Source: Haloterrigena alkaliphila
Lineage (GTDB): Archaea > Halobacteriota > Halobacteria > Halobacteriales > Natrialbaceae
Assembly: GCF_017352155.2 (NCBI RefSeq)
Contig: NZ_CP071462.1
Coordinates: 2,108,001-2,172,000, forward strand
Length of the DNA stretch: 64,000 nucleotides
Direction of reading: 5' to 3'
Shown: positions 1-64,000 of the stretch, one piece after another
Layout of the letters: each line of letters opens with the position of its first letter
How positions within the stretch are numbered: position 1 is the first letter of the stretch
The notes under the pieces: generated by a model
The model's input: only the letters and a program-made list of their open reading frames with translations
The model's database searches: none
What the model was told of the DNA's origin: nothing
Translations under genes and position numbers: made by a program

Positions 1-39
1 ATGTTGTCGCGGCGGTGCCGCGAGAGTGCGAGAAACTTT

Positions 40-1302
40 CTACGAAAGTTTCTCGATATTGTCGACGACTTCCTCCGCGAACTCGCTGGTGGCGAGCTTC
101 TCGGCGTCCTCGAGGTTGCGCTCGAGGTCGTAGGTGACCTTGCCGGAGGAGATGGTCTCTTCGACGGCGTCGCGGACGAGGTCGGCGGCGTCGGACCAGC
201 CGATGTGTTCGAGCATCATGCGGCCCGAGAGGATCATGGCGGTCGGGTTGACCTTGTCCTGGCCCTCGTACTTGGGTGCGGAGCCGTGGACCGGCTCGGC
301 GAGCAGGCGACCGTCGCCGAAGTTGGCGCCGGGCGCGATACCGAGACCGCCGATCTGGGCACCACAGGCGTCGGACATGTAGTCCCCGTTCAGGTTCATC
401 GTCGCGACGACGTCGTAGTTGTCGGTGCGGGTGAGGATCTGCTGGAGCATGTTGTCCGCGATGCGGTCGTTGACGACGACCGCGTCGTCGGGTGCTTCGC
501 CGTCTTTCTCCTCCCAGAGCGTGTCCTCGGTGATGACCTCGTCACCGTACTCTTCCTCGGCGACCTCGTAGCCCCAGTCGCGGAACTGGCCCTCGGTGAA
601 CTTCATGATGTTACCCTTGTGGACCAGCGTGACCGAGTCGCGGTCGTGCTCGAGGGCGTAGTCGATGGCACGGCGGATCAGCCGCTTGGAGCCGAACTCC
701 GTGATCGGCTTGATGCCGATGCCGACGGGGCCGTCGTGGATGGTGTTGTCGAAGCCCATGTCCTCTTCGACGAACTCCTTGACTTCCTGGACCTCGTCGG
801 TGCCTTCCTCCCACTCGATGCCGGCGTAGACGTCTTCCGTGTTTTCACGGAAGGTGACCATGTCCATCTCGCCGGGGTTCTTGACCGGCGACGGGACGCC
901 GTCGAGGTGGTAGGTCGGTCGCACGTTCGCGTAGAGGTCGAGCTTCTTCCGCAGGGCGACGTTCAGCGAGCGGAAGCCGGCGCCGACGGGCGTCGTCAGC
1001 GGGCCCTTGATCGCGACGCGGTGTTCCTTGATCGCTTCGACCGTCTCGTCCGGCAGGTTCTCGTCGTATTTTTCGCGTGCGGACCCGCCCGCGTAGAGGC
1101 GCATCCAGTTGATCTCGCGGCCGGTCTCGTCCGCGGCGGCCTCGAGAACCTTCTGTGCGGCCGGGCCGACGTCGCTCCCGACGCCGTCGCCGTAGATGAT
1201 CGGGATGATCGGGTTGTCGGGTACCTCGAGTTCGTCCTCGGTACCCTCTTTCAGCGTGATCTTCTCCCCCTCCTCGGGGACCTCGATCTTGTCGTAGCTC
1301 AT
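40..1302 (-). CDS. icd: NADP-type isocitrate dehydrogenase
   Basis: Oxidatively decarboxylates isocitrate to 2-oxoglutarate in the TCA cycle, in the cytoplasm. The 420-residue product is close to the usual length of prokaryotic Icd. It carries the substrate-loop segment GFRSLNVALRKKLDLYANVR, the RENTEDVYAGIE block, VHKGNIMKFTEG, and the C-terminal LAEPVHGSAPKYEGQ block that contacts the dinucleotide. I chose the ATG giving MSYDKIEV. The frame stays open about 90 codons further upstream, but that extension is low-complexity and off-family. It is a single gene with no obvious operon partner, and the window begins just beyond its stop. NADP versus NAD use is inferred from the family. Confidence 0.95.
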   Translation of the reverse strand: MSYDKIEVPEEGEKITLKEGTEDELEVPDNPIIPIIYGDGVGSDVGPAAQKVLEAAADETGREINWMRLYAGGSAREKYDENLPDETVEAIKEHRVAIKGPLTTPVGAGFRSLNVALRKKLDLYANVRPTYHLDGVPSPVKNPGEMDMVTFRENTEDVYAGIEWEEGTDEVQEVKEFVEEDMGFDNTIHDGPVGIGIKPITEFGSKRLIRRAIDYALEHDRDSVTLVHKGNIMKFTEGQFRDWGYEVAEEEYGDEVITEDTLWEEKDGEAPDDAVVVNDRIADNMLQQILTRTDNYDVVATMNLNGDYMSDACGAQIGGLGIAPGANFGDGRLLAEPVHGSAPKYEGQDKVNPTAMILSGRMMLEHIGWSDAADLVRDAVEETISSGKVTYDLERNLEDAEKLATSEFAEEVVDNIEKLS

Positions 1303-1397
1303 CTCGTCTATACGGTTCTTCGACGCGGGTAAAAGGTCTACCATTTCCATCGACGCACCGGCAAAAGTTGAACGATACTCAGACGGAGAATTGCCGG

Positions 1398-1826
1398 TTA
1401 TTTCTCCTCTACTGGCTTTCGACGGCCGGGTACCGCTCGTCTGCCCTTCCGGCCCGGATAAACGTTCGTCGTATGACTGGTCCGCTCGCGGCAAAACCAC
1501 AACTTCGCCCGGCGTAACGGGATGGCTCGACCCCGCACACGAGCAGAACCGGCCGTCTCGAGGGGGAGCCACCCGCTGAATCCGCAGTCGCCCGACGCGT
1601 TCGGCGTCGGCGGCGCCTCCCAGTAGCCGAGCGTCACCGTCACGCCGCCACCGACGAGCGCCGTGCCGATATCGGCGGGATCCCGCTCGTCCGCGATCGC
1701 CAGTCGCCCGACCGCAACCGCTGCCATCGCCGCACAGAACACGACGAGCAGGACGACTGGCGTCATCGTCGTCGCTACACAGGCCGCTCTCGAACGTGTC
1801 GGGGATACCGTCTCCGACGGCCCCAT
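1398..1826 (-). CDS. possible small membrane protein, unrecognised
   Basis: An open frame of 142 codons fills most of the space between icd and the asparaginase-like gene. Its N-terminal part reads as two hydrophobic stretches (VVLLVVFCAAMAAVAVG, then IGTALVGGGVTVTLG), as in the many two-helix haloarchaeal proteins. The C-terminal half is Arg/Pro-rich and does not look protein-like, so the gene may be shorter, decayed, or not real. I recognise no family. It would be divergent from the gene at 1866. Confidence 0.3.
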   Translation of the reverse strand: MGPSETVSPTRSRAACVATTMTPVVLLVVFCAAMAAVAVGRLAIADERDPADIGTALVGGGVTVTLGYWEAPPTPNASGDCGFSGWLPLETAGSARVRGRAIPLRRAKLWFCRERTSHTTNVYPGRKGRRAVPGRRKPVEEK

Positions 1827-1865
1827 CGCGAAACCTCTTCCCGCAGCCGATCCGTCGGGACGGGT

Positions 1866-2828
1866 ATGCAGGTACTCGTCCACGGCGGCGCAGGCAGCGC
1901 CCCCGACGATCCCGAGGGCAGGCAGGAACGGCTCGAGCGGGCCGCCGACTCCGGCGCAGCGGAGACGGACCCCGTCGATGCGGTCGAATCGGCGGTGCGC
2001 GTCCTCGAGTCCGATCCTCGATTCAACGCGGGAATCGGGAGCGCCGTCCAGAGCGACGGCGCGATCCGCACCGACGCCGGACTGATGACCGACGATCGAT
2101 CGGTCGGCGCGGCCTGCTCGATGCCGGGGGTCGAACGCGCGGTCAGCGTCGCCCGACTCGTGCTCGAGGAGACGCCACACGGATTCGTCTCCGGCGAGCA
2201 CGCCGTCGCGCTGGCCGACGCGTACGGGATCGAGACGGGGGTCGACCTCTGGTCCGATCGGACACGAGAGCGGTGGGCCGACCTCGAAACACCGCCGGCC
2301 GACGATCCCCGGGCGCAACTCGAGTGGATTCGCGAGCGGTACGGTCAATCGGATTCGGGCGGTCGAACGAATTCTGACGCTGATTCCACGGAGCCGCCGG
2401 CGGATCACGACAACGCTGGACGGGGTCCAGCGAGCCGTGGTCCAACGGACCACGACACGGTCGGCGCCGTCGCGTTCGACGGCGAGGCCCTCGCGGCGGC
2501 GACCTCGACCGGCGGCCGGTGGCTCGCGCTCGCGGGCCGCGTCGGGGACGTTCCGCAGGTCGGGTCGGGATTCTACTGTTCGCCCGCGGCCGCGGTCAGC
2601 GCGACCGGCGCCGGCGAGGATATCGCTCGCGTGACGCTCTCGAGGCGCGTCGCCCGCCACGTCGAACGGGGCCGCGACGCCGACGCGGCCGCGGAACTCG
2701 CGCTCGAGGAGTTCGCGGAGCTGACCGGCTCGACGGCGGGCGTCATCGCTATCGACGCGCGTGGAACCCTCGGCTCGGCGTACAACAGTGTCGCGATGCA
2801 GACGGCGAGCGCGACTCGCCGGTCGTGA
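1866..2828 (+). CDS. isoaspartyl peptidase / plant-type L-asparaginase (Ntn hydrolase)
   Basis: This family removes isoaspartyl dipeptides and hydrolyses asparagine. The precursor self-cleaves to expose an N-terminal threonine. The 320-residue protein begins MQVLVHGGAG, has the NAGIGS block near residue 54, and has the cleavage/nucleophile site DHDTVGAVAFDG with Thr198. A GSG/GAGED stretch follows, matching the beta-subunit glycine motif. A low-complexity Asp/Gly/Pro linker (about 160-195) lies just before the cleavage site, as is usual in halophilic members. It stands alone, divergent from the doubtful frame at 1398-1826. Specificity for peptide versus free asparagine cannot be told from sequence. 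Confidence 0.88.
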   Translation: MQVLVHGGAGSAPDDPEGRQERLERAADSGAAETDPVDAVESAVRVLESDPRFNAGIGSAVQSDGAIRTDAGLMTDDRSVGAACSMPGVERAVSVARLVLEETPHGFVSGEHAVALADAYGIETGVDLWSDRTRERWADLETPPADDPRAQLEWIRERYGQSDSGGRTNSDADSTEPPADHDNAGRGPASRGPTDHDTVGAVAFDGEALAAATSTGGRWLALAGRVGDVPQVGSGFYCSPAAAVSATGAGEDIARVTLSRRVARHVERGRDADAAAELALEEFAELTGSTAGVIAIDARGTLGSAYNSVAMQTASATRRS

Positions 2829-3135
2829 CCGGACTCGAGATCGGCGCCACCCGCCGGGTTCGTTCACTGCCGATCTCGAGTGGGTCGTCGGCCGGTGGAC
2901 CGGAAGTGCCCAGTCGTGGCGTCTCTCACGCCGAGTGAGGGGACTCTCGGAACCGATAAAACGACGGTGACCGTTTCGGACAGCGTGCTGACGTTAGGCT
3001 CCGTTTGTCCCGACGCGATGCCGTCTTCGTGGACGGAAGACGCGGAACTGAACTCACGATGACTGATACTATCCCGGATGTTTCGACGATTGACGTCAGA
3101 TACCTTTAACATCGTCGTGATCGTGGTCCGAGACG
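2829..3135. other. intergenic region, no gene seen
   Basis: About 300 bases between the asparaginase-like gene and the small zinc protein. No frame in it looks like a protein on either strand. The only recognisable element is an AT-rich TATA-like stretch at its right end, listed separately. Confidence 0.5.
3103..3110 (+). promoter_or_regulatory. TATA-like box of the small zinc protein
   Basis: The octamer CCTTTAAC lies 26-33 bases before the ATG at 3136. That is the spacing expected for a haloarchaeal promoter whose transcript starts at or next to the start codon (leaderless). This is inference from spacing and AT content only. Confidence 0.4.
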
Positions 3136-3267
3136 ATGCTGGAATCGCCTTTCCACGGGGCTCGAAACTGCCCCCGATGTGCGGCGACGCTGTCGAACGT
3201 CCAGGGCGTCGAGGCCTGTCCGCAGTGCAACTGGGTCGACGCCGATCGGCGGTCGGGATCGATATAG
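3136..3267 (+). CDS. 43-residue zinc-ribbon microprotein
   Basis: A very short reading frame with two clean knuckles, CPRC (residues 12-15) and CPQC (28-31), spaced as in a zinc ribbon. Such one-domain CPxCG microproteins are abundant in haloarchaea and several affect stress, motility or biofilm phenotypes in Haloferax. The role of this one is unknown. A TATA-like box sits at the right distance, the start codon is ATG, and the frame ends at TAG before the map promoter. The two paired knuckles make chance unlikely despite the length. Confidence 0.72.
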
Positions 3268-3375
3268 TCCGGTTCCTCGCCGACGGAATCGGCCGCGTCA
3301 TCGCCGATGGGGTCTCGAGGGCGGCCGTCGGTCGGAGACGGAACCTCTTTTTGTCGACCGGTACAACGCCGGTGC

Positions 3376-4275
3376 ATGGCCGAATCCGAGGTGGACTTGG
3401 AGTCCGAGAAGTACGAGAAGCACCGCGAGGCGGGCGAGATCCTCGCGCAGGTGCGCGAAGAGACAGCCGAGCGCGTCGAGGTCGGCGCGAGCCACCTCGA
3501 GGTCGCCGAGTACGCGGAGGATCGGATCCGGGAGCTCGGCGGCGAACCCGCCTTCCCGGTCAACATCTCGGTCGACGAGGAGGCGGCCCACGCGACGCCG
3601 TCGATCGACGACGAGGAGACCTTCGGCGAGGAGATGATCAATCTCGACATCGGGGTGCACATCGACGGCTGGCTGGCCGACACCGCGATCACCGTAGACC
3701 TCTCGGGGAATCCCGAACTCGCCGAGGCCTCCGAACAGGCGCTGGAGGCCGCCCTCGAGGTCGTCGAACCGGGCGTCGACACCGGCGACATCGGCGCCGA
3801 AATCGAGGACGTCATCGACGGCTACGGCTACAACCCCGTCGTCAACCTCACCGGGCACGGACTCGGCCACTGGGAACAACACACCAGTCCGAACATCCCC
3901 AATCGGGCCGTTTCGCAGGGCGCGACGCTCGAGGTCGGCGACGTCGTCGCCATCGAACCGTTCGCGACCGACGGCGGCGGCAAGGTCAGCGAGGGCGCCA
4001 GCGAGGAGATTTTCGCGCTCGAGCGCGAGGGCTCGGTCCGCAACCGGCAGGCCCGCGAGGCCCTCGAGCAGATCACCGAGGAGTTCCGGACGCTGCCCTT
4101 CGCGACGCGGTGGCTCGAGACCGACCGCGCGGAGATGGCGCTGCGCCGGCTCAAACGCAACGACATCGTGCACGGCTACCCGGTGCTCAAGGAGGACGAC
4201 GGCTCCCTCGTCAGCCAGAAGGAGCACACGATCATCGTCACCGAAGACGGCTGCGAAGTGACGACGGAACGATAG
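3376..4275 (+). CDS. map: methionine aminopeptidase, type II
   Basis: Removes the initiator methionine from nascent proteins. The 299-residue product has all five metal ligands of the pita-bread fold: Asp91 and Asp102 (LDIGVHIDGWLAD), His161 (TGHGLG), Glu194 (AIEPFA) and Glu283 (KEHT). The insert between the last two Glu blocks and the GHGLGHWEQH segment mark the archaeal/eukaryotic type II form. The start MAESEVD was chosen over a longer upstream extension because the latter is Arg-rich and non-family. It is transcribed alone, and a T-rich stretch about 30 bases upstream may be its promoter. Confidence 0.95.
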   Translation: MAESEVDLESEKYEKHREAGEILAQVREETAERVEVGASHLEVAEYAEDRIRELGGEPAFPVNISVDEEAAHATPSIDDEETFGEEMINLDIGVHIDGWLADTAITVDLSGNPELAEASEQALEAALEVVEPGVDTGDIGAEIEDVIDGYGYNPVVNLTGHGLGHWEQHTSPNIPNRAVSQGATLEVGDVVAIEPFATDGGGKVSEGASEEIFALEREGSVRNRQAREALEQITEEFRTLPFATRWLETDRAEMALRRLKRNDIVHGYPVLKEDDGSLVSQKEHTIIVTEDGCEVTTER

Positions 4276-4434
4276 ACGACCGCGTTCCCGGAAGCGGGTT
4301 GTTTTCCGATATTCGCATCGGTCTCGAGAATCGGTTCGGTTCGAAGCGAGTGCGCGCTACCCGTGAAAGACGAAGAGAGCGGGAGACCGGGTACCGAGGG
4401 CGTTCGCGCTCGGTCGCTCGACTCGACGCCGTTC

Positions 4435-4635
4435 TCAAGCGTTGTTCATCCGCTGGCTGGAGCGGTTCCCACACTGCTGGCACTCGGCCACGCGGTAGGG
4501 CTCGCGGGAGAACTGGGCGTTCTCTTTCTTGAGGCTCTCGGTGCGGATCTGGACCGAGACTTCGTGGAGGGTGTCCAGGTCGCATTCTGTGCAGTGTTCG
4601 GTCATCCCGTTGAAGGAGTCGTCAGTCGTTGCCAT
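4435..4635 (-). CDS. small zinc beta-ribbon protein (DUF7835-like)
   Basis: A 66-residue acidic protein with CTEC near residues 15-18 and CQQC near 53-56, so one zinc-ribbon site closed across an intervening helix/strand segment. The sequence resembles a haloarchaeal family of putative zinc-binding proteins. The DUF number is from memory. Function is unknown; single-ribbon proteins of this kind often bind nucleic acid or a partner protein. It is convergent with map. Confidence 0.8.
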   Translation of the reverse strand: MATTDDSFNGMTEHCTECDLDTLHEVSVQIRTESLKKENAQFSREPYRVAECQQCGNRSSQRMNNA

Positions 4636-4885
4636 TACCGAGACCTTTCGGTAGTGTGGGCTTAAATCCCTGCTTCATTTCGAGCCGTGAGTCGAAAAAT
4701 CGCAAGACGCCGTTACTCTCCGCCTATGACGCCGCGAGAGCGTTCCATATCGTTCACGGGCTTCGCTCCGCGTTCCGTTGGAAAATAATCTCGATTTCTG
4801 ACTGTGAAGAGACGTTGTTTTGTCCGAACGGGTGACCGAACGCTCGAACTGAAACCCTTTAGGCGCGCCCTGTGTGGGCTCACGT

Positions 4886-5431
4886 ATGGAACAGGTCTTC
4901 GCACCGTGGCGAATCGAGTGGATCAGACGCGAGGAGAAGAACCCCGATATCGACGACTGCGTCTTCTGTGAACTCCCGGATCTGGACGCCGACGCCGAGA
5001 ACCTGATCGTCGCGCGAAGCGATCACGCCTTCGCGATGCTGAACAACTACCCGTACAATCCGGGGCACGTGATGGTGATCCCTCAGGCCCACACCGGTGC
5101 GTACGGCGACCTCACCGACGCACAACTGCTCGATCACGCCCGCCTGAAACAGCGCACCTTCGACGCGCTCGAGACGGCCCTCGAGCCGGACGGCTTCAAC
5201 GCCGGCCTGAACCTCGGTGACGGGGCCGGCGGCTCGATCGACGACCACCTCCACACTCACGTCGTCCCCCGCTGGCAGGGCGACACCAACTTCATGCCCG
5301 TTCTGAGCGACACCTCGGTGATCGTCGAGGCGCTCGCGGACACCTACGAGCGCGTCCGCGAAGCCTTCGCCGAGCAGGCTGGTGCGACCGTTCCCGACGA
5401 GGGGAGCGCGGTCGTCTTCGATTTCGAGTAG
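4886..5431 (+). CDS. HIT-family nucleotide hydrolase/transferase
   Basis: HIT proteins act on the phosphate chain of nucleotides such as Ap4A or AMP-conjugates. The histidine triad is intact as HLHTHVV (His121, His123, His125), preceded by NLGDGAGGSIDDH. A CVFC pair (25-28) near the N-terminus matches the zinc-binding form close to Ap4A phosphorylase-like members. At 181 residues it is slightly longer than minimal HIT proteins, with a C-terminal helix typical of that subgroup. The start is the second of two possible ATGs (MEQVFAPW), which fits the family. Substrate unknown. Confidence 0.9.
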   Translation: MEQVFAPWRIEWIRREEKNPDIDDCVFCELPDLDADAENLIVARSDHAFAMLNNYPYNPGHVMVIPQAHTGAYGDLTDAQLLDHARLKQRTFDALETALEPDGFNAGLNLGDGAGGSIDDHLHTHVVPRWQGDTNFMPVLSDTSVIVEALADTYERVREAFAEQAGATVPDEGSAVVFDFE

Positions 5432-5515
5432 CGGCGCCGAGGTCGCGCTGCGACCTCGCCTCCGGCGCGCCTGCCGGCCGAATCCTTGTGCGCGTTCCCG
5501 ACGAAGTCCGACCAC

Positions 5516-6406
5516 GTGTACGTGCTGACCCGCCTCGAGGAACTGCTCGCGACGTATCTCTCCCTGTTCGACAACGTCGCGACCTTCCTGCTGACGTTCG
5601 CGCTGGTGTACGCGTTCGGCCGCGTCGTCGTCCGGCCGGTCGTGAGCGCTGCGCTGGACTACCGAGGGACGGAACGAACCCTGAAACGGGGGCTCGAGCG
5701 CCTCGTGGCCTTCGGCGTGGTCGCCGCGGCAGTCGTGGTCGGCCTCTCGATCGCCGGGCTCAGCTTCGTCCTCGAACGGGCGGCGATCCTCGTCGCGGCG
5801 CTGACGGTCGCGCTCGGGTTCGCCGCGCAGAACGTCGTCGGCAACTTCGTCAGCGGCGCGTTCATCGTCACCGATCCGAGCTTCAACATCGGCGACTGGA
5901 TTCGGTGGTCGGATCAGGAAGGGATCATCGAGGACATCAGCTTCCGGTCGACGCGGGTTCGGACGTTCAACAACGAGATCATCACGGTGCCGAACTCGGA
6001 ACTGACCGCGAACGCGGTCACCAACGCCGTTCTCAACGACCAGCTCCGGCTGACCCTCCCGATCGCGGTCGGGTACGACGACGACCTCGACGCCGTCGCT
6101 CGGATCCTGACCGACGCGGCGGTCGACCACCCCGATATCCTCGCGGAACCGGAGCCGACCGCCCGAATCGCGGCCCTCGACGATGCGGTGCAGGTCGTCG
6201 CCTCGTTCTGGATCGCCGATCCCGATCGCACCACCTTCGGTCGGGTCCGCTCGGAGTACGCCCGCGAGATCGTCGACCGCCTCGAGCGCGAGGGGATCGA
6301 CCTCGCCGCCGCGAGTCCGCAGGCGCTCGAGCGATCCGTCACCGTCGGGCCGGGACCGCCGTCTCGAGTGCGGGACGACGACACTGGCGGCGGCCGCGCG
6401 GAGTAA
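5516..6406 (+). CDS. MscS-type mechanosensitive channel
   Basis: A membrane protein that would release solutes on hypo-osmotic shock. It shows three hydrophobic segments, then the MscS core: a glycine/alanine-rich pore helix (VALGFAAQNVVGNFVSG), then the beta domain (FNIGDWIRW, EIITVPNSEL) and an alpha/beta C-terminal domain. At about 296 residues it is a standard small MscS. No ATG fits the start. I place it at GTG 5516 (VYVLTRLEELL), but GTG 5522 or TTG 5486 are possible. It lies close behind the HIT gene, with no evident joint function. Confidence 0.88.
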   Translation: MYVLTRLEELLATYLSLFDNVATFLLTFALVYAFGRVVVRPVVSAALDYRGTERTLKRGLERLVAFGVVAAAVVVGLSIAGLSFVLERAAILVAALTVALGFAAQNVVGNFVSGAFIVTDPSFNIGDWIRWSDQEGIIEDISFRSTRVRTFNNEIITVPNSELTANAVTNAVLNDQLRLTLPIAVGYDDDLDAVARILTDAAVDHPDILAEPEPTARIAALDDAVQVVASFWIADPDRTTFGRVRSEYAREIVDRLEREGIDLAAASPQALERSVTVGPGPPSRVRDDDTGGGRAE

Positions 6407-6466
6407 GACTCGGACGGCGCCCCGGTCGGGACGTTTTTGGTGCCCGTCGTCGTGCGGGACGGTAGC

Positions 6467-6877
6467 ATGGAGTACGAAGTCGTACACGCCGACGACGTGC
6501 CGACGACCGACCTCTCCGAGAGCGACGACGTTCCGCCGGACCTGCGGATCCGCGCGCTCGACGAGGTCCTGGGAACCGACGACGTCCACCTCAAACTCTG
6601 GTACTTCGACCCCGGCGAGGAAATTCGGTACCACGCCCACGCCGAACAGGAGGAGATCTACTACGTCCTCGAGGGCGAGTTCTCGCTGAAACTCGGCCGT
6701 TCGGGCGAGGAGGAGTACGTCGATGCCGGGCCGGGGACGTTCTGGATCGCCAAACCCGAGGTCGGCCACGGCCACCGCAACGTCGGCGACGAGGAGGGCG
6801 TCGTGCTCGCCATCGGCGCGCCCGCCGTCGAGGACCCGGGGCTGGATCCCCACGGACTCGAGGAGGACGACGAGTAG
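6467..6877 (+). CDS. single-domain cupin protein
   Basis: A 136-residue beta-barrel protein with the cupin metal motif 1 (YHAHAEQEEIYYVLEGEF) and a degenerate motif 2 (PEVGHGHRNVG). The paired His/Glu ligands are present, so metal binding is likely. Small haloarchaeal cupins have no fixed function: sugar-phosphate binding, dioxygenase and regulatory roles all occur. The start MEYEVV is preceded by a T-rich stretch about 30 bases upstream. A second cupin of similar build occurs at 41968. Confidence 0.85.
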   Translation: MEYEVVHADDVPTTDLSESDDVPPDLRIRALDEVLGTDDVHLKLWYFDPGEEIRYHAHAEQEEIYYVLEGEFSLKLGRSGEEEYVDAGPGTFWIAKPEVGHGHRNVGDEEGVVLAIGAPAVEDPGLDPHGLEEDDE

Positions 6878-6919
6878 CTGGCGACCTCTCTCCGCGACGG
6901 CTCAGGCGTTCGCGGCTGA

Positions 6920-7156
6920 TCAGGCGTACGTCTGATCGAGATAGTCGATGATCCGTTCGGACTCGGCCATCGTGACGCCGTACTCGTCGTCGATGATCAC
7001 CGGTACCTGCCGCTGGCCGGAGATGCGCTTGACCTCGTCACGCTTCGAGTGGAGCCCCTCCACCCAGACGCTGTCGTAGTCGACCTCGAGTTCATCGAGG
7101 CGGTCGGCGACCAGTTCGCAGTACGGGCAGCCCTCGAGCTGATAGAGCGTAACCAT
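6920..7156 (-). CDS. glutaredoxin-like protein
   Basis: A 78-residue thioredoxin-fold protein with the redox motif CPYC at residues 10-13. The cis-Pro segment QVPVIID follows around 50-55, and the C-terminal end is SERIIDYLDQTYA. It should exchange dithiols with small thiols. Haloarchaea use gamma-glutamylcysteine rather than glutathione, so that is the plausible partner. The start chosen is MVTLYQLEGCPYC. It is convergent with the cupin gene and divergent from the redoxin-like gene at 7286. Confidence 0.92.
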   Translation of the reverse strand: MVTLYQLEGCPYCELVADRLDELEVDYDSVWVEGLHSKRDEVKRISGQRQVPVIIDDEYGVTMAESERIIDYLDQTYA

Positions 7157-7285
7157 ACACGACCGTTCGACCCGAATCGCCAAAAGGGTGGGTGGCCGTC
7201 CGCTCGCGGTCCGTGGATGGACCCGTCGTCGACAGCGTCCTGCCGGAGCACGGACCCTTTTGTCGCTCCGCGGAACACTCGGGGT

Positions 7286-7765
7286 ATGCCACCGACAGAG
7301 GGCGACGAACTCCCCGACTTCGAGGCGCTGCTGTGCGACGGCGAGACGTTTCGCTCGACGGCGCTCTCCGAGGCGCTCGGCGAGCGGGGCGGCGTCGTGA
7401 TCTGTACCGGCTTCGCGTTCAGCGCGATCGCACAGAACTGGTGGAAGCAGTTCGTCCGCGCCGGCTGGGGCGAGTTCGAGGACGTCGCCGTCCTCGGCGT
7501 CAGCCGGGACGGCCCGTACGCGCAAAACGAGTTCCTCCGCTGGCTGGACGAACCCGCGTTCCGCTTCTTCGCCGACGTGAACGGCGAGGTGAGCGAGTCG
7601 CTGGACCTGCTGGCCGACCGCGATCACATGGCGAACGTCTCGACGCCGTGGCGCTCGGCGTTCGTGGTCGACGCCGACCGTGAGGTGCAGTACGCGTTCG
7701 TCGCGGACGACTGGATCTCGCCGCTGCCTCGAGAGGAAATCGAAAACGCCGTTGCGGACCTCTAG
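7286..7765 (+). CDS. peroxiredoxin-fold protein lacking the peroxidatic cysteine
   Basis: A 159-residue protein with the AhpC/TSA-type beginning GDELPDFEALLCDGETF, the strand ERGGVVICTGFAFS, then GVSRDGPYAQNEF and a C-terminal PWRSAFVVDADREVQY strand. Where peroxiredoxins carry Cys in the PxxxT/SxxC loop, this reads FAFSAIAQNWW, so the peroxidatic Cys appears absent. It has cysteines elsewhere (in LLCDG and VICTG) but not at the active site. It may be a chaperone, a scaffold or a redox-inert paralogue. Next to a glutaredoxin, divergent. Confidence 0.82.
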   Translation: MPPTEGDELPDFEALLCDGETFRSTALSEALGERGGVVICTGFAFSAIAQNWWKQFVRAGWGEFEDVAVLGVSRDGPYAQNEFLRWLDEPAFRFFADVNGEVSESLDLLADRDHMANVSTPWRSAFVVDADREVQYAFVADDWISPLPREEIENAVADL

Positions 7766-7795
7766 AACGGTCGTCGGACGAACTGAAGCGCGAAC

Positions 7796-9049
7796 TCAGA
7801 CCGGCTCTCCGAACGCGTACATCGTCTCGTGGGCCGTCACCTCGAGATCGACGAAGTCGCCGGGCTCGATGCCGTGGTCGCTCGCATTTTGCACGATGAT
7901 TTGGCGATACGCGGAGTCGCGACACTTCACGGAGTCGGCGGTGCCCGCCTCGACGACGAGACAGTCCTCGCGGGTCTCGCCGACCATGTCCGCGTAGGCC
8001 TCGCGGACGATCTCGCGCTTGACCGCGCTCATCTCCTTCGAGCGCTCCTTCTTGACCGTGCCGCCCAGACCCTTCAGCTCGGCGGCATCGGTACCGGGGC
8101 GCTTCGAGAAGCGGGTGACGTTGATCTTCTCGGGCCGGGTCTCACGCAGGAGCGCCATCGACTGCTCGTGGTCGCGCTCGGTCTCGGTGGGGAAACCGAC
8201 GATGAAGTCCGTCGAGAGCGTCCAGTACTCGAGCGCGTCGTCGAACGTCTCGACGACCTCGACGTACTCTTCGACCTGGTGCTGGCGGCGCATGTCGCCG
8301 AGCACGTCGTTCGAGCCGGACTGGACCGGCGCGTGGAGGAAGTCGTACAGTTCCTCGTGTTCCGCGAAGACCGCGGCCAGTTCCTCGCGGATGCCGTGGA
8401 CGCCCTTCGGATTCGCCATCCCGACGCGGACGCGGAACTCGCCGTCGATCTCGCAGATCTCCTCGAGCAGCCGGTGCAACTTGCGCTCGCCGTCGTCCCA
8501 GCCGTAGACGCCGGTGTCCTGGCCCGTGATGCGGAGCTCCTTCGCACCGGCGTGGATCAGCGCGCGGGCCTTCTCGACGTTCTTCTCGATCGACGGCGAG
8601 TCGATCTTGCCGGTCGCCTGCTTCGTGATGCAGTACGAGCAGTCGGACATACAGCCCCGCGCGATGGGGAGGATGCCGACGACGCCGTCGAGGATCGGTT
8701 CGGCGTCGGGGGTCGTCGTCGGACACTCGCCGTTGGTGACCGCCTCCGGCACCTCGTCCCAGTGGAGTACCTGTCCGTCGACGTCGGCCTGTGCGAACGC
8801 TTCGCCCTGCGCGAGGGCCATACAGCCCGTGATAAAGAGGTCCGCGGTCTCCGCGGAGAGTTCCTCGGCCCGGCGGAGCATGTTGCGCTCGGTCTTCTCG
8901 ACGACGGTACAGGTGTTGAGGATGGCGACGTCGGCATCCTCGGCCCCGTCGACCCGGTAGTGGCCCGCGTCGCGGAGCCGTCGCTCGATCTCGCGGCTCT
9001 CCCCGCGGTTGGACGTACAGCCGTACGTTTCGATGTGATACCGGGCCAT
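7796..9049 (-). CDS. tRNA t6A37 methylthiotransferase (MiaB/CDKAL1 type, radical SAM)
   Basis: Adds a methylthio group to t6A at tRNA position 37. The 417-residue protein has the N-terminal [4Fe-4S] cysteines Cys11 (TYGCTSNRG), Cys47 (NTCTVV) and Cys76 (TGCMAL). The radical-SAM triad is Cys133, Cys137 and Cys140 (GCMSDCSYC). A C-terminal TRAM-like beta domain follows. Archaeal members of this family are of the CDKAL1/e-MtaB kind, and I infer the same here. Start MARYHIETYGC was chosen because the first cluster cysteine falls at the usual distance. Confidence 0.93.
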   Translation of the reverse strand: MARYHIETYGCTSNRGESREIERRLRDAGHYRVDGAEDADVAILNTCTVVEKTERNMLRRAEELSAETADLFITGCMALAQGEAFAQADVDGQVLHWDEVPEAVTNGECPTTTPDAEPILDGVVGILPIARGCMSDCSYCITKQATGKIDSPSIEKNVEKARALIHAGAKELRITGQDTGVYGWDDGERKLHRLLEEICEIDGEFRVRVGMANPKGVHGIREELAAVFAEHEELYDFLHAPVQSGSNDVLGDMRRQHQVEEYVEVVETFDDALEYWTLSTDFIVGFPTETERDHEQSMALLRETRPEKINVTRFSKRPGTDAAELKGLGGTVKKERSKEMSAVKREIVREAYADMVGETREDCLVVEAGTADSVKCRDSAYRQIIVQNASDHGIEPGDFVDLEVTAHETMYAFGEPV

Positions 9050-9201
9050 TCGCTCACCACAGTGTCGGATCTCGTAGGGCAAAAGCGCGACGGATCCGCG
9101 GCGCAACGGCCGTGACAACGGGTCTCGAGGGGCGGTCGGTTCGGCTCGCGGGCCACGGCGGCTGATAGCTTCTGCCCCTCGTGGAATGACCCACTCGAGC
9201 C

Positions 9202-9519
9202 TTACGCCGATTCCTCGAGCGCCGCGAGCGCGTCTTCGCCGACGTGAATACGCCGCCGTCCGGTCGGTTCCTGCGTGATGAGGACGCCGGCCGAGAAGTC
9301 GGGATCGCCCGCGTCGTCGTAGAGGCCGTCGGGTGTCGTTCCGATTCGAACCGACTCGCGGATCGCGAACGTCGCCTCCCGGACGGCGTCGGCCCGACGC
9401 TCCGCGGCGGCGACGTCCAGACACTCGATCTCCCCGTCGCGATCGGCCAGCCGCTCGCGGACGCGGTCGACGTGATCGGCGGCGGTCTCGCCGTCGTAGA
9501 TGTAGGTCCGGACGCGCAT
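9202..9519 (-). CDS. conserved haloarchaeal hypothetical protein
   Basis: An acidic 105-residue protein beginning MRVRTYIYDG, with an alpha/beta character: a helix around residues 13-26, a helix 37-52 rich in Ala/Arg, then SAGVLITQEPTGRRRIHVGEDAL near the end. No cysteine pair, membrane segment or signal is visible. I recognise no function. Codon use and amino-acid bias match neighbouring real genes, supporting expression. Confidence 0.65.
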   Translation of the reverse strand: MRVRTYIYDGETAADHVDRVRERLADRDGEIECLDVAAAERRADAVREATFAIRESVRIGTTPDGLYDDAGDPDFSAGVLITQEPTGRRRIHVGEDALAALEESA

Positions 9520-9638
9520 GCTCGGACCTACGGACTCGACGGACGAGGAACGCCCGCTCGACCGATACTACCGATCGGACGCGGTCTCGTGGTTGCCGTC
9601 GAACGGGAGCCAGCGCCCGAATCGCTCACCGCCGGCGA

Positions 9639-10679
9639 TCAGGTCTCGGTCGTTCCCGACTCGCCCTCGAGTCGGTCGTAGTTCTCGTCGACGACCCGGA
9701 CGACCGTGAGCAGGGCGCCGAGGACGACGGGGCCGAAGAACAGCCCCATGACGCCGAAGGCGTAGACCCCGCCGAGGACGCCGAGGATGATGACGGCGGG
9801 GTTGATCTGGGCGTAGCGGTCGACGACGATCGGACGCAGGTAGTCGTCCGAGATGCCGACGATGATGGTGCTGTAAACCGCCAGCGCGACCGCGAGGGCC
9901 GGTTCGCCGGTCACCACGAGGTAGGCGACGGCGGGGCCCCAGATGAGGAACGTCCCGATCAGCGGGATGAGCGCGAGGATTATCATGATGAACGTCCAGA
10001 ACGCGGCGCTGGGGATTCCGGTGGCGAACAGTCCTAGGCCGGCGATAGCTCCCTGAACGATCGCGATCAGGACGTGACCGGCCAGCACCGCCCACATTAC
10101 CTCGGAGAGTTCGGTGTAGAGTTCGTCCTGCACGTCCGCTGGCAGCGGCGACATCTTCCGCAGCCAGGCCATCAGTTCGTCGCCGTCCTTGAGCAGGTAG
10201 TAGATGAGAAAGAACGCCAGTCCCAGCCCGATGATCGCGTGGGTGAGCGCGCCGAACCACGCGGTCGATCGCTCGAGCACGGCCGTTCCGACCCCCTGTG
10301 CGGCGTCCGTCAGCGAGGACACGAGATCGACGCTCACGCCGGTTTGCGACTGGATCGCCTCCTCGAGTTCGGCGATGCCGAGCGAGCCGGTGTTTCCGTC
10401 CTCGAGGATCCGGGCGGCGTCCTCGGCGACGAGTGCGACGATCACGGCGAACGGCAGGAGGAAGGCGATGAATGCGAATATGAGCAGCAGGAACGACGCG
10501 ATCGTCGGCGACACGCGCCGCTCGAGCCGTTTCTGAAGGGGATAGAGCACGAATGCGAGGAGAACTGCTGCGAGCACGTACTGCACGAAGGGTTCGACTA
10601 GCAGCCACGAGAGATACGTGAATACGCCGACGAGCGTCAGGAGATACCCCTTGCTGAGGTTCACGGTCGTCCTGTCCAC
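9639..10679 (-). CDS. AI-2E family transporter (PerM-type membrane protein)
   Basis: A polytopic membrane protein of 346 residues with about seven to eight helices. It has the family pattern: an N-terminal pair of helices, a long amphipathic linker (about 100-150), then a helix bundle with IIGLGLAFFLIYYLLKDGD and the C-terminal SDDYLRPIVV...NPAVIILGVLGG segment. The family includes exporters and Na+/H+ antiporters; the name does not imply autoinducer transport here. The start is a GTG (VDRTTVNLSKG); a second GTG five codons on is equally possible. Confidence 0.87.
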   Translation of the reverse strand: MDRTTVNLSKGYLLTLVGVFTYLSWLLVEPFVQYVLAAVLLAFVLYPLQKRLERRVSPTIASFLLLIFAFIAFLLPFAVIVALVAEDAARILEDGNTGSLGIAELEEAIQSQTGVSVDLVSSLTDAAQGVGTAVLERSTAWFGALTHAIIGLGLAFFLIYYLLKDGDELMAWLRKMSPLPADVQDELYTELSEVMWAVLAGHVLIAIVQGAIAGLGLFATGIPSAAFWTFIMIILALIPLIGTFLIWGPAVAYLVVTGEPALAVALAVYSTIIVGISDDYLRPIVVDRYAQINPAVIILGVLGGVYAFGVMGLFFGPVVLGALLTVVRVVDENYDRLEGESGTTET

Positions 10680-10779
10680 GCAGTGACTGATAAAACCGGG
10701 GCCGGAGTTGTCCGGCGGAGAGACTGTCGCCCTCACTCTCACACGGCTTCAAGGTGCTGGTAGGCTTACGTTGGATGGA

Positions 10780-11514
10780 ATGTCGACCCAGCTCGACCCC
10801 CTCTCCCTCTCGGCCGATCTGCTCTACGCGGTCAAGACTGGGGGCGATACCGACTGGTTGCGCGAGCACCTCGCGACGCTCGATCGGTCGAAACTCGCCA
10901 GGGCGCTCGCCAGCCGCGAGGGGAAACTCGCGTTCTGGCTCAACTGCTACAACGCCTACATCCAGTTGCTACTGGAGGCGGAGCCGACGTCCGTCGAGGG
11001 CGGCGCGCTCGAGCGCTGGAAGTTCGTCTCCCGCGATCGGATCCCGATCGGCGGCGTCTGGCTCAGCCTCACCGACGTCCAGCACGGTCTCCTCCGGTGT
11101 TCGAAACACCCCTGGGGCTTCGGCTACGTTCCGCGCCCGTTCCCCTCGTCGTTCGAACGCCGCTTTCGCCTCCCCGAGTGCGATCCCCGGATCCACTTCG
11201 CGCTCAGTCGCGTCGACGGCCACGGCCCGCCGGTGACGGTCTACTCGCCGCCGGACGTCGACGCGGAACTCGACATCGCCGTCGAGTGGTTCCTCGAGGA
11301 GACGGTCACGTACGACGCGGCCGACGACGTCGCGACGGTGCCGCGACTCTTCCACCGGTACCGCGGCGATTTCGGCGGCAAACGCGGGGTCGTCTCGTTC
11401 CTGCGGCAGTACAACGCCGTTTCTCCGGGCACGCGGCCGACCCTCGAGTACGAGTCGGCGACGCGGGCCCCCGACGTGGACTTCGACGGCGAACCGGCGG
11501 AGTTTCGCCCCTAG
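10780..11514 (+). CDS. DUF547 family protein
   Basis: A 244-residue protein with the DUF547 core: KLAFWLNCYNAYIQ (about residues 48-61), the GGVWLSLTDVQHGLLR block, and DPRIHFALSRVDGHGPP with its conserved His. The fold contains a papain-like Cys-His arrangement, and the Cys of NCYN and later His residues are present. No enzymatic role is established for the family. ATG at 10780 (MSTQLDP) was chosen over an in-frame start 24 codons upstream. Divergent from the AI-2E gene with about 100 bases between the starts. Confidence 0.88.
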   Translation: MSTQLDPLSLSADLLYAVKTGGDTDWLREHLATLDRSKLARALASREGKLAFWLNCYNAYIQLLLEAEPTSVEGGALERWKFVSRDRIPIGGVWLSLTDVQHGLLRCSKHPWGFGYVPRPFPSSFERRFRLPECDPRIHFALSRVDGHGPPVTVYSPPDVDAELDIAVEWFLEETVTYDAADDVATVPRLFHRYRGDFGGKRGVVSFLRQYNAVSPGTRPTLEYESATRAPDVDFDGEPAEFRP

Positions 11515-11541
11515 TTCGTCGCGTCGTGGCTCCAGTACCGG

Positions 11542-12150
11542 TCAGTCGTCGCGGTCCGTGAGCGCCGCGTTCGGCGCGGACCGCATGACGCTTCGCGCGG
11601 CGCGTCTGGCGTTCGACCGCGACGTGTACCCCTCGCCGCTGTCGGCGACGATGTTCCCGTTCCAGTGGACGAGCCGCCAGCGCCACTCCTCGGCGCGGTC
11701 CTCGTAGACCTCGAACCGGCTGGTTCGCCCGTCGGTCCCCCCTTCACCCTCGGCGGCTGCCGAATCGGCCGGCTCCTGGCCCGTCTCCCCGCCGCCCGTT
11801 TCGCCTGCGTCGCTCGCTTCCCCACCATCCTCGTCGCCCCCCTCGATCGAGATTCCCGGCTCGTCGCCCTCGCTCTCCGCGATCCGGAGTGTCGAGCCGT
11901 CCGGATCGTCCCACTCGAGTTCGAGTTCCAGTTCGGCGACCGGCGGATCGTCGGTCTCGCGTTCCGCTTCGAACTCCGCGACGACCCGTTCGGGGACCGT
12001 GACCGTGGCGGTTCGCTCGCCGTCGTCGATTCGAATCGGGTGATCGTCTGCCAGTGCGCCCGCGAACTCGCGGAAGACGTCGGCGAGTTCCTCGCGGTCG
12101 TACGCGCGCTCGAGTTCGATCTCGTCGAATTCGCTCGGTGAATCGTCCAT
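11542..12150 (-). CDS. amphi-Trp domain / DUF1508 two-domain protein
   Basis: Two domains can be read. Residues 1 to about 85 match the amphi-Trp pattern (acidic start, a helix ELADVFREFAGAL, then TATVTVPERV and ELELEWDD). Residues about 142-202 match the YegP-like DUF1508/HVO_2922 module (FEVYEDRAEEWRWRLVHWNGNIVADSGEGY). The two are joined by a highly acidic Gly/Glu linker. DUF1508 modules dimerise through beta strands and have no known activity. The order amphi-Trp then DUF1508 suggests a protein-protein interaction role. Convergent with the DUF547 gene, 27 bases apart. Confidence 0.82.
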   Translation of the reverse strand: MDDSPSEFDEIELERAYDREELADVFREFAGALADDHPIRIDDGERTATVTVPERVVAEFEAERETDDPPVAELELELEWDDPDGSTLRIAESEGDEPGISIEGGDEDGGEASDAGETGGGETGQEPADSAAAEGEGGTDGRTSRFEVYEDRAEEWRWRLVHWNGNIVADSGEGYTSRSNARRAARSVMRSAPNAALTDRDD

Positions 12151-12255
12151 ACGTCCCCTACGACGTCCAGCGAGTTATGGTTGATGTGGAACCGACCGAC
12201 GCCGCCCGTTCGCGGAGCCGGTGCGTTTTTGCCCCCGCGCTGTCTTCGCTCGGCC

Positions 12256-13068
12256 GTGACTTCCCGCGACTGGCAGGCCGACCGCCGCGCCGTCTTCGAG
12301 CGCGACGACCACACGTGTCGACGCTGCGAGACGGCCGGTGACGCCGCCGATCCGACCGCCCTCCGAACGTACCCCGTCGGCGCCGTCCCGCTCGAGGGGG
12401 CGGTCCACGAGAGCGCCCTCGTAACCGTCTGTACCGACTGCTTCGAGCTGGTGCGGTCGGACTCCGGTGGCGCGGTCTCGGGGCCGACCGCCAGAGACGA
12501 CCTGTTCCAGCTCGTCCGCGCGACCACTCGCCTTCAGGGCGGCGCCATCTCCGACGTTGCCTCGTTCGCCTCGCTCGCGACGTCGCTGCCGACGACGCTC
12601 GAGGAGGCCGATGCCGGGGCCGAACCGACCGCCGACGAGACCGCCGCGAACTACTGCGACACCCGCCGCGGGGTGCTGCTCGCGCTCGACGTCGTCGACG
12701 CGCGCCTCGAGCGCCTCGCGGCGGTCGAGGAGACGGCGTTCGACGCCGACGTCCACTCGTCGCTCGCGGCGGTCGTCGAGACCGCCGGCGACCTCCAGTC
12801 GAGCCTGCGCGAGGTCGTGATCCTCGCCGAGACCGTTCCCGCCGGTCTCGACCGCTGCTACGGCTGCTTCGACGAACTCGAGGACGGTACCTGTCCGACC
12901 TGCGGCCTCGAGGCCCGCGAAACCGCCGACTGGCGGAGCGGCGACGGGCGCCTCGCGTTCGAACGGCTCTTCTCGGCGATCAACGACGGACTGCAGGCGG
13001 CGTCCGGGACGACGGAGACGCTGACCGATCGGACGATGACGCTGGCGGAGCAGTTGACGGAGTCCTGA
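12256..13068 (+). CDS. HNH-like zinc-knuckle protein
   Basis: The 270-residue product starts with an HNH-type region (RRAVFERDDHTCRRC, then ALVTVCTDC), giving two CxxC knuckles that frame the fold. A long helical middle section follows. A second zinc ribbon at about residues 200-219 contains CYGC and CPTC. HNH proteins are usually nucleases, but the canonical second His is not clear here, so DNA binding without cutting is possible. The start is GTG (VTSRDWQADRR), where the HNH homology begins. It is divergent from the amphi-Trp gene. Confidence 0.78.
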   Translation: MTSRDWQADRRAVFERDDHTCRRCETAGDAADPTALRTYPVGAVPLEGAVHESALVTVCTDCFELVRSDSGGAVSGPTARDDLFQLVRATTRLQGGAISDVASFASLATSLPTTLEEADAGAEPTADETAANYCDTRRGVLLALDVVDARLERLAAVEETAFDADVHSSLAAVVETAGDLQSSLREVVILAETVPAGLDRCYGCFDELEDGTCPTCGLEARETADWRSGDGRLAFERLFSAINDGLQAASGTTETLTDRTMTLAEQLTES

Positions 13069-13131
13069 ACGGCATCGGACGGGTGGATGCCGTCGCCGGC
13101 AGTCGATCGCCGTCGCGCTCGGTCGGGATCG

Positions 13132-13884
13132 TTACTCGTCGTCGTCCGCGCGAAACACGGCGATCGTCTCCTCGGCGACCCCGTTTCGGGAGAAGAGCGT
13201 GATGATGTCGTCGGGTCGGACGACCGTGTCGCCGTGGGGCGTCAGGACGGCGTCGTCCCGCTCGATGGCGACGACGAGCGCGTCGTCGTCGAGCACCTCG
13301 TAGCGAGCCGCTTCCTGCAGGTTCATGCCGGCGATCCGGGCGTCCTCGTCGACGGTCACCTCGGCGACTTCCGCGTCGCCGGAGAGGCTGATGAAGTCCG
13401 TCAGCATGGCCTCGCGCGTCTCGTCGGAGGGGCCGAACGGCGCGTACGCTCGCGTCGTCTCGTTCTGGACGAGCACCTCGTCCTCGATTTCGATCCCGAG
13501 ATCCGAGAGCGCGCGGGCGATCCGACGGAGATCCGCGGTGTCTTCCCCCACCGCGAGCACGTGCAGGTTCCGCCGACCGGTTAGCAGCTCCCGAACGTTA
13601 GTCACGCCGGGGATCACCTGCGCCCGTCTGGCCATCGATTCCCGCTCGGAGACGGGCGCGTTACACATGAAGAGGTTGGTGAGATGCCCCGCCGCCCGCT
13701 CGAAGTCCACGTCGGCGTGATAGCCGGTGATGATCCCCCGCTCCTCGAGTTGGGCGATCCGGTTTCGGATCGTCCCGGGGGAGACGCTCACGTCTTCCGC
13801 GATCGCCGGCGCCGCGGTGTTCCGGGCGTCGTCCATCAGCGCGTGGATGATTCGACGATCGATCTCGTCGAGCCGGTGGTCCAT
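13132..13884 (-). CDS. Lrp/AsnC-type regulator with a C-terminal RCK_C (TrkA_C) domain
   Basis: The N-terminal 60 residues are an Lrp winged helix (LDEIDRRIIHALMDDARN, then SPGTIRNRIAQLEERGII). A ligand-binding alpha/beta region follows (about 65-145). The last 80 residues form a TrkA_C fold (RYEVLDDDALVVAIERDDAVLTPHGDTVVRPDDIITLFS), which senses small ligands in K+ systems. It is divergent from the UspA/permease pair and probably controls it. An 18-base inverted repeat just upstream of its start suggests autoregulation. At 250 residues it is longer than ordinary Lrp because of the added domain. Confidence 0.92.
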   Translation of the reverse strand: MDHRLDEIDRRIIHALMDDARNTAAPAIAEDVSVSPGTIRNRIAQLEERGIITGYHADVDFERAAGHLTNLFMCNAPVSERESMARRAQVIPGVTNVRELLTGRRNLHVLAVGEDTADLRRIARALSDLGIEIEDEVLVQNETTRAYAPFGPSDETREAMLTDFISLSGDAEVAEVTVDEDARIAGMNLQEAARYEVLDDDALVVAIERDDAVLTPHGDTVVRPDDIITLFSRNGVAEETIAVFRADDDE

Positions 13885-13892
13885 GCTGGCCC

Positions 13893-13910
13893 ATAGTGGG
13901 TCACCACTAT
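13893..13910. promoter_or_regulatory. inverted repeat, probable operator of the Lrp-type regulator
   Basis: ATAGTGG and CCACTAT form a perfect 7-base inverted repeat with a 4-base spacer. It lies 9-26 bases upstream of the regulator's ATG, where a leaderless transcript would start. A dimeric Lrp protein could bind here and repress its own gene. Assignment is by position and symmetry only. Confidence 0.5.
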
Positions 13911-14128
13911 ACACGGTTCTGATCCGTCGCGCCCCACAATGGTAACTAAAAAGATATCACTACGGATTCAGAAATTTTCATGCGCATAAAGTAAGCAATC
14001 GTCAATACTATCGGATGGTTTATGATCTAGCCGGCTAAAGACGGCATCTGATGATCGATCGTACCTTCGGGGAGGACGCCCAGTACGGCCGAGCGAACGC
14101 CGGCGCGTGCGAACCGCCGGTCACCGAC

Positions 14129-14135
14129 GGAGGGG
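14129..14135 (+). promoter_or_regulatory. Shine-Dalgarno sequence of the UspA/permease operon
   Basis: GGAGGGG ends seven bases before the ATG at 14143 and complements the 3' end of 16S rRNA. It supports that start over the in-frame one at 14107. It also implies a leadered transcript, unlike most haloarchaeal genes, with an AT-rich promoter region around 13945-14037. Confidence 0.6.
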
Positions 14136-14142
14136 TCGATCG

Positions 14143-14580
14143 ATGACTGATTCCTTCCTCGAGACGGTGCTCGTGCCAATCGCGAACGAGCGGGACGCCG
14201 AGCAGACGTGCGAGGCGATTCTGGGGAAGCTCGGCGACGACAGCGCGACGGTTCACGTCGTCCACGTCATCGAGAAGGCGGGCGGCGCCCCTGACAAAGC
14301 GAGCGTCACCCAGCGCGAGGAGCGCGCCGAACGCATCTTCGAACTCGTCGAATCGACGCTCGCGGGGACGAACACCGACGTCGACACGGAAATCCTGTAC
14401 GGCACCGACGTCGCCGGGACGATTCTGGATCGCGCTCGGGACCTCGAGGCGACGTCGATCGTCTTCACGCCTCGCGGCGCGAGCCGGTGGGTGAAGCTTC
14501 TGACCGGTGACGTCGCGCAGAAACTGCTCACGAACACCGATCGTCCGCTGGTAATCCTGCCCCGACCCGACCATGAGTGA
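14143..14580 (+). CDS. UspA-domain protein
   Basis: A 145-residue single universal-stress-protein domain: ETVLVPIANERDAEQ at the start, VHVVHVIEK, a helix, then ARDLEATSIVFTPRGASRW. It ends TGDVAQKLLTNTDRPLVILP, the usual C-terminal strand-helix-strand. The ATP-binding G-2x-G-9x-G pattern is not clearly conserved, so nucleotide binding is uncertain. Its last eight bases overlap the start of the permease gene, so the two are translationally coupled and the protein probably regulates or assists that transporter. Confidence 0.88.
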   Translation: MTDSFLETVLVPIANERDAEQTCEAILGKLGDDSATVHVVHVIEKAGGAPDKASVTQREERAERIFELVESTLAGTNTDVDTEILYGTDVAGTILDRARDLEATSIVFTPRGASRWVKLLTGDVAQKLLTNTDRPLVILPRPDHE

Positions 14581-16867
14581 CGAAGAACTCGCCAAGGACC
14601 TCGGCCTGCTCTCGGCGCTGGCGATCGGGATGGGGACGATGATCGGCGCCGGCATCTTCGTGTTGCCCGGCGTCGCGGCCCAGGAGGCCGGCCCGATCGT
14701 CGTCGTCTCGTTCGTGATCGGCGGCCTGATCGCGATGGTCAACGCCTTAGCGGTGAGCGAACTCGGGACGGCGATGCCGAAAGCCGGCGGCGGCTACTAC
14801 TACATCAACCGCGGGCTCGGGCCGCTGTTCGGCTCGATTGCCGGCATGGGCGACTGGATGGGGCTGGCCTTCGCGTCGGCGTTCTACTGCATCGGTTTCG
14901 GCGGCTACCTCACCGACCTGCTGGCCGGAACGATGCTCGCGCTGCCGACCCTCGAGTTGGGCCTGTTCGCGTTGACCGACATCCAACTCGGCGCGCTGGT
15001 CGCCGGCCTGCTGTTCGTCGGCGTCAACTACATGGGCGCCAAGGAGACCGGCGGCGTCCAGACGGTGATCGTCACGATCCTGCTGGGCATTCTGACCGTC
15101 TTCGCCGCCTCCGGCTTCCTCCACTTCGAGTGGTCGACGCTGACGACCGACGGCCTCGCGCCGACCGACGCGGGGTACGGTGCGATCCTGCCGGGGACCG
15201 CCCTCGTGTTCGTCTCCTTCCTCGGCTACGCGAAGATCGCGACGGTCGCCGAAGAACTGCAAAACCCCGGCCGAAACCTGCCGATCGCGGTCATCGGCAG
15301 CGTCGGCGTCGTCACCGTGATCTACGGCGTTCTCGTCGCCACGATGGTCGGCATCGTCCCGTGGCACTCGCTGGACGACAGCGTCCCCGTCTCGCAGGTC
15401 GCGGAGATCACGTTCGCCGGCATCCCCGTCCTCGACGCCGTCGGCGTGACGCTGATCTCGCTGGCCGCGATGCTGGCGACCGCCTCGAGCGCCAACGCGT
15501 CGATCCTCTCCTCGGCCCGGATCAACTTCGCGATGGGTCGGGACAAGATCGTCACGGACGAACTCAACGAGATTCACCCCCGGTACGCGACGCCGTACCG
15601 GTCGATCCTGCTGACCGGTGGCGTCATCATCGTCTTCATCGTCGCGCTCGGACAGGACCTCGAGATCCTCTCGAAGGCCGCCAGCGTGCTCCACCTGATC
15701 GTCTACGCGCTGATGAACGTCGCGCTGATCGCGTTCCGGCAGGCCGACGTCCCCGAGTACGATCCCGACTTCCGGGTGCCGTTCTACCCGGTGACGCCGA
15801 TCCTCGGCGCGATCCTCTCGTTCGGGCTCGTCGCCTTCATGGAGACGATCGAGATCGCGCTGAGCCTCGCGTTCGTCTCCGTCGCGGTGCTGTGGTACGC
15901 GTTCTACGCCCGCTCGAAGACGCCCCGGCAGGGCGTGCTCGGCGAGTACATCCTCGACCGCTCCGAGGAGATGCCCGACGTCGCGGTCTCGGCGGCCAGC
16001 GCGGCCCGCCCCGACGGCTCGAGCGAGTATCGCGTCATGGTTCCGCTGGCCAACCCGCGTACCGAGCAGCACCTGATCGAACTGGCCAGCACGCTCGCCG
16101 CCGAAAACGACGGCGTCGTCCACGCGGTCCACATCGTACAGGTGCCCGATCAGACGCCGCTAGAGGGCGCCACCGACTACGTCGACCGGATCGACGCCGA
16201 GTCCGCGAAGTTGCTCGAGCGGGCCCGCGAACACGCCGAAGACCGCGGTGCTCCGATCGAGACGACGACGATCGTCTCCCACCGCTCGTTCGAGGAAGTG
16301 TTCGACGCGGCCCGTCAGCACGACGCCGATCGGGTCGTGATGGGGTGGGGCGGCGACCGCCCGTGGACCGCGGGCCGCGCCGAGCGCCCGCTGGACGAAC
16401 TCGCCGCCGACCTGCCGTGTGACTTCCTCGTCCTGAAGGACCGCGGCTACGATCCGTCGCGGATCCTCCTGCCGACGGCCGGCGGTCCCGACTCCGATCT
16501 CAGCGCCGAAGTCGCGAAGACGCTGCGTTCGGCGACGGGATCGACGATTCAGCTACTCCACGTCGTCGACGACGAGAACGAGCGCGAGGCCGGCGAGCAG
16601 TTCCTCGCGAACTGGGCGGCCGAACACGGCTTCGGCGACGCCGTGTTGACCGTCGACGATAGCGGCGACGTCGAGGGCGCGATCGCCCGCGAGGCCGCGG
16701 ACAAATCGCTCGTGATCATCGGCGCGACCGAGCGCGGCCTCCTCTCGCGGCTCGTCCGCGGCTCGCTCGTGCTCGACGTCGTCGACGACGTCGATTGCTC
16801 GGTCCTGCTCGCCGAGCGGCCGGCGGAGCGCTCGCTCCGGGAGCGACTGTTCGGACGCTCGGAGTAG
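14573..16867 (+). CDS. APC-family amino-acid permease with C-terminal tandem Usp domains
   Basis: The 764-residue protein has about 12 transmembrane helices in residues 1-450, starting with the APC signature GTMIGAGIFVLPG. LPIAVIGSVGVVTVIYG and a LeuT-fold second repeat follow. From about residue 480 two UspA-like domains follow (YRVMVPLANPRTEQHL, then DPSRILLPTAGGPDSDL), ending in IIGATERGLLSRLVRGSLVLDVVDDVDCSVLL. Substrates of such haloarchaeal permeases are amino acids or amines; which one is unknown. Control by the divergent Lrp-RCK regulator is likely. Confidence 0.92.
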   Translation: MSDEELAKDLGLLSALAIGMGTMIGAGIFVLPGVAAQEAGPIVVVSFVIGGLIAMVNALAVSELGTAMPKAGGGYYYINRGLGPLFGSIAGMGDWMGLAFASAFYCIGFGGYLTDLLAGTMLALPTLELGLFALTDIQLGALVAGLLFVGVNYMGAKETGGVQTVIVTILLGILTVFAASGFLHFEWSTLTTDGLAPTDAGYGAILPGTALVFVSFLGYAKIATVAEELQNPGRNLPIAVIGSVGVVTVIYGVLVATMVGIVPWHSLDDSVPVSQVAEITFAGIPVLDAVGVTLISLAAMLATASSANASILSSARINFAMGRDKIVTDELNEIHPRYATPYRSILLTGGVIIVFIVALGQDLEILSKAASVLHLIVYALMNVALIAFRQADVPEYDPDFRVPFYPVTPILGAILSFGLVAFMETIEIALSLAFVSVAVLWYAFYARSKTPRQGVLGEYILDRSEEMPDVAVSAASAARPDGSSEYRVMVPLANPRTEQHLIELASTLAAENDGVVHAVHIVQVPDQTPLEGATDYVDRIDAESAKLLERAREHAEDRGAPIETTTIVSHRSFEEVFDAARQHDADRVVMGWGGDRPWTAGRAERPLDELAADLPCDFLVLKDRGYDPSRILLPTAGGPDSDLSAEVAKTLRSATGSTIQLLHVVDDENEREAGEQFLANWAAEHGFGDAVLTVDDSGDVEGAIAREAADKSLVIIGATERGLLSRLVRGSLVLDVVDDVDCSVLLAERPAERSLRERLFGRSE

Positions 16868-16887
16868 AAGTCGGGGAAGTGGCCCGG

Positions 16888-17616
16888 TTACAGTCGGGTC
16901 ACGGCCTCGAGCGAGATGTCGATCGCGCGGCCGACGTTGTTCTTCGCCTTGTCGGGGAGTTCGTCGTCTTCGGTGTCGGTGCCCTTCTGGGTGCCCTCGA
17001 CGAGGTTCCCGTCGACGGTACAGATCGCACCGGCGCGCAGGCCCTTGCGGCGGGCCAGCGAGAAGACGGCGGCGGCCTCCATCTCGACGCAGAGCAGACC
17101 CGCGTCTTCCCAGTCGGCGACGTGTTCGTCGGTCTCGGCGTAGTAGGCGTCGTCGGAGACGATGGGACCGACGTGGACCTCCTCGTCGTTAGCTTCCGCG
17201 GAATCGACGAGCGAGGAGAGCACGTCGTAGTCCGGGACGGCGGGGTACTCGACGTCCTCGTAGCGCTTCGAGGTTCCCTCGTTCTTCGCGGCGCCGGTGG
17301 CGACGATCATGTCGCCGATCTCGATCTCCGACTGCAGCGCGCCGGTCGTCCCGACGCGGATGAAGTTCTCGACGCCGACCGCGGCTAGTTCCTCGACGGC
17401 GATGGCCGCAGACGGACAGCCGATCCCGGTCGAGCAGATCGTCAGTTCCTGCCCCCCGTAGGTCGCGTTGACGACCTTGTACTCTCGGTTCTGTGCGATC
17501 GTCTCGGACTCGTCGCAGCGGTCGGCGATGCGGTCGACGCGACCGGGGTCGCCCGGAATGAGCGCCCGATCGGTCAGGTCTCCGTCGTCGACCAGCAGGT
17601 GCGGTTGCGTTGCCAT
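16888..17616 (-). CDS. udp: nucleoside phosphorylase, uridine phosphorylase type
   Basis: Cleaves uridine (or a related nucleoside) with phosphate to base plus ribose 1-phosphate. The 242-residue protein follows the PNP_UDP_1 family: LIPGDPGRVDRIA (phosphate site), ICSTGIGCPSAAIAVEEL, RVGTTGALQ, and VEMEAAAVFSLARRKGLRAG (ribose and base site). The GTQKG segment fits uridine phosphorylases better than purine enzymes. It is the first gene of a nucleoside/pentose island with the sugar kinase at 18186, the R15P isomerase at 20063 and deoC. Substrate specificity is inferred. Confidence 0.9.
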   Translation of the reverse strand: MATQPHLLVDDGDLTDRALIPGDPGRVDRIADRCDESETIAQNREYKVVNATYGGQELTICSTGIGCPSAAIAVEELAAVGVENFIRVGTTGALQSEIEIGDMIVATGAAKNEGTSKRYEDVEYPAVPDYDVLSSLVDSAEANDEEVHVGPIVSDDAYYAETDEHVADWEDAGLLCVEMEAAAVFSLARRKGLRAGAICTVDGNLVEGTQKGTDTEDDELPDKAKNNVGRAIDISLEAVTRL

Positions 17617-17746
17617 ACCCCCCGATTCCGGCGGCGGCGAGAAAAAAGGTTCGAGGACGGATCCCGACGGTCCGTCGGGTCAGTACCCTGGAAACTGTCC
17701 CATTCCCCCAGTTTGCGATGCGTCGACTGCGAGTCGCGTGATTCAG

Positions 17747-18049
17747 TTACGTCTCCGGGGTGACCTCCACCCGATCGGGTGTCACCGTCACCGTGACCCC
17801 CTCGACGGTGAATTCGACGGTTCCCGACGCCCGACTCCGCCCGGCGTGGGTGTCGGCGAAGAGGGCGTCGAGGGCGTCCGGATCGACGTAGTCGTACAAC
17901 TGTCTGGTAGTCGCACTCGCATCCTCGTCGTAGTACTCTGCTAACGCCGTTGCGGCGGCGATACTCGGTGGTTCATTCCTGCCTCTCTCGTACTGGACGC
18001 GGCGTTTGAGCTCGCACCCATGGGACTCGCTGATCCTTCGTTCCGTCAT
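17747..18049 (-). CDS. HalOD1 output-domain protein
   Basis: A 100-residue acidic protein matching the haloarchaeal output domain HalOD1: PSIAAATALAEYYDEDAS in the N-terminal half, LYDYVDPDALDALF in the middle, and the terminal beta strands GTVEFTVEGVTVTVTPDRV. HalOD1 stands alone or at the end of signalling proteins in haloarchaea and its partner is unknown. It lies inside the nucleoside island but has its own AT-rich upstream region, so co-function is not implied. Confidence 0.85.
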   Translation of the reverse strand: MTERRISESHGCELKRRVQYERGRNEPPSIAAATALAEYYDEDASATTRQLYDYVDPDALDALFADTHAGRSRASGTVEFTVEGVTVTVTPDRVEVTPET

Positions 18050-18185
18050 GTCTCTCCGTCACGTCTCCGTGACTGTATAGAAAAATGACCAACGGCGTCT
18101 CCCATATAATTACCGCCGGATAGCAGGGGCTGAGAATTACCCCGTCACAGCACCGTCGCTCGAGACCGTACCCGTGTCCCCCCGA

Positions 18186-19073
18186 TCACTCGTCCCGCTC
18201 GCTGAGAAAGCGGTCGACCTCCGCGGCCGTCGGGGCGTTCCGGGCCCCCTCTCGACTCGCGGTCAGCGCCCCGCAGGCGTTCGCGTACGCGAGGGCGTCC
18301 TCGAGGTCAGTGCCCTCGAGTCGGGTGGCGAGAAAGCCCGCCGCGAACGCGTCGCCGGCGCCGGCCGCGTCGACGGCCTCGACGTCGAAGCCGGGGTGCG
18401 TGTAGGTCCCCTCGGGGGTTCGGAGTTCCGCGCCGTCGGCGCCTGACGTGACGGCGACGATTCGATCCGCCGGGCGGCGATCCAGTCCGTCGGACTCGCC
18501 CAGCGCCGCGGCCTCTCGCTCGGTGAGAAACAGCACGTCGGCCGCCGCGAGCACCGCGTCGTACTCGCGGTCGCCGAACCGCCGGCCGGGGTCGAAACTG
18601 ACGGTGATCCCGGCGTCGGCCGCGAGCGACGCGATCCTCGCGGCGGTCTCGGGGTGCTGGCTCGTGAGGTGGACGTGGTCGACCGACCGGACGTGGTCGG
18701 CGTCGACGTCCGCCGGCCGGACGGCCTCGTTGACGCCGTCGTTGCCGAGGATCGAGACTTCTCCCGAGTCGTCGACCAGGAGGTACTTGACGGCCGTCTG
18801 GGCGTCCTCGACGACCCGAAGCCCCGACAGCGAGACGCCCGCCTCCTCGAGGCCCCGTCTCGCGAGCAGCCCGTTATCGTCGTCGCCGACGCTGCCGATC
18901 AGGCCGGTCTCGACCTCGAGCCCGGCGAGCGCGGCGGCGACGTTGGCGGCGCTGCCGCCGCCGGACTGGCGCTGGGAGCGGATCGTCGCCTCGCCGTCGG
19001 GGACGGGGAGGCGGTCGACGCGCAGCGTCACGTCCCAGTTGACGTGGCCGGCGGTGAGTACGGTGGGGGGCAT
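18186..19073 (-). CDS. PfkB-family sugar kinase, candidate ribose-1-phosphate kinase
   Basis: A ribokinase-fold protein of 295 residues: an N-terminal glycine block (SGGGSAANVAAALAGL, near 36-51), VKYLLVDDSGE in the lid, and the anion-hole/catalytic motif GAGDAFAAGFL. Archaeal PfkB enzymes of this size phosphorylate ribose 1-phosphate to ribose 1,5-bisphosphate in the pentose bisphosphate pathway. The neighbours (uridine phosphorylase making ribose 1-phosphate, and R15P isomerase) point to that reaction, but sequence alone cannot exclude ribokinase or nucleoside kinase. The start MPPTVLTAGHVNWD was chosen at the true beta-strand start. Confidence 0.85.
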   Translation of the reverse strand: MPPTVLTAGHVNWDVTLRVDRLPVPDGEATIRSQRQSGGGSAANVAAALAGLEVETGLIGSVGDDDNGLLARRGLEEAGVSLSGLRVVEDAQTAVKYLLVDDSGEVSILGNDGVNEAVRPADVDADHVRSVDHVHLTSQHPETAARIASLAADAGITVSFDPGRRFGDREYDAVLAAADVLFLTEREAAALGESDGLDRRPADRIVAVTSGADGAELRTPEGTYTHPGFDVEAVDAAGAGDAFAAGFLATRLEGTDLEDALAYANACGALTASREGARNAPTAAEVDRFLSERDE

Positions 19074-19111
19074 TCGATACGACAGGAAAGACGACGGCGC
19101 CCGAAAAAACT

Positions 19112-19933
19112 CTAGGTGGCGATAAAGAGCAAGACGTTGTGGATGCCCGGCCCGAGTCCGACCGCGGCGACGCCGGCGAGCAGGATCCGCGCCTGACGGG
19201 GCGCCTCGTCGACGAATTCCTTGAAGAGGCCGAGGATCACCAGCGCGAGGACGACCTTCACAAGGATGAAGAGCCAGCCGGCGCCGATGTAGTCGGCGGT
19301 CGGCAGCGACTCGCCGGCCTCGAGGATCAGCGCCGAGAGGGGGACCGTCTCGGCGACGCCGATGACGTCGTAGCCGACGGCCGTCGAGACGCCGTCGATG
19401 GCGTGGCCGAAGACCACGAGCGCCCCGGTGTAACTCGTCGTCGCGGCGACGTCGGTGAACCAGAGGCTGAGCGCGACCCAGGCGATGGCGGTGACGATGC
19501 CGGCGACGACGACGCAGATGACGGGCCAGAACAGGTCGAACGTCTCCTGACTCCAGCCGGCGTTGATGATGACCATCGCGAAGACCGTGAAAAAGGCCGT
19601 CCCCGCGACGCCGAGGAAACGCGGGATGGTCGGCTGTAACCCCCCGGCGTAGAGGAATATCGCGACGATCCAGCAGAGCCCCGCCGCGATCGCCGTGATC
19701 AGATAGACGGTCGGCGTCGCGAACAGTATCTCGAAACGATCCGGGTAGGCTGACAGCTGATAGAGGACGTGAAGGGCCGAACCGAGCATCATCCACGGCG
19801 CGAACGCCAGCACTGTCCGGTCGGTCACCGGCGGCTCGAGGGCCCACAGCAGTGCGACGGTCCCCGCCAGCACCACGAGGATCGGGACGAGGAGATACCA
19901 CGGTGGAAGGGCGAACCCCTCGGGTAATACCAT
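19112..19933 (-). CDS. DUF63 family multipass membrane protein
   Basis: About eight hydrophobic segments in 273 residues, beginning MVLPEGFALPPWYLLVPILVVL. Conserved polar positions inside helices include HVLYQLSAY, INAGWSQETFDL and VFGHAIDGVSTAVGYD. This matches the DUF63 family of archaeal membrane proteins, whose role is unknown. It sits between the sugar kinase and the R15P isomerase, 38 bases from the kinase stop, so co-transcription is possible. A transport role for the pentose pathway is only a guess. Confidence 0.85.
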   Translation of the reverse strand: MVLPEGFALPPWYLLVPILVVLAGTVALLWALEPPVTDRTVLAFAPWMMLGSALHVLYQLSAYPDRFEILFATPTVYLITAIAAGLCWIVAIFLYAGGLQPTIPRFLGVAGTAFFTVFAMVIINAGWSQETFDLFWPVICVVVAGIVTAIAWVALSLWFTDVAATTSYTGALVVFGHAIDGVSTAVGYDVIGVAETVPLSALILEAGESLPTADYIGAGWLFILVKVVLALVILGLFKEFVDEAPRQARILLAGVAAVGLGPGIHNVLLFIAT

Positions 19934-20062
19934 ACCGTATGTCGCACACACCAGTGCCAAACACTTTCCGGTCGACAATCATTCACTCGCGTGAACGATC
20001 GGACCGGGTCGGCGGAAACGGCGGTAACGGCGGTCACGCGGGACGACCGCGCCGGTCGCCGC

Positions 20063-21076
20063 TCAGCGTTCCCACGGTTCGCCGGTCGTCTCGCCGAACA
20101 GCTCTCGCATGAGTGTCACGATACTCTCCGGCGGGAACTGACCGCGCTCGGTGACGATCGCGTCGACGTAGCGCGGCGGGGTCACGTCGAACGCGGGGTT
20201 CTCGACCGAGAGCCCGTCGTCGGTGGAGTCCCCGTCGTCCGCTGCGATCTCGGCCCGTCCATCGTCCGCCGCGATCTCGGCCCGCTCGTCGTCCGCGAGC
20301 ACCTCGCGTTCGTCGCGCATCTCGATTTCGACGGTGTGGCCCGTCATCGTGTCCGGGTGGAGTTTGATCGTCTGGGCGGCGACCATCACCGGCACGCCCC
20401 GCTCGCGGGCGGTGACCGCCAGTCCGCTGGTCCCGACCTTGTTGACGACGCTGCCGTCGGCGGCGATGCTGTCCGCGCCGACCAGCACGTGGTCGGCTCG
20501 ATCCAGGTACCGGCGGGCCGCGCTGTCGACGATCAGCGTCACCGGAACGCCCCACTCGCGCAACTGCCGGGCCGTGATGTGGCCCTGCTTCCGGGGCCGC
20601 GTCTCCTTGACGATCGCCTCGATCTCCGTGCCGTCCTCGAGGGCGGCCTCGATACAGGCCAGCGCGTCCGTCGAGTGGCAGTGGGTCATCACGACGTCGC
20701 CGTCGCGCAACCGGTTCGAGCCGACCGCCCCGAGCGTCGACTGCGCCTGCGCGAGGTCCCGCTGGAACTCCTCGGCGCGGGCGATTGTCGAGGCGCGCAG
20801 TTCGGCGACGGTCTCGCCGTCCATCCCGCGCAGGACGTACCGGAGCGCGTTCGGGAGGCTCACCGCGGTCGGACGGGTCTCGTAGAGGGTCTTCGCCGCT
20901 TCCCGCAACTGATCCCGGAAGGCCGCGGGCGTCTCGGCATCGGAGCGATCGGCCTGCGTGGCGAGGGCGCCGGCGGCCGCGTCGGCGATCGTCGCCGCCC
21001 CGCGGACGTCCATCGCGGCGATGTCCGCGGCGGTGGCTTCGACGGCCGGATCGACGTTTCTCCCAGGATCGTCCAT
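20063..21076 (-). CDS. ribose-1,5-bisphosphate isomerase (eIF2B-related)
   Basis: Converts ribose 1,5-bisphosphate to ribulose 1,5-bisphosphate. The 337-residue protein has the eIF2B/MtnA fold. Cys133 (THCHSTDAL) and Asp202 (VGADSIAADGSVVNKVGT) sit at the positions I recall as catalytic in the Thermococcus enzyme, and the N-terminal MDVRGAATIADAA block is the family signature. Together with the phosphorylase and the PfkB kinase nearby this makes a pentose bisphosphate route. A nine-residue tandem repeat (RAEIAADDG twice) near residue 265 is a lineage-specific insertion. Divergent from deoC across a 72-base shared promoter region. Confidence 0.92.
   Translation of the reverse strand: MDDPGRNVDPAVEATAADIAAMDVRGAATIADAAAGALATQADRSDAETPAAFRDQLREAAKTLYETRPTAVSLPNALRYVLRGMDGETVAELRASTIARAEEFQRDLAQAQSTLGAVGSNRLRDGDVVMTHCHSTDALACIEAALEDGTEIEAIVKETRPRKQGHITARQLREWGVPVTLIVDSAARRYLDRADHVLVGADSIAADGSVVNKVGTSGLAVTARERGVPVMVAAQTIKLHPDTMTGHTVEIEMRDEREVLADDERAEIAADDGRAEIAADDGDSTDDGLSVENPAFDVTPPRYVDAIVTERGQFPPESIVTLMRELFGETTGEPWER
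20231..20284 (-). repeat. 27-base tandem duplication inside the R15P isomerase gene
   Basis: Two adjacent 27-base units differ at three third-codon positions and both encode RAEIAADDG. The insertion keeps the frame and lies in an acidic surface loop. A recent slippage or duplication event is the simple explanation. Confidence 0.8.
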
Positions 21077-21148
21077 GACCCCCGTTTGCAGTTCGGACGG
21101 CAAAAGTGATCGGGCGGGTTTTTGCCCGTCGACCGACTCCGTGTCCGT
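21077..21148. promoter_or_regulatory. shared promoter region of R15P isomerase and deoC
   Basis: Only 72 bases separate the two divergent start codons. A T-rich stretch (TTTTTGCCCG) lies about 30 bases before deoC, and its counterpart on the other strand (ACTTTTGCC) about 30 bases before the isomerase ATG. Both are at the right distance for leaderless promoters, which suggests co-regulation of the two genes. Confidence 0.45.
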
Positions 21149-21784
21149 ATGAACCGCAGCGAACTCGCGCCCCTGATCGATCACACCGTTCTCGGTCCCG
21201 AAACCGCGTTCGCCGACGTCTGCCGGGTACTCGACGAGGCCGCGGACCACGGGATGAACGCCTGCATCCCGCCGTTCGCCCTCGAGGAGGCCGCCGACTA
21301 CGCGCCCGACGTCACGCTCGCGACGGTCGTCGGCTTCCCCCACGGGCAGAACGCGGCCGACGTGAAGCGACGCGAGGGCGTCGCCGCCTGGAAGGCCGGC
21401 GCCGACGAACTCGACGTGGTGCTCAACGTCGGCCGACTGCAGGCCGGCGAGGACGACGTCGTCAGAGCGGAACTCGCCGAAGTCGTCGCCGCGGTTCCGA
21501 TCCCGGTGAAGGTGATCATCGAGACCGCGCTGCTCTCCGAGGAGGAAAAACACCGCGCCTGCGAGGCCGCGGAGGCAGCCGACGCGGCGATGGTCAAGAC
21601 CTCGACCGGCTTCGAAGACGGCGGCGCCACGGTTCCGGACGTCGAACTCATGAGCGAGTATCTGCCCGTCAAGGCCAGCGGCGGCGTCGGCAGTTACGAC
21701 GAGGCGATGGCGATGGTCGAGGCCGGCGCCGAGCGAATCGGTGCCTCGAGCGGCGTCGCGATCCTCGAGGGCGCGCCGGAATAA
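21149..21784 (+). CDS. deoC: deoxyribose-phosphate aldolase
   Basis: Class I aldolase that splits 2-deoxyribose 5-phosphate into acetaldehyde and glyceraldehyde 3-phosphate. The 211-residue protein has the Schiff-base lysine in MVKTSTGF, the second lysine in [11 protein letters not shown], and [12 protein letters not shown] before them. This is a short archaeal DeoC with normal motifs. Linked to the uridine phosphorylase and R15P isomerase, it completes deoxynucleoside breakdown. An alternative, that it serves as a ketose-1-phosphate aldolase in the halophilic pentose bisphosphate route, cannot be excluded but is weaker. Confidence 0.95.
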
Positions 21785-21931
21785 CACGACGACGGAGTGA
21801 GCGGTGGCCGCGACGGGAGATCGAGAGCCGAGACAGCGCGATCGGCGCAACGAACGCCCAGTCGACCCCTCGTCGTCGACGACAGTACCGTAACCCGAAC
21901 GCTTTTCGTCGCCGATCGTTCAACGGGGCCT

Positions 21932-23320
21932 ATGCTCGAGTCGGTCCGAACGCGGATTCGCTCGCTTCGTCGCCGCCTTCGTCGACTGGAGCGCCGCGAA
22001 CTCGACGCGTTCTCACGCTGGCTCGAACACACGGGAAACCTCCTGCACCTCTCGGTGCTCGTCTTCGTCCCGCTGTTGCTCGCCGCGGTGACGTGGCTGG
22101 CGAACGTGACGGCCGCCGTCTCCTTCCTCCTGTTCCCGCCGCTGGCGTCGGGGACGTACACCCTCTTCGCCGATCCCGAGGGCCGCTACTCCACGCCGAC
22201 GAAGTTCGTCGGCGGGATGACCGCCGGCGCGTGTTGTGGGTGGCTCGCGCTCGCACTCGCGGACACGGCGGGGCTGACCGGCCCCGGCGTCAGCGCGTCC
22301 GGCGCCGCGCTCGCGATCCTGTTCACCGGGATCGCCACCTGGGTGCTGGATCTCGAGGAGCCGACGGCGTTCTCGACCGCGCTGCTCGTACTGGTCAGCG
22401 GCAACGCCCAACTGGCCTACGTGCTCGGGATCGTCGTCTCGAGTTCGTTCGTCGCGGCGGCGTTCGTCGTCTGGCGCGACCGCTTCTACGAACGCCGGGC
22501 GCGGTACCTCTACCAGACGACCAACGGCGACGATCACGTCCTCGTTTCGATGGACGACGATTGGGACGGCGACGGGGACGCGGCGCCGGTCGTTCACTTC
22601 GCCGCCGAACTCGCCAGCGCACACGACGCCGGGAAGATCGTCCTCTTCGACACCGTCGACGACGGTGACGAGATCGCCACGAGCGAACCGGGACCCGCGG
22701 CCCGTCGTCTCGAGTCGTTCGCGGCCGATCTCGCGGCCGAGTACGGCGTTCCCTGCGAGGTCGTCGTCGCGGCCGGCGAGCGCTCATCGGGACAGGTCCT
22801 TCGCACCGCCCGGGAGCACAACTGCGACCTGATCGTCACGCCGTACGCCGAGCGCGACGGCGGCGGCCTCTCGCCGTTCATCGTCGGGCTGTTCGACAGC
22901 GAGATCGACGTCATCGCGTTCCGCGCCGCGAACGGCCGCCGCCGGTGGCGCCACGCCATGGTCGCGGTTCGGGGCGCCGGCGACACCGCCCGCGCGATGG
23001 TCGACTTCGCCAAGCGGGTCTCCGGCTCCTGGCAGCCCACCAGCGTCTGTACCTGCATCGACCGCGAATCCGAGCGCCGCGGCGCGGAGAACACCGTCGC
23101 GGATCTCGTCGACGCCTTCGACGGTCGCTTCGAGACCCACGTCGTCACCGAACCGGTCGAGTCCTACCTCGAGCGCGTCTCCCCCCAGTACGACGTGGTC
23201 TTCGTCGGCTCGAGCACCGACCGCTCGGCCGCCTCACGGTTCGTCTCACCGCCGACGTTCGAGCGACTCAGCGACCTCGAGGCCGACGTGGCGATCGTTC
23301 ACCGCGGCCGCCATCGGTGA
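21932..23320 (+). CDS. HPP-type membrane protein with C-terminal Usp-like domains
   Basis: Residues about 35-195 contain some five transmembrane helices and the HPP-family block LLFPPLASGTYTLF (a nitrite/small-anion channel-like family). The remaining 260 residues form two universal-stress-like domains (VVHFAAELASAHDAGKIVLFD..., then WRHAMVAVRGAGDTARAMVDF...). The product has 462 residues. The arrangement copies the neighbouring permease: a membrane transporter fused to Usp sensors. The first domain's basic N-terminus (RIRSLRRRLRRLERR) suggests a cytosolic start. Substrate unknown. Confidence 0.82.
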   Translation: MLESVRTRIRSLRRRLRRLERRELDAFSRWLEHTGNLLHLSVLVFVPLLLAAVTWLANVTAAVSFLLFPPLASGTYTLFADPEGRYSTPTKFVGGMTAGACCGWLALALADTAGLTGPGVSASGAALAILFTGIATWVLDLEEPTAFSTALLVLVSGNAQLAYVLGIVVSSSFVAAAFVVWRDRFYERRARYLYQTTNGDDHVLVSMDDDWDGDGDAAPVVHFAAELASAHDAGKIVLFDTVDDGDEIATSEPGPAARRLESFAADLAAEYGVPCEVVVAAGERSSGQVLRTAREHNCDLIVTPYAERDGGGLSPFIVGLFDSEIDVIAFRAANGRRRWRHAMVAVRGAGDTARAMVDFAKRVSGSWQPTSVCTCIDRESERRGAENTVADLVDAFDGRFETHVVTEPVESYLERVSPQYDVVFVGSSTDRSAASRFVSPPTFERLSDLEADVAIVHRGRHR

Positions 23321-23500
23321 CGCGACCGACGTAGGGTCGTCCGCTCACGCGTGCCAGCGGAGCACACGACCGTCCCGGTCGCGAGTTCCGCCCGCGACGT
23401 CGAAGCCGAATCCCGGGTCGAGCGTTGCTGTCCGGGCCGCGTCCACGGCTGAATCGCCATCGAGGCGGATTCGCGTCGGCGATTCAGACGGCGACAATAC

Positions 23501-24688
23501 TCAGTCGCTGCGCATGATGTGCTTGATCAGTTCGTTCTCGTCTTCGCCCAGCGCCGACTGGACGAGGAGGTGGCCGCCGAGCATCGCTGGACTGATCACC
23601 GCGTCCGCGCCCGCACGCTCGAGTTTCGTCGTGTTCTCGCGGTCGGTCGCGGCGGCGACGATGCGGGTCTCCGGGGCCAACTGGCGCGCGGTGAGGATCG
23701 CGAGCGCGTCCTCCGCGTCGTGGTTCGTGGCGACGAGGATGGCGCTCGCGCGCTCGATCTTCGCCCGCTCGAGGGGCTCCTCGTCGCTCGGATCGCCCGA
23801 AACCACGGAGATGTCCCGATCGGAGAGCTCCGAGGCCGCCTCGCGGTCGTTCGTCACGACGACGAACTGCCGGTCGTTGGCGGCGAGTTCGTCGACGATC
23901 GGTTCAGTCAGTTCGCCGTATCCCAGCACGAGGACGTGATCCTCGAGCAGTTCGAGTTGCGTATCGGTCATCTTTCCGAGTGTCTTCGTGATGCGGGTCT
24001 GGATCGCCGGCCCGACGAGCGCCCCGATGGCGATACCGAAACTGGCCACGCCCAGCACGAGCACGGACATCGTGAACAGCATCGCCTCCGTCGACCCCGA
24101 GTCCGGCGTGACGTCGCCGTAGCCCACCGTGCTCGAGGTGATCAGCGTGAAGTAGAACGCGTCGAGGATGGTCGTGATGCCCTCGAAATCCTCCCGGAGC
24201 GCGTACGCGCCGATGGTGCCGTAGGCCTGGACGCCCAGCAGCGCGAAGCCGGCGGCGATCTGGGTCGTCCCAAGCGAGAGCGACTTGTCGAACCGGCGGT
24301 AGTTGAGCAACACCACCGGGATCGCGATCAGCGACAGAACGACAAGCGGCAGCGAGAACTGACTCGACTGGAGCAGGCCCTGCGCGGCGGTCAGCGGGAG
24401 CAACAGCAGCGTCGCCCACCACCCCGCTCGCAGCCCGCGCCGGAGCGCGAGCGCGCTGCCGACCATCAGAAACCCCGTCAGGGCGCCGGTGAAGCCGGCC
24501 GCGTCCCGGACGGGGTCGGGGACGTACTCCGCGAGCGGCCCGCCGACGAAATCGAAGCCGATGTTGACGACGGCCGTCCCGACCGAGAGGATCGCGACGC
24601 TCAACGCGAGCATCACGGCCGCCTGAATCGAGAGGAGCCGCCGCCAGTTGTCCGGCAGCCGCGCTCGTATCCACCCTTCCTCGGCCAT
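23501..24688 (-). CDS. potassium channel with RCK (TrkA-N) domain
   Basis: A 395-residue protein with about six hydrophobic segments, a two-helix pore and the K+ selectivity filter TVGYGD at residues 187-192. From about residue 252 there is a Rossmann-type RCK domain (HVLVLGYGELTEPIVDEL, VVVTNDREAA, ILVATNHDAEDALAIL) that binds NAD(H) or ions to gate the pore. Four extra helices precede the pore pair, so it is not a minimal two-helix channel. It is divergent from the TM/RCK-C genes at 24900 and 26147, which makes a potassium-homeostasis cluster. Confidence 0.93.
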   Translation of the reverse strand: MAEEGWIRARLPDNWRRLLSIQAAVMLALSVAILSVGTAVVNIGFDFVGGPLAEYVPDPVRDAAGFTGALTGFLMVGSALALRRGLRAGWWATLLLLPLTAAQGLLQSSQFSLPLVVLSLIAIPVVLLNYRRFDKSLSLGTTQIAAGFALLGVQAYGTIGAYALREDFEGITTILDAFYFTLITSSTVGYGDVTPDSGSTEAMLFTMSVLVLGVASFGIAIGALVGPAIQTRITKTLGKMTDTQLELLEDHVLVLGYGELTEPIVDELAANDRQFVVVTNDREAASELSDRDISVVSGDPSDEEPLERAKIERASAILVATNHDAEDALAILTARQLAPETRIVAAATDRENTTKLERAGADAVISPAMLGGHLLVQSALGEDENELIKHIMRSD

Positions 24689-24899
24689 ACAGCCCGTCCG
24701 CGACGGTGTCAGTTAAACGTCTCCGTTTTCGAACGTTCACACCCGTCGATGGACGGCCGCCCGTCCGAGCGACGACGGACAGCCGCTCGTTCGGACGGGT
24801 CCCGTTTCGACTCGAGGACGCGAGCGCGGCCGCGACCGCGAATCGCGGCCGCGGTTCGCGGTCGGTGGTGATTTAACCGTCCCGGACAACTCGCCGACA

Positions 24900-26150
24900 A
24901 TGACGCCCGGTGGAAGTCTCCCGGTCGAAGTCCTGTTCGGTCTCTATCTCGGTCTCCTGACCGGCATCGTCCCCGCGTTCGTCGCCGGTTCGCTCGGCTT
25001 TCTCGTTCGCTACTTTACCGGAGTTACGCTGCCCGGTTTCGGTGTCGTCGTCCTCGCGCTGTCGATCGCCAGCGTGCAGGGCGGGCTGCTCGGCCTCGTC
25101 GAACCGAACATCGCCCAGTCGCCGCGGTTGCTGATCGCCGTCCTCGTCGTCCTCATGCTCGCGCTCTACGCCCACAGCCAGGGCGACAAACTCGGCGCCG
25201 AACTCCCACGGCACCTTTCCCTCACCTCGATCCGCCAGCGGACCCTGTCGGCCGACGTCGTCGAACTCGTCGGCACCATGGGACAGGTCACGGTCCGTCC
25301 GACCGGCGAAATCCACGACATGGAGGGCTACCCGCCGCTATCGCCGGCCCTCCGCCGATCGCTGAAGAACGGCTCGTGGCGGCTCCCCGCCGATCTGCCG
25401 CTGTCGGAACTCGAATCCCGCCTCGAGGAGCGACTGCGGACCGACCACGACCTGGGCGACGTCAGCGTGACGATCGACGAGCGGGCACGCGCGACGATCA
25501 CCGCGGCCCCGCCGTCGGGCGGGCTCTCCAAGCGGATCCCCGACGGCCGCCGCGCCGTCTCGATCGCGACGCTGGTCCCGACCGGGCTCGCGCGCGGCGA
25601 CGAGGTGTCGATCCGCGCCGAAGCGCGGACGCTCTCCGGAACGGTGCTGAGCGCCCGGACGGCGGTCGACGACGAACACGCGGCCGACGAGTCGCCCGTC
25701 GACGACGGGACGCCCGTCCCCGACGGCGGCGACGCGGAGGCCGACCCCGACCCCGCGCCCAAACCGAACGCGGCCAGCGCCGGCGGCATCGGTCGCGTTA
25801 CCGTCGCCGTCGCCCGCCGGGACGTCAAGGCGTTGCTCGAGACCGAGACGCCGCGGCTGGTCGTCCGCTCCCGAGGAACCAGCCGGGAGTTCGAGGCCTT
25901 CACGCTGGTCAAGCGGGCCGGGCACGTGATCCGACGGTTCACCGTCGGCCCGAACGCGGACGCCGACCTCCGCGCCGCGGCGGACGTGACGGTCCTGGCC
26001 GCCCGTCGACAGGGCAGCGAGACCGGCGGTCGTCGCAGCGGCTGGGTGTTCGCGCCCGGCATCGAACGGTCGCTCGAGCCCGGCGACGAGGTGTTCGTCG
26101 CGGGGCCGGAGGCGGCGACCGACGAGTTCGTGGAGGCGGTCGCCCGATGA
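24900..26150 (+). CDS. membrane protein with RCK_C-like soluble domains (TrkA-related)
   Basis: The 416-residue protein opens with about three transmembrane helices (residues 8-90). Soluble beta-rich modules follow. The repeated phrases VSIATLVPTGLARGDEVSI and VFAPGIERSLEPGDEVFVAGP are characteristic of TrkA_C/RCK_C domains. An acidic Pro/Asp linker (about 265-295) separates the modules. The next gene overlaps its stop by four bases (ATGA) and has the same layout, so the two are a translationally coupled paralogous pair next to a K+ channel. They probably form a heteromeric potassium-related complex. Confidence 0.85.
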   Translation: MTPGGSLPVEVLFGLYLGLLTGIVPAFVAGSLGFLVRYFTGVTLPGFGVVVLALSIASVQGGLLGLVEPNIAQSPRLLIAVLVVLMLALYAHSQGDKLGAELPRHLSLTSIRQRTLSADVVELVGTMGQVTVRPTGEIHDMEGYPPLSPALRRSLKNGSWRLPADLPLSELESRLEERLRTDHDLGDVSVTIDERARATITAAPPSGGLSKRIPDGRRAVSIATLVPTGLARGDEVSIRAEARTLSGTVLSARTAVDDEHAADESPVDDGTPVPDGGDAEADPDPAPKPNAASAGGIGRVTVAVARRDVKALLETETPRLVVRSRGTSREFEAFTLVKRAGHVIRRFTVGPNADADLRAAADVTVLAARRQGSETGGRRSGWVFAPGIERSLEPGDEVFVAGPEAATDEFVEAVAR

Positions 26151-27415
26151 CGGCGTCGATCGCCGCCGGACTCGAGCCGATGCTCGCCCAGACGATCACC
26201 TCGGAGACGCTGCTCGACTCGCTCCTCGGAATTCTGGGCTTCGCGCTGCTGGCGGGGGGAACCGCCGCGGGCATCGCCTTCGTCTTCCGCTGGTACAGCG
26301 CGGACGCGATCCCCGAGGGCGTCGCGATTCTGCTCGGCGTCTCGATGGTCGCCATCTGGCTCAACGCCGAGTCGGCGCTCCAGCAGGTGATCAGCGGCGA
26401 CGCGGAACTGCTCGAGTTGAGTACGGTGGTCTTCACGGTCGCCGCGTTCGCCGCGAGCGCGATGGCCGCCGACGGCGGCCGACGACTCGGTGACCACCTC
26501 GCGACGGACGTCTTCTCGATCGCGACGCCGCGGACGATCACCGAGGTCGGCCAACTGGTCCGATCGGCCGGCCGCGTCGTCGCCGTCGAACTCCCCGAGG
26601 AGATCGCGGACGTCGACGGTTACGACCCGGTCGACGAGCCCACCAAGACCGAACTGGCCGGCCACACGCTGCTGTTCCCGCGGCGCCTCTCGGTCGACGA
26701 CCTGCGCGAGCGATTGATCGACCGCCTCGAGCGCGACTACGGGATCGGCCACGTCGACGTCGAGTTCGGGGCCGATCGGACGATCGACTACCTGGCCCTC
26801 GGCAGCCGCCCGTCGGGAATCGGCTCGACGCTCGCGCCGGGGACCGTCGCCGTCGCGATCCGCGGCGATCCGGCGCCGGACGCCACACCCGGAGACGCCG
26901 TCCGGATCTGGCGTCGCGACGGCGATTCGCTCCGACGGGCCACGGGCGGAGAACTCCGCGGAGTCGCCGACGACGTGGCCACCGTCGCCGTCGACGCCGA
27001 CGACGCGGGATCGCTCCCGTCCGAGGAGGAGTACCGGCTGGTAACGCTGCCTCGCGACCCCGGCGCCGAGCGGGACCTCGTCTCCCTGCTCCGGGCGGCC
27101 GACGAGACCGTGACCACGCTCCCCGTCGCGGCCGGTGACGCGCTCGAGGGCGCGACCGTCGGCTCGCTGCCGGTTCTCGTCCTCGCGGTCGACCGCGACG
27201 CGGACGCCGCCGCCCCCCTCGCGCTGCCGGCGGCCGACGCGCGCCTCGAGGCCGGCGACGTCGCCTACGTTCTCGGCCGCCCGGACGCCCTGCGGCGGAT
27301 CGGCGACCTCGAGCGGCCCGGCGAGGCCCTGCTCGAGGAGGCCGCGGAGTCGGACGGAGCGGAAGCCGATTCGGAACCCACGGACCCGCCGGCCGACCCC
27401 GCGCGGGAGCGGTAG
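26147..27415 (+). CDS. second membrane/RCK_C-like protein of the pair
   Basis: A 422-residue protein with three hydrophobic segments (about 22-48, 58-80, 90-110), then modules resembling RCK_C (LAPGTVAVAIRGDPAPDATPGDAVRIWRR; LPAADARLEAGDVAYVLG). It has the same plan as the upstream protein but divergent sequence, with a long acidic C-terminal tail. The start ATG at 26147 overlaps the upstream stop (ATGA), so the pair is one operon. No catalytic motif is seen. Its job is presumably with the upstream partner and the K+ channel. Confidence 0.85.
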   Translation: MTASIAAGLEPMLAQTITSETLLDSLLGILGFALLAGGTAAGIAFVFRWYSADAIPEGVAILLGVSMVAIWLNAESALQQVISGDAELLELSTVVFTVAAFAASAMAADGGRRLGDHLATDVFSIATPRTITEVGQLVRSAGRVVAVELPEEIADVDGYDPVDEPTKTELAGHTLLFPRRLSVDDLRERLIDRLERDYGIGHVDVEFGADRTIDYLALGSRPSGIGSTLAPGTVAVAIRGDPAPDATPGDAVRIWRRDGDSLRRATGGELRGVADDVATVAVDADDAGSLPSEEEYRLVTLPRDPGAERDLVSLLRAADETVTTLPVAAGDALEGATVGSLPVLVLAVDRDADAAAPLALPAADARLEAGDVAYVLGRPDALRRIGDLERPGEALLEEAAESDGAEADSEPTDPPADPARER

Positions 27416-27446
27416 CTACTTGCCGTCGGCACCGATACCGCCACGT

Positions 27447-27731
27447 ATGCCCACCGAGTGGAAGCTCTTCGCCGACCTCGCGGAACGCGCGGGCGATAAA
27501 CACGTCACCGTCGACGCGGGCGCCGGCGACACCGTCGGGGACGCCCTCGAGCAACTGCTCGAGGAGCGGTCCGACCTCGAGGGACGCGTCCTCGACGACG
27601 ACGGCGAGTTGCGCTCCCAGATCAACGTTCTGCGAAATGGGACGAACGTCCTCGTCGAGGAGGAGGGGATGAAGACGGAACTCGAGGAGGGCGACGAACT
27701 GGCGCTCTTCCCGCCCGTCAGCGGCGGATAG
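27447..27731 (+). CDS. SAMP/MoaD-type ubiquitin-like protein
   Basis: A 94-residue beta-grasp protein ending in the diglycine tail VSGG, which is needed for adenylation by an E1-like enzyme. The fold shows WKLFADLAERAGDKHVTVD, a central helix GDALEQLLEER, and INVLRNGTNV. It resembles haloarchaeal SAMP1, which is conjugated to lysines (sampylation) and also serves as the sulfur carrier for molybdopterin. The sulfite oxidase-family gene next to it needs molybdopterin, so a MoaD role fits too. Convergent with that gene, 39 bases apart. Confidence 0.9.
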   Translation: MPTEWKLFADLAERAGDKHVTVDAGAGDTVGDALEQLLEERSDLEGRVLDDDGELRSQINVLRNGTNVLVEEEGMKTELEEGDELALFPPVSGG

Positions 27732-27770
27732 CGCCCCTCGAGTCCGTCTCTCGCCCGCTCCCTCGCCTCC

Positions 27771-29042
27771 TCACTCGTCGCCGGTCGTCTCGCCCGCTTC
27801 GTCCGCGACGACTTCGACCGTCACGCCGTTCGGTTCGTACGCGTTGGCGGCGTAGCCGCCCTCGTTCCACGGGTACTCGTCGTCCTCGAGGGCGTCGCGC
27901 CAGGCGTCGGGCTCGGAGATCCGCGCCGGCTGCCGCCGGTCCAGTTCGTCGGTCGCCCGCGACAGCAGCGCGTGCGTTCCGGGTCCGGCGTCCCAGTCGT
28001 AGCGGAACAGTCGCCACGCGCCGGCGTAGTCGGGGCCGAACAGGTCCGCGTCGTTCCACGTCTCGCCGCCGTCGGTCGAGATATCTACGCGGTCGACGGC
28101 GTCGTCGCCCGCCCAGGCGACGCCGCGCACCTCGATCGTTCCGTCCGAGTCGGGCGTCGCCGGCGACTCCCCGTCCGGCGTGCCGATCACCGACATCACG
28201 TTCGCGTCGAACGTGTAGGGGGAGTCGACCGCGCCCTCGAGCTGGGTCCACGTGTCGACGGAATCGATCGTCTCGTTCGGATCGGGTTCGACGCCTTCGG
28301 GGTGGATTCGGTACGACTCCTGCTGCCAGACGGCGTGCTCGCCCGGCCGGTCGAGCGCCCCGTCGACGACCATCGAGTCCGCCACCCGGAGCTCCTCGAG
28401 CCACTTGACGTTGTTGACCCCGTACCAGCCGGGGACGATCAGTCGGACCGGATACCCGTGCTCCGGCGGGAGCGGGTCGCCGTTCATCTCGTAGGCGAGG
28501 ACGCAGTCGTCGAGCGCCTTCTCGAGCGGAATCGACCGCGCGAAGACGTCGTCGCCGTCGGATCGATCGCCGCCGACTGCGGTCAGCCACCGGCCCTCGG
28601 CCGCGTCCGCGCCGAAATCGCGCAGCACCGAACTGAGGGGCGTCCCGGTCCAGACCGCGGTGGCGGCGGCGTCGAACTCCCACTGCACGCTGCCCGTCTC
28701 GGGTCGGTGCTGGCCGCGACCGTTGCCGGCGCACTCCATCGTGTGCGCGACCGCCACCGTCGGGTACTCGGTTTCGATCGCCGCCATCGAGAGGGTCCCC
28801 TCGAGCTGCCCGGCGAGCGAGACGGACCATCCGTCGGCCGCCACCCGCGGAATGTCGTTTCGATGGCAGACGAAGTGTTCCTCGACGGGCGTCAGCCAGC
28901 TCGCGTAGGTGCGACGCTCCGCGGCGCCGACGACCGTGTACTTGTCCGCCTCGTCTCGAACCGGACGCACGCCGCCGTCTTTCCGTTCCAGTATCGCCTC
29001 GATCTCCCCGTGTCGGTTCTCTCGCGGCCCTTCGGCGACCAT
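27771..29042 (-). CDS. sulfite oxidase-family molybdopterin enzyme
   Basis: Oxidises sulfite to sulfate or a related substrate with a molybdopterin centre. The 423-residue protein has the Mo-ligand cysteine at Cys104 (TMECAGNGR) and the family block VRLIVPGWYGVNNVKWLEELR. A C-terminal Ig-like Mo-co dimerisation domain (VRGVAWAGDDAVDRVDISTDGGETW) follows. There is no Tat or lipoprotein signal, so it is predicted cytoplasmic, unlike most bacterial counterparts. The electron acceptor is not encoded nearby. Confidence 0.92.
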   Translation of the reverse strand: MVAEGPRENRHGEIEAILERKDGGVRPVRDEADKYTVVGAAERRTYASWLTPVEEHFVCHRNDIPRVAADGWSVSLAGQLEGTLSMAAIETEYPTVAVAHTMECAGNGRGQHRPETGSVQWEFDAAATAVWTGTPLSSVLRDFGADAAEGRWLTAVGGDRSDGDDVFARSIPLEKALDDCVLAYEMNGDPLPPEHGYPVRLIVPGWYGVNNVKWLEELRVADSMVVDGALDRPGEHAVWQQESYRIHPEGVEPDPNETIDSVDTWTQLEGAVDSPYTFDANVMSVIGTPDGESPATPDSDGTIEVRGVAWAGDDAVDRVDISTDGGETWNDADLFGPDYAGAWRLFRYDWDAGPGTHALLSRATDELDRRQPARISEPDAWRDALEDDEYPWNEGGYAANAYEPNGVTVEVVADEAGETTGDE

Positions 29043-29141
29043 AGCGTCTCACTCCACACTGCCGCGTGGTAAATAGTGGCACGGTCGTGTCGGCCCCGGT
29101 GTCCGCGCCGCGATACCGCTCCTCGGCTCGATGGCGCCGCG

Positions 29142-30137
29142 TCAGTCGGCCGTCAGATCGATCCCGAGCACGAAGTCCGGCTCGTCGGAGACGCCGACCC
29201 CAGCGGCCGGCGCGTCGGTGACGTAGCGCGCTGTTTCGGGAATCAGAACCCGCGTCTCGTCGGCGCCGCGGTCGGCGGCGTCGCGGGCGATCGCGGCGAA
29301 CAGCGCGCGGGCGGCGTCGACGTCATCCCACGCGCCCACGCCGTACTCGGCCCACGTCTCGGTCCGCGTTTCCGGCTCTGCGTTCGCGCCGCCGCTATCG
29401 CTCGAGTCCTCGTCCTCGACGTCGACCTCCTGGTCGTACGTCCGCGACCGGTAGGCGGCTCCCGCGAGGCCGTCCGATCCCTCGACGGCGAAGACGGCCG
29501 TCTCGTCGGCGAGTCGCTCGAGGTCCCCTCGCCTCAGTTCTCGGACGGCCCACGACTCCTCCGGTGACAGGGCCAGCCCGTTCAGGTGCTCGCGCGCGTC
29601 GCTGTGGGTCCAGTAGCGCCACGCCGCGGTAGGGTCGCTCGAGACCCGATACGAGCCGTCGGCCTCGGACTCGAGGTCGGCGGCGTCGGGATCGGGATGC
29701 GCGAACCGGAACTCGGTGAGCGGTTCGTAACCGCTCGCTCGCGCGGCGCCGAAGGAGGCCGTGTTCCACGAGAAGATCATCACGCGACCGACGGCCGCGC
29801 CCCGCTCGCGGGCCCACTCGAACAGCGCCTCGTTGAGCCGGCGGCTGACGCCCTTTCGACGGTGTTCGGCCGCGACCCGCATGCTCTGGAACCAGGCCTC
29901 GTCGTCGGAGAGCAGCACGCCCTGGACGATGCCCGCGGCCTCGCCGTCGACCGTCGCGAGGAAGGTCTTCTTCCCCTGGCCGGGGTCGTCCTCGAGCCAG
30001 TCGTGGTAGATTCGCGGAATGTAGTCGCCGCCGCGATCCGCCCAGATGTCGCCCGTGAAGTCCGCGACGGCCTCGTAGTCGTCGTGGGTCGCCCGACGGA
30101 TCTCGAGTGTGGAGTCGATGTCTGAATCGGGTGCCAT
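29142..30137 (-). CDS. GNAT acetyltransferase
   Basis: The N-terminal 150 residues form a GNAT fold: IRRATHDDYEAVADFT (motif C/D start), AWFQSMRVAAEHRRKGVSRRLNEALFEWA (motif A acetyl-CoA site with RRKG) and IFSWNTASFGAARASGYEPLTEFRF (motif B). A second, weaker domain of about 180 residues follows, with an acidic insertion near 255-275 (DVEDEDSSDSGGAN), giving a 331-residue protein. The acceptor is unknown. Start MAPDSDID was preferred over a longer frame because GNAT homology begins soon after it. Confidence 0.88.
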   Translation of the reverse strand: MAPDSDIDSTLEIRRATHDDYEAVADFTGDIWADRGGDYIPRIYHDWLEDDPGQGKKTFLATVDGEAAGIVQGVLLSDDEAWFQSMRVAAEHRRKGVSRRLNEALFEWARERGAAVGRVMIFSWNTASFGAARASGYEPLTEFRFAHPDPDAADLESEADGSYRVSSDPTAAWRYWTHSDAREHLNGLALSPEESWAVRELRRGDLERLADETAVFAVEGSDGLAGAAYRSRTYDQEVDVEDEDSSDSGGANAEPETRTETWAEYGVGAWDDVDAARALFAAIARDAADRGADETRVLIPETARYVTDAPAAGVGVSDEPDFVLGIDLTAD

Positions 30138-30222
30138 CGTCAGTTGAACAGCCCCATCTGAGGACGTCGTGCGAGAAAGCACTTTACAGATCGATCAACT
30201 CGTAGCGGTTTCGTCCAATTAC

Positions 30223-30392
30223 TGCGGTGGCGCGCGCTGGTGCGCGGCGAACGAAGTGTGAGCCGCGCTCCAACGCTGCGCGAGGGATGAGCGAGCGGAG
30301 CGCGGCGCATCGCGCCGCGGAAGGGCGAACGGCACAGCCGTGAGCCGAGAGCGAGCGAATCGGCTGGGGAGGGTGTGGAAATCCCCGTTGTC
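30223..30392 (-). repeat. dispersed intergenic repeat, copy A
   Basis: Its reverse complement matches the repeats at 36973-37102 and 55473-55602 in a 5' conserved block (TGACAACGGGGATTTCC, then CCCTCCCCAGCCGATTC) and a 3' block (GCTCATCCCTCGCGCA...GCGCGCGCCACCGCA). It is about 170 bases, with a 40-base expansion rich in GC-palindromes. It lies between the acetyltransferase and gatD. No reading frame or transposase is seen; it may be a small non-coding or MITE-like element. Confidence 0.75.
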
Positions 30393-30502
30393 AGCGCGAG
30401 CGAAGTGTTCTACTTCGGATTCTTACTCCATACGAAGATCAGCCGTGACAGGCTTGCCACAGGAGAGATCGGGCAAAAATTGTTCGCTGTGCTCCGTCTC
30501 GC

Positions 30503-31774
30503 CTACTCCCAGGGAACCGACCGCTCCTGAATCTCGCCGGCCAGCGAGGTTCCCATCGCCTCCTCGACGTCCTCGCTGTGCTCGAGCGCCCACATCAGCT
30601 TCACCTTCGCCGTTCCCGGCAGCGTGTCGCCGGCCTCGATCACGCCGGCCTCGAGCAGGTCCCGACCCGTATCGTAGACCCGGTCGCAGACCCGTCCCTC
30701 GAGACACTGGCTGGTCATGACGACGGTCGTGCCGTCGTCGATCAGGTCCTCGATGCGGGGGATGAGGTCGGTGTGGACGTGGCCGAGGCCGGTCCCCTCG
30801 ATGATCAGTCCCTCGCTCCCTTCGACCACGTCGAGGAAGGCGGGATCCATCCCCGGCGTGAACTTGAGGAGTTCGACGTCGCTCTCGAGGTCGTCGCGCA
30901 GCTCGAGGTCTGCCTTCCCCCGCTGCTGGTAGTCGCCTTGGAACTCGACCGCCTCAGTCTCGTAGTCGACGGTCCCCAGCGGCTCCGCGCCGACCGTTTC
31001 GAACGCGTCCCGGCGCGAGGTGTGGTTCTTCCGCACGCGCGTCCCGCGGTGGAGCGCGCAGACGTCGTCCGATTCGGAGGCGTGCATGCAGACCAGCACC
31101 TCCGCGCAGTCGCTCTTGGCGGCCTCGACGGCCGACACGGCGTTCATCACGTTGTCCGAGGACGGCCGATCCGCCGAGCGCTGGGAGCCGGTGAAGACGA
31201 TCGGCACGGGCGTCTCGAGCATGAAGGCGAGCGCCGACGCGGAGTACTGCATCGTGTCGGTGCCGTGCATGACGACGACGCCGTCGGCTCCCGCGTCGAT
31301 CTCCTCGCGCACCGCTCGCGCGAGGTCCTGCCAGATCGGCGGCTCCATGTTCTCCGAGAGGATGTTGGCGACGACTCTCCCGCGGTAGTTCGCGCGACCC
31401 GCGAGGTCCGGAACCGCGCGCAGGACGTCCTCGGCGTCGAACTGCGCGGTCACCGCGCCCGTGCGGTAGTCGACCGTCGAGGCGATCGTTCCGCCGGTCG
31501 AGATCAGCGAGATGGTCGGCAGGTCGTCGTCGAACTCGATCTCGGACGCGCCCTCGTCACCGGCGTCGTCCTCGTCGGCGCCCGTCGCGTCGGTGCCGTC
31601 GATCTCGTAGACGTCCTCCGCGAGCACCTCGACGTTCGCCTCGGCGCGGTCGACGCCGACGTTGTAGCCGCCCTCGAGTTTCACCACGAGGTGGTCGTCC
31701 GTGCTCGAGGGGAGCAACACGCCTTCGTACGTGCGATCCGCGCGGTCGACGCGAACGCGATCGCCTGGATTCAT
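30503..31774 (-). CDS. gatD: Glu-tRNA(Gln) amidotransferase subunit D (asparaginase fold)
   Basis: Releases ammonia from glutamine for GatE, which converts Glu-tRNA(Gln) to Gln-tRNA(Gln), as archaea lack GlnRS. The 423-residue protein has an N-terminal barrel module of about 55 residues (GDRVRVDRADRTYEGVLLP) found in GatD but not in plain asparaginases. The asparaginase core follows, with TGGTIAST (Thr96), HGTDTM and TGSQRSADRPSSDN. An acidic linker lies in between. gatE is not in this window. Start MNPGDRVRV was chosen at the barrel start. Confidence 0.93.
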   Translation of the reverse strand: MNPGDRVRVDRADRTYEGVLLPSSTDDHLVVKLEGGYNVGVDRAEANVEVLAEDVYEIDGTDATGADEDDAGDEGASEIEFDDDLPTISLISTGGTIASTVDYRTGAVTAQFDAEDVLRAVPDLAGRANYRGRVVANILSENMEPPIWQDLARAVREEIDAGADGVVVMHGTDTMQYSASALAFMLETPVPIVFTGSQRSADRPSSDNVMNAVSAVEAAKSDCAEVLVCMHASESDDVCALHRGTRVRKNHTSRRDAFETVGAEPLGTVDYETEAVEFQGDYQQRGKADLELRDDLESDVELLKFTPGMDPAFLDVVEGSEGLIIEGTGLGHVHTDLIPRIEDLIDDGTTVVMTSQCLEGRVCDRVYDTGRDLLEAGVIEAGDTLPGTAKVKLMWALEHSEDVEEAMGTSLAGEIQERSVPWE

Positions 31775-31933
31775 GGGTGGGCGTTGCGCACCGGCGGACT
31801 TGAAGCCACGCATTCGGACCCGGGGCGCTCGAGAACGCTCGCGTATCGAACACGCTCTCGTATCGAACGGGTGCCGGACGCGCGATGGACGTCGCTGCCG
31901 TGCCACCGATCGAACACGCCCCCGAAGCCGGCC

Positions 31934-32131
31934 TCAGGTGAACAACCCGAGCAGAATCAGCCCCAGTCCCGTCAGTAGTAGGATGCCCGCGATCATCGAC
32001 GTCAGCGCCTGCAGCGAGGACTCGACGTCCTCGGGAACGTCGAGTCGGGGGTAGAACCGGCGGGTCGCCACCAGCACCCCGATCCCCAGTGCGAGCGCGC
32101 TGATACCGAACGCGAGCAGTTCGGTGCTCAT
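31934..32131 (-). CDS. 65-residue two-helix membrane protein
   Basis: Two hydrophobic segments, LLAFGISALALGIGVLVATR at the start and MIAGILLLTGLGLILLGLF at the end, are joined by a short polar loop (PEDVESSLQALTS). There is no recognisable family and no catalytic residue. The codon bias is like its neighbours. It is followed by a second small membrane protein at 32217, so they may be a pair. Confidence 0.6.
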   Translation of the reverse strand: MSTELLAFGISALALGIGVLVATRRFYPRLDVPEDVESSLQALTSMIAGILLLTGLGLILLGLFT

Positions 32132-32216
32132 CCCGCGTTGGTAGCGGGGCCAGCGTGAAAAGGAAGCCCCCGCAACTCGAGATGAGAGAATCACCGCTCC
32201 GAGCGGCGAGCGCGAC

Positions 32217-32420
32217 TCACGCGAGGCCCGCTGCGGCGCGGAGGAAGACCGCGCCGATCGCGAGTCCACAGAGCGCGATGCCCAACCCGAGCAGCCGGGC
32301 CAGATCGGTCATCAACTCCGGATACTCCGGCTGGGGCTCGAGGTTCGCGACGAGGACGTAACAGAAGACGCCGCCGCCGGCGGCGAGGAAGCCGAACGTC
32401 GCCGCCGGAAGCCAGTCCAT
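32217..32420 (-). CDS. 67-residue membrane protein
   Basis: Begins MDWLPAATFGFLAAGGGVFCYVLVANLEP and ends with a second hydrophobic segment LLGLGIALCGLAIGAVFLRAAAG, so two helices are predicted with the middle loop polar. Unrecognised. It is divergent from the gene at 32502 with 81 bases between starts, and oriented with the small membrane gene at 31934. Confidence 0.6.
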   Translation of the reverse strand: MDWLPAATFGFLAAGGGVFCYVLVANLEPQPEYPELMTDLARLLGLGIALCGLAIGAVFLRAAAGLA

Positions 32421-32501
32421 GGATTCGGTGGGACGGCCGCGGTCGTATATCCTGTGGCCGATGGGGAAAGATCCATGCTGTCGGCTGCCCAACGAGAACC
32501 C

Positions 32502-33164
32502 ATGAGCGACCGCTCGGACGAGGTCACCGAGAGCCGGGACACCGAGGACCTCCTCGAGGAGACCGAGAACCTGCTCTCGGAGTCGGGCGCCGGAGCGGAA
32601 CCGGGGGCCGGGACGCCGTCGACGCCGGCGGACCGACCGGCGTCGGATCGGGAACCTCCGACCGTCGACGAATCGACCGGGCGCGAACCGAGCGGCGACG
32701 ACTCGTGGTGGTCGTCCGCCGACTCGCGGTCCGGGACCGACGCGGACTCCGGAGCCGGGACCGACGCGGACTCGAGGACCGGATCGCTGCGCTCCCGACT
32801 CACGCCGGGGCTCTCGCCCCAGAAGTACTTCTCGCCGCGGGCGTTTCTCGCGTTCGTCCTGCTGGTCGGCGCGGGGCTGTTCGCCGGCGGGCTGGTGATT
32901 CCGATCGCCGGCCGTATCGTCGGGATGTTCGGCGTCGCCTTCGCCGTGGGCCTGCTCTCCTCGAAGCGTCGATACCTCGAGATGGGCGCCGCGGGGACCG
33001 CCGTCGGCGGGGTCTCGGCCGTAGTTAGCAACGCCGTGATCGCGTTCGCCGGCTCCGTTCGGGCGGTCGTCGCCGTCGGCGTCGCGGCCGGGCTGGTCGG
33101 CTGTCTGCTCGGCTACTACTTCGGACGCGATCTGCGAAACGGACTGTCCCAGGATATCGAATGA
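32502..33164 (+). CDS. membrane protein with acidic N-terminal region
   Basis: The first 120 residues are a disordered Glu/Asp/Ser-rich region with short repeats (GTDADSGAGTDADSRTG). The remaining 100 carry about four closely spaced helices (FLAFVLLVGAGLFAGGLVIPIAG..., AVRAVVAVGVAAGLVGCLLGYYFG). I recognise no function. It could be a small scaffold or transporter subunit. The start MSDRSDEV was taken in preference to an extension 16 codons upstream. Confidence 0.7.
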   Translation: MSDRSDEVTESRDTEDLLEETENLLSESGAGAEPGAGTPSTPADRPASDREPPTVDESTGREPSGDDSWWSSADSRSGTDADSGAGTDADSRTGSLRSRLTPGLSPQKYFSPRAFLAFVLLVGAGLFAGGLVIPIAGRIVGMFGVAFAVGLLSSKRRYLEMGAAGTAVGGVSAVVSNAVIAFAGSVRAVVAVGVAAGLVGCLLGYYFGRDLRNGLSQDIE

Positions 33165-33180
33165 TCGAGGGCCGTCGGCG

Positions 33181-33837
33181 CTAACTCGGCGTCAGTTCCC
33201 AGCCCCGTTCGGTCCGGCGGACGACACCCTCGTCGGCCATCGACTCGAGCAACTCGGCGACGAGTTCCCGCGGGGCGTCGACGTCCTCGCTGAGTTCGTC
33301 CACGGACTTGGGCTCGGAGCGGATGCTCGCCAGAACGTCGGCGTAGATCCGGCTCTCGGGACCGGCGCCGACGTCCTCCGAAATCCGATCGAGGACGTCA
33401 CAGAGCCGGCCCTGGACCCACCGCTGGGCCAGCGACAGTTCGTTCTCGAGTTGCTCCAGGTCCTCGAGGGCGCGCAGGAGATCGTCGAGGTCGTCGCTCT
33501 CGTCCCAGGCGACGTCCAGCGTGAGGTGGCGGCAGGTCGTGATGTCGAAACTGCTGTTGGCGGGATAGGCGCTCTTGCTCGCGAACCCGTACGGCGAGAC
33601 GTTCACCTCGAGACGGACGTTGCGAGCGATGTGAAAGTACTTCCGGCGCTGGTCGTCGACTCGACTTTCGATCAGGCCGGCCTCCTCGAGTTTCCGCAAG
33701 TGTTCGATGACCGCCTTCGGACTCACGCCCAGATACTCGGAAATTTCCGTGACGTAACAGGGTTTGCGGGCGAGCAACCGGAGGATTCGTCTCCGGTTTT
33801 CGTTACCCAACAAATCCAGCAATGCGGCGGAGTCCAT
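33181..33837 (-). CDS. ArsR-type winged-helix regulator with extended C-terminus
   Basis: The first 70 residues are a winged helix: LLGNENRRRILRLLARKPCYVTEISEYLGVSPKAVIEHLRKLEEAGLI. Residues about 75-130 contain a beta-rich stretch with a single Cys (ITTCRHLTLD) and a helix. Residues about 150-218 hold a second, wHTH-like region (DVLASIRSEPKSVDELSEDVDAP...). The protein is 218 residues. The inducer is not known. It is oriented with the secreted-protein gene at 33936. Confidence 0.85.
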   Translation of the reverse strand: MDSAALLDLLGNENRRRILRLLARKPCYVTEISEYLGVSPKAVIEHLRKLEEAGLIESRVDDQRRKYFHIARNVRLEVNVSPYGFASKSAYPANSSFDITTCRHLTLDVAWDESDDLDDLLRALEDLEQLENELSLAQRWVQGRLCDVLDRISEDVGAGPESRIYADVLASIRSEPKSVDELSEDVDAPRELVAELLESMADEGVVRRTERGWELTPS

Positions 33838-33935
33838 CGAGAGATGGTTGGGGGTCGGCGCTGAAAAGCGTGTCTGCTCGGTGCGGGACAGCGATACCCG
33901 TCTCGCTCGCCCGCGTCACTCGAGTCGCGGCTTCC

Positions 33936-34820
33936 TCAGGCGTCCGTCTCCGCGCTGCCGTCCGAGTCGGCGCCCGGTCCGCTTCCGTTCCCGTTCCTGG
34001 GGTTCGTACCGTCTCTCGAGTCTGCCCCGTTCCCCTGTCCGTTCCCGTTTCTCGAATCGGCGCCGTTCTCCGACCCGGATCCGTTACCGGGGGACCCCTT
34101 CTTCTCGGAGCCGCTCCCGTTGCCGTTCCCCATCCCTGGACCGGAGCCGTTTTCCCGGCCGGGTATCGTGGCGTTGTTCGACTCGTCGTTCGGCGGTCCG
34201 CGATCAGAATTGCCCGGCGAGCGATCGTTACCCTGCCCGTTCCCGTTGCCGCGCGACTGATTTCCGGGGTCGTCCGGCGGTCCGTTTCCGGGCGTTCCAT
34301 CGACGCCGAGGCCCCGCGCCATTTCGGCGACTTCGGGGCCGGACAGCTTCGAGGCGTTCGATCTGAGCGCGTCGACGCGCTCCTTGCCGACGCCGCTCTC
34401 GACGGCCCGGTCCTCGACCCGATCGATTGCGCGCTCGAGGGACGTGATCTCGACGGAGAGTTTGGCCAGTCGCGACCGGTACTCACCGGGGTGGAGATCG
34501 TCTTTCCGCTCGCGAAGCTCCTCGCGTTCGGCCTCGAGTTCCTCGAGTCGCTGCTCGATGTCGCCCGTGCGGTCGCGGACGATCGCTTGCCGACTGTCGT
34601 TGTCGGCGGCCTCGTATTTCGCCTCGAACAGTTCTTCGTCGACCGTGCTCTCGACGTCGGCCGCACTGGCCTGCATGAGCGTCGACACGGTGGTGTTCGA
34701 CGTCGACTCGTTGGTCTCGTCGGCGGCAACCGTTCCGACGGCAGCACCGCTCGCGACCGGGGCGACCGTTAGCCCGACGACGGCGACGAACACCAGTAGG
34801 ACAACCGACCGAGTGGTCAT
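33936..34820 (-). CDS. secreted coiled-coil protein with Asn/Gly-rich tail
   Basis: A Sec-type signal peptide (VVLLVFVAVVGLTVAPVASG, residues 6-25) is followed by a predicted coiled coil at about 85-145 (IEQRLEELEAEREELRERKDDL, IDRVEDRAVESGVGK). A 130-residue C-terminal tail consists of repeated short Asn/Gly/Asp/Ser words. The 294-residue protein is strongly acidic and probably extracytoplasmic. No anchor motif is seen at its end. Function unknown; low-complexity tails like this may bind the cell surface or keep soluble at high salt. Confidence 0.72.
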   Translation of the reverse strand: MTTRSVVLLVFVAVVGLTVAPVASGAAVGTVAADETNESTSNTTVSTLMQASAADVESTVDEELFEAKYEAADNDSRQAIVRDRTGDIEQRLEELEAEREELRERKDDLHPGEYRSRLAKLSVEITSLERAIDRVEDRAVESGVGKERVDALRSNASKLSGPEVAEMARGLGVDGTPGNGPPDDPGNQSRGNGNGQGNDRSPGNSDRGPPNDESNNATIPGRENGSGPGMGNGNGSGSEKKGSPGNGSGSENGADSRNGNGQGNGADSRDGTNPRNGNGSGPGADSDGSAETDA

Positions 34821-35225
34821 TGCTCTCTCGTAGGAGAGAACATACTAAAAAGCCGAACTTTCGTTCGAACCGTTCAATCCAGTCCACGACCCCCTCAGCG
34901 ATAGTTCAATCGTTCACGGACGGGAGCAACGCCGTGGCTGCGATTCAACGGCGCCTTGAATCCGCTTCCAGGTGTTTCGCCGCCACACGCCTCTCCGGGT
35001 GAATACCGATGAGACGCGCCGCGGGACCCCCGGAACGCGTTCTCCCGGGAATCGTTCACACTGTGTGCGTCCGTTCATCGATGCCTGTTTGATGTATTAC
35101 TACTCGACAAACTATCCAATCGGTCGGTAGTGTGTGGGACAGATTGAACTTCTCCTCTGATAGTCCTCCGGTTTAAATCTATCCGGAAATAGTTATATCT
35201 CGCCGGTCCATGTGTCCTGATACCA
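34821..35225. other. AT-richer intergenic region
   Basis: About 400 bases between the secreted-protein gene and the DUF5802 gene, noticeably richer in A+T than its neighbours. I see no reading frame with protein character. The right end carries the TATA box of the DUF5802 gene, and the rest may hold the divergent promoter of the secreted-protein gene. Confidence 0.5.
35191..35200 (+). promoter_or_regulatory. TATA box of the DUF5802/Vms1 operon
   Basis: AGTTATATCT lies 26-35 bases before the ATG at 35226, as expected for a leaderless transcript. A second AT block (TTTAAAT, 35172-35178) is flanked by CCGG words 13-20 bases further upstream and could be a factor-binding site. Confidence 0.5.
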
Positions 35226-35603
35226 ATGTTCGAGGTGTTTACGCGGAGCTACTATCTCGGACGGCTCTACGTGACCCCGACCGACCGGGATCACGCCCTC
35301 ATGCACAGCGAGCAACACGAGCGGATCAACGAGGAGGTCTACGCGACCGGGGACGGTCTCGAGCGCCTCGATGCGCCGCTCGTGATGAAACTCGACTCTC
35401 AGCACTTCCCGGTTCACGGCGACGACGCCGTTCCGGCGAACACGCTCGCGCTGCCCGAATCGATGCTCGAGAACACCGACGTTCGCAATCCGCCCTCGCT
35501 CCACGAGGTGTTGCTGGCCAGACGCGAGCGCGCCGAGCAGTTGCTCTCCCTGGCCGGCGGCTGGTCCGCGCCCGGGGACGACCTCCCCAGTGCCGGAACC
35601 TAA
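35226..35603 (+). CDS. DUF5802 family protein
   Basis: A 125-residue haloarchaeal protein beginning MFEVFTRSYYLGRLYVTP, with a conserved middle (HEQ/HERINEEVYATGDGLERLDAPLV) and a terminal helix that is less conserved. The family has no known function. It is 35 bases upstream of the Vms1-type gene and reads in the same direction, so they are probably one transcript. Confidence 0.85.
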   Translation: MFEVFTRSYYLGRLYVTPTDRDHALMHSEQHERINEEVYATGDGLERLDAPLVMKLDSQHFPVHGDDAVPANTLALPESMLENTDVRNPPSLHEVLLARRERAEQLLSLAGGWSAPGDDLPSAGT

Positions 35604-35638
35604 AAGTACTCGCGCTTCGCCGTTTCGTCCACACGCAG

Positions 35639-36580
35639 ATGCTCGACCAGTTGCTCGGCCGCGCCTCGCTCAAGGATCGCATCGACGAACTCGAGGCGGA
35701 AACCGAGCGTTTGCAAGCGCGCTACGAGGCCGAATCCGAGCGCCGCGCCGAGGCGGCTACCGCCCGGCAGGAGGCCGAGAAGAAAGTCAACCGACTCGAG
35801 GACCGCATCGCCCAGCTCGAGGGCGAACTCGAGCGAACGGACGCGGTCGAAACAGACGTCGCCCCCCGCCGTCGCGAACGGCTCCGGGGGACTCGTCTCG
35901 AGACCGTGATCGATCGACTGACCGCGTTCGAGACCGGCCCCGAGGGCGCGCTGACGGCGGTCCTCAGCGACGACGAGGGCGTCGCGACCCTCGCGGACGC
36001 ACACGACGTCGACTTCCAGGCGTTGCTCGGTGACCGAGCCGCACTCGTCGACGCCGCCGCGCCCTGCGTGCTGTGTCTCGACGACGCCGGCCTCGTCGCC
36101 GTCGCGCTCGAGCCGCCGGCGATGCCCGACCCCGACCCCCGGGTCGGCTGGGACGACCGGTTCGCCCTCGAGCGGGAGTGGTTCCTCCCGACCGGCCGGT
36201 ACGCGCTCGCGCTCGTCCGGACCGATCTCTTCGCCCTCGGGACCTACGACGACGGCGACCGCGTCGACTACCGGGGCTTCGAGAGCGACGTCAAGGGGAG
36301 CCACTCCAAGGGCGGCTTCTCGCAGGCCCGGTTCGAACGGATCCGCGACGATCAGATCGACGACCACCTCGAGCGCTGCCGGGAGGCCCTCGCCGAGCGC
36401 GTCGGAAGCGATACCGACCGACTGTACCTGGTCGGCCAGCGCGGCGTCGTCGAGACGCTCGCCGACGAGAGCGGCCTCGAGCCCGCCGGGACCGCCGCCG
36501 TCGACGCGACGGGGGATCCGGAACCGGCGCTCGAGGACGCCCACCGATCGTTCTGGACGACCGAACTGCGGGTGTTCTGA
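35639..36580 (+). CDS. archaeal Vms1-type peptidyl-tRNA hydrolase
   Basis: A 313-residue protein with a coiled coil at about 12-68 and an eRF1-like VLRF1 domain after it. The domain shows the Vms1/ANKZF1 catalytic loop GGFSQARFERIR with Gln229. In eukaryotes this loop cuts peptidyl-tRNA on stalled 60S subunits, and archaeal homologues of the family are known. The adjacent DUF5802 protein is a candidate partner. The start ATG at 35639 is 35 bases behind the DUF5802 stop. The Gln and its flanking Gly/Arg residues are all present. Confidence 0.85.
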   Translation: MLDQLLGRASLKDRIDELEAETERLQARYEAESERRAEAATARQEAEKKVNRLEDRIAQLEGELERTDAVETDVAPRRRERLRGTRLETVIDRLTAFETGPEGALTAVLSDDEGVATLADAHDVDFQALLGDRAALVDAAAPCVLCLDDAGLVAVALEPPAMPDPDPRVGWDDRFALEREWFLPTGRYALALVRTDLFALGTYDDGDRVDYRGFESDVKGSHSKGGFSQARFERIRDDQIDDHLERCREALAERVGSDTDRLYLVGQRGVVETLADESGLEPAGTAAVDATGDPEPALEDAHRSFWTTELRVF

Positions 36581-36691
36581 GGGGGCCGCGTGCGGTGTGC
36601 CGGCGGTTAGGAGGTCGGGCAGTCGGGCGGTCGTCGCTCGAGGCGAATCGCAGAAATTTTTGGCCGCGGCGGACGACTAGCCGCGTGAGCG

Positions 36692-36811
36692 ATGTCCGAC
36701 TTCGAAACCGTCACGTGCGACAGCTGTGGTGACGATTTCAAGGCATTCCCGGACGCCAACGCGGCCCAGCGCGGGTTCTGTTCGCCCGCGTGCGCGCTTG
36801 AGGCGAACTGA
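36692..36811 (+). CDS. 39-residue treble-clef-like zinc microprotein
   Basis: A tiny frame with CDSC at residues 9-12 and CSPAC at 30-34, arranged as in a treble-clef zinc site. A TATA-like stretch (AAATTTTTGG) lies about 35 bases before the ATG, and the ending is LEAN. The closest-looking known class is the haloarchaeal one-domain zinc microproteins. Function unknown. Confidence 0.62.
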   Translation: MSDFETVTCDSCGDDFKAFPDANAAQRGFCSPACALEAN

Positions 36812-36972
36812 GAACCGGCGTTGAAAACTGGCGTCGAACTGCTGCGCTCGAGGACGCGACTCGAGCGCGTTCGATTCCGGCTTTTTCGCTCGAGCGAACG
36901 AGTTGGTGACTAGCCAATGGTCTCTCCGTCTCACCGCGTTCCATGGAAGCAGGTCGAGCGTCCTCCTCGTGC

Positions 36973-37102
36973 TGGCAACTGGGAATCGCCACGCCCTCCC
37001 CAACCGATTCGTTCGCTCCTGATAGTCGCTCACTCATCCCTCGCACGGTGTCGTCGGCCGCCCTCACTAGCGTTCGGTCGTCCGACAGCGCGCGCCACCG
37101 CA
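36973..37102 (+). repeat. dispersed intergenic repeat, copy B
   Basis: A 130-base repeat beginning TGGCAACTGGGAATCGCC and ending GCGCGCGCCACCGCA, aligned base for base at both ends with the 55473-55602 copy. The middle (about 37008-37085) differs in sequence but keeps the same length. It sits between the zinc microprotein and dgcN. No gene is seen in it. Confidence 0.78.
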
Positions 37103-37167
37103 CGTTGTTCGATCGCTCTTGGCACGCGATATCGACCGTTTAAGTGCTCCGTCGGCATTGATCCGAT

Positions 37168-38187
37168 ATGCGCGTCGCCATTCTCGCCCACGAGAAGTTT
37201 CCCGACCGGGCCAAGACCGCTCTCGGCGTCCTGCGGTACGCCGACGACGAGGTCGTCGCCGTCCTCGACCGCGAGACGGCCGGCCGGCGGGTGAACGACT
37301 TCGTCCCGGACGTCCAGGACGCACCGATCGTCGAGGGGATGGCCGCCCTCGAGTCCCCCGTCGACGCCCTGCTGATCGGCATCGCGCCCATCGGCGGCGG
37401 CTTCGACGAGCGCTGGCGCGACGACGTCCGAACGGCCCTCGAGAACGGCTGCGACGTCGTCGCGGGACTGCACTACTTCCTGAGCGAGGACGAGGAGTTC
37501 GCCCGCCTCGCCGACGAACACGACTGCGAACTGCGGGACGTCCGGAAGCCACCGGAGGACCTGACCGTCGCCGAGGGGGTCGCCGGCGAGGTCGACGCCG
37601 AGATCGTGCTCACCGTCGGCACCGACTGCTCGGTCGGCAAGATGACGACCACGATGGAACTGGCGCGGGCGGCCCGGGAGGCCGGCCACGACGCCGCCGT
37701 GATCCCGACCGGCCAGACGGGGATCATGATCGAGGGCTGGGGCAACCCGATCGACCGCGTCGTCAGCGACTTTACCGCGGGCGCGGTCGAGGAGATGATC
37801 CTCGAGATCGGCGACGAGCGCGACTACCTCTTCGTCGAGGGGCAGGGCAGCATCGTCCACCCCGCGTACTCGGCGGTCACCTGCGGCATCCTCCACGGTG
37901 CGATGCCCGACAAACTCGTCCTCTGTCACGCGGCCGGCCGGGAGACGATCCACGGCTACGAGTCCTTCGCGCTGCCCGACCGCTCGACCTACGTCGACCT
38001 CTACGAGTCGCTATCTGCACCGGTCTCGGGCGGCGCGGTCGTCGCCGGCGCGCTGAACACGGCTTCCCTCGAGGCCGACGACGACGCCCGCGAGGCGGTC
38101 GACGAGTACGCGACCGAAATCGACGCCCCCGCGACGGACGTCATCCGCTTCGGAGCCGATGACGTCCTCGAGACTCTGCTCGAGTGA
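37168..38187 (+). CDS. dgcN: DUF1611 protein, D-glutamate N-acetyltransferase type (DgcN)
   Basis: A 339-residue protein of the DUF1611 family: an N-terminal Rossmann-like domain (MRVAILAHEKFPD), an ATP-type P-loop region TVGTDCSVGKMTTTMELA (near 152-168), then GQTGIMIEGWG and EGQGSIVHPAYS. DgcN-type members acetylate D-glutamate. The next gene, an enolase-superfamily racemase, then epimerises N-acetyl-D-glutamate, so the pair would feed D-Glu into L-glutamate. The gene order and family match the described bacterial pair. Activity here is an inference. Confidence 0.85.
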   Translation: MRVAILAHEKFPDRAKTALGVLRYADDEVVAVLDRETAGRRVNDFVPDVQDAPIVEGMAALESPVDALLIGIAPIGGGFDERWRDDVRTALENGCDVVAGLHYFLSEDEEFARLADEHDCELRDVRKPPEDLTVAEGVAGEVDAEIVLTVGTDCSVGKMTTTMELARAAREAGHDAAVIPTGQTGIMIEGWGNPIDRVVSDFTAGAVEEMILEIGDERDYLFVEGQGSIVHPAYSAVTCGILHGAMPDKLVLCHAAGRETIHGYESFALPDRSTYVDLYESLSAPVSGGAVVAGALNTASLEADDDAREAVDEYATEIDAPATDVIRFGADDVLETLLE

Positions 38188-38192
38188 TCGCC

Positions 38193-39242
38193 ATGGTACT
38201 CGAGACATCCTTCGAACGCCACGCGCTGCCCCTCGAGTACCCGTTCGGGATCGCCCGCGGGACGACGACCGAGCGAGAGGTCGTCACGGTCCGCATCGAG
38301 GACGACGACGCCGTCGGCGTTGGCGCCGCTGCGCCCGCGTCCCACTACGGCGAGACCGTCGACACGGTGACCGCCGTCCTGCCGGACCTGCTCGCCGTCG
38401 TCGAGGATGAGGTGACGGATGCGGACGATCTCCACCGACTCGAGACCGTCGAACGGCGCATGCGCGAGACCGTCCGCGGGAATCCGGCGGCCCGCTGCGC
38501 CGTCAGCATCGCCTGCCACGACCTCGTCGCGAAACGGCTCGACGTGCCGCTCTACCGCTACTGGGGACTCGATCCGGACCGAACGCTCGAGACGTCCTAC
38601 ACCATCGGCCTCGACGACCTCGAGACGATGCGCGAGAAGACCGAAACCGCACTCGAGCGGGGCTACGGAACGCTGAAAATCAAACTCGGCACCGATCGGG
38701 ACCTCGAGATCGTCGAGACGATCCGATCGGTCGCCCCCGACGTCGACCTGTTCGTCGACGCCAACGAGGCCTGGGAACCGAAAGAAGCCGTCCGGAAGAT
38801 CGACCACCTCGCCGAGTACGACCTCTCGTTCGTCGAACAGCCAGTGCCCGCCGAGAATCCCGAGGGACTGCGGTTCGTCTACGAACGCTCGCCGTTGCCG
38901 ATCGCGGCCGACGAGTCCTGCGTGACGCTCGCGGACGTCCCGCAGGTTGCGGATCGGTGCGATATCGCGAACCTGAAACTCATGAAGTGCGGCGGCCTCC
39001 GGGAAGCGAAGCGGATGATCCACGCCGCCCGGGCCCACGGTCTCGAGGTCATGCTGGGTTGTATGACCGAGTCCAACGCCTCGATCGCCGCGGCCTGTCA
39101 CCTCGCGCCGCTGCTGGACTACGCCGACCTCGACGGCTCGCTGTTGCTCGCCGACGATCCCTACGACGGCGTCCCGCTGCCCGACGGCCGGATCGATCTG
39201 GCGGGCCTCGAGCGGTCTGGCACCGGCGCGGTCCGCGAGTAA
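38193..39242 (+). CDS. dgcA: enolase-superfamily racemase, N-acetyl-D-glutamate type (DgcA)
   Basis: A 349-residue protein of the muconate-lactonizing/epimerase group. It has the KxK motif (LKIKLG), the metal ligands in FVDANEAW (Asp), VEQPVPAE (Glu) and AADESC (Asp), and the second catalytic lysine in NLKLMKCGG. These match Ala-Glu epimerase and N-acetyl-D-glutamate racemase. Placement directly after dgcN favours the latter. Start is ATG 38193; a GTG nine bases earlier overlaps the dgcN stop and would couple translation. Confidence 0.87.
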   Translation: MVLETSFERHALPLEYPFGIARGTTTEREVVTVRIEDDDAVGVGAAAPASHYGETVDTVTAVLPDLLAVVEDEVTDADDLHRLETVERRMRETVRGNPAARCAVSIACHDLVAKRLDVPLYRYWGLDPDRTLETSYTIGLDDLETMREKTETALERGYGTLKIKLGTDRDLEIVETIRSVAPDVDLFVDANEAWEPKEAVRKIDHLAEYDLSFVEQPVPAENPEGLRFVYERSPLPIAADESCVTLADVPQVADRCDIANLKLMKCGGLREAKRMIHAARAHGLEVMLGCMTESNASIAAACHLAPLLDYADLDGSLLLADDPYDGVPLPDGRIDLAGLERSGTGAVRE

Positions 39243-39338
39243 TCGTTCGTCGGGGTCGGTCGAACTCTTCACGCGACGCGACTATTCGACCGATCGCCAA
39301 CATGGCTTTACAACGGTCGTCGGTGTGGAACCGGTGGT

Positions 39339-40247
39339 ATGCACGACGGTGACGACAGCGTGAACGTGTCTCGCCGGAGACTCTTGCGGGCCTCGGCGGG
39401 CACGGTCGCTGTTTCGGCGGTGGGTACTGGAACGGCAACTGCGAGCGGACGCGACGGCGGCGGAACGGCGCCGTGGTTCGACGACTGTCCCGACGCGAGC
39501 CTCGAGCCGACGAAGGGTCACTGCGTCGAGGACGGGATGGAGGGGTGCGCGGACGATCATCCGGCGACGGTCGAGCTTCGATCGGCGGTCCAGACCGCCC
39601 TCGAGGAGCGGTATCCGGACGCGGGCGCGCTGATCGACGCCGGATACAAGCCGTACTTCGACTCCCTCGACCGGGAGGACGACAGCTACTCCCACTGGCT
39701 CAATCCGGAGTACATCGGTGACGACGCCCTGCTGGATCCCGAGCGACCGGAGTCGGTCCTCGTCGACGACGAGACGTGGCGCTCGATCGGCGTGATGTTC
39801 GTCGCGACGCGCAACGGGGACGCGGTCGATCCGCCGGCGGTCTACGGCGGCAGCGACGGCGACGCGACGACGGACGACCGTCCCATAGACGGCACCGCGG
39901 ACCCGGCCGCCCCCTGCTCCCCGTGGCACTCCCACGAGGGCCTCCCCGGGCGGTTCGCGTGGTGGTACTACCAGCAGGCCTACGAGCGGGAGTTCGCCGA
40001 CGGCGGGATCGGCATCCCCTGTCGGACGCCCTGCATGCTCCACGTCTGGGCGGTCGACCACCCCGAGAGCGTCTACGCCCACCACGCGCCGCCGCCGGAG
40101 TACCGCGACCGAGACCCCGCGGCCGAGGTCGGGTTCGAGACCGACGCCGAACCGGGCAGCGACGAACTCGGCTGGGACGTCCTCCCCGACGAACTCGTCC
40201 CCGAGCGGCGACCGGACGAATTCGCGGCGCTGGTGCCGGGGCTGTAG
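39339..40247 (+). CDS. Tat-exported protein, unrecognised
   Basis: The 302-residue product has a twin-arginine signal (SRRRLLRASAGTVAVSAVG) and a likely cleavage near residue 36. The mature part is rich in His, Trp and Cys: CPDASLEPTKGHC, CSPWHSHEGLPG, PCRTPCMLHVWAVDHPE and HHAPPPEY. The paired His and Cys could bind a metal or form disulfides outside the cell. I recognise no family. It follows dgcA on the same strand but 96 bases away, so it may be separately expressed. Confidence 0.75.
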   Translation: MHDGDDSVNVSRRRLLRASAGTVAVSAVGTGTATASGRDGGGTAPWFDDCPDASLEPTKGHCVEDGMEGCADDHPATVELRSAVQTALEERYPDAGALIDAGYKPYFDSLDREDDSYSHWLNPEYIGDDALLDPERPESVLVDDETWRSIGVMFVATRNGDAVDPPAVYGGSDGDATTDDRPIDGTADPAAPCSPWHSHEGLPGRFAWWYYQQAYEREFADGGIGIPCRTPCMLHVWAVDHPESVYAHHAPPPEYRDRDPAAEVGFETDAEPGSDELGWDVLPDELVPERRPDEFAALVPGL

Positions 40248-40358
40248 CGCCCGCTACCGATTTCGTATAGCGTATATCGATTCACCGGCGTGTCGTCCCC
40301 GACTCGAGGTGTGTAGCAACCGGCTCGAGTCCGATCGTCGCGCGCTCGGCGATGCCGC

Positions 40359-40826
40359 TCACGTCGTCGAGTCTGGGACCGCGTTCCACGCCTCGAGCGC
40401 CCCCAGCACTCGATCGACGGCCGCCTCGAGGCTCGCCTCCTCGGTGTCGATCACGAGCGCGTCCTCGGGCGCGTCGAACTCCCGGTAGATCACGTGGACG
40501 CCCTGCTCCTCGATCGGATCCGCACGCGCTCGATTCCGCTCGAGGCAGGTCTCGAGGCTCGCGGTCGCGTGGACGAACCGGATGTCCTCGCCGAGGGTCC
40601 GAAACTGCGTCTGCCACTCGCGCTGATAGAACGTGCCGTCGACGACCGTGATCGCCTCGTTCGGGTCGTCGCGGGCCCGCTCGTACAGTCGCTCGTGGGT
40701 GCGACTCGAGCGGTCGTCGGAGTGGTGGACGCGGACGGGGACGCCGCGGGCCTCGAGGCGGTCCCGAACCCGGGTCGCGATGGTGGTCTTGCCGGCGCCC
40801 GGTGGGCCGCAGTCGGCGAGGATCAC
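40359..40826 (-). CDS. P-loop kinase (PSTK/adenylylsulfate kinase-like)
   Basis: A 155-residue P-loop protein with Walker A GPPGAGKTTIATRVRD (residues about 7-22), a DGTFYQREWQ segment in the lid region and FVHATASLETCLERNRARADPIEE. This is the pattern of small kinases such as L-seryl-tRNA(Sec) kinase or adenylylsulfate kinase. No selenocysteine machinery is visible here, so the substrate is open. Start is GTG (VILADCGPPGAG), where the P-loop begins. Convergent with the Tat protein gene, 111 bases apart. Confidence 0.8.
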   Translation of the reverse strand: MILADCGPPGAGKTTIATRVRDRLEARGVPVRVHHSDDRSSRTHERLYERARDDPNEAITVVDGTFYQREWQTQFRTLGEDIRFVHATASLETCLERNRARADPIEEQGVHVIYREFDAPEDALVIDTEEASLEAAVDRVLGALEAWNAVPDSTT

Positions 40827-41093
40827 GGCCGCCGTAGGGGCTGGGCGCCTAACGGTCGTCGGATTCCTGCTCGCAGTATTCTGCAAACGGGCCGACTAGT
40901 CGCACACGGACTCGAACCCGTGTCCAGTGCACAACGGCGCTTGTGACAGAGGTTGGTGATAGCCTCAAGAACGTTGTGGGAGGTGGTTTGGAGTCGATGT
41001 GTGGCTCCACTTGAGACCGAGTAACCCCGGGAGTTGAGAGTCTGATGTGGGGGTCTGTGCATATGTAAGCGGCGGGGTTCGCGAGATGCGCCG

Positions 41094-41411
41094 TCAGGAC
41101 TCGCGCCACTTGTGGCCGCACTCGACGCAGGTGAACAGCCGAACCTCGTAGGAGCCGCCCGGCTTCGGCATCATCTCGGAGTAGGCCCGGTCGCTGTCGC
41201 AGTCGTCCGCCGGACAGGGCTCCTGCATCGTCTCGGTGGAGCCCTGGGTCGCGTCGGCCACGGCGGGTGCCCCGTCGTCCCGCTGTCCATCCTGGGTCGC
41301 CATCGCCGCTTCTGCTTGCGAGTCCCGCGACTCCTCGTTCTCACAGGAGCGACACACCCACGTGTCGCCCTCCGTGTGCATCATCGAACCACACTCGTCA
41401 CAGAATTGCAT
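41094..41411 (-). CDS. transcription factor S (TFS)
   Basis: A 105-residue RNA polymerase factor, homologous to TFIIS and RPB9/RPC11, with an N-terminal zinc ribbon (Cys4, Cys7, Cys20, Cys23) and a C-terminal one (Cys66, Cys71, Cys95, Cys98). TFS rescues stalled polymerase by cleaving RNA, using an acidic DE pair at the C-ribbon tip. Here that tip reads PKPGGSYEVRL with no adjacent acidic pair, so the cleavage role is doubtful. A single TFS is present in the window. Start MQFCDECG fits the family, with an AT-rich upstream region. Confidence 0.9.
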   Translation of the reverse strand: MQFCDECGSMMHTEGDTWVCRSCENEESRDSQAEAAMATQDGQRDDGAPAVADATQGSTETMQEPCPADDCDSDRAYSEMMPKPGGSYEVRLFTCVECGHKWRES

Positions 41412-41571
41412 ATAACGGAGGAATACACGGTTGCGGATATATGTGTTAACTTTCGATCCGTCGTGGATTTCAGGCGACTGCTCATGCTGACTGTACTGAG
41501 TTATCGAAGCGGCAACAGGCAACGGTTGATCTTGCCTGACAGCTATCAACTGGCCACGGGGTGCAGTAGAT

Positions 41572-41757
41572 ATGGCTCAGAATCTCGGGGCGAACGTGGA
41601 CGCCGGTGTCGGAGTCATCGGAATTATAGCGGGAATACTCGTCATCATACAATTACCAGCCGCTCATCAGTATCACGAAACGACACTCTCAGACGTTGTC
41701 ATCGGAATTTTACTGGCGCTATTCGGAATAAAACCACTAGCGGAGTTACAGCGGTAG
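41572..41757 (+). CDS. 61-residue small membrane protein
   Basis: Two hydrophobic segments (GVGVIGIIAGILVIIQLPAA and VVIGILLALFGIKPLAEL) separated by a polar HQYHET loop. The gene is A+T richer than its neighbours. Divergent from tfs by 160 bases. Unrecognised; such proteins are common in haloarchaea. Confidence 0.55.
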   Translation: MAQNLGANVDAGVGVIGIIAGILVIIQLPAAHQYHETTLSDVVIGILLALFGIKPLAELQR

Positions 41758-41967
41758 AGCGGTAGTGTACTTCGTGTTTACTCTCCACTGACCGCTTTTC
41801 ACTGGCGCAAATCAAGCCGAATCTCGTGCAACATTCGCGCCCTCTATTCAGCACGACTTGCTCACCACTATCGATATTTGAGACCAACCGTCGCGTTCCA
41901 TTCGTAAGGCAACTGTTCGGCTTCCGCTTCCCCCATGGCTTTACCGCTCACCATCGAACGAGCGCGC

Positions 41968-42312
41968 ATGGGCTACGACACCGCCAGCAAGACCGATCCG
42001 GAATCAGTCATCGACGAGGAGTGGGGCGGCATGTGGTTCCTCAAGGAGGAACTCGACAGCGACCACGTCGGGATCTCCGTCCTCGAGCTCGAGCCCGACG
42101 GGAAGGGGATGGAACACGACGAAGCCGATCGCGGTCAGGAGGAGATCTACTACGTCGTCAGCGGCACCGCGGAGGTCGAACTGGCCGATCGGGACGAGAC
42201 GGTCTCCCTCGAGGAAGACGACCTGATCCGACTCGATCCCGAGGAGACCCGTCAGATCTTCAACCGGGGCGACGAGCGTTCGAAGCTGGTTCTCGTGGGC
42301 GCGCCGCTGTAG
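41968..42312 (+). CDS. cupin-fold protein
   Basis: A 114-residue cupin: motif 1 HDEADRGQEEIYYVVSGTAEV keeps the metal-type His and Glu ligands, while motif 2 (IRLDPEETRQIFN) lacks His. The acidic N-terminus begins MGYDTASKTDPE. Function unknown. A longer start 11 codons upstream (MALPLTIERA) is possible but not needed. It is convergent with the first gene of the membrane-protein cluster. Confidence 0.82.
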   Translation: MGYDTASKTDPESVIDEEWGGMWFLKEELDSDHVGISVLELEPDGKGMEHDEADRGQEEIYYVVSGTAEVELADRDETVSLEEDDLIRLDPEETRQIFNRGDERSKLVLVGAPL

Positions 42313-42346
42313 GTTCGCGACGACGGAATCGGGCCGCCGTCCCGTC

Positions 42347-43384
42347 TCACTCCCACTCGATTTCTTCGCCGCGACTCGAGTCCCGCAGGATGAACGGACC
42401 GATCGCCAGCGTCCGCTTCGCCATCGTCGCGATCCGCAGGATGAACGCGATCAACAGCAGGAACGGGGTGACGGTGACGGTCGCGGCCGCCGCGACGGCC
42501 CAGACGACGGCGTCGATACCGAAGGCGGCTCCCCTCACAGCGCTCGGATCGAAAAAGAGGATCATCGCAATCGTGACGATCAGCGCGGGGACGGCGACGT
42601 ACATCATCGCCCGCGAGAGGTTGATCAGCTCCCACTGGAAGTACAGCGTCTTGAAGTGCTCCCGGGCGAGGCCGAACAGCTTCAGCGACTCGAGCAAGTC
42701 GTCGTAGGCGTCGTGGGCCTCGTCGGTAAACGAGTCCGCGTGGGTGTTTCGGATCCGGCGGAGTCGGAAGATCTTCCAGGAGTAGTTGTAGTCCAACGCG
42801 GCCTTGACCACGTCGTACGTCCCGAAGTCCGCGTCCTCGAGGTCGTCGCGGATCGAATCGGCGTGGGTCGTGACGTTGTCGACGAAGTCGTCGACGCGCT
42901 CCCTGAGTTCCTCGTCCTGGCTCTCCGAGACGGCCTCGCGGAAGTCGGTCGCCCGGTCCTCGGAGGCCGCGATGATCGCCTGAAAGAACGACGACGGTTC
43001 CGGCGGGCTGATCGGCGCGTCGATCGACGACTCGACGTCTTCCCTGAAATCCATCGCACCGGAGAACCGCTCGCGCTGATCCTCGACGGCGCCGAGCTCC
43101 TGTGAGAGCACCAGCGAGTTGATGGTGACGACGAGCGCGACGACGGTGATCAGTGCTGTCGTCAGCGCCTGAAAGAGCGTATCGACCGGGTCGGCGGTCC
43201 CCATGATCGCGCGCAGCGAGACGGGGCTGAGCCGGGCGGCGACGAGCAGGCCGACGAAGATGAACAGCATGAGTCCCGCGGTGATCAGCCACCGATTCGC
43301 GTTCAACAGGAGGGTGTGTTTCAGCGTCGGAGACTCGCTGCGCTCGGCCATCGTGTCGCTGGGCTGGGAGCCGTCGCCACTCAT
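42347..43384 (-). CDS. cluster membrane protein 1 (four-helix family, unknown)
   Basis: One of four paralogues between 42347 and 46745. The 345-residue protein has helix 1 at about 28-52, helix 2 at about 68-92 running into TINSLVLSQELG, a long acidic helical region of 150 residues, helix 3 (MMYVAVPALIVTIAMILFF) and helix 4 that continues into the basic RIATMAKRTLAIGPFILRD. The phrase REHFKTLYFQWELINLSR before helix 3 is shared with members 2 and 3. No catalytic motif, signal or known domain. Members 1 and 2 are both on the minus strand, 81 bases apart. Confidence 0.82.
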   Translation of the reverse strand: MSGDGSQPSDTMAERSESPTLKHTLLLNANRWLITAGLMLFIFVGLLVAARLSPVSLRAIMGTADPVDTLFQALTTALITVVALVVTINSLVLSQELGAVEDQRERFSGAMDFREDVESSIDAPISPPEPSSFFQAIIAASEDRATDFREAVSESQDEELRERVDDFVDNVTTHADSIRDDLEDADFGTYDVVKAALDYNYSWKIFRLRRIRNTHADSFTDEAHDAYDDLLESLKLFGLAREHFKTLYFQWELINLSRAMMYVAVPALIVTIAMILFFDPSAVRGAAFGIDAVVWAVAAAATVTVTPFLLLIAFILRIATMAKRTLAIGPFILRDSSRGEEIEWE

Positions 43385-43465
43385 CGCTCGAGTCGGCCGA
43401 TACCAGCCCCGCCGGGAAATAGCTACGGCAGGCGCCGGGGAATCGAACGCGGCGCGTCGACCGAG

Positions 43466-44494
43466 TTACCCCAGATCCTCGTCGCGCTCGGACTCCCGCA
43501 GGATGAACGGCCCCATCGCGAGGGTTCGCTTCGCGACGGTGGCGATTCGCAGGATGTAGACGATGAAGACGATGAACGGGGAGATACCGACGACGAACCC
43601 CGCGCTGGTCAGCCAGACGAGGTTGTCGATCCCCAGGAACGTGCCCGGGAGCGCAGAGCCGTCGATGTACATCATCAGCAGTCCCATCACCGCGAGCGCG
43701 GGAACCGAGACGTACAGCAGCGCCCGCGAGAGGTTGATCAGTTCCCACTGGAAGTACAGCGTCTTGAAGTGCTCGCGGGCGGGTCCGAAGAACTTCAGAA
43801 TTTGGATCATCTCGTCGAGTTCGTTGTCGGCCTCGTCCGACAGGTCCTCGCTGTGATCCGCGCGGATCTTTCGCGCGTCGTAGATCTTCCGCGAGTAGTT
43901 GAAGTTCAGCGCGTTCCAGATCACGTCGAACGTGCCGAACTGGGCGTCCTCGAGGTCGTCCTTGACGACCTCGGCGTTTTCGACCGCGTCGTCGACGTAG
44001 CCGGAGACCTTCTCCTGAATTTCGTCGCCGTGGTGGTCCGCCACCGTCTCCTCGAGTTGTTGCGCTTCCTCCTCGACGCCGTCGACGAGTTCGTAGAGGA
44101 ACGCCGCGGGTTCGGGCGGCGTCACGTCCTCGTACTCGAGCGTCTCCTCGATGTCTTTACGAAAATCCATCGCGTTCTGCATCCGCTCGCGTTGATCGCC
44201 GACCGCGCCGAGTTCCTGGGAGAGCACGAGCTGATTGATCGTGACGACGATCGACGTCCCCGTGATGATCGCCCCGATGAACCCCGAGAAGATCCAGAAG
44301 GTCGCGTTGTGTCGTTCGACGAGTACCCGGTGGGGTGCGAGATCGAACAGACTGGTGCCGACCAGCACGATGAACACGATCACCAGCACGGCCGCCGTGA
44401 AGAGCCAGCGGTTCAGCCGGAGCAACACCCACAGCCGCGGGCCGCCGACGCCGGCCCGCTGACTCAACACGCCGCTCGAGTCCGAGTCGCTCAT
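43466..44494 (-). CDS. cluster membrane protein 2 (four-helix family, unknown)
   Basis: A 342-residue paralogue of the genes at 42347, 44643 and 45696. It shares VTINQLVLSQELGAVGDQRERMQ..FR after helix 2, PPEP.AFL at the start of the loop region, NYSRKIYDARKI, the REHFKTLYFQWELINLSR block before helix 3, and RIATVAKRTLAMGPFILRE at the C-terminus. Same four-helix plan with a central acidic region. Divergent from member 3 with 148 bases between start codons. Confidence 0.82.
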   Translation of the reverse strand: MSDSDSSGVLSQRAGVGGPRLWVLLRLNRWLFTAAVLVIVFIVLVGTSLFDLAPHRVLVERHNATFWIFSGFIGAIITGTSIVVTINQLVLSQELGAVGDQRERMQNAMDFRKDIEETLEYEDVTPPEPAAFLYELVDGVEEEAQQLEETVADHHGDEIQEKVSGYVDDAVENAEVVKDDLEDAQFGTFDVIWNALNFNYSRKIYDARKIRADHSEDLSDEADNELDEMIQILKFFGPAREHFKTLYFQWELINLSRALLYVSVPALAVMGLLMMYIDGSALPGTFLGIDNLVWLTSAGFVVGISPFIVFIVYILRIATVAKRTLAMGPFILRESERDEDLG

Positions 44495-44642
44495 TGCCTG
44501 TTCGAAGGGACCACGGCGGCGGGTAAAAGAGTCATCCGGGCGAAAGCAACCCCGACGTCGACCACCGCATCCCCGTTCTCCCGGAAGAGACTACCGTTGA
44601 CGGCCAAAGGCTTGTAGGCAGGGCCATGGTACGATCGCTCGC

Positions 44643-45695
44643 ATGAGCGAGCCCGGCGAGAGTGCCAGCGAGGAGACGTCGAATACGATGGTCGACCGCG
44701 TTCGCGGCGGCCGACCGATGTTGTGGTTTCTGGTCGAGGGGAATCGCGTTCTCGTCGCCAGCGTGATGCTCACCGTTTCCTACGCCCTCCTCGTCGTTCT
44801 CGGTACGTTCGGCCCCGGTTCCATCTCGAAGCTGTTCGACCCCGCGCCGATCGCCTCGACGTTCACCCCGACCATCATCGGGATCATCATGGGCGTCACG
44901 CTCGTGTTGACGTTCAACCAGTTCGTCCTCGCCGAGGAACTCGGCCCCGTCGGCGATCAGCGCCAGCGCATGGCGGAAGCGATGGAGTTCCGGCGGGATA
45001 CCGAAGACGCCGTCGGCCGGACTACCAGTCCCCCCGAGCCCTCCGCGTTCCTCCGCGGGCTCGTCGAAGCGACCGGGGACCGGGCCGACGAACTCATCGA
45101 CGCGCTCGAGTCCGACCCGGACCTCGACGAGGCGGTCCGTCAGGACGTCCGCGAGTACGCCGAGGGGATCGCCGCCGACGCCGAACGGGTCGCCGACAAA
45201 CTCGAGGGTAAACAGTTCGGTCGGTTCGAGGTCGTCAAGGCCGCACTGGAGTACAACTACTCCTGGAAGATTTACACCGGCAATCGGGTCCGAAACCGCC
45301 ACGAGGAGACGCTTCCCGACGACATCGACGACCAACTCGACGAACTGCTCGAGGTTCTCGGGTTCTTCGGGCCCGCCCGCGAGCACTTCAAGACGCTGTA
45401 CTTCCGGTGGGAGATCATCACCCTCTCGCGGTCGCTGGCGTACCTCGCCCTGCCGGCGCTGGCGGTTTCGGCGTACATGATCCTCGTCTTCGAGGTGGGC
45501 GACGTGGCCGGAGTGGTGGCGGGACTCGATCAGGGACTGTTGTTCGTCGGCCTCGCCTTCGCCGTCGGCGTGACGCCCTTCGCGATCTTTCTGTCGTACA
45601 TCCTCCGGGTCGTTACGGTCGCGAAGTGGACGCTCGCGATCGGCCCGTTCATCCTCCGAGAGACCGACCGGGGGGAGGACGTCGGCTGGGAATAG
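44643..45695 (+). CDS. cluster membrane protein 3 (four-helix family, unknown)
   Basis: A 350-residue paralogue on the opposite strand. Helix 1 (MLTVSYALLVVLGTF), helix 2 (IIGIIMGVTLVLTFNQFVLAEELGPV), the PPEPSAFL start of the loop, NYSWKIYTGNRVRNRHEE, REHFKTLYFRWEIITLSR, then helices 3 and 4 and RVVTVAKWTLAIGPFILRETDR. Its stop codon is immediately followed, with no gap, by the stop of member 4 on the other strand, so the two are convergent and may form an antisense-overlapping 3' end. Confidence 0.82.
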   Translation: MSEPGESASEETSNTMVDRVRGGRPMLWFLVEGNRVLVASVMLTVSYALLVVLGTFGPGSISKLFDPAPIASTFTPTIIGIIMGVTLVLTFNQFVLAEELGPVGDQRQRMAEAMEFRRDTEDAVGRTTSPPEPSAFLRGLVEATGDRADELIDALESDPDLDEAVRQDVREYAEGIAADAERVADKLEGKQFGRFEVVKAALEYNYSWKIYTGNRVRNRHEETLPDDIDDQLDELLEVLGFFGPAREHFKTLYFRWEIITLSRSLAYLALPALAVSAYMILVFEVGDVAGVVAGLDQGLLFVGLAFAVGVTPFAIFLSYILRVVTVAKWTLAIGPFILRETDRGEDVGWE

Positions 45696-46745
45696 TCACC
45701 GGTCCTCGCCGTAGGACACGTCGAACGGCCCCTCGTCGGGATCCTTCTGGGGGATCATCGGCCCGATAGACGCGGTTCGGCGCGTGACGGTCGCGGTCCG
45801 GAGGATGAAGGAGACGAGGAGGAACAGCGGCGTCAGCCCCACGAGGATCAGGGTGATCGTCGCGTAGGGAAGCGCGGCGATGTTGACGGTCGGCCCGGCG
45901 AAGTCGGCGTACAGGAGCCCGATGGTGATCGCCGATAGGATCGACGGCACGCCGCAGTAGATCGTCAGCTGCGAGAACCGGGTGAGCTCCCGCTGCAGGT
46001 AGGTCGTTTTGAACTGCTCGCGTGCCACGTTGAACAGCTTCAGCGTCCCGACCAGTTCGTCGAGTCGCTCGGTCGCCTCCGGCGATAGCGAGTCGGCGTA
46101 CTCGCCACGCAGGTGTGAGGCGACGTACAGCTGCCAGGCCTCGTCGTAGTTGATCGTCGCCGAGACGGCCGCGAACGTGCCGACACTCGTCTCCTCGAGC
46201 GTCTCGTCGACCCGGTCGGCCCGCTCCTCGATGCTGTTCGTGTACCGGATGACGACGTCGCGAACCTCGTCGTCGTGATCCGCGACGGCGTCGGCGAGTT
46301 CGACGGCGTCGTGTCGGATCGCCTCGATCAACAGCTCGAGCATTCTCGTGGGCGCGGCCGGACTCGCGGGGATGCCCGCCTCGTCGGCGACGTCCTCCCG
46401 GAACTCTATCACGCCGTCGAGCCGGTCGCGGGCCTTCGAGGCGGTGGTGAACTCTTGGGAGAGGATGAGCTGATTGACCGAGACGACCAGCGTCACCAGC
46501 GAGAACGTGCCGGCGATCATCCCGCTGGCCACGCGCGTCACGGAGTTCGGATTGGTGAACGCGACGACGTCGAGCTCGTACGCCGCGACGAGCGCGGCGA
46601 GGACGGCGAGTGCGAGGACCGCAGCGACGGCGAGACGGCTCCCTTGGATCAGGAACCACTCCTGAAACCGCGTCGCCGTCTCGCCCCCTTTCCCGACGTC
46701 GGCTCCGAATGACTCGAGCGTCTCGTCGCTCTCGGAGGGACTCAT
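45696..46745 (-). CDS. cluster membrane protein 4 (four-helix family, divergent member)
   Basis: A 349-residue paralogue. Helices 1 and 2 (VAAVLALAVLAALVAA, FSLVTLVVSVNQLILSQEF) keep the NQLILSQE phrase. The later block is changed to REQFKTTYLQRELTRFSQ, and the C-terminus reads RTATVTRRTASIGPMIPQKD. It is the most divergent of the four. The conserved positions around helix 2 and the block before helix 3 are the best pointers to a shared function. Confidence 0.8.
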   Translation of the reverse strand: MSPSESDETLESFGADVGKGGETATRFQEWFLIQGSRLAVAAVLALAVLAALVAAYELDVVAFTNPNSVTRVASGMIAGTFSLVTLVVSVNQLILSQEFTTASKARDRLDGVIEFREDVADEAGIPASPAAPTRMLELLIEAIRHDAVELADAVADHDDEVRDVVIRYTNSIEERADRVDETLEETSVGTFAAVSATINYDEAWQLYVASHLRGEYADSLSPEATERLDELVGTLKLFNVAREQFKTTYLQRELTRFSQLTIYCGVPSILSAITIGLLYADFAGPTVNIAALPYATITLILVGLTPLFLLVSFILRTATVTRRTASIGPMIPQKDPDEGPFDVSYGEDR

Positions 46746-47011
46746 GGCGCCACGTTCCACCCACCCGACAATAAGGACCTGCGTTGCACACTGCCGGCAC
46801 CGCGACCGGACCGTAACGGGCACCGCGTGAGCGCAAGCGCCATCACCGGATCGTCTTCGCTGCCGACACGTCGTCCGAGCGCGGGAACCCGGACTCGGGG
46901 AACCCGGACTCGAGAACTGTCGCTTCAGGGCCTACACTGAAATGCGTTCGCGGTGTCGCTTCGATATATGCTCGGTGACGAACCTGACTCGAGGACGGGG
47001 GATCGACGACG

Positions 47012-47524
47012 ATGACCCGACCGGAGTCGACCAGCCGACGTCGACTCCTCGCGTCGCTCGGCGCGGGGCTCGGGGTCGCGGCCGCCGGCTGTACCGGTAG
47101 CGGCGGGAGTCTCAGCGGCGAAGCCACCTACGAGGACGGTAACGGCGTCGAGGTAAACGCCAGTAACGTCTCCAGTCGGAACACCTCGGAGATGTCGACG
47201 GCGGCGTCGCTCGCCAATCAACAGCCGTCTCAATCCGTGACTCCCCTCGACCCGATCTCGTTGACCGACCACCAGTTCGTCGTCGAAGGAGGGTATCTCG
47301 GCTCGACGATTCAGGGGACCGTCGAGAACACGGGCACCGATCGGATCCAGATCGTCGAAGTGCGAACGCGCGTCTACGACGACGCCGGCAACGTGCTCGG
47401 CCGCTACCTCGCCACCACCGGCGACCTCGACGGCGGCGACACCTGGGAGTTTCAGGTGATCGTCCTCGAGGCGCCGTCCGCCGTCGCCGACTACGACATC
47501 GCGGTGCTGGGAACGCCCTCGTGA
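47012..47524 (+). CDS. Tat lipoprotein with FxLYD-like domain
   Basis: A twin-arginine lipoprotein: SRRRLLASLGAGLGVAAAGC, with Cys26 as the lipid attachment site. A disordered linker follows, then a beta-sandwich module of about 90 residues (VVEGGYLGSTIQGTVENTGTDRIQIVEVRTRVYDD, GNVLGRYLAT, FQVIVLEAPSA) resembling FxLYD domains. The 170-residue protein is anchored outside the membrane. Ligand unknown. Confidence 0.85.
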   Translation: MTRPESTSRRRLLASLGAGLGVAAAGCTGSGGSLSGEATYEDGNGVEVNASNVSSRNTSEMSTAASLANQQPSQSVTPLDPISLTDHQFVVEGGYLGSTIQGTVENTGTDRIQIVEVRTRVYDDAGNVLGRYLATTGDLDGGDTWEFQVIVLEAPSAVADYDIAVLGTPS

Positions 47525-47572
47525 CGGTCGTCGGCCGTCTCGCGCCGATCGCCGCGATTCGTCGGTCCGTCC

Positions 47573-47923
47573 TCAGCCGTCGCCCTTAAGGAGTTCGTCG
47601 TCGACGCCCGCGTAGAGCGCTTCGACATCGATGGCGAGCGTGTACGCCGGTCGCCCCTTTCCGGTCGGCGAGGTCCCCTCGAGGTCCCGTTCCTCGACGA
47701 ACCCCTCGTCCTCCAGTCGGTACAGCGACCGCATCACGTCCGCCTCGGTGATCGTTCCGACGACGGTCGTCTCGACCCCCTCGAGTTGCGTCTTGCAGAC
47801 CCGGCGCAGGTCGTGGGTCTGAACCGGCGTCTCGCCGCGCTGTTGTAACTCGGCGACGCCGAGCAGAACGACCTGATTGGTCAGCGAAATTTCCTCGAAC
47901 GAGGGCTCCGTATCGATGGCCAT
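47573..47923 (-). CDS. winged-helix DNA-binding protein
   Basis: A 116-residue protein reading as a wHTH: VVLLGVAELQQRGETPVQTHDLRRVCKTQL, EADVMRSLYRLEDEGFVEERD (recognition helix and wing), and a GKGRPAYTLAID strand. The fold is of the Cdc6/Orc-like or plasmid-type wHTH with an N-terminal helix. Target unknown. It is convergent with the lipoprotein gene and lies 160 bases beyond the pspA stop in the same direction. Confidence 0.72.
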   Translation of the reverse strand: MAIDTEPSFEEISLTNQVVLLGVAELQQRGETPVQTHDLRRVCKTQLEGVETTVVGTITEADVMRSLYRLEDEGFVEERDLEGTSPTGKGRPAYTLAIDVEALYAGVDDELLKGDG

Positions 47924-48083
47924 ACCGATACTTTGCCCTCGACCGTGGTAGTCGTTACTCCGACACCCAACGAGCGAAAACGGCGACTCGCGTCGCGGAG
48001 TGCAGTGGCGACTCGTCGCGGTGAGTACGGCCTGACGACGTGGAAAATAGCTCGCCGCCGGTGAGTACGCCCGGGTAGCCCGA

Positions 48084-48938
48084 TCAGGCGTTTTCCTCGT
48101 CCTGTAGCTCCGCGAGTTCGGCCTCGACCTCGCTGTCGTCGACCTCGGCTTCCATGTCCTCGACCGCCGACTCCGCCTCCTCGAGTTCCTCCTCGTCGAT
48201 GTCGCCCTCCACGTCCGTCGCCGGTTCGGACTCGGTCTCGCCCTGGCCCATCTCGGATTTGAGCGTCTCGAGTTCGGCCTCGACGCCGCTGTCGGTCTCC
48301 ATCTGCTCGAGTTCGCGGTCGATGTCGTCCTTGTCCGAGAGGACGTCGTCGAACGCGCCGGACTCCTGGAGTTCGTCCATCGCGGCGGCCCGTGCCTCCA
48401 TGTCCTCGGTCTTCTCCTCGGCGCGCTCGATGGCGCGGCCGACGTCCTCGAACTCCTCGCCGGTGGCCGTCATCGCCTCCGAGACGGTCGAACTGGCCTT
48501 CGCGGCCTCGTGGCGGGCCTTCATCGTCTCCTTCTTGGTGCGGAACTCCTCGATGCGGCTCTGCAGCGTGTTCTTCTGCTCGACCAGCTTGTCCTGCTGG
48601 TTCTGCAAGTCCGAGATCTGACGCTCCAGATCCTCGATCTGGTTCATCTTCGTCTTCTTCTTCTCGAGGGCGCGTCGCGCCAGATCCTCCCGTCCCTGCT
48701 GGACGGCGGTGCGGGCCTGGTCGTTGTGCTTGTCGACGTTCTCCTCGAGGCGCCGTTTCTGCATCTCGAGGCGCTTCTTCTGGGTCGTGAGGTCGGCGAT
48801 ACCCCGTTTGACCTGCTGGAGCTGATCGCGCATCTGCTCGTAGGAGTAATCCAACGTCTCCGTCGGATCCTCGGCGCGGTTGAGCACCGAGTTGATCTTC
48901 GACCGGATGATGTAGGAGGTCCGAGAGAGGATGCCCAT
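48084..48938 (-). CDS. pspA: PspA/IM30 membrane-stress protein
   Basis: The 284-residue protein starts MGILSRTSYIIRSKINSVLNRAEDP, the conserved amphipathic membrane-binding helix of PspA. A continuous alpha-helical coiled coil (about 28-180) follows, with TKKKTKMNQIEDLERQISDLQ-like repeats. It ends in an acidic, low-complexity tail longer than in bacterial PspA. PspA assembles on damaged membranes. No PspB/PspC genes are adjacent. Confidence 0.9.
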   Translation of the reverse strand: MGILSRTSYIIRSKINSVLNRAEDPTETLDYSYEQMRDQLQQVKRGIADLTTQKKRLEMQKRRLEENVDKHNDQARTAVQQGREDLARRALEKKKTKMNQIEDLERQISDLQNQQDKLVEQKNTLQSRIEEFRTKKETMKARHEAAKASSTVSEAMTATGEEFEDVGRAIERAEEKTEDMEARAAAMDELQESGAFDDVLSDKDDIDRELEQMETDSGVEAELETLKSEMGQGETESEPATDVEGDIDEEELEEAESAVEDMEAEVDDSEVEAELAELQDEENA

Positions 48939-49205
48939 ACTCGTACGTATCGCTCGTTGCCCTTAAAAACATCACTTCGTCAACAGACTGTGACGAACGC
49001 GACCGGTCGCGGACGGGGGTGACCGGGCGGAGGTGGCCGGACGGGGACGGTCGAACGCGACACGCGGACTAACGGTCGACGCTAATCGAGCAGACGTCGA
49101 ACGCCTCGTCACCGTCCCGTCGTCGCCCACGACCTCGTGACGGTGTCCACGGCGGCGACGCTCCAGTGACGAGCCTTGATTACCGTTCGGGCGAAACGAC
49201 CGCCC

Positions 49206-49892
49206 ATGAGCGACGTCCTGCTCCCCGGCGGACGCGACGTTCGCGGGACGCTCGAGGAACCGACCGACGACCCCGACGCGATCGTCGTCGCCGCGCCGCC
49301 CCATCCCCAGCACGGCGGGTCGCGCAGCGACGGCCGTCTCGTCGCGGTGGCGGAAGCGCTCGTCGAGTCCGGCATCGCCTGCCTGCGATTCGATTACGGC
49401 GCGTGGGACGAGAGCGAGGCGCAACGCGCCTCGGAAGACGCGAGCGGCGATGAGCCGCGAGCGGGCTACGGCGAGCGCAAAGACGTGCGCAACGCCGTCC
49501 GCTGGGCGCGCGAGGAGTACGGCGACGCCGACGGAGCGAGCGTCGCGACCGATCTGCCCGTCGGCGTCTTCGGCTACAGTTTCGGCGCGTCGCTGGCGCT
49601 GCTCGCGGCGGCGGACGTCGACCCCGACGCCGTCGCCGTCCTCGCCCCCGCGGCGGATCTCGGCGAAGACCTCGACGCGCACGCGGCGCTCGAGGACATC
49701 GAATCTCCCGTTCACGTACTCTACGGCGAACGCGACGCGACCGTCGACTGGGAGCCGGTGATCGAGCGGGCGCGAGAGCGCGGCGACGCCGTCACCGCCC
49801 TGTCGGGCGATCACTTCTTCCTCGGCGAGCGCGACGCTATCGCGGACGAGGTGGCGACGTTTTTCGAGGGGGCGCTGCTCGAGTCGACGTAA
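49206..49892 (+). CDS. alpha/beta hydrolase (dienelactone-hydrolase-like)
   Basis: A 228-residue alpha/beta hydrolase with a nucleophile elbow FGYSFGASLALL (Ser in GYSFG), the acid in YGERDATVDWEP and the His in SGDHFFLGERD. AAPPHPQHGGSRSD is the early oxyanion region. There is no signal peptide, so it acts in the cytoplasm. Substrate unknown. Confidence 0.88.
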   Translation: MSDVLLPGGRDVRGTLEEPTDDPDAIVVAAPPHPQHGGSRSDGRLVAVAEALVESGIACLRFDYGAWDESEAQRASEDASGDEPRAGYGERKDVRNAVRWAREEYGDADGASVATDLPVGVFGYSFGASLALLAAADVDPDAVAVLAPAADLGEDLDAHAALEDIESPVHVLYGERDATVDWEPVIERARERGDAVTALSGDHFFLGERDAIADEVATFFEGALLEST

Positions 49893-49978
49893 CGACGCTC
49901 CGGTCCGGCCTCTCGGAGCAGCGGACGTGACTCGAGTAGTACTACAACTTGATGGGCTGAGGCGAGAACTTCCGTCCG

Positions 49979-51880
49979 TCAGTCTCGGCCGTGCCGGGTC
50001 AGACACTTCGAGAGGCCGATCAACTCGACGGGTTCGGAGTTGTCCGGCGAGTAGACGACCATCTGCCCCTTCTCCATGTAGGGTACTTTGGACTCGAGGT
50101 TGCTCGGGATGTTGACGCTCTTGATGGCGTCCTCGTCGCCGAGGTTGAGGACGACGGTGGTGTTGATCTGCTTGAAAACGGCGTCGTGAATGTCCTGCGG
50201 GTCCTGCGTGATGAGGAAGAGACCGAGTCGCTCCTTGCGGCCCTGTTTGGCGGCCTCGGTGAACTTTGCGATCACTTTCCCGGCCTGCACGCTGTCGGCG
50301 TCGGTCAGGAAGTTGTGGGCCTCGTCCATCCCGAGCACGACCGGCGTTTCCTTGATCCGGTCGTAGTTGGGGTCGTTCGAGAGCTTCTGGTCGATGAGCA
50401 GCGAGGAGACCGCGAGCACGATGGCCTCGGTCGCCCGGCTATCGTTGATGTGGTAGGTCGGCACGACGGTCAGCCCGCCCGGGCGGACGAACTCGTGGAC
50501 GAGGTCGGTGATCGGCCGCGCGTCCTGATCGAAGACGTGGCCGAAGCCGAGTACGCGCCGGCGGACGGCGTCGAAGGTCGCCTCGTGGACCCGGCCGGAC
50601 TCGTCGAGTTCCTCGCGCAGCGCGGGGTCGTCGAGGAACGTCGTGAACTCCTCGTAGGTGCCGTCGTCGCCGTACTGCTTCCTGAATCTGGGCAGAAGGA
50701 CGCTGACGAGCGCGCCGTACTGGTTGTCGTTCAGCCCGCTGCCCGCGACCAGCCACGGGTTCTCGTAGACCATCGAGAACGGAATCGTGAACTCGACTTG
50801 CTCCGCGCGGTGGTGGCCCGCCGCGTACGACGCCGACCCCACCTTCGGGACGAAGGCGATCGTGTCGTCGTGGCCGCCGTAGGCGACGCCCTCGCGCTTG
50901 AGCCGGCGCGCGAACTCGTCGTCGAGGTCGGGGTTGTCGTCGTGCATCTGGGCGTACTCGTCCTGCGGATCGAACTGGACGACCGCCGGCCGGACCTCGC
51001 GGCCGTCGTCCATCGGGTAGGCGCGGTCCTCGGCGAGGTACTGGCGCAGGATGTTCTTCGCGCCGTGGGTCTTCCCCGACCCCGTCCCGCCGGCGATCAG
51101 GGTGTGCCGGAAGACGAGCGGGTCGCCCGCGTCGTAGTCGTCCTTCAGTCGGTAATCGATCGTGGGCGGCGACGCCGCCGTCCGCACCTTTTCGCCGCCG
51201 ACCGAGAGGTGGCCCATGAAGACGCCGTCGTCGGGCATCTTCAGCCCGGTCTTGATCTCCTCGGTGTCGTCGGCCTGTCGGATGACCGTCTGGGGTTTGG
51301 GCACGCGGTCGGTCATCCGCCGTTTGAGTTCGCCGTCGTCGCCGGACTGCGTCCGGCTGCCAGATGAGCTTTGCTCATCGCCGTCGTCGTACAGGACCGC
51401 GACGGGCTCGAGTTCGGCGACGAACTTGTAGTCGGCCTCGTCGACCCCGTCCGTTCGCATCGCGCGCCGCGCGTGGATTTCGGTGGCGTCGTCGGCGTGG
51501 TACTGCTGGGCGTACTCGAGGCCGGTGATCCGGCAGAACAGCGTTTCTCCATCGGGATAGGGTGCGAGGAGATAACTCCCGATACGGATCGACGAGCGAT
51601 TCCCCTGCGTGATATACGCGCGCAGCGTCGTCTCGTCGCCGTCCTCGGCGACCCGCAGTCCCTGGGAGACGCAGATGGCGCCGATACCGACGTCCTCGCC
51701 CCGCGGTTCGACGGGGGTCGGCTCGAACGCGTCCGTCGTTCCGCCGTCCGTACCTGTCGGCTCGTCGTTAGTCGACGGTGACGGCGTCACCCCGTCGGAA
51801 TCCGACGTTTCGCCGCCCGTAGCGGCGGAATCGGTGTCGGATTCCGCGTTAAAATCGCCGAAGTCACCCAGATCGGTCAT
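49979..51880 (-). CDS. herA: HerA-type DNA translocase/helicase
   Basis: A 633-residue FtsK/HerA-family ATPase. An acidic N-terminal 75 residues lead to a HAS-like barrel (GIGAICVSQGLRVAED...), then Walker A GGTGSGKTHGAKN, Walker B VVLGMDEAHNFL, and the arginine/sensor region ITQDPQDI. HerA works with NurA, Mre11 and Rad50 in resecting DNA ends. A NurA-domain protein lies at 53571. Start ATG 51880 (MTDLGDFGDF) is nine codons inside the longest frame. Confidence 0.9.
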   Translation of the reverse strand: MTDLGDFGDFNAESDTDSAATGGETSDSDGVTPSPSTNDEPTGTDGGTTDAFEPTPVEPRGEDVGIGAICVSQGLRVAEDGDETTLRAYITQGNRSSIRIGSYLLAPYPDGETLFCRITGLEYAQQYHADDATEIHARRAMRTDGVDEADYKFVAELEPVAVLYDDGDEQSSSGSRTQSGDDGELKRRMTDRVPKPQTVIRQADDTEEIKTGLKMPDDGVFMGHLSVGGEKVRTAASPPTIDYRLKDDYDAGDPLVFRHTLIAGGTGSGKTHGAKNILRQYLAEDRAYPMDDGREVRPAVVQFDPQDEYAQMHDDNPDLDDEFARRLKREGVAYGGHDDTIAFVPKVGSASYAAGHHRAEQVEFTIPFSMVYENPWLVAGSGLNDNQYGALVSVLLPRFRKQYGDDGTYEEFTTFLDDPALREELDESGRVHEATFDAVRRRVLGFGHVFDQDARPITDLVHEFVRPGGLTVVPTYHINDSRATEAIVLAVSSLLIDQKLSNDPNYDRIKETPVVLGMDEAHNFLTDADSVQAGKVIAKFTEAAKQGRKERLGLFLITQDPQDIHDAVFKQINTTVVLNLGDEDAIKSVNIPSNLESKVPYMEKGQMVVYSPDNSEPVELIGLSKCLTRHGRD

Positions 51881-52063
51881 ATCAGGTCCATCAGGCTGGG
51901 CCCACAACTACTTTTCGTGCCCGGTCTGGGACTCGAGGGACGCCTCGAGACGCGCCGAGGCGGCTACTGAGTGTGGATCCGACGGATAGAATGGAGGATC
52001 GATCGGTCGACGGGCGGGCGGCGAGCCGCTCGGAAGAACTGCGTGGCGGTGTGAGTGGCTCGG

Positions 52064-52693
52064 TTACTGAAGGGTCTGGGGCACCCGCTGTCGCGGCGCG
52101 ACCAGCCCGGCCTCGTGGTCGAACTCGAGGATGCCCGCGTCGGCGAGCGTGGGCAGGTGCGCGTGGTGAAGCGAGAGCTTCACTCGGTCGGCGTCGGACG
52201 GGACGCCGTCGCGACCGGCGAGTTCCGACGCGAGGCGGTCGATCGACACCGTGCGGTCGCGCTCCGAGAGGACCGAGACGACGCGCATGCGGACGGGGTG
52301 GACGAGCGCCTCGAGCAGCCGGTCGTCGTTCTCGCCGTCACACAGGTCGAGCAGCGCCGAGAGGTCGGCGGGGTGGACCGGCGGTTCGCCGACGAGTTCG
52401 ACGCCGGTGTCGACGTCCCACTCGACGAGGTCGTACTCCGCCAGCCGGGGGAGGTGGTTGTGGACGAGACTGATGCGGACGTCGTGGCGGGCCTGACCGG
52501 TCGAGACGTCGCGGTCTTCGCCCTCGACGATCTCCGTCGTGAGATCCATCAGCGAAAGCCGCGTCCGCTGGGTGCCGAGCGCCGCGAGAACGCGAAGCCG
52601 GCGCGGATGCCGAAGAACGTCGTAGCACTCTGTCGGGATGTTTTCGAGGGGGTCCTGCTCGCTGTCACCGCCGAGGTACGCTTCCGAACTCAT
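52064..52693 (-). CDS. DUF7344 double-winged-helix regulator
   Basis: Two DUF7344 domains in tandem, each a winged helix: CYDVLRHPRRLRVLAALGTQ (residues 23-42) with a wing, and LLEALVHPVRMRVVSVLSE (about 128-146) followed by VKLSLHHAHLPTLADAGIL. In the first domain the matching helix reads VRISLVHNHLPRLAEYDLV. At 209 residues it probably binds DNA and senses a signal, but its regulon is unknown. It sits between herA and nurA. Confidence 0.85.
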   Translation of the reverse strand: MSSEAYLGGDSEQDPLENIPTECYDVLRHPRRLRVLAALGTQRTRLSLMDLTTEIVEGEDRDVSTGQARHDVRISLVHNHLPRLAEYDLVEWDVDTGVELVGEPPVHPADLSALLDLCDGENDDRLLEALVHPVRMRVVSVLSERDRTVSIDRLASELAGRDGVPSDADRVKLSLHHAHLPTLADAGILEFDHEAGLVAPRQRVPQTLQ

Positions 52694-53011
52694 TACTCAC
52701 TCCAACTGGTGCAGGGGGGATAAGCCCATTTCCAAAACGATTTGGACCGGGAACGGCTGATTACTCGTGTAATGTCGCCATAACTCTCTGAACGGGCTGA
52801 GGCGACCGTATAGCGGGATTTTATGGTTGAATTGACGGTCCGATAACGGGAATCATCACGATCGGTAACTGGTCTGATCAGTGATCGGTCGGGTCGGCGC
52901 TCCACTCCGAGCAGTTGCGAGAGTGTCTCGGATCACCCTGCTCGGGTACGTCGCTGGCTCGAGGCGGCGAACGCCACTGTCTTTTTGCAGTCACGCCCCC
53001 TACGTGCCGGT
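52694..53011. other. intergenic region, no gene seen
   Basis: About 320 bases, A+T richer than its neighbours, between the DUF7344 regulator (divergent) and the gene at 53012. It has no protein-like frame. Promoters for both neighbours must lie here. Confidence 0.5.
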
Positions 53012-53362
53012 ATGATTCTGGTTCGCGGTCGTGCCGGTGGCACCGAACTCACCGGTACCCTGTACGAACGCGGAGATCGAGCCCCCTCGTTTCGCGGCGC
53101 ACCCGACGAAGATGCCGCCTACGTCTGGGTCTGTGACGAGTTCTACGAAGTCGACAGCGGGGGTTCGACCCAGCTGGTCGACGGGCGAGAGGTGAATCTG
53201 GCGTTCGAATCGCCGATGCCCCGCGGCTTCGACACCCGGGACCAGGCCCTCGACGGCGCCAGGGAACACGTCAGAACGCAGTTCGCCCGCATCGGCGTCG
53301 ACGGCGACGAGGTCGAGATCGAGATCGATGCCGAGGCCGACGAGTCGGCGCTCGAGGAGTAG
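53012..53362 (+). CDS. conserved haloarchaeal hypothetical protein (DUF7113-like)
   Basis: A 116-residue acidic protein: MILVRGRAGGTELTGTLYERG at the start, YVWVCDEFYEVDSGGST in the middle, and AREHVRTQFARIGVDGDEVEIEI near the end. It is all beta/alpha, with no membrane segment. The DUF number is from memory and not certain. No function known. It lies just before nurA, in convergent orientation. Confidence 0.72.
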   Translation: MILVRGRAGGTELTGTLYERGDRAPSFRGAPDEDAAYVWVCDEFYEVDSGGSTQLVDGREVNLAFESPMPRGFDTRDQALDGAREHVRTQFARIGVDGDEVEIEIDAEADESALEE

Positions 53363-53570
53363 CACCGGCGGTAATACCTCGTTAGCGGTCTGTTTCGCCG
53401 CCGTAACCCGTCGCTGTGATCGCGAACGGGTCGACGAGCACCGCCGAGATGGTACCGAAAATCCGGGAATCGCGTCGTCACCGTCGAGGTAACCGGGGAC
53501 GGCGGCGCGTCAGCCCGCCGTCTCGGTCGGTCACCGTTCCGCGACGCTAATCGGGTAACGGACGGACCGG

Positions 53571-54845
53571 TCAGTACTCCTCGTCCCACCGGTGGTCGTC
53601 GTAGGTTCGATCCTGTGCGGTGTCGAACTGCGTCTCGAGGGTCTCGCGGAGCGACGCCTTCTCCGAGCGACTGATCCGGGCGAGTTCGTCGGCCTTCGCG
53701 ACGATCGTCGGCGGGCCGTGGGCGACCGCGACGTCCTGGAGCAGTTGCAGCGCCAGTCGCTCGCGGGTCTCGGGGTCGCGGGTGAACGCGTAGGGGGCCT
53801 CGATCCGGTAGACGAGGTCCTCGCGCGGGTCGTAGACGACGAAGAAGGTGACCTCGTACACCTCGTGGTCGAGTTCGCGGTCGACGCCGAGCGCGTCTCC
53901 CTCGACCGAGAGCGGCCGGTCGACGCCGCCCCGGGAGCGAAACCAGTTGGTGTAGGTCAGCGTCGACGTGTCTCGCTCCCAGCGCTGGCCCTCGACGTCG
54001 TCGACGTACTCGCCGCGCTCGAGCAGGCGGGTGAACAGGGCCGCGTCGTCGTTCCACGGGGTGGCGAGGTCGACGCCGGGTTTCTTCTTCAGGGTCCGCG
54101 TGACGACCCGGGTCGCCGGATTCTTGACGAAGCCGACGAGGGGGACGTCCCGCTCGACGAAGCGCTCGACCAGTCGCACGTAGTTCTCGAGCACCGTCGT
54201 CGGCCGGGGATCCTCGAGCAGGAAGTCCGCGAGGTCGGGGTGCTGGTCGGCCCAGCGCAGTAGGCCGCGGGGGTAGATCGGCCCGTCGAGGACGAGCAGG
54301 TCGTCGACGCCGTCGGCGTGGTCGCGGGCGTGGTTGCTCTCGGCGAGGTAGAGCGCGAGCGCGTGGACGACGCCCTCCGCGAACCGCGGGAGCGGCGGGA
54401 TCTTCACGGCGCGGCTCCGGCTGTAGCCCTCGTCGAACTTTCCCCAGGACTCGTCGACGGTCATCGTCTCGTCGTTCGAGTGGACCGTCATCACCGTCGT
54501 CCGGGAACGGTGAAGGTCGAGGTCGCTCGGCGTCGCGGCCATCGCGGCCTGCGCGATGTCGATGACCAGTCCGTTCTTGAACGTCGTCGGGTTGATCGTC
54601 CCCGCGTCGAGGCCGTGTTCGGTCTCGAACGGGCGGTCGTGGAGGGCGACGTCCTCGCAGTCGACGAGCCGTCGCCGTTGGTCGCCGACGGGCTCGAGGA
54701 TCGTCCGGCCGTCGTCGACGAGCGGGTCGAGGAACTCCGCCCAGACCGTCTCGGCGAAGGCGCGGCGGTCGCGCTCGTCGGCCCCGTGGTCGATCCGCTT
54801 CGCGAGTTGCGCGATGCCGTCGAAGTGGACCGGATCGAGAGTCAT
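53571..54845 (-). CDS. nurA: NurA domain nuclease
   Basis: A 424-residue protein of the NurA family, the 5'-3' nuclease partner of HerA in DNA end resection. Conserved acidic positions are visible in GLVIDIAQAAMAA (motif I Asp) and LLVLDGPIYPRG (motif II Asp). A conserved VGFVKNPATR segment and a basic C-terminal half follow. Start MTLDPVHFDGIAQL is where the family homology begins. Its HerA partner is about 1.7 kb away, separated by the DUF7344 regulator and the hypothetical gene at 53012, so the usual herA-nurA operon is split. Confidence 0.88.
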   Translation of the reverse strand: MTLDPVHFDGIAQLAKRIDHGADERDRRAFAETVWAEFLDPLVDDGRTILEPVGDQRRRLVDCEDVALHDRPFETEHGLDAGTINPTTFKNGLVIDIAQAAMAATPSDLDLHRSRTTVMTVHSNDETMTVDESWGKFDEGYSRSRAVKIPPLPRFAEGVVHALALYLAESNHARDHADGVDDLLVLDGPIYPRGLLRWADQHPDLADFLLEDPRPTTVLENYVRLVERFVERDVPLVGFVKNPATRVVTRTLKKKPGVDLATPWNDDAALFTRLLERGEYVDDVEGQRWERDTSTLTYTNWFRSRGGVDRPLSVEGDALGVDRELDHEVYEVTFFVVYDPREDLVYRIEAPYAFTRDPETRERLALQLLQDVAVAHGPPTIVAKADELARISRSEKASLRETLETQFDTAQDRTYDDHRWDEEY

Positions 54846-55030
54846 ACCCGGTGGCAGCCACCGCACCCGCAAAAAGTCAGCGGTGGACCGGTTCCGGGGC
54901 GCCGGCGGACTGATTCGGGGGAGACGGCGGACTGACTTGAGGGAGGCGGTGGACTGACATGGGGGCGGCGCTTGTCGGACCCGTCCGTAGTCCCGCATTA
55001 ACTCGAGGCCGTGTAAATTATTATCATAAA

Positions 55031-55040
55031 AATTATATGT
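55031..55040 (+). promoter_or_regulatory. TATA box of the small zinc protein at 55068
   Basis: AATTATATGT lies 28-37 bases before the ATG in an A+T-rich stretch (55010-55040). The spacing fits a leaderless transcript. Confidence 0.5.
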
Positions 55041-55067
55041 GGTGGCGGGTCCTTTGCTCACGTCCCG

Positions 55068-55328
55068 ATGTCCAGGCGAGCTACGGAGGCGGTCGAAACC
55101 GACGCCGAACCGATCAACTGGCGCCAGCGCGGCAGCGACGTCACGCTCTACGACGAGACGAATCCCGACGCCTGGGTCCGCATGACCTTCGAGGCCGGCG
55201 TCCCGCCGGAACACCGACTCTACATGATCTGCGACGACTGCGGTGCCGTCTTCGCCCAGCGGACGACGCCCGGCGCGAGCACCGTCTGTGGCGACTGCGG
55301 CGCGACCTTCGAGCACCGGCACGACTGA
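55068..55328 (+). CDS. small zinc-ribbon protein (DUF7129-like)
   Basis: An 86-residue protein with a disordered N-terminal part and one zinc ribbon from two knuckles: CDDC (about 55-58) and CGDC (about 74-77). ICDDCGAVFAQ and CGATFEHRHD flank them. Haloarchaeal proteins of this type are presumed nucleic-acid or protein binders. The DUF label is from memory. Its own TATA box is clear. Confidence 0.82.
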   Translation: MSRRATEAVETDAEPINWRQRGSDVTLYDETNPDAWVRMTFEAGVPPEHRLYMICDDCGAVFAQRTTPGASTVCGDCGATFEHRHD

Positions 55329-55472
55329 CTCGAGATCGTCATTTGCGGTTTTGTGCTGTTTGCGGTTTTGAAGGGCGGCTTTCCGTCGACGGAGAGGTCT
55401 TTCTCTTCGCTCTGTACAGTGAGGAACGGCGCTTCGCTCGGGTCGAAGGGTAAGAGACGTATCCTGCTATCG

Positions 55473-55602
55473 TGGCAACAGGGAATCGCCACGCCCTCCC
55501 CAACCGATTCACTCACTCGCTACCCTCGTTCGCTCATCCCTCGCGCAATATCGTCGCCCGACTTCGCTTTCGCTCAGTCGCCCGACAGCGCGCGCCACCG
55601 CA
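55473..55602 (+). repeat. dispersed intergenic repeat, copy C
   Basis: A 130-base copy aligned with 36973-37102, including TGGCAACAGGGAATCGCC at the start, CACGCCCTCCCCAACCGATTC next, CGCTCATCCCTCGCGCA in the middle, and GCGCGCGCCACCGCA at the end. It lies between the zinc protein and gpmI, with no gene in it. Confidence 0.78.
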
Positions 55603-55715
55603 CGCCGGTTTCGAGGTCGGGAACGATGCCCTCAGTCCGTACAAACTGGACCCCGATTCGTCCGAAGCGATCCGACAACGATAGCTAGTTACGAGCGGCT
55701 GCAGACCCGTCGCAC

Positions 55716-57302
<1,587 letters not shown>

Positions 57303-57322
57303 TCCCGGACCGCGGTTCGATC

Positions 57323-58846
57323 TCACGCGAGATTGAGCAGCGGCACGACGCCGAACCAGACCAGAAAGGAAAGCGACGCGGCCATTAGCCCGTCGATGCG
57401 GGCCGGTTCCGTCCGGTCCCACAGCCGATTCTTGAGGAGCCAGCCCAGTCCGAGCGCGTGCGGGACGCTGAGGGCGACGAGCGAGCCGTAGGCTCCGCCG
57501 GCGACGTCGAACGCCACCCAGACGAGCGCCGTCGCGCAGGCCAGCACCGCGGTCGCCGTCGCCACCGTCGCGGCGCCGTCGATGCCGAAGCGGACGGCGA
57601 TCGTCTCCTTGCCGGCGGCTCGGTCGGCGGCGCGATCCGGGACGCCCGCCAGCGTGATCGACGGCAGCACCGACAGCAGGAACGGCACCGAGAGCAGCCA
57701 CGGGAGCGGATCCGTCGGTGCGCCGCCGAGGAGAACGTAGCCGACCAGCAACACCCCCGTGCTGTGGGTGACGGCCACGTCGAGTTCGCCGAGCGTTCGG
57801 TACGAGAGCTCGAGCGGCGGGATCGTGTACCCCAGCGCCAGCAGCCCCAGCACGGCCATGACGGCCGCCGCGGCGACCGCGGGGCCGGGAGCGACCGCGA
57901 GGGCTCCCGCGGCCGACGCGACGGCCAGCGCGAGCGCGACGCCGAACCCTCGTCTGAGATCGTCGAACTCGAGGTCGCCGTCGACGAGTACCTGCGAACC
58001 CCCCGTAAAGGGACCGGCGAACCCGTTCTCGCGGTCGGTGGGATAGTCGACGTACTCGTTGGAGAGCACCGTCGCCGCCTCGAGGAAGAAGAGGAAGGCG
58101 AAGCCCAGCCAGTAGGCGGGCGACGAGAGCACGCCGCTCGAGCCGGTCGCCGCCAGCGCGCCGATGGTGTAGGCCACCCACGCCATCGGGTAGAACTGCA
58201 GTCGCAGCGCCTTCAGCCACGCCGTCGCCCGGCGGCGAACGCGAGTCGACGGCGCGTCGGGCCCGTCGGCGAGGCGTCTGCCCAGCCCTGCGGCCTGCTC
58301 GAGCCACTGCTCGCGCTTCTCGGGCGTCGACGACTCGACGGGACCGAGGTTCGTGATCCGCGTGGTTCGGATCCCCGCGTAGCCCAGCGTCGCGCGCTTG
58401 ACGGCGTTGTTCCCCGGCTGGCGGTAGATCCAGCGGTAGACCCACGGCGGCATGTCCATCGTGACGATCAGTTCGGCGGTTTTGTCGTCCAACAACCCCT
58501 CGTGACCCGCTCCCTCGCCGTCCTCGTACTCGAAGAACGCGAAGCCGGGGGTGAAGACCCGGTCGAAGAAGCCCTTGAGTCGCGCCGGCATCGTCCCCCA
58601 CCAGTTCGGGTAGACGAAGACGAGGTGGTCGGCCCACTCGATCGAGTCCTGCGCCGCCTGCAGGTCGGGTTCCAGTCGCTGTTCGGTCGGCGAGACCTCG
58701 CGGACGTCCGGATCGAACTCGCAGTCGGCGACGGCGAGTTCCCGGACCTCGCAGCCGGCCTCGCGGGCTCCCTCGCCGTAGGCGTCGGCCAGCGCGCCGC
58801 AGAGGCTGTCGGTCCGGGGATGTCCGAGGAGGATCAGGACGTTCAT
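57323..58846 (-). CDS. fusion of NAD(P)H quinone-oxidoreductase-like and UbiA prenyltransferase domains
   Basis: The N-terminal 200 residues form a flavodoxin-like NQO/KefF fold (NVLILLGHPRTDSL; VYPNWWGTMPARLKGFFDRVF). From about residue 205 a UbiA-type integral membrane prenyltransferase follows, with eight or so helices. It has the first Asp-rich motif NEYVDYPTDRENG (about 263-275) and the second in DRAADRAAGKETIAVRFG. The 507-residue chain thus joins a quinone reductase-like enzyme to a menaquinone-type (or other) prenyltransferase. Start MNVLILLGHP avoids a 52-residue non-homologous extension. Confidence 0.88.
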   Translation of the reverse strand: MNVLILLGHPRTDSLCGALADAYGEGAREAGCEVRELAVADCEFDPDVREVSPTEQRLEPDLQAAQDSIEWADHLVFVYPNWWGTMPARLKGFFDRVFTPGFAFFEYEDGEGAGHEGLLDDKTAELIVTMDMPPWVYRWIYRQPGNNAVKRATLGYAGIRTTRITNLGPVESSTPEKREQWLEQAAGLGRRLADGPDAPSTRVRRRATAWLKALRLQFYPMAWVAYTIGALAATGSSGVLSSPAYWLGFAFLFFLEAATVLSNEYVDYPTDRENGFAGPFTGGSQVLVDGDLEFDDLRRGFGVALALAVASAAGALAVAPGPAVAAAAVMAVLGLLALGYTIPPLELSYRTLGELDVAVTHSTGVLLVGYVLLGGAPTDPLPWLLSVPFLLSVLPSITLAGVPDRAADRAAGKETIAVRFGIDGAATVATATAVLACATALVWVAFDVAGGAYGSLVALSVPHALGLGWLLKNRLWDRTEPARIDGLMAASLSFLVWFGVVPLLNLA

Positions 58847-59104
58847 GGGACGTCGTACCCGCCCGTAACGACGACGGTGGCCTAAAAGACGGGGCTTGAC
58901 GACCCGGAGATGAACAGAACGTTCGGTTCCAACCGGCGAGTGACCGTCGATTTGATCGGCGTCCGTTCGCCGATCTCGAGACCGACGGGACCGGTGGCGC
59001 AACGATAGACCGGGTACCGGTACGAACCGCTCACGAGCCCACAGTAGCCATCATATCAACGTTCAATATCGTACCGGGGCCGGATAGGTGCAGGGAGACC
59101 GTTC

Positions 59105-59512
59105 ATGTCCACGTCAGATCCCGCCCCCGAAACCGCCGACCGAGTCGTCGAGGACTACGTCTTCGGCGTTCGCATCGTCGACGACGAAACCGACGGGTAC
59201 CGGTTCGAGGCCCCCGAACACACCGATATCGCGTTCGAGAGCCTCGAGGACGCCCGCCTGTACGCCGACGTCTACTTCGACGTCAACGGCTTCGTCGAGG
59301 AGGGGACCGGCGAGCGCGGCGTGCCGCCGGAAGTCGTTCAGGCCGGCAAAGACACCCTCGCCGCCTACCTCGTGACGATGCCGTGGGCCGACGTCAACTG
59401 GGTCGCCTCGTTCTACGGAATGACGACCCAGGAGGTCGATCGCTACTGCTCGTGGGTCCGCGACCGCGCGGCGGAAATCCGTACCGAGGCGGCAACAATC
59501 GACCTCGAGTAG
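59105..59512 (+). CDS. conserved haloarchaeal hypothetical protein
   Basis: A 135-residue acidic protein: DRVVEDYVFGVRIVDDETDGYRFEAPEH in the first part, YADVYFDVNGFVEEGTGERGVPPEVV in the middle, and a C-terminal helical part with VNWVASFYGMT. No signal, membrane segment or cysteine pair. Function unknown. It stands between the fused UbiA gene and the PhoX-like gene. Confidence 0.75.
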   Translation: MSTSDPAPETADRVVEDYVFGVRIVDDETDGYRFEAPEHTDIAFESLEDARLYADVYFDVNGFVEEGTGERGVPPEVVQAGKDTLAAYLVTMPWADVNWVASFYGMTTQEVDRYCSWVRDRAAEIRTEAATIDLE

Positions 59513-59800
59513 TCCCCGCGCCGGCATCGCCTCGGTCCGACCGTTCGGTTACGCGTTTTCGGAACCAGTCACCGTCGCCTCGAGTACCGCCGGTATCGCT
59601 CGATACGACGTCCCACGGAGCCGCTGCCGTCCACCGCGTCGGGTACCGTTGGCTCGCGTTTCTGTCCCGATCACGACGACGCTTGGCTGCCCGATCCGTT
59701 CGGTTCCCACCGTCGATTCGGATATATAGTTCTCGCGTGGTTCGTTTCAGCTACAGAGAAATACAAAGCCCAACGTCGATTATCTTTACAATTCGTACGA

Positions 59801-59810
59801 ATATTATAAA
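59801..59810 (+). promoter_or_regulatory. TATA box of the PhoX-like gene
   Basis: ATATTATAAA lies 35-44 bases before the ATG at 59845, inside an A+T-rich stretch of about 100 bases (59720-59825). The rest of the 332-base gap upstream holds no gene that I can see. Confidence 0.5.
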
Positions 59811-59844
59811 GCCTGATCGTATAACGGGGGATTGCTCCACCTGC

Positions 59845-62475
59845 ATGGTCGAATTTACCAGACGACGGCTGATGGCGACCTCGACGGCAGCCGCCATCGG
59901 CGTCGGAGCGATCGGTTCCGTGAGCGGACAGGAAGATGAAGACGGGGACACGCCCGGGGCTCCGCGGATCAACGGCGATATCAAGCGACTCGCGACGACG
60001 GCCCACGGCGCCGAGGTCACCGGCCCGTTCGTGTTCGAGAACGGCGAGGTGCTGTTCAGCCTCCAGCATCCGAGTCGGGACAACCCCGCGCCGTACGACA
60101 CGGCGGCGGTCGGCGTGCTCGCGGGCCACCAGTTCACGTTCAACGGGACTAACGACGAGTTCGACGAACTCGAGGCACCCCGGTCGAACGAGGCGCAGGG
60201 ACAGGTCCAGGTCGCCGGCGGCGAGTACGACATCCTCGTTCAGGAGGGCGACTCGATCAACGGCGGCGACGAGCGGTGGGGGCACCCACAGACGCCCGAC
60301 GGCACCGACATCGCCGATTTCGTCGGCACCCGGTACGGCGACGTGGGCTACAATCCCGACATGAACTTCTTCGTGCCGACCGACGAGGACGGCCTCGAGG
60401 GCTACCTCTTCACGAACAACGAGACGAGTCCGGGCTGTATCAGCCGGACGCCGATCAGCCGCGGCGAGGACGGCTGGGAGGCCGATCCAGACGACGCGAT
60501 GGAACTCGAGAACCTCGAGAGCTTCCGCGACATCGGCGGCACCCGAATCAACTGTTACGGCGACCTGAGTCCGTGGGGGACGCCGATGTCGTCCGAAGAG
60601 GAGTACGGCCACCCGCGCGTTTCGGGTCCGGCGACGGTCTCAGGGATTGTCGACGCGGGGAGTGGTGTCGGTATTCGTGGCGCGGCGACTTTTTGGAACC
60701 GTCCGAACCCCTCCGAGATCGACGGTGCGCTCGACGAGTTGTTCGACGAGGGCTGGAGTCCGCAGGGAACGTGGGCGCTTTCGGGGCTCGAGATGCTGGC
60801 CTACTACCTCGGCGCCGATCCGGTCGATCAGGACGGCGACACGAACACGACGGAACCGATCGGCGACGGCTACCCCAACCGGTACCGGTACGGCTATATC
60901 GTCGAGGTTACCGAACCGACGGCCGAGGAGCCGACGCCGGTCAAACACCACGTCATGGGTCGGGCTGCCTTCGAGTGTCCCGAGTTCATGCCCGACGAGC
61001 GGACCGTCTACCTCGCCTCCGACGGCTCGAGCAAGGGACTCTACAAGTTCGTCGCCGAGGAGCCCATCACGAGCTACGACGACCGGGCGGACGTCCGCGG
61101 GACGCTGTCCGCCGCTCGCGTGGTCAACGAGGAAGCCGCGAAGAACCGCCCGCCGGCCGAGGTCGATCTCGAGATCGAGTGGGTCGAACTCGGCACCGCG
61201 AGCAACGCCGAGGTCGAGTCCTGGATCGCGGAGTACGACGACGTCTCGCAGGTCGACTACCTCGAGACCCACGCCGACACCGACTGGGAGGACGACCTCG
61301 AGGCCGCCATCACGGAGGCGGACGAGACGGTCGCGATCGAGGGCAACCGGGACTACATCACCGACGAGGAGATCCTCGCGTGGGCCAAACAGTACGAGAA
61401 GCGCGGTCCCGACGGCGTCGACGAGGAACTGCGCCGCGTCCCCTTCCTCGAGACCCGCGCCGCGGCCAAGGAAGTCGGCGCCACCATCGAGTTCCGCAAG
61501 GCCGAGGGGATCGACTCGCTCGACGACGCCGAGCCCGGCGACTACCTCTACATCGGTATCTCGGAGCTCAACGACGGTATGAGCGACGACGAGGGCGAGA
61601 TTCGGATGGACCGGGTCGACGGCGGCGTCGTCTACCGGGCGCAACTCGACTCCGAGTACGACGTGTCGACGCTCGAGCCGGTGGTCGTCGGCCCCGACGC
61701 GACCGATTCCGAATCGATCGTCGACGCCGCGCCGATCAACGTCGACAACGTGATGGTGCTCGACGACGGCCGCGTGCTCCTCTGTGAGGACAAGGGCAGC
61801 TTCGGCCGCTCCTACCCCAACGACGCCCTGTGGGTCTACGAGCCGCCGGCGGTCCTCGAGACCGACTCGGTGGCGATCAGCCACGGCGCGACGGGCGCGG
61901 TCGACCTCACGCTCTCGTCGATCCCGGACGGGCTCGCGGGCGGTCGCATCACCGTCTCCGTCGAGCACGCCGACGTCGCCGAACTCACCGGCGCCAGCTA
62001 CCACGACGCGCTGGAGCTCACCGCGGGGCCGTCGATCAGCGGCGACGGCTCGAGCGTCGAGTTCCGGTTCGCCGACCACGAGGACGAAATCGGCGCCACG
62101 CTCGAGGACGTCACGCTGGCGACGCTCGAACTCGAGGCCGTCGGCACGGGCACGACGGACGTCACGATCGACGTCCACGCGCTCGACGACGACGACGGGA
62201 CGGCGATCGAGACCCAGTCCCGTCCGGGCGTCGTCGTCGTCGGCCCGCAGCCCGTTGGCGAGGGCTCGGGACCGGGCCGTGCCCCCACCGACCCTGACGG
62301 CGACGGTCGCTTCGAGGACATCAACGGTAACGGCCGACTCGACGACGACGACGTCACCCTGCTGTTCGACACCCTCGAGTCGGATTCCGTCCGGCTCAAC
62401 GAGGACGCCTTCGACTTCAACGAGAACGGGCGCATCGACTACGACGACGTCGTCTCCCTCTACGACGAACTGTAA
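59845..62475 (+). CDS. Tat-exported PhoX-like protein with cohesin-like and dockerin-like modules
   Basis: The 876-residue product has a twin-arginine signal (TRRRLMATSTAAAIGV) and likely cleavage near 30. Residues about 40-680 match the DUF839/PhoX family (GTRINCYGDLSPWGTPMSSEEEYGHPRV; GRAAFECPEF; TVYLASDGSSKGLYKFV; VMVLDDGRVLLCEDKG), calcium-dependent alkaline phosphatases and relatives. Residues about 680-795 form a cohesin-like beta domain. The end (about 813-876) carries two dockerin-like calcium loops, DINGNGRLDDDD and DFNENGRIDYDD. The domain order suggests a surface-assembled enzyme. The same frame continues past its TAA. Confidence 0.85.
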   Translation: MVEFTRRRLMATSTAAAIGVGAIGSVSGQEDEDGDTPGAPRINGDIKRLATTAHGAEVTGPFVFENGEVLFSLQHPSRDNPAPYDTAAVGVLAGHQFTFNGTNDEFDELEAPRSNEAQGQVQVAGGEYDILVQEGDSINGGDERWGHPQTPDGTDIADFVGTRYGDVGYNPDMNFFVPTDEDGLEGYLFTNNETSPGCISRTPISRGEDGWEADPDDAMELENLESFRDIGGTRINCYGDLSPWGTPMSSEEEYGHPRVSGPATVSGIVDAGSGVGIRGAATFWNRPNPSEIDGALDELFDEGWSPQGTWALSGLEMLAYYLGADPVDQDGDTNTTEPIGDGYPNRYRYGYIVEVTEPTAEEPTPVKHHVMGRAAFECPEFMPDERTVYLASDGSSKGLYKFVAEEPITSYDDRADVRGTLSAARVVNEEAAKNRPPAEVDLEIEWVELGTASNAEVESWIAEYDDVSQVDYLETHADTDWEDDLEAAITEADETVAIEGNRDYITDEEILAWAKQYEKRGPDGVDEELRRVPFLETRAAAKEVGATIEFRKAEGIDSLDDAEPGDYLYIGISELNDGMSDDEGEIRMDRVDGGVVYRAQLDSEYDVSTLEPVVVGPDATDSESIVDAAPINVDNVMVLDDGRVLLCEDKGSFGRSYPNDALWVYEPPAVLETDSVAISHGATGAVDLTLSSIPDGLAGGRITVSVEHADVAELTGASYHDALELTAGPSISGDGSSVEFRFADHEDEIGATLEDVTLATLELEAVGTGTTDVTIDVHALDDDDGTAIETQSRPGVVVVGPQPVGEGSGPGRAPTDPDGDGRFEDINGNGRLDDDDVTLLFDTLESDSVRLNEDAFDFNENGRIDYDDVVSLYDEL

Positions 62476-62667
62476 CCGATACGTCGTCACGACGCCGACG
62501 AGTCCCCGTTGACCGCCGACGGCACCGCACCCGCCGCGGCCAGCCCGCACTCGCCGCGGCCGGCCCCCACGTTGCCGGCCGACGTTCAGCTGCTCGGCAC
62601 CGCCTCGAGCGGAACCGAACCGGGCCTCGCCGTGCTCGTGGCCGCCGTCCTCGTCCGACTCCGCTGA
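62476..62667 (+). pseudogene. in-frame downstream tail of the PhoX-like gene, possible lost anchor
   Basis: Directly after the TAA the same frame stays open for 63 codons. It gives a Pro/Ala-rich linker (SPHSPRPAPTLPAD) and ends EPGLAVLVAAVLVRLR, a short hydrophobic stretch followed by Arg. That ending resembles a shortened PGF-CTERM surface anchor. It may be a remnant of an ancestral anchored C-terminus cut off by the stop codon. Length alone is not significant in GC-rich DNA; the hydrophobic end is the evidence. Confidence 0.35.
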
Positions 62668-62751
62668 CTCGCCATTTTTTCGTCCGACAGTCGCCAGCCC
62701 GTGGCAATCGTCGTCAACACTTTTGGCACTCTACTGTCTTGTGACGGTCGT

Positions 62752-64000
62752 ATGAGCGAGGATTCCGACGATCGACAGTTCGCCACGGACAGCGTCCACG
62801 CCGGTCAGGAACCGGACCCGACCACGGGGGCCCGCGCGCCGCCGCTGTACCAGACGACGTCCTACGAGTTCGAGGACACCGACCACGCGGCCGCCCTGTT
62901 CGGCCTCGAGGAGACCGGGAACATCTACTCGCGGATCATGAACCCGACGAACGCGATGTTAGAGGAGCGCATCGCGACCCTCGAGGGCGGTGCGGCCGCG
63001 CTCGCGACGTCGTCGGGGATGGCCGCCTTCGACCTCGCGACGTTCATCCTCGCCGACGTGGGCGACAACATCGTGAGCGCGTCGTCGCTGTACGGCGGCA
63101 CCTACACCTACCTCACCCACACCGTCGAGAAGCGCGGTATCGAGACGAAGTTCGTCGACACGCTCGACTACGAAGCCTACGAAGAAGCGATCGACGACGA
63201 CACCGCGTTCGTCCACCTCGAGACGATCGGCAACCCCGCGCTCGTCACGCCCGATATCGAGCGGATCGCCGACATCGCCCACGACCACGACGTGCCGCTG
63301 TTCGTCGACAACACCTTCGCGACCCCCTACCTCTGCCGGCCGCTCGAGCACGGCGCGGACCTCGTCTGGAACTCGACGACGAAGTGGATCCACGGCGCCG
63401 GGTCGACCATCGGCGGCATCCTCGTCGACGGCGGCTCCTTCCCGTGGCCGGAGGGCGACTACCCCGAAATCACGGAACCGAACCCCGCCTACCACGGCGT
63501 GAACTTCTACGAGACCTTCGGCGAAGCCGCCTTCTCGGTCGTCGCCCGCACCCGCGGGCTGCGCGATCTGGGCAACCAGCAGGCCCCCTTCGACGCGTGG
63601 GTCACGCTGCAGAAACTCGAGTCCCTCCCGCTGCGGATGGAGAAACACTGCGAGAACGCGATGGCCGTCGCGGAGTACCTCGAGGACCACGAGAAGGTCT
63701 CGTGGGTCAACTACCCCGGCCTCGAGAGCCACGAAACGCACGAGAACGCCACGGAGTACCTCGAGGGCGGCTACGGCGGCATGATCACCTTCGGGCTCGA
63801 GGGCGGCTACGACGCCGCCGAAACGGTCTGTAACGAGGTCGACCTCGCGAGCCTGCTGGCCAACGTCGGCGACGCGAAGACGCTGATCATCCACCCCGCG
63901 AGCACGACCCACCAGCAGCTCACCGAGGAGGAGAAACTGGCGAGCGGCACGACCGACGACATGGTGCGCCTCTCGGTCGGCATCGAGGACGTCGACGACG
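62752..64000 (+). CDS. metY: O-acetylhomoserine sulfhydrylase (partial)
   Basis: A PLP enzyme of the Cys/Met metabolism family that makes homocysteine or cysteine from O-acetylhomoserine. The 416 residues visible have the N-terminal DSVHAGQEPDPTTGARAPPLYQTTSYEF, NIYSRIMNPTNAMLEERIATLEGG, FVDNTFATPYLCRPLEHGAD, and PLP Lys211 in NSTTKWIHGAG. The C-terminal VRLSVGIEDVDD is the last part before the window ends, so the true stop is just outside. The motif set suits MetY rather than cystathionine gamma-synthase. Confidence 0.92.
   Translation, partial: MSEDSDDRQFATDSVHAGQEPDPTTGARAPPLYQTTSYEFEDTDHAAALFGLEETGNIYSRIMNPTNAMLEERIATLEGGAAALATSSGMAAFDLATFILADVGDNIVSASSLYGGTYTYLTHTVEKRGIETKFVDTLDYEAYEEAIDDDTAFVHLETIGNPALVTPDIERIADIAHDHDVPLFVDNTFATPYLCRPLEHGADLVWNSTTKWIHGAGSTIGGILVDGGSFPWPEGDYPEITEPNPAYHGVNFYETFGEAAFSVVARTRGLRDLGNQQAPFDAWVTLQKLESLPLRMEKHCENAMAVAEYLEDHEKVSWVNYPGLESHETHENATEYLEGGYGGMITFGLEGGYDAAETVCNEVDLASLLANVGDAKTLIIHPASTTHQQLTEEEKLASGTTDDMVRLSVGIEDVDD

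Follow-up and report, generated by a model that had tools for sequence, protein, structure and literature searches.

A nucleoside gene island of Haloterrigena alkaliphila very probably encodes the upper half of the published haloarchaeal non-carboxylating pentose bisphosphate pathway

Genes for a nucleoside phosphorylase, a PfkB kinase, a ribose-1,5-bisphosphate (R15P) isomerase and the aldolase DeoC lie close together in Haloterrigena alkaliphila, with a gene for a DUF63 membrane protein among them. This arrangement raises the questions of which pathway the island serves, which nucleoside enters it and whether the DUF63 protein takes part. The window, that is, the whole 64,000-nucleotide stretch of DNA that was analysed, is G000:C1:2108001-2172000 of a genome of 4.27 Mb, which is 99.81% complete. 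Profile matches and coordinates recovered all five genes where a sequence-only reading had placed them (Table 1). The five minus-strand genes follow each other in the transcription order R15P isomerase, DUF63, PfkB kinase, HalOD1 and phosphorylase, and deoC is divergent from the isomerase gene, with 72 bp between the start codons.

Table 1. Genes of the island, with positions counted from the first nucleotide of the window. The sequences were scored with six additional N-terminal residues for the kinase and 15 for DUF63, and without the first ten residues of the isomerase.
Gene product	Positions	Strand	Length	Profile score
Nucleoside phosphorylase, Urdpase1 type; probably guanosine/purine	16888-17616	-	242 aa	PF01048 159.5 bits
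Small HalOD1-domain protein	17747-18049	-		PF18545 73.4 bits
PfkB kinase	18186-19073	-	295 aa	PF00294; NF053626 461.8 bits (cut-off 330)
DUF63 membrane protein	19112-19933	-	273 aa	PF01889 60.0 bits
R15P isomerase	20063-21076	-	337 aa	TIGR00511 450.7 bits (cut-off 314.1)
DeoC, deoxyribose-phosphate aldolase	21149-21784	+	211 aa	TIGR00126 191.3 bits (cut-off 117.3)

The gene order is not a matter of chance, because the same order recurs in many named relatives. Among 80 named loci fetched with the DUF63 profile, the common order in Natrialbaceae is deoC on the opposite strand, followed by isomerase, DUF63, kinase, HalOD1 and phosphorylase. The phosphorylase was present in 67 of these loci, the kinase and deoC in 65 each, HalOD1 in 52 and the isomerase in 50. 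Judged by the DUF63 protein, the nearest named relatives are Natronorubrum texcoconense (82%) and Haloterrigena salina (81%). The HalOD1 gene between kinase and phosphorylase matches the DdfA model with 51.2 bits, under the cut-off of 70, and is possibly regulatory. The neighbours of the island are an Lrp/AsnC-type regulator that also carries a TrkA-C domain (13132-13914), a long permease-like ORF (14573-16867) and a protein combining TM_HPP and Usp domains (21893-23320).

Diagnostic features of the enzymes agree with their family assignment. The kinase carries a GAGDAF motif and passes the cut-off of NF053626, while its score for NF041134 is far under the cut-off of that model. Cys133 and Asp202 of the isomerase, the two residues singled out in the sequence-only reading, were both confirmed in the sequence and align with their Cys and Asp counterparts in 5yfj, a solved R15P isomerase, at chain positions 135 and 204 by our own count, the chain being taken as two residues longer. 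Lys150 of DeoC aligns with the lysine of the IKTSTG motif in E. coli DeoC, which forms the Schiff base, and the TIGR00126 cut-off is passed. The deoC gene itself is confirmed. Its use for deoxynucleosides is only a proposal, as DeoC needs deoxyribose 5-phosphate and no enzyme leading there from deoxyribose 1-phosphate was recognised. Literature searches gave no match on a ribose-1-phosphate kinase acting with deoxyribose, nor on deoC in Haloferax.

The two later steps that the window lacks were found elsewhere in the same genome. An overlapping gene pair, about 1.7 Mb from the island (G000:C1:436685-438033, minus strand, 4-base overlap), encodes a ribulose bisphosphate (RuBP) 5-phosphatase (G000:C1:437323-438033; NF053830 398.2 bits, cut-off 330) and a ribulose-1-phosphate aldolase (NF053831 373.7 bits, cut-off 300). 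RubisCO, which the sequence-only reading had named as a finding that would contradict its proposal, gave 0 matches in this nearly complete genome. It is evident that all five pathway enzymes are encoded and RubisCO is absent, in line with the proposed fit of these genes to a non-carboxylating pentose bisphosphate route.

We are therefore highly confident that the island encodes the upper half of the pathway already known from haloarchaea. For its reactions we rely on Sato et al. (2022; PMC9700705), whereas family membership, active-site residues, gene order and enzyme presence were established here. A predicted guanosine/purine nucleoside phosphorylase would release ribose 1-phosphate, which the ATP-dependent PfkB kinase would convert to ribose 1,5-bisphosphate and the R15P isomerase to ribulose 1,5-bisphosphate. 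The enzymes of the distant pair would then take over: the phosphatase would yield ribulose 1-phosphate, and the aldolase, a class II enzyme, would cleave it to dihydroxyacetone phosphate (DHAP) and glycolaldehyde. The divergent DeoC would serve a deoxyribose branch. The kinase and isomerase might instead supply bisphosphates to nucleotide synthesis (from R15P to PRPP or NMPs) and not to ribose breakdown, as R15P connects nucleosides with NMPs in Thermococcus (PMC9700705). However, no NMP phosphorylase exceeded the cut-off in the genome (best score 34.7 bits against 535), and the breakdown enzymes, RuBP phosphatase and ribulose-1-phosphate aldolase, are encoded, so that we regard a role in nucleotide synthesis as highly improbable.

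To see how the route is distributed, we surveyed 145 haloarchaeal genomes. The isomerase exceeds its cut-off in 94 of them and the PfkB kinase in 117. RubisCO matches occur in 53 of the 145 genomes, two of them fragments, and in 51 of the 94 isomerase genomes; the earlier statement that haloarchaea generally lack RubisCO is thus too strong. A relative of the RuBP phosphatase (E <= 1e-20) was found in 46 genomes, of which 45 were counted after one match (G126, 36% identity) had been dropped, and the isomerase is present in all 45. Among the isomerase genomes, 39 have the phosphatase without RubisCO, 45 have RubisCO without the phosphatase, six have both and four (G024, G068, G079 and G140) have neither. 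This co-occurrence matches the published pattern, but the two outlets do not strictly exclude each other, because six genomes match both and four match neither. The RubisCO match is a fragment in two of the six. In the other four (G012, G023, G026 and G127), it is full-length and a RuBP phosphatase relative is encoded as well, so that by gene content a single genome may have both a carboxylating and a non-carboxylating outlet.

Which nucleoside feeds the island depends on the phosphorylase, which the sequence-only reading had called a uridine phosphorylase. This name reflects family homology: the top-scoring NCBIfam model is that of uridine phosphorylase (TIGR01718), and uridine phosphorylases also head the PDB matches. 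The TIGR01718 score, on the other hand, is 210.1 bits and falls under the cut-off of 280.3. Alignment with E. coli Udp and DeoD showed that the PGQER stretch of Udp, including Gln166 and Arg168, which we take to be the uracil contacts, is deleted in the island enzyme as it is in DeoD, and PGQxR is missing in all 67 orthologues from the named loci. Moreover, a second close homologue in the same genome (G000:C1:94103-94756, L186) keeps the motif as PGQGR and reaches 261.2 bits with TIGR01718, which is higher but also under the cut-off. Purine recognition is not proved by the residues either, since Asp204 of E. coli DeoD, presumably a purine-binding residue, aligns with a Gly that lies one position beside an Asp. 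The island phosphorylase is the syntenic equivalent of Urdpase1, and the Urdpase1 of Halorubrum lacusprofundi showed its highest measured activity on guanosine, while Urdpase2 was left uncharacterised (PMC9700705). On balance, it seems unlikely that the enzyme at this locus is a genuine uridine phosphorylase supplying the pathway. Synteny and motif suggest that the island enzyme probably acts on guanosine or another purine and not on uridine, and that, of the two, the paralogue is the more plausible enzyme for uridine and a candidate for Urdpase2 of Sato et al.

The DUF63 protein was proposed earlier as a transporter for the bisphosphate route. This is unsupported as stated: a DUF63 orthologue occurs in 145 of 145 haloarchaeal genomes, whether the route is present or absent, and the protein cannot be a route-specific part for this reason. 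Most of the haloarchaeal genomes surveyed have two DUF63 (PF01889) copies, and the second copy of the present genome (L102:4460-5581) lies directly after a gene of the inositol monophosphatase family.

The linkage of DUF63 to the other genes was counted across the survey. A distance of at most 5 kb to the phosphorylase gene was seen in 100 of 144 genomes, on the same strand in all 100, across 41 of 59 genera and nine of ten families; a deoC gene is found within 5 kb in 103 of 144 genomes, on the opposite strand in 102 of them, across eight of ten families. Proximity to the kinase was seen in 74 of 119 genomes (the 117 above and two just under the cut-off, G036 with 327.4 and G124 with 325.7) and to the isomerase in 45 of 94. 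Set beside the count for the phosphorylase (100 of 144), the 45 of 94 genomes for the isomerase led us to reject a tie of DUF63 to the isomerase. In genomes lacking both kinase and isomerase, DUF63 is still near deoC or the phosphorylase gene in 21 of 24.

These links and their spread would favour an uptake or export permease for the nucleosides, nucleobases or phosphate of the cluster, which would add to the pathway reading. The AlphaFold model of DUF63, which is all-helical with a mean pLDDT of 94.1, points the same way, as do Asp180, Glu195, Lys226 and Asn266, which together with Thr184 are invariant in 46 sequences. However, the background gene order is conserved too. In a control of 24 loci, which were hand-picked from the 80 named ones and lie mostly outside Natrialbaceae by genus name, a neighbour that is presumably radical-SAM methylthiotransferase-like, as named from its sequence, recurs in 15, while deoC recurs in 16 and the phosphorylase in 17 (these two counted by eye). 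The weight of the linkage as functional evidence is weakened because other neighbours recur almost as often, and we rejected it as strong evidence of function. Furthermore, DUF63 is unlinked to all four genes in 24 of 145 genomes, many of them from the genus g21, and the PF01889 family occurs also in Methanocaldococcus and Methanosarcina. A sequence search of the PDB gave no clear relative, Foldseek gave no match with E <= 0.001, and the best VIA-align Z of 7.2 is within the range of this tool for common helical-bundle arrangements. The phosphate exporter XPR1 appeared in several VIA-align rows, most of them over the N-terminal half only, and was not used further. A search for viral relatives of DUF63 found none.

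With evidence on both sides, the permease for the cluster is a doubtful proposal. Another reading, in which DUF63 works in the membrane for core nucleoside breakdown, perhaps as a permease carrying nucleosides, bases or phosphate, and belongs with deoC and the phosphorylase instead of the bisphosphate enzymes, is likewise tentative and has about the same rather low probability. Both a transporter and an intramembrane enzyme are possible. The literature search on DUF63 returned one paper, whose excerpt contains a gene list including HVO_2859 (PMC9426492), and that on haloarchaeal nucleoside uptake gave no match. Should DUF63 prove to be a nucleoside permease, a gap in the picture of haloarchaeal nucleoside uptake would be closed.

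Finally, the island can be compared with known systems. As in the E. coli deo operon (deoC deoA deoB deoD), a nucleoside phosphorylase gene stands beside deoC, but neither deoA nor deoB was seen among the island genes and ribose would leave here through bisphosphates. The classical pentose bisphosphate pathway of Thermococcus differs in that the kinase here is of the ATP type, and RubisCO and an NMP phosphorylase over the cut-off are absent. The closest system is the non-carboxylating pathway of halophilic archaea, each activity of which was measured by Sato et al. (2022). In that study, all eight genomes examined had rbsK in an operon with the isomerase gene, and six had urdpase there as well; phosphatase and aldolase formed an operon in all 17 species having them; fucA-hadhlase made up a separate operon in most species; and glycolaldehyde reductase was present in no more than ten species, five of which have the pathway (PMC9700705). 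Its main text names neither deoC nor DUF63. The locus tags Htur_0571 (isomerase), Htur_0569 (kinase) and Htur_0567 (phosphorylase) imply by their numbering a single gene between isomerase and kinase and another between kinase and phosphorylase, the places taken by DUF63 and HalOD1 here. The likeness extends to the five pathway enzymes, the operon partners, the separate phosphatase-aldolase pair and the lack of RubisCO and of an NMP phosphorylase over the cut-off, and no difference of substance was found. Thus, the island is an ordinary, complete example of an already published pathway, which confirms one more haloarchaeal genome with the full route and corrects its likely nucleoside substrate.

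Follow-up and report, generated by a model that had tools for sequence, protein, structure and literature searches.

A haloarchaeal gene fusing an NQO-type reductase domain to a UbiA prenyltransferase domain, with a possible role in reductive prenylation

Introduction

One reading frame of the haloarchaeon Haloterrigena alkaliphila joins a quinone reductase-like flavodoxin domain to a membrane prenyltransferase domain, which raises the question of what such a protein would do. Prenyl transfer onto a quinone ring requires the ring to be reduced, and to our knowledge there is no clear account of how cells supply the reduced ring to UBIAD1-type enzymes. A naturally occurring fusion suggests what type of reductase could serve as the partner, and makes coupling testable in a single protein. 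No description of the fusion was met in the literature searched, which covered few subscription journals, and a fusion of an NQO-type reductase with UbiA seems to be undescribed. The single annotated record that we examined labels the protein only as 'NAD(P)H-dependent oxidoreductase', and its membrane half was therefore overlooked there. The window analysed here is a stretch of 64,000 nucleotides (contig NZ_CP071462.1, positions 2,108,001 to 2,172,000), to which coordinates refer unless another sequence is named.

The gene and its domains

A preliminary description of this locus, made by reading the sequence alone, proposed a frame of 507 residues in which both domains are complete and uninterrupted. 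The frame exists and lies on the minus strand, running from an ATG at 58846-58844 to a stop at 57323 and encoding 507 amino acids (Table 1), while the plus strand of 57323-58846 encodes no such protein. The two halves are indeed in one frame, with no stop or frameshift between them, as they are in full-length homologues. An upstream TTG start at 59002, given in the list of open reading frames, was rejected; relatives start at the ATG at 58846. The neighbouring plus-strand frame at 55716-57302, by eye presumably a cofactor-independent phosphoglycerate mutase, ends 20 bases from the stop of the fusion, and the other neighbour is a small plus-strand frame at 59105-59512. No operon is evident around the fusion in the window.

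Table 1. Features of the fusion gene (positions in the window)
Feature	Position	Strand	Basis or remark
Fusion gene, N-terminal NQO-type flavodoxin and C-terminal UbiA prenyltransferase	57323..58846	-	507 aa; open reading frame and domains
Flavodoxin_2 / NAD(P)H:quinone reductase domain, residues 1-184	58295..58846	-	Pfam, PDB relatives, motifs
Variable linker / helix between domains, residues 185-206	58229..58294	-	Identity, dN/dS
UbiA prenyltransferase domain, residues ~207-507	57326..58228	-	Pfam, model, Foldseek, profile match
Asp-rich motif 1, NEYVDYPTD, residues 263-271	58034..58060	-	Then PFTGGS at 279-284
Asp-rich motif 2, DRAAD, residues 404-408	57623..57637	-	Then K413, T415

The N-terminal half is a complete NQO-type domain, as had been proposed. 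Residues 1-184 match Flavodoxin_2 (PF02525) with 129.2 bits (cut-off 27; E 2.1e-37) over nearly the full Pfam profile, positions 1-193 of 198. The flavin-site motifs GHPRxxS (8-14) and WWGTxPAxxKxxxDR (82-96) are present, and G8, H9, P10, R11, S14, W82, W83, K91, D95 and R96 are invariant in a set of 64 fusion sequences that is mostly haloarchaeal and partly redundant, the same genomes having entered by two routes. The relatives of this half in the PDB are 3lcm/4f8y, 4r81, NQO1 and NQO2; Foldseek gave E values of about 1e-9 to NQO1, NQO2 and 3lcm, and also matched the M. marburgensis NQO (4r81). By profile, motifs and fold, we therefore place it among the Flavodoxin_2 / NQO-type quinone reductases, with flavin binding and NAD(P)H activity predicted. 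In the host genome it is the sole strong Flavodoxin_2 match, with one other, weak, match of 40.9 bits.

The C-terminal half carries the UbiA domain and both of the Asp-rich motifs that had been noted. Residues 227-482 match UbiA (PF01040) with 64.2 bits (cut-off 34.2; E 1.5e-17), covering profile positions 6-238 of 250. Within motif 1, N263, D267 and D271 (N263-x3-D267-x3-D271) are invariant among the 64 fusions, as are the PF-GGS positions, and the same is true of D404 and D408 of motif 2 (D404-x3-D408) and of K413 and T415. Foldseek matched this half to A. fulgidus UbiA (4tq3), and the first match of its profile against the PDB was UBIAD1 (8djk, E 5e-7). The curated profile and the two motifs identify it as a UbiA superfamily prenyltransferase, and prenyl transfer is predicted.

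The linker has 68-77% identity to relatives, compared with 76-90% in the domains, and a dN/dS of 0.16-0.30. Comparison with close relatives gave dN/dS values of 0.12-0.30 for all three parts (reductase half, linker and UbiA half); each of them is subject to purifying selection.

The AlphaFold2 model of the 507-residue protein has a mean pLDDT of 86.8, being confident in both domains and low only at residues 105-115, and a pTM of 0.75, with the relative placement of the two domains less sure. The model gives the UbiA domain nine long helices; membrane segments could not be counted cleanly by simple hydropathy. In UbiA enzymes the N-terminus is cytosolic and the active site faces the cytosol, and the N-terminal soluble reductase would therefore sit on the correct side of the membrane to feed the UbiA domain.

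Distribution and origin of the fusion

An intact full-length fusion in one open frame occurs in 33 of 392 sampled genomes of the order to which the host belongs, 30 of them in the host's own family and 3 in one other. Full-length bacterial homologues, at approximately 45-53% identity, were found in Geothrix, Litchfieldella, Lutibaculum, a Burkholderiaceae MAG, and gammaproteobacterial and Gemmatimonadetes MAGs; further Acidobacteriota also carry the fusion, as does a megaplasmid of Roseinatronobacter (45.5% identity). Besides haloarchaea, the conserved fusion thus spans Acidobacteriota, several Pseudomonadota and Gemmatimonadota, which include unrelated bacteria from soils and soda lakes. A search of phage families gave no matches.

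This distribution disposes of the reading that two genes were joined here through sequencing or assembly error, to which we attach virtually no probability. No evidence was found to support it, and it is refuted by the occurrence of the same open frame in the 33 genomes of the haloarchaeal order and in independent assemblies of bacteria; chance or sequencing error is excluded because each full-length homologue is a single open frame. We looked for close relatives with separate halves, combined with a frame error in the present gene, and found no such case.

The phylogenetic trees bear on the origin of the fusion. The reductase halves fall into a single clade that excludes the stand-alone reductases (SH-aLRT 98); its sole apparently solo member, L069, is cut off by the end of its contig. 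A single clade likewise unites the UbiA halves (support of 100 in one tree and 100/100 in another), with the haloarchaeal sequences nested among the bacterial ones. Because each half forms one clade, the data point to a single ancient fusion that spread between bacteria and archaea. On the simplest reading it arose in bacteria and was then transferred to haloarchaea, although the root of the trees is uncertain and they have long branches and uneven sampling.

Two copies deserve separate mention. L047, a copy on a contig assigned to Gemmatimonadetes, has 62% identity and groups with the haloarchaeal sequences, while the other Gemmatimonadetes copy has 48% identity; L047 may be a recent transfer or a misbinned contig. 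In Natronolimnohabitans sp. A-GB9 (L063:6001-7182) the fusion lacks about 105 residues (around 232-337), in frame, and with them Asp motif 1, and this copy may be degenerating or may serve as a reductase only.

Lone halves were also sought. The only separate UbiA halves found are at three Holophagaceae loci, which share with the Geothrix fusions their ispE and ABC-transporter neighbours, and the two of these that were placed in the trees both nest among fusions. The shared context and the nesting make secondary loss of the reductase half the most likely explanation, the UbiA domain being the part retained. At these three loci the reductase would be dispensable or supplied in trans, which we count against our preferred explanation of the fusion, given below. 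The same loci also bear on the view that the UbiA half only anchors a quinone reductase in the membrane, to recycle or detoxify the quinones there. NQO-type enzymes are known to act on lipophilic quinones, and among close relatives conservation is slightly higher in the flavodoxin half than in the UbiA half, both of which suit an anchor. However, the UbiA half shows no variation at its catalytic Asp, Asn and Lys motif positions, and Holophagaceae keep UbiA and lose the reductase, whereas a mere anchor should have been the half to go. We consider this view very improbable.

Quinone pathways of the carriers

The preliminary description implied a link to the menaquinone of the host. The host genome contains nine UbiA-family genes, among which a canonical MenA (397 bits, cut-off 264) is separate from the fusion; a DGGGP synthase and a heme O synthase are also present, and MenB scores above its cut-off. 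Since canonical MenA and MenB are present, the fusion is extra to housekeeping. There are five further UbiA-family genes (G000:C1 470038, 1099586, 1219186, 3357429 and 3421352), one being a PRK12875-type prenyltransferase, and that at 3421352 matches no NCBIfam model at E 1e-10.

Among the bacterial carriers, two members of the futalosine-pathway family PF02621 occur in Geothrix, together with an MqnP/UbiA-like enzyme. Litchfieldella, Lutibaculum and the Burkholderiaceae MAG (G392, G395 and G398) have a ubiquinone UbiA, and profile searches of these assemblies, which are possibly incomplete (as the MAG G398 may be), found neither MenB over its equivalog cut-off nor MqnA/D. Other carriers do have a menaquinone pathway. 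As judged by gene content, the fusion accompanies three primary quinone routes: Men, futalosine (Mqn) and ubiquinone. Because its carriers use three different routes, it is probably an accessory enzyme and not the MenA of menaquinone synthesis, and the implied link to host menaquinone is correspondingly weakened.

It could still be argued that the fusion is an extra MenA, whose UbiA half prenylates DHNA for menaquinone while the reductase keeps DHNA or demethylmenaquinone reduced. The curated models that best match the UbiA half do include those of MenA, and in the UbiA tree the fusion halves lie inside a clade with MenA and UBIAD1 (96/87), on a long-stemmed branch of their own (100/100), UBIAD1 itself being a long branch. 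However, the best MenA model scores 41.8 bits against a cut-off of 277, and the half falls far below every MenA cut-off; the host has its MenA elsewhere; and the three ubiquinone-type carriers just named speak against it. Together with the loss of a conserved Asn, described next, this makes an extra MenA improbable.

The acceptor of the UbiA half

Position 400 aligns with N232 of UBIAD1, which is Asn also in MenA; in the 64 fusions it is Ala (50) or Ser (14). In UBIAD1 the N232S substitution strongly lowers MK synthesis (PMC4398444), which makes a naphthoquinone acceptor doubtful. The alignment further shows that motif 1 of the fusion has the N-x3-D-x3-D spacing of the UbiA/DGGGP synthase type, where MenA and UBIAD1 have N-x3-D-x5-D. 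From the loss of the Asn and the difference in spacing, the acceptor is probably another ring, and not menadione or DHNA. We would class the family as a new subfamily of unassigned substrate, within the UbiA branch to which MenA and UBIAD1 belong.

Gene neighbourhoods

In Geothrix/Holophagaceae the gene order is ispE, fusion, ABC ATPase, ABC-2 permease. In Geothrix and its relatives (L052, L055, L056, L066, L068 and L072), the gene immediately after an ispE-like one is the fusion or the lone UbiA half, and an ABC-2 type exporter comes next, which could hint at an exported isoprenoid product. Downstream of the fusion in one Natrialbaceae group lies a siderophore-type ABC transporter, and other carriers have unrelated genes. 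No partner gene was conserved across lineages among the neighbourhoods compared, and gene context was accordingly dropped as a clue to the substrate. Such variation by lineage is as expected for a gene that works alone. We also observed that stand-alone haloarchaeal UbiA genes with PFSGGS adjoin a conserved frame in 7 of 10 loci (L170, L172, L173, L175, L176, L177 and L179; about 2.0-4.7 kb), which we take to resemble DUF547.

Proposed function

The preliminary description had also suggested that reduction of a quinone-like substrate is coupled to its prenylation. The fusion, the domain identities and the intact frame that it described are all supported, and by inference the coupling is still the best reading. 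In its favour are the functional motifs retained by both domains in the 64 sequences, the closest solved relatives (NAD(P)H:quinone oxidoreductases for one half, UBIAD1 for the other), the clade that the UbiA half shares with MenA and UBIAD1, and purifying selection on both halves. The cytosolic flavodoxin domain would bind flavin, accept hydride from NAD(P)H and reduce a quinone-type aromatic ring by two electrons to the hydroquinone, to which the UbiA domain, with its Asp motifs for Mg2+-diphosphate, would attach a polyprenyl chain at the membrane. The oxidised ring would not accept the chain, the hydroquinone being the activated form. Without DTT, UBIAD1 forms no MK-4, and the authors of that study conclude that reduction of menadione is a prerequisite for its prenylation (PMC4398444). 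This is the step that a fused quinone reductase would provide. The acceptor may be an exogenous or recycled quinone-like ring, and the gene would have a self-contained function, accessory or in salvage or stress, alongside the normal quinone pathway, which would explain its solo movement between organisms with different respiratory quinones. We give this bifunctional, membrane-bound 'reductive prenyltransferase' acting beside the host quinone pathway a little under an even chance of being correct. The fusion itself, its motifs, its conservation, the common ancestry and the presence of separate primary prenyltransferases are established; the order of the reactions, the use of flavin and NAD(P)H, the identity of the acceptor and the accessory role are all inferred.

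The reductase might instead act after prenylation or on another partner, UbiA prenylating a non-quinone aromatic and the flavodoxin domain keeping the product or the membrane quinone pool as quinol, as an antioxidant. The Roseinatronobacter fusion adjoins genes for a sigma factor, catalase and superoxide dismutase, TetR-type regulators lie next to several stand-alone reductase relatives, as they do for inducible stress reductases, and loss of the naphthoquinone-linked Asn is also compatible with this. However, the stress context is one locus, neighbours in other carriers are unrelated, and an antioxidant role explains the single chain no better than direct hand-over of substrate does. We regard it as unlikely, if plausible.

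Returning to coupled reduction and prenylation, its wider form would be a new class of self-contained reductive prenyltransferase whose product is a prenylated hydroquinone or aromatic lipid not yet described. The acceptor would differ from DHNA, menadione and 4-hydroxybenzoate, and the gene would have been exchanged between haloarchaea, Acidobacteriota, Gemmatimonadota and Pseudomonadota. This is a tentative proposal, whose chances we put well below even. The fusion also points to an additional prenylated compound where the quinone inventory was thought complete.

Comparison with known systems

The best solved match to the profile of the UbiA half is the vertebrate menadione prenyltransferase UBIAD1 (8djk), which needs its quinone to be reduced first. 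However, UBIAD1 lacks a reductase domain, the fusion has Ala or Ser in place of its N232, and the spacing of motif 1 differs. MenA, the DHNA polyprenyltransferase (NF004751 / TIGR00751), belongs to the same larger clade of the UbiA superfamily and shares the D-x3-D-x3-GK-x-T type of motif 2, but the fusion falls far below its curated cut-offs and the host has a separate canonical MenA. The reductase half has the same Flavodoxin_2 fold and WW...PA.LKG..DRV signature as S. mutans Smu.1420 (3lcm/4f8y), M. marburgensis NQO (4r81) and human NQO1/NQO2; these are stand-alone soluble proteins, whereas the domain in the fusion is joined to a membrane prenyltransferase. Its nearest relatives are stand-alone bacterial Flavodoxin_2 reductases (approximately 45-55% identical; L070-L111), which are unfused and have no UbiA gene in the flanks examined.
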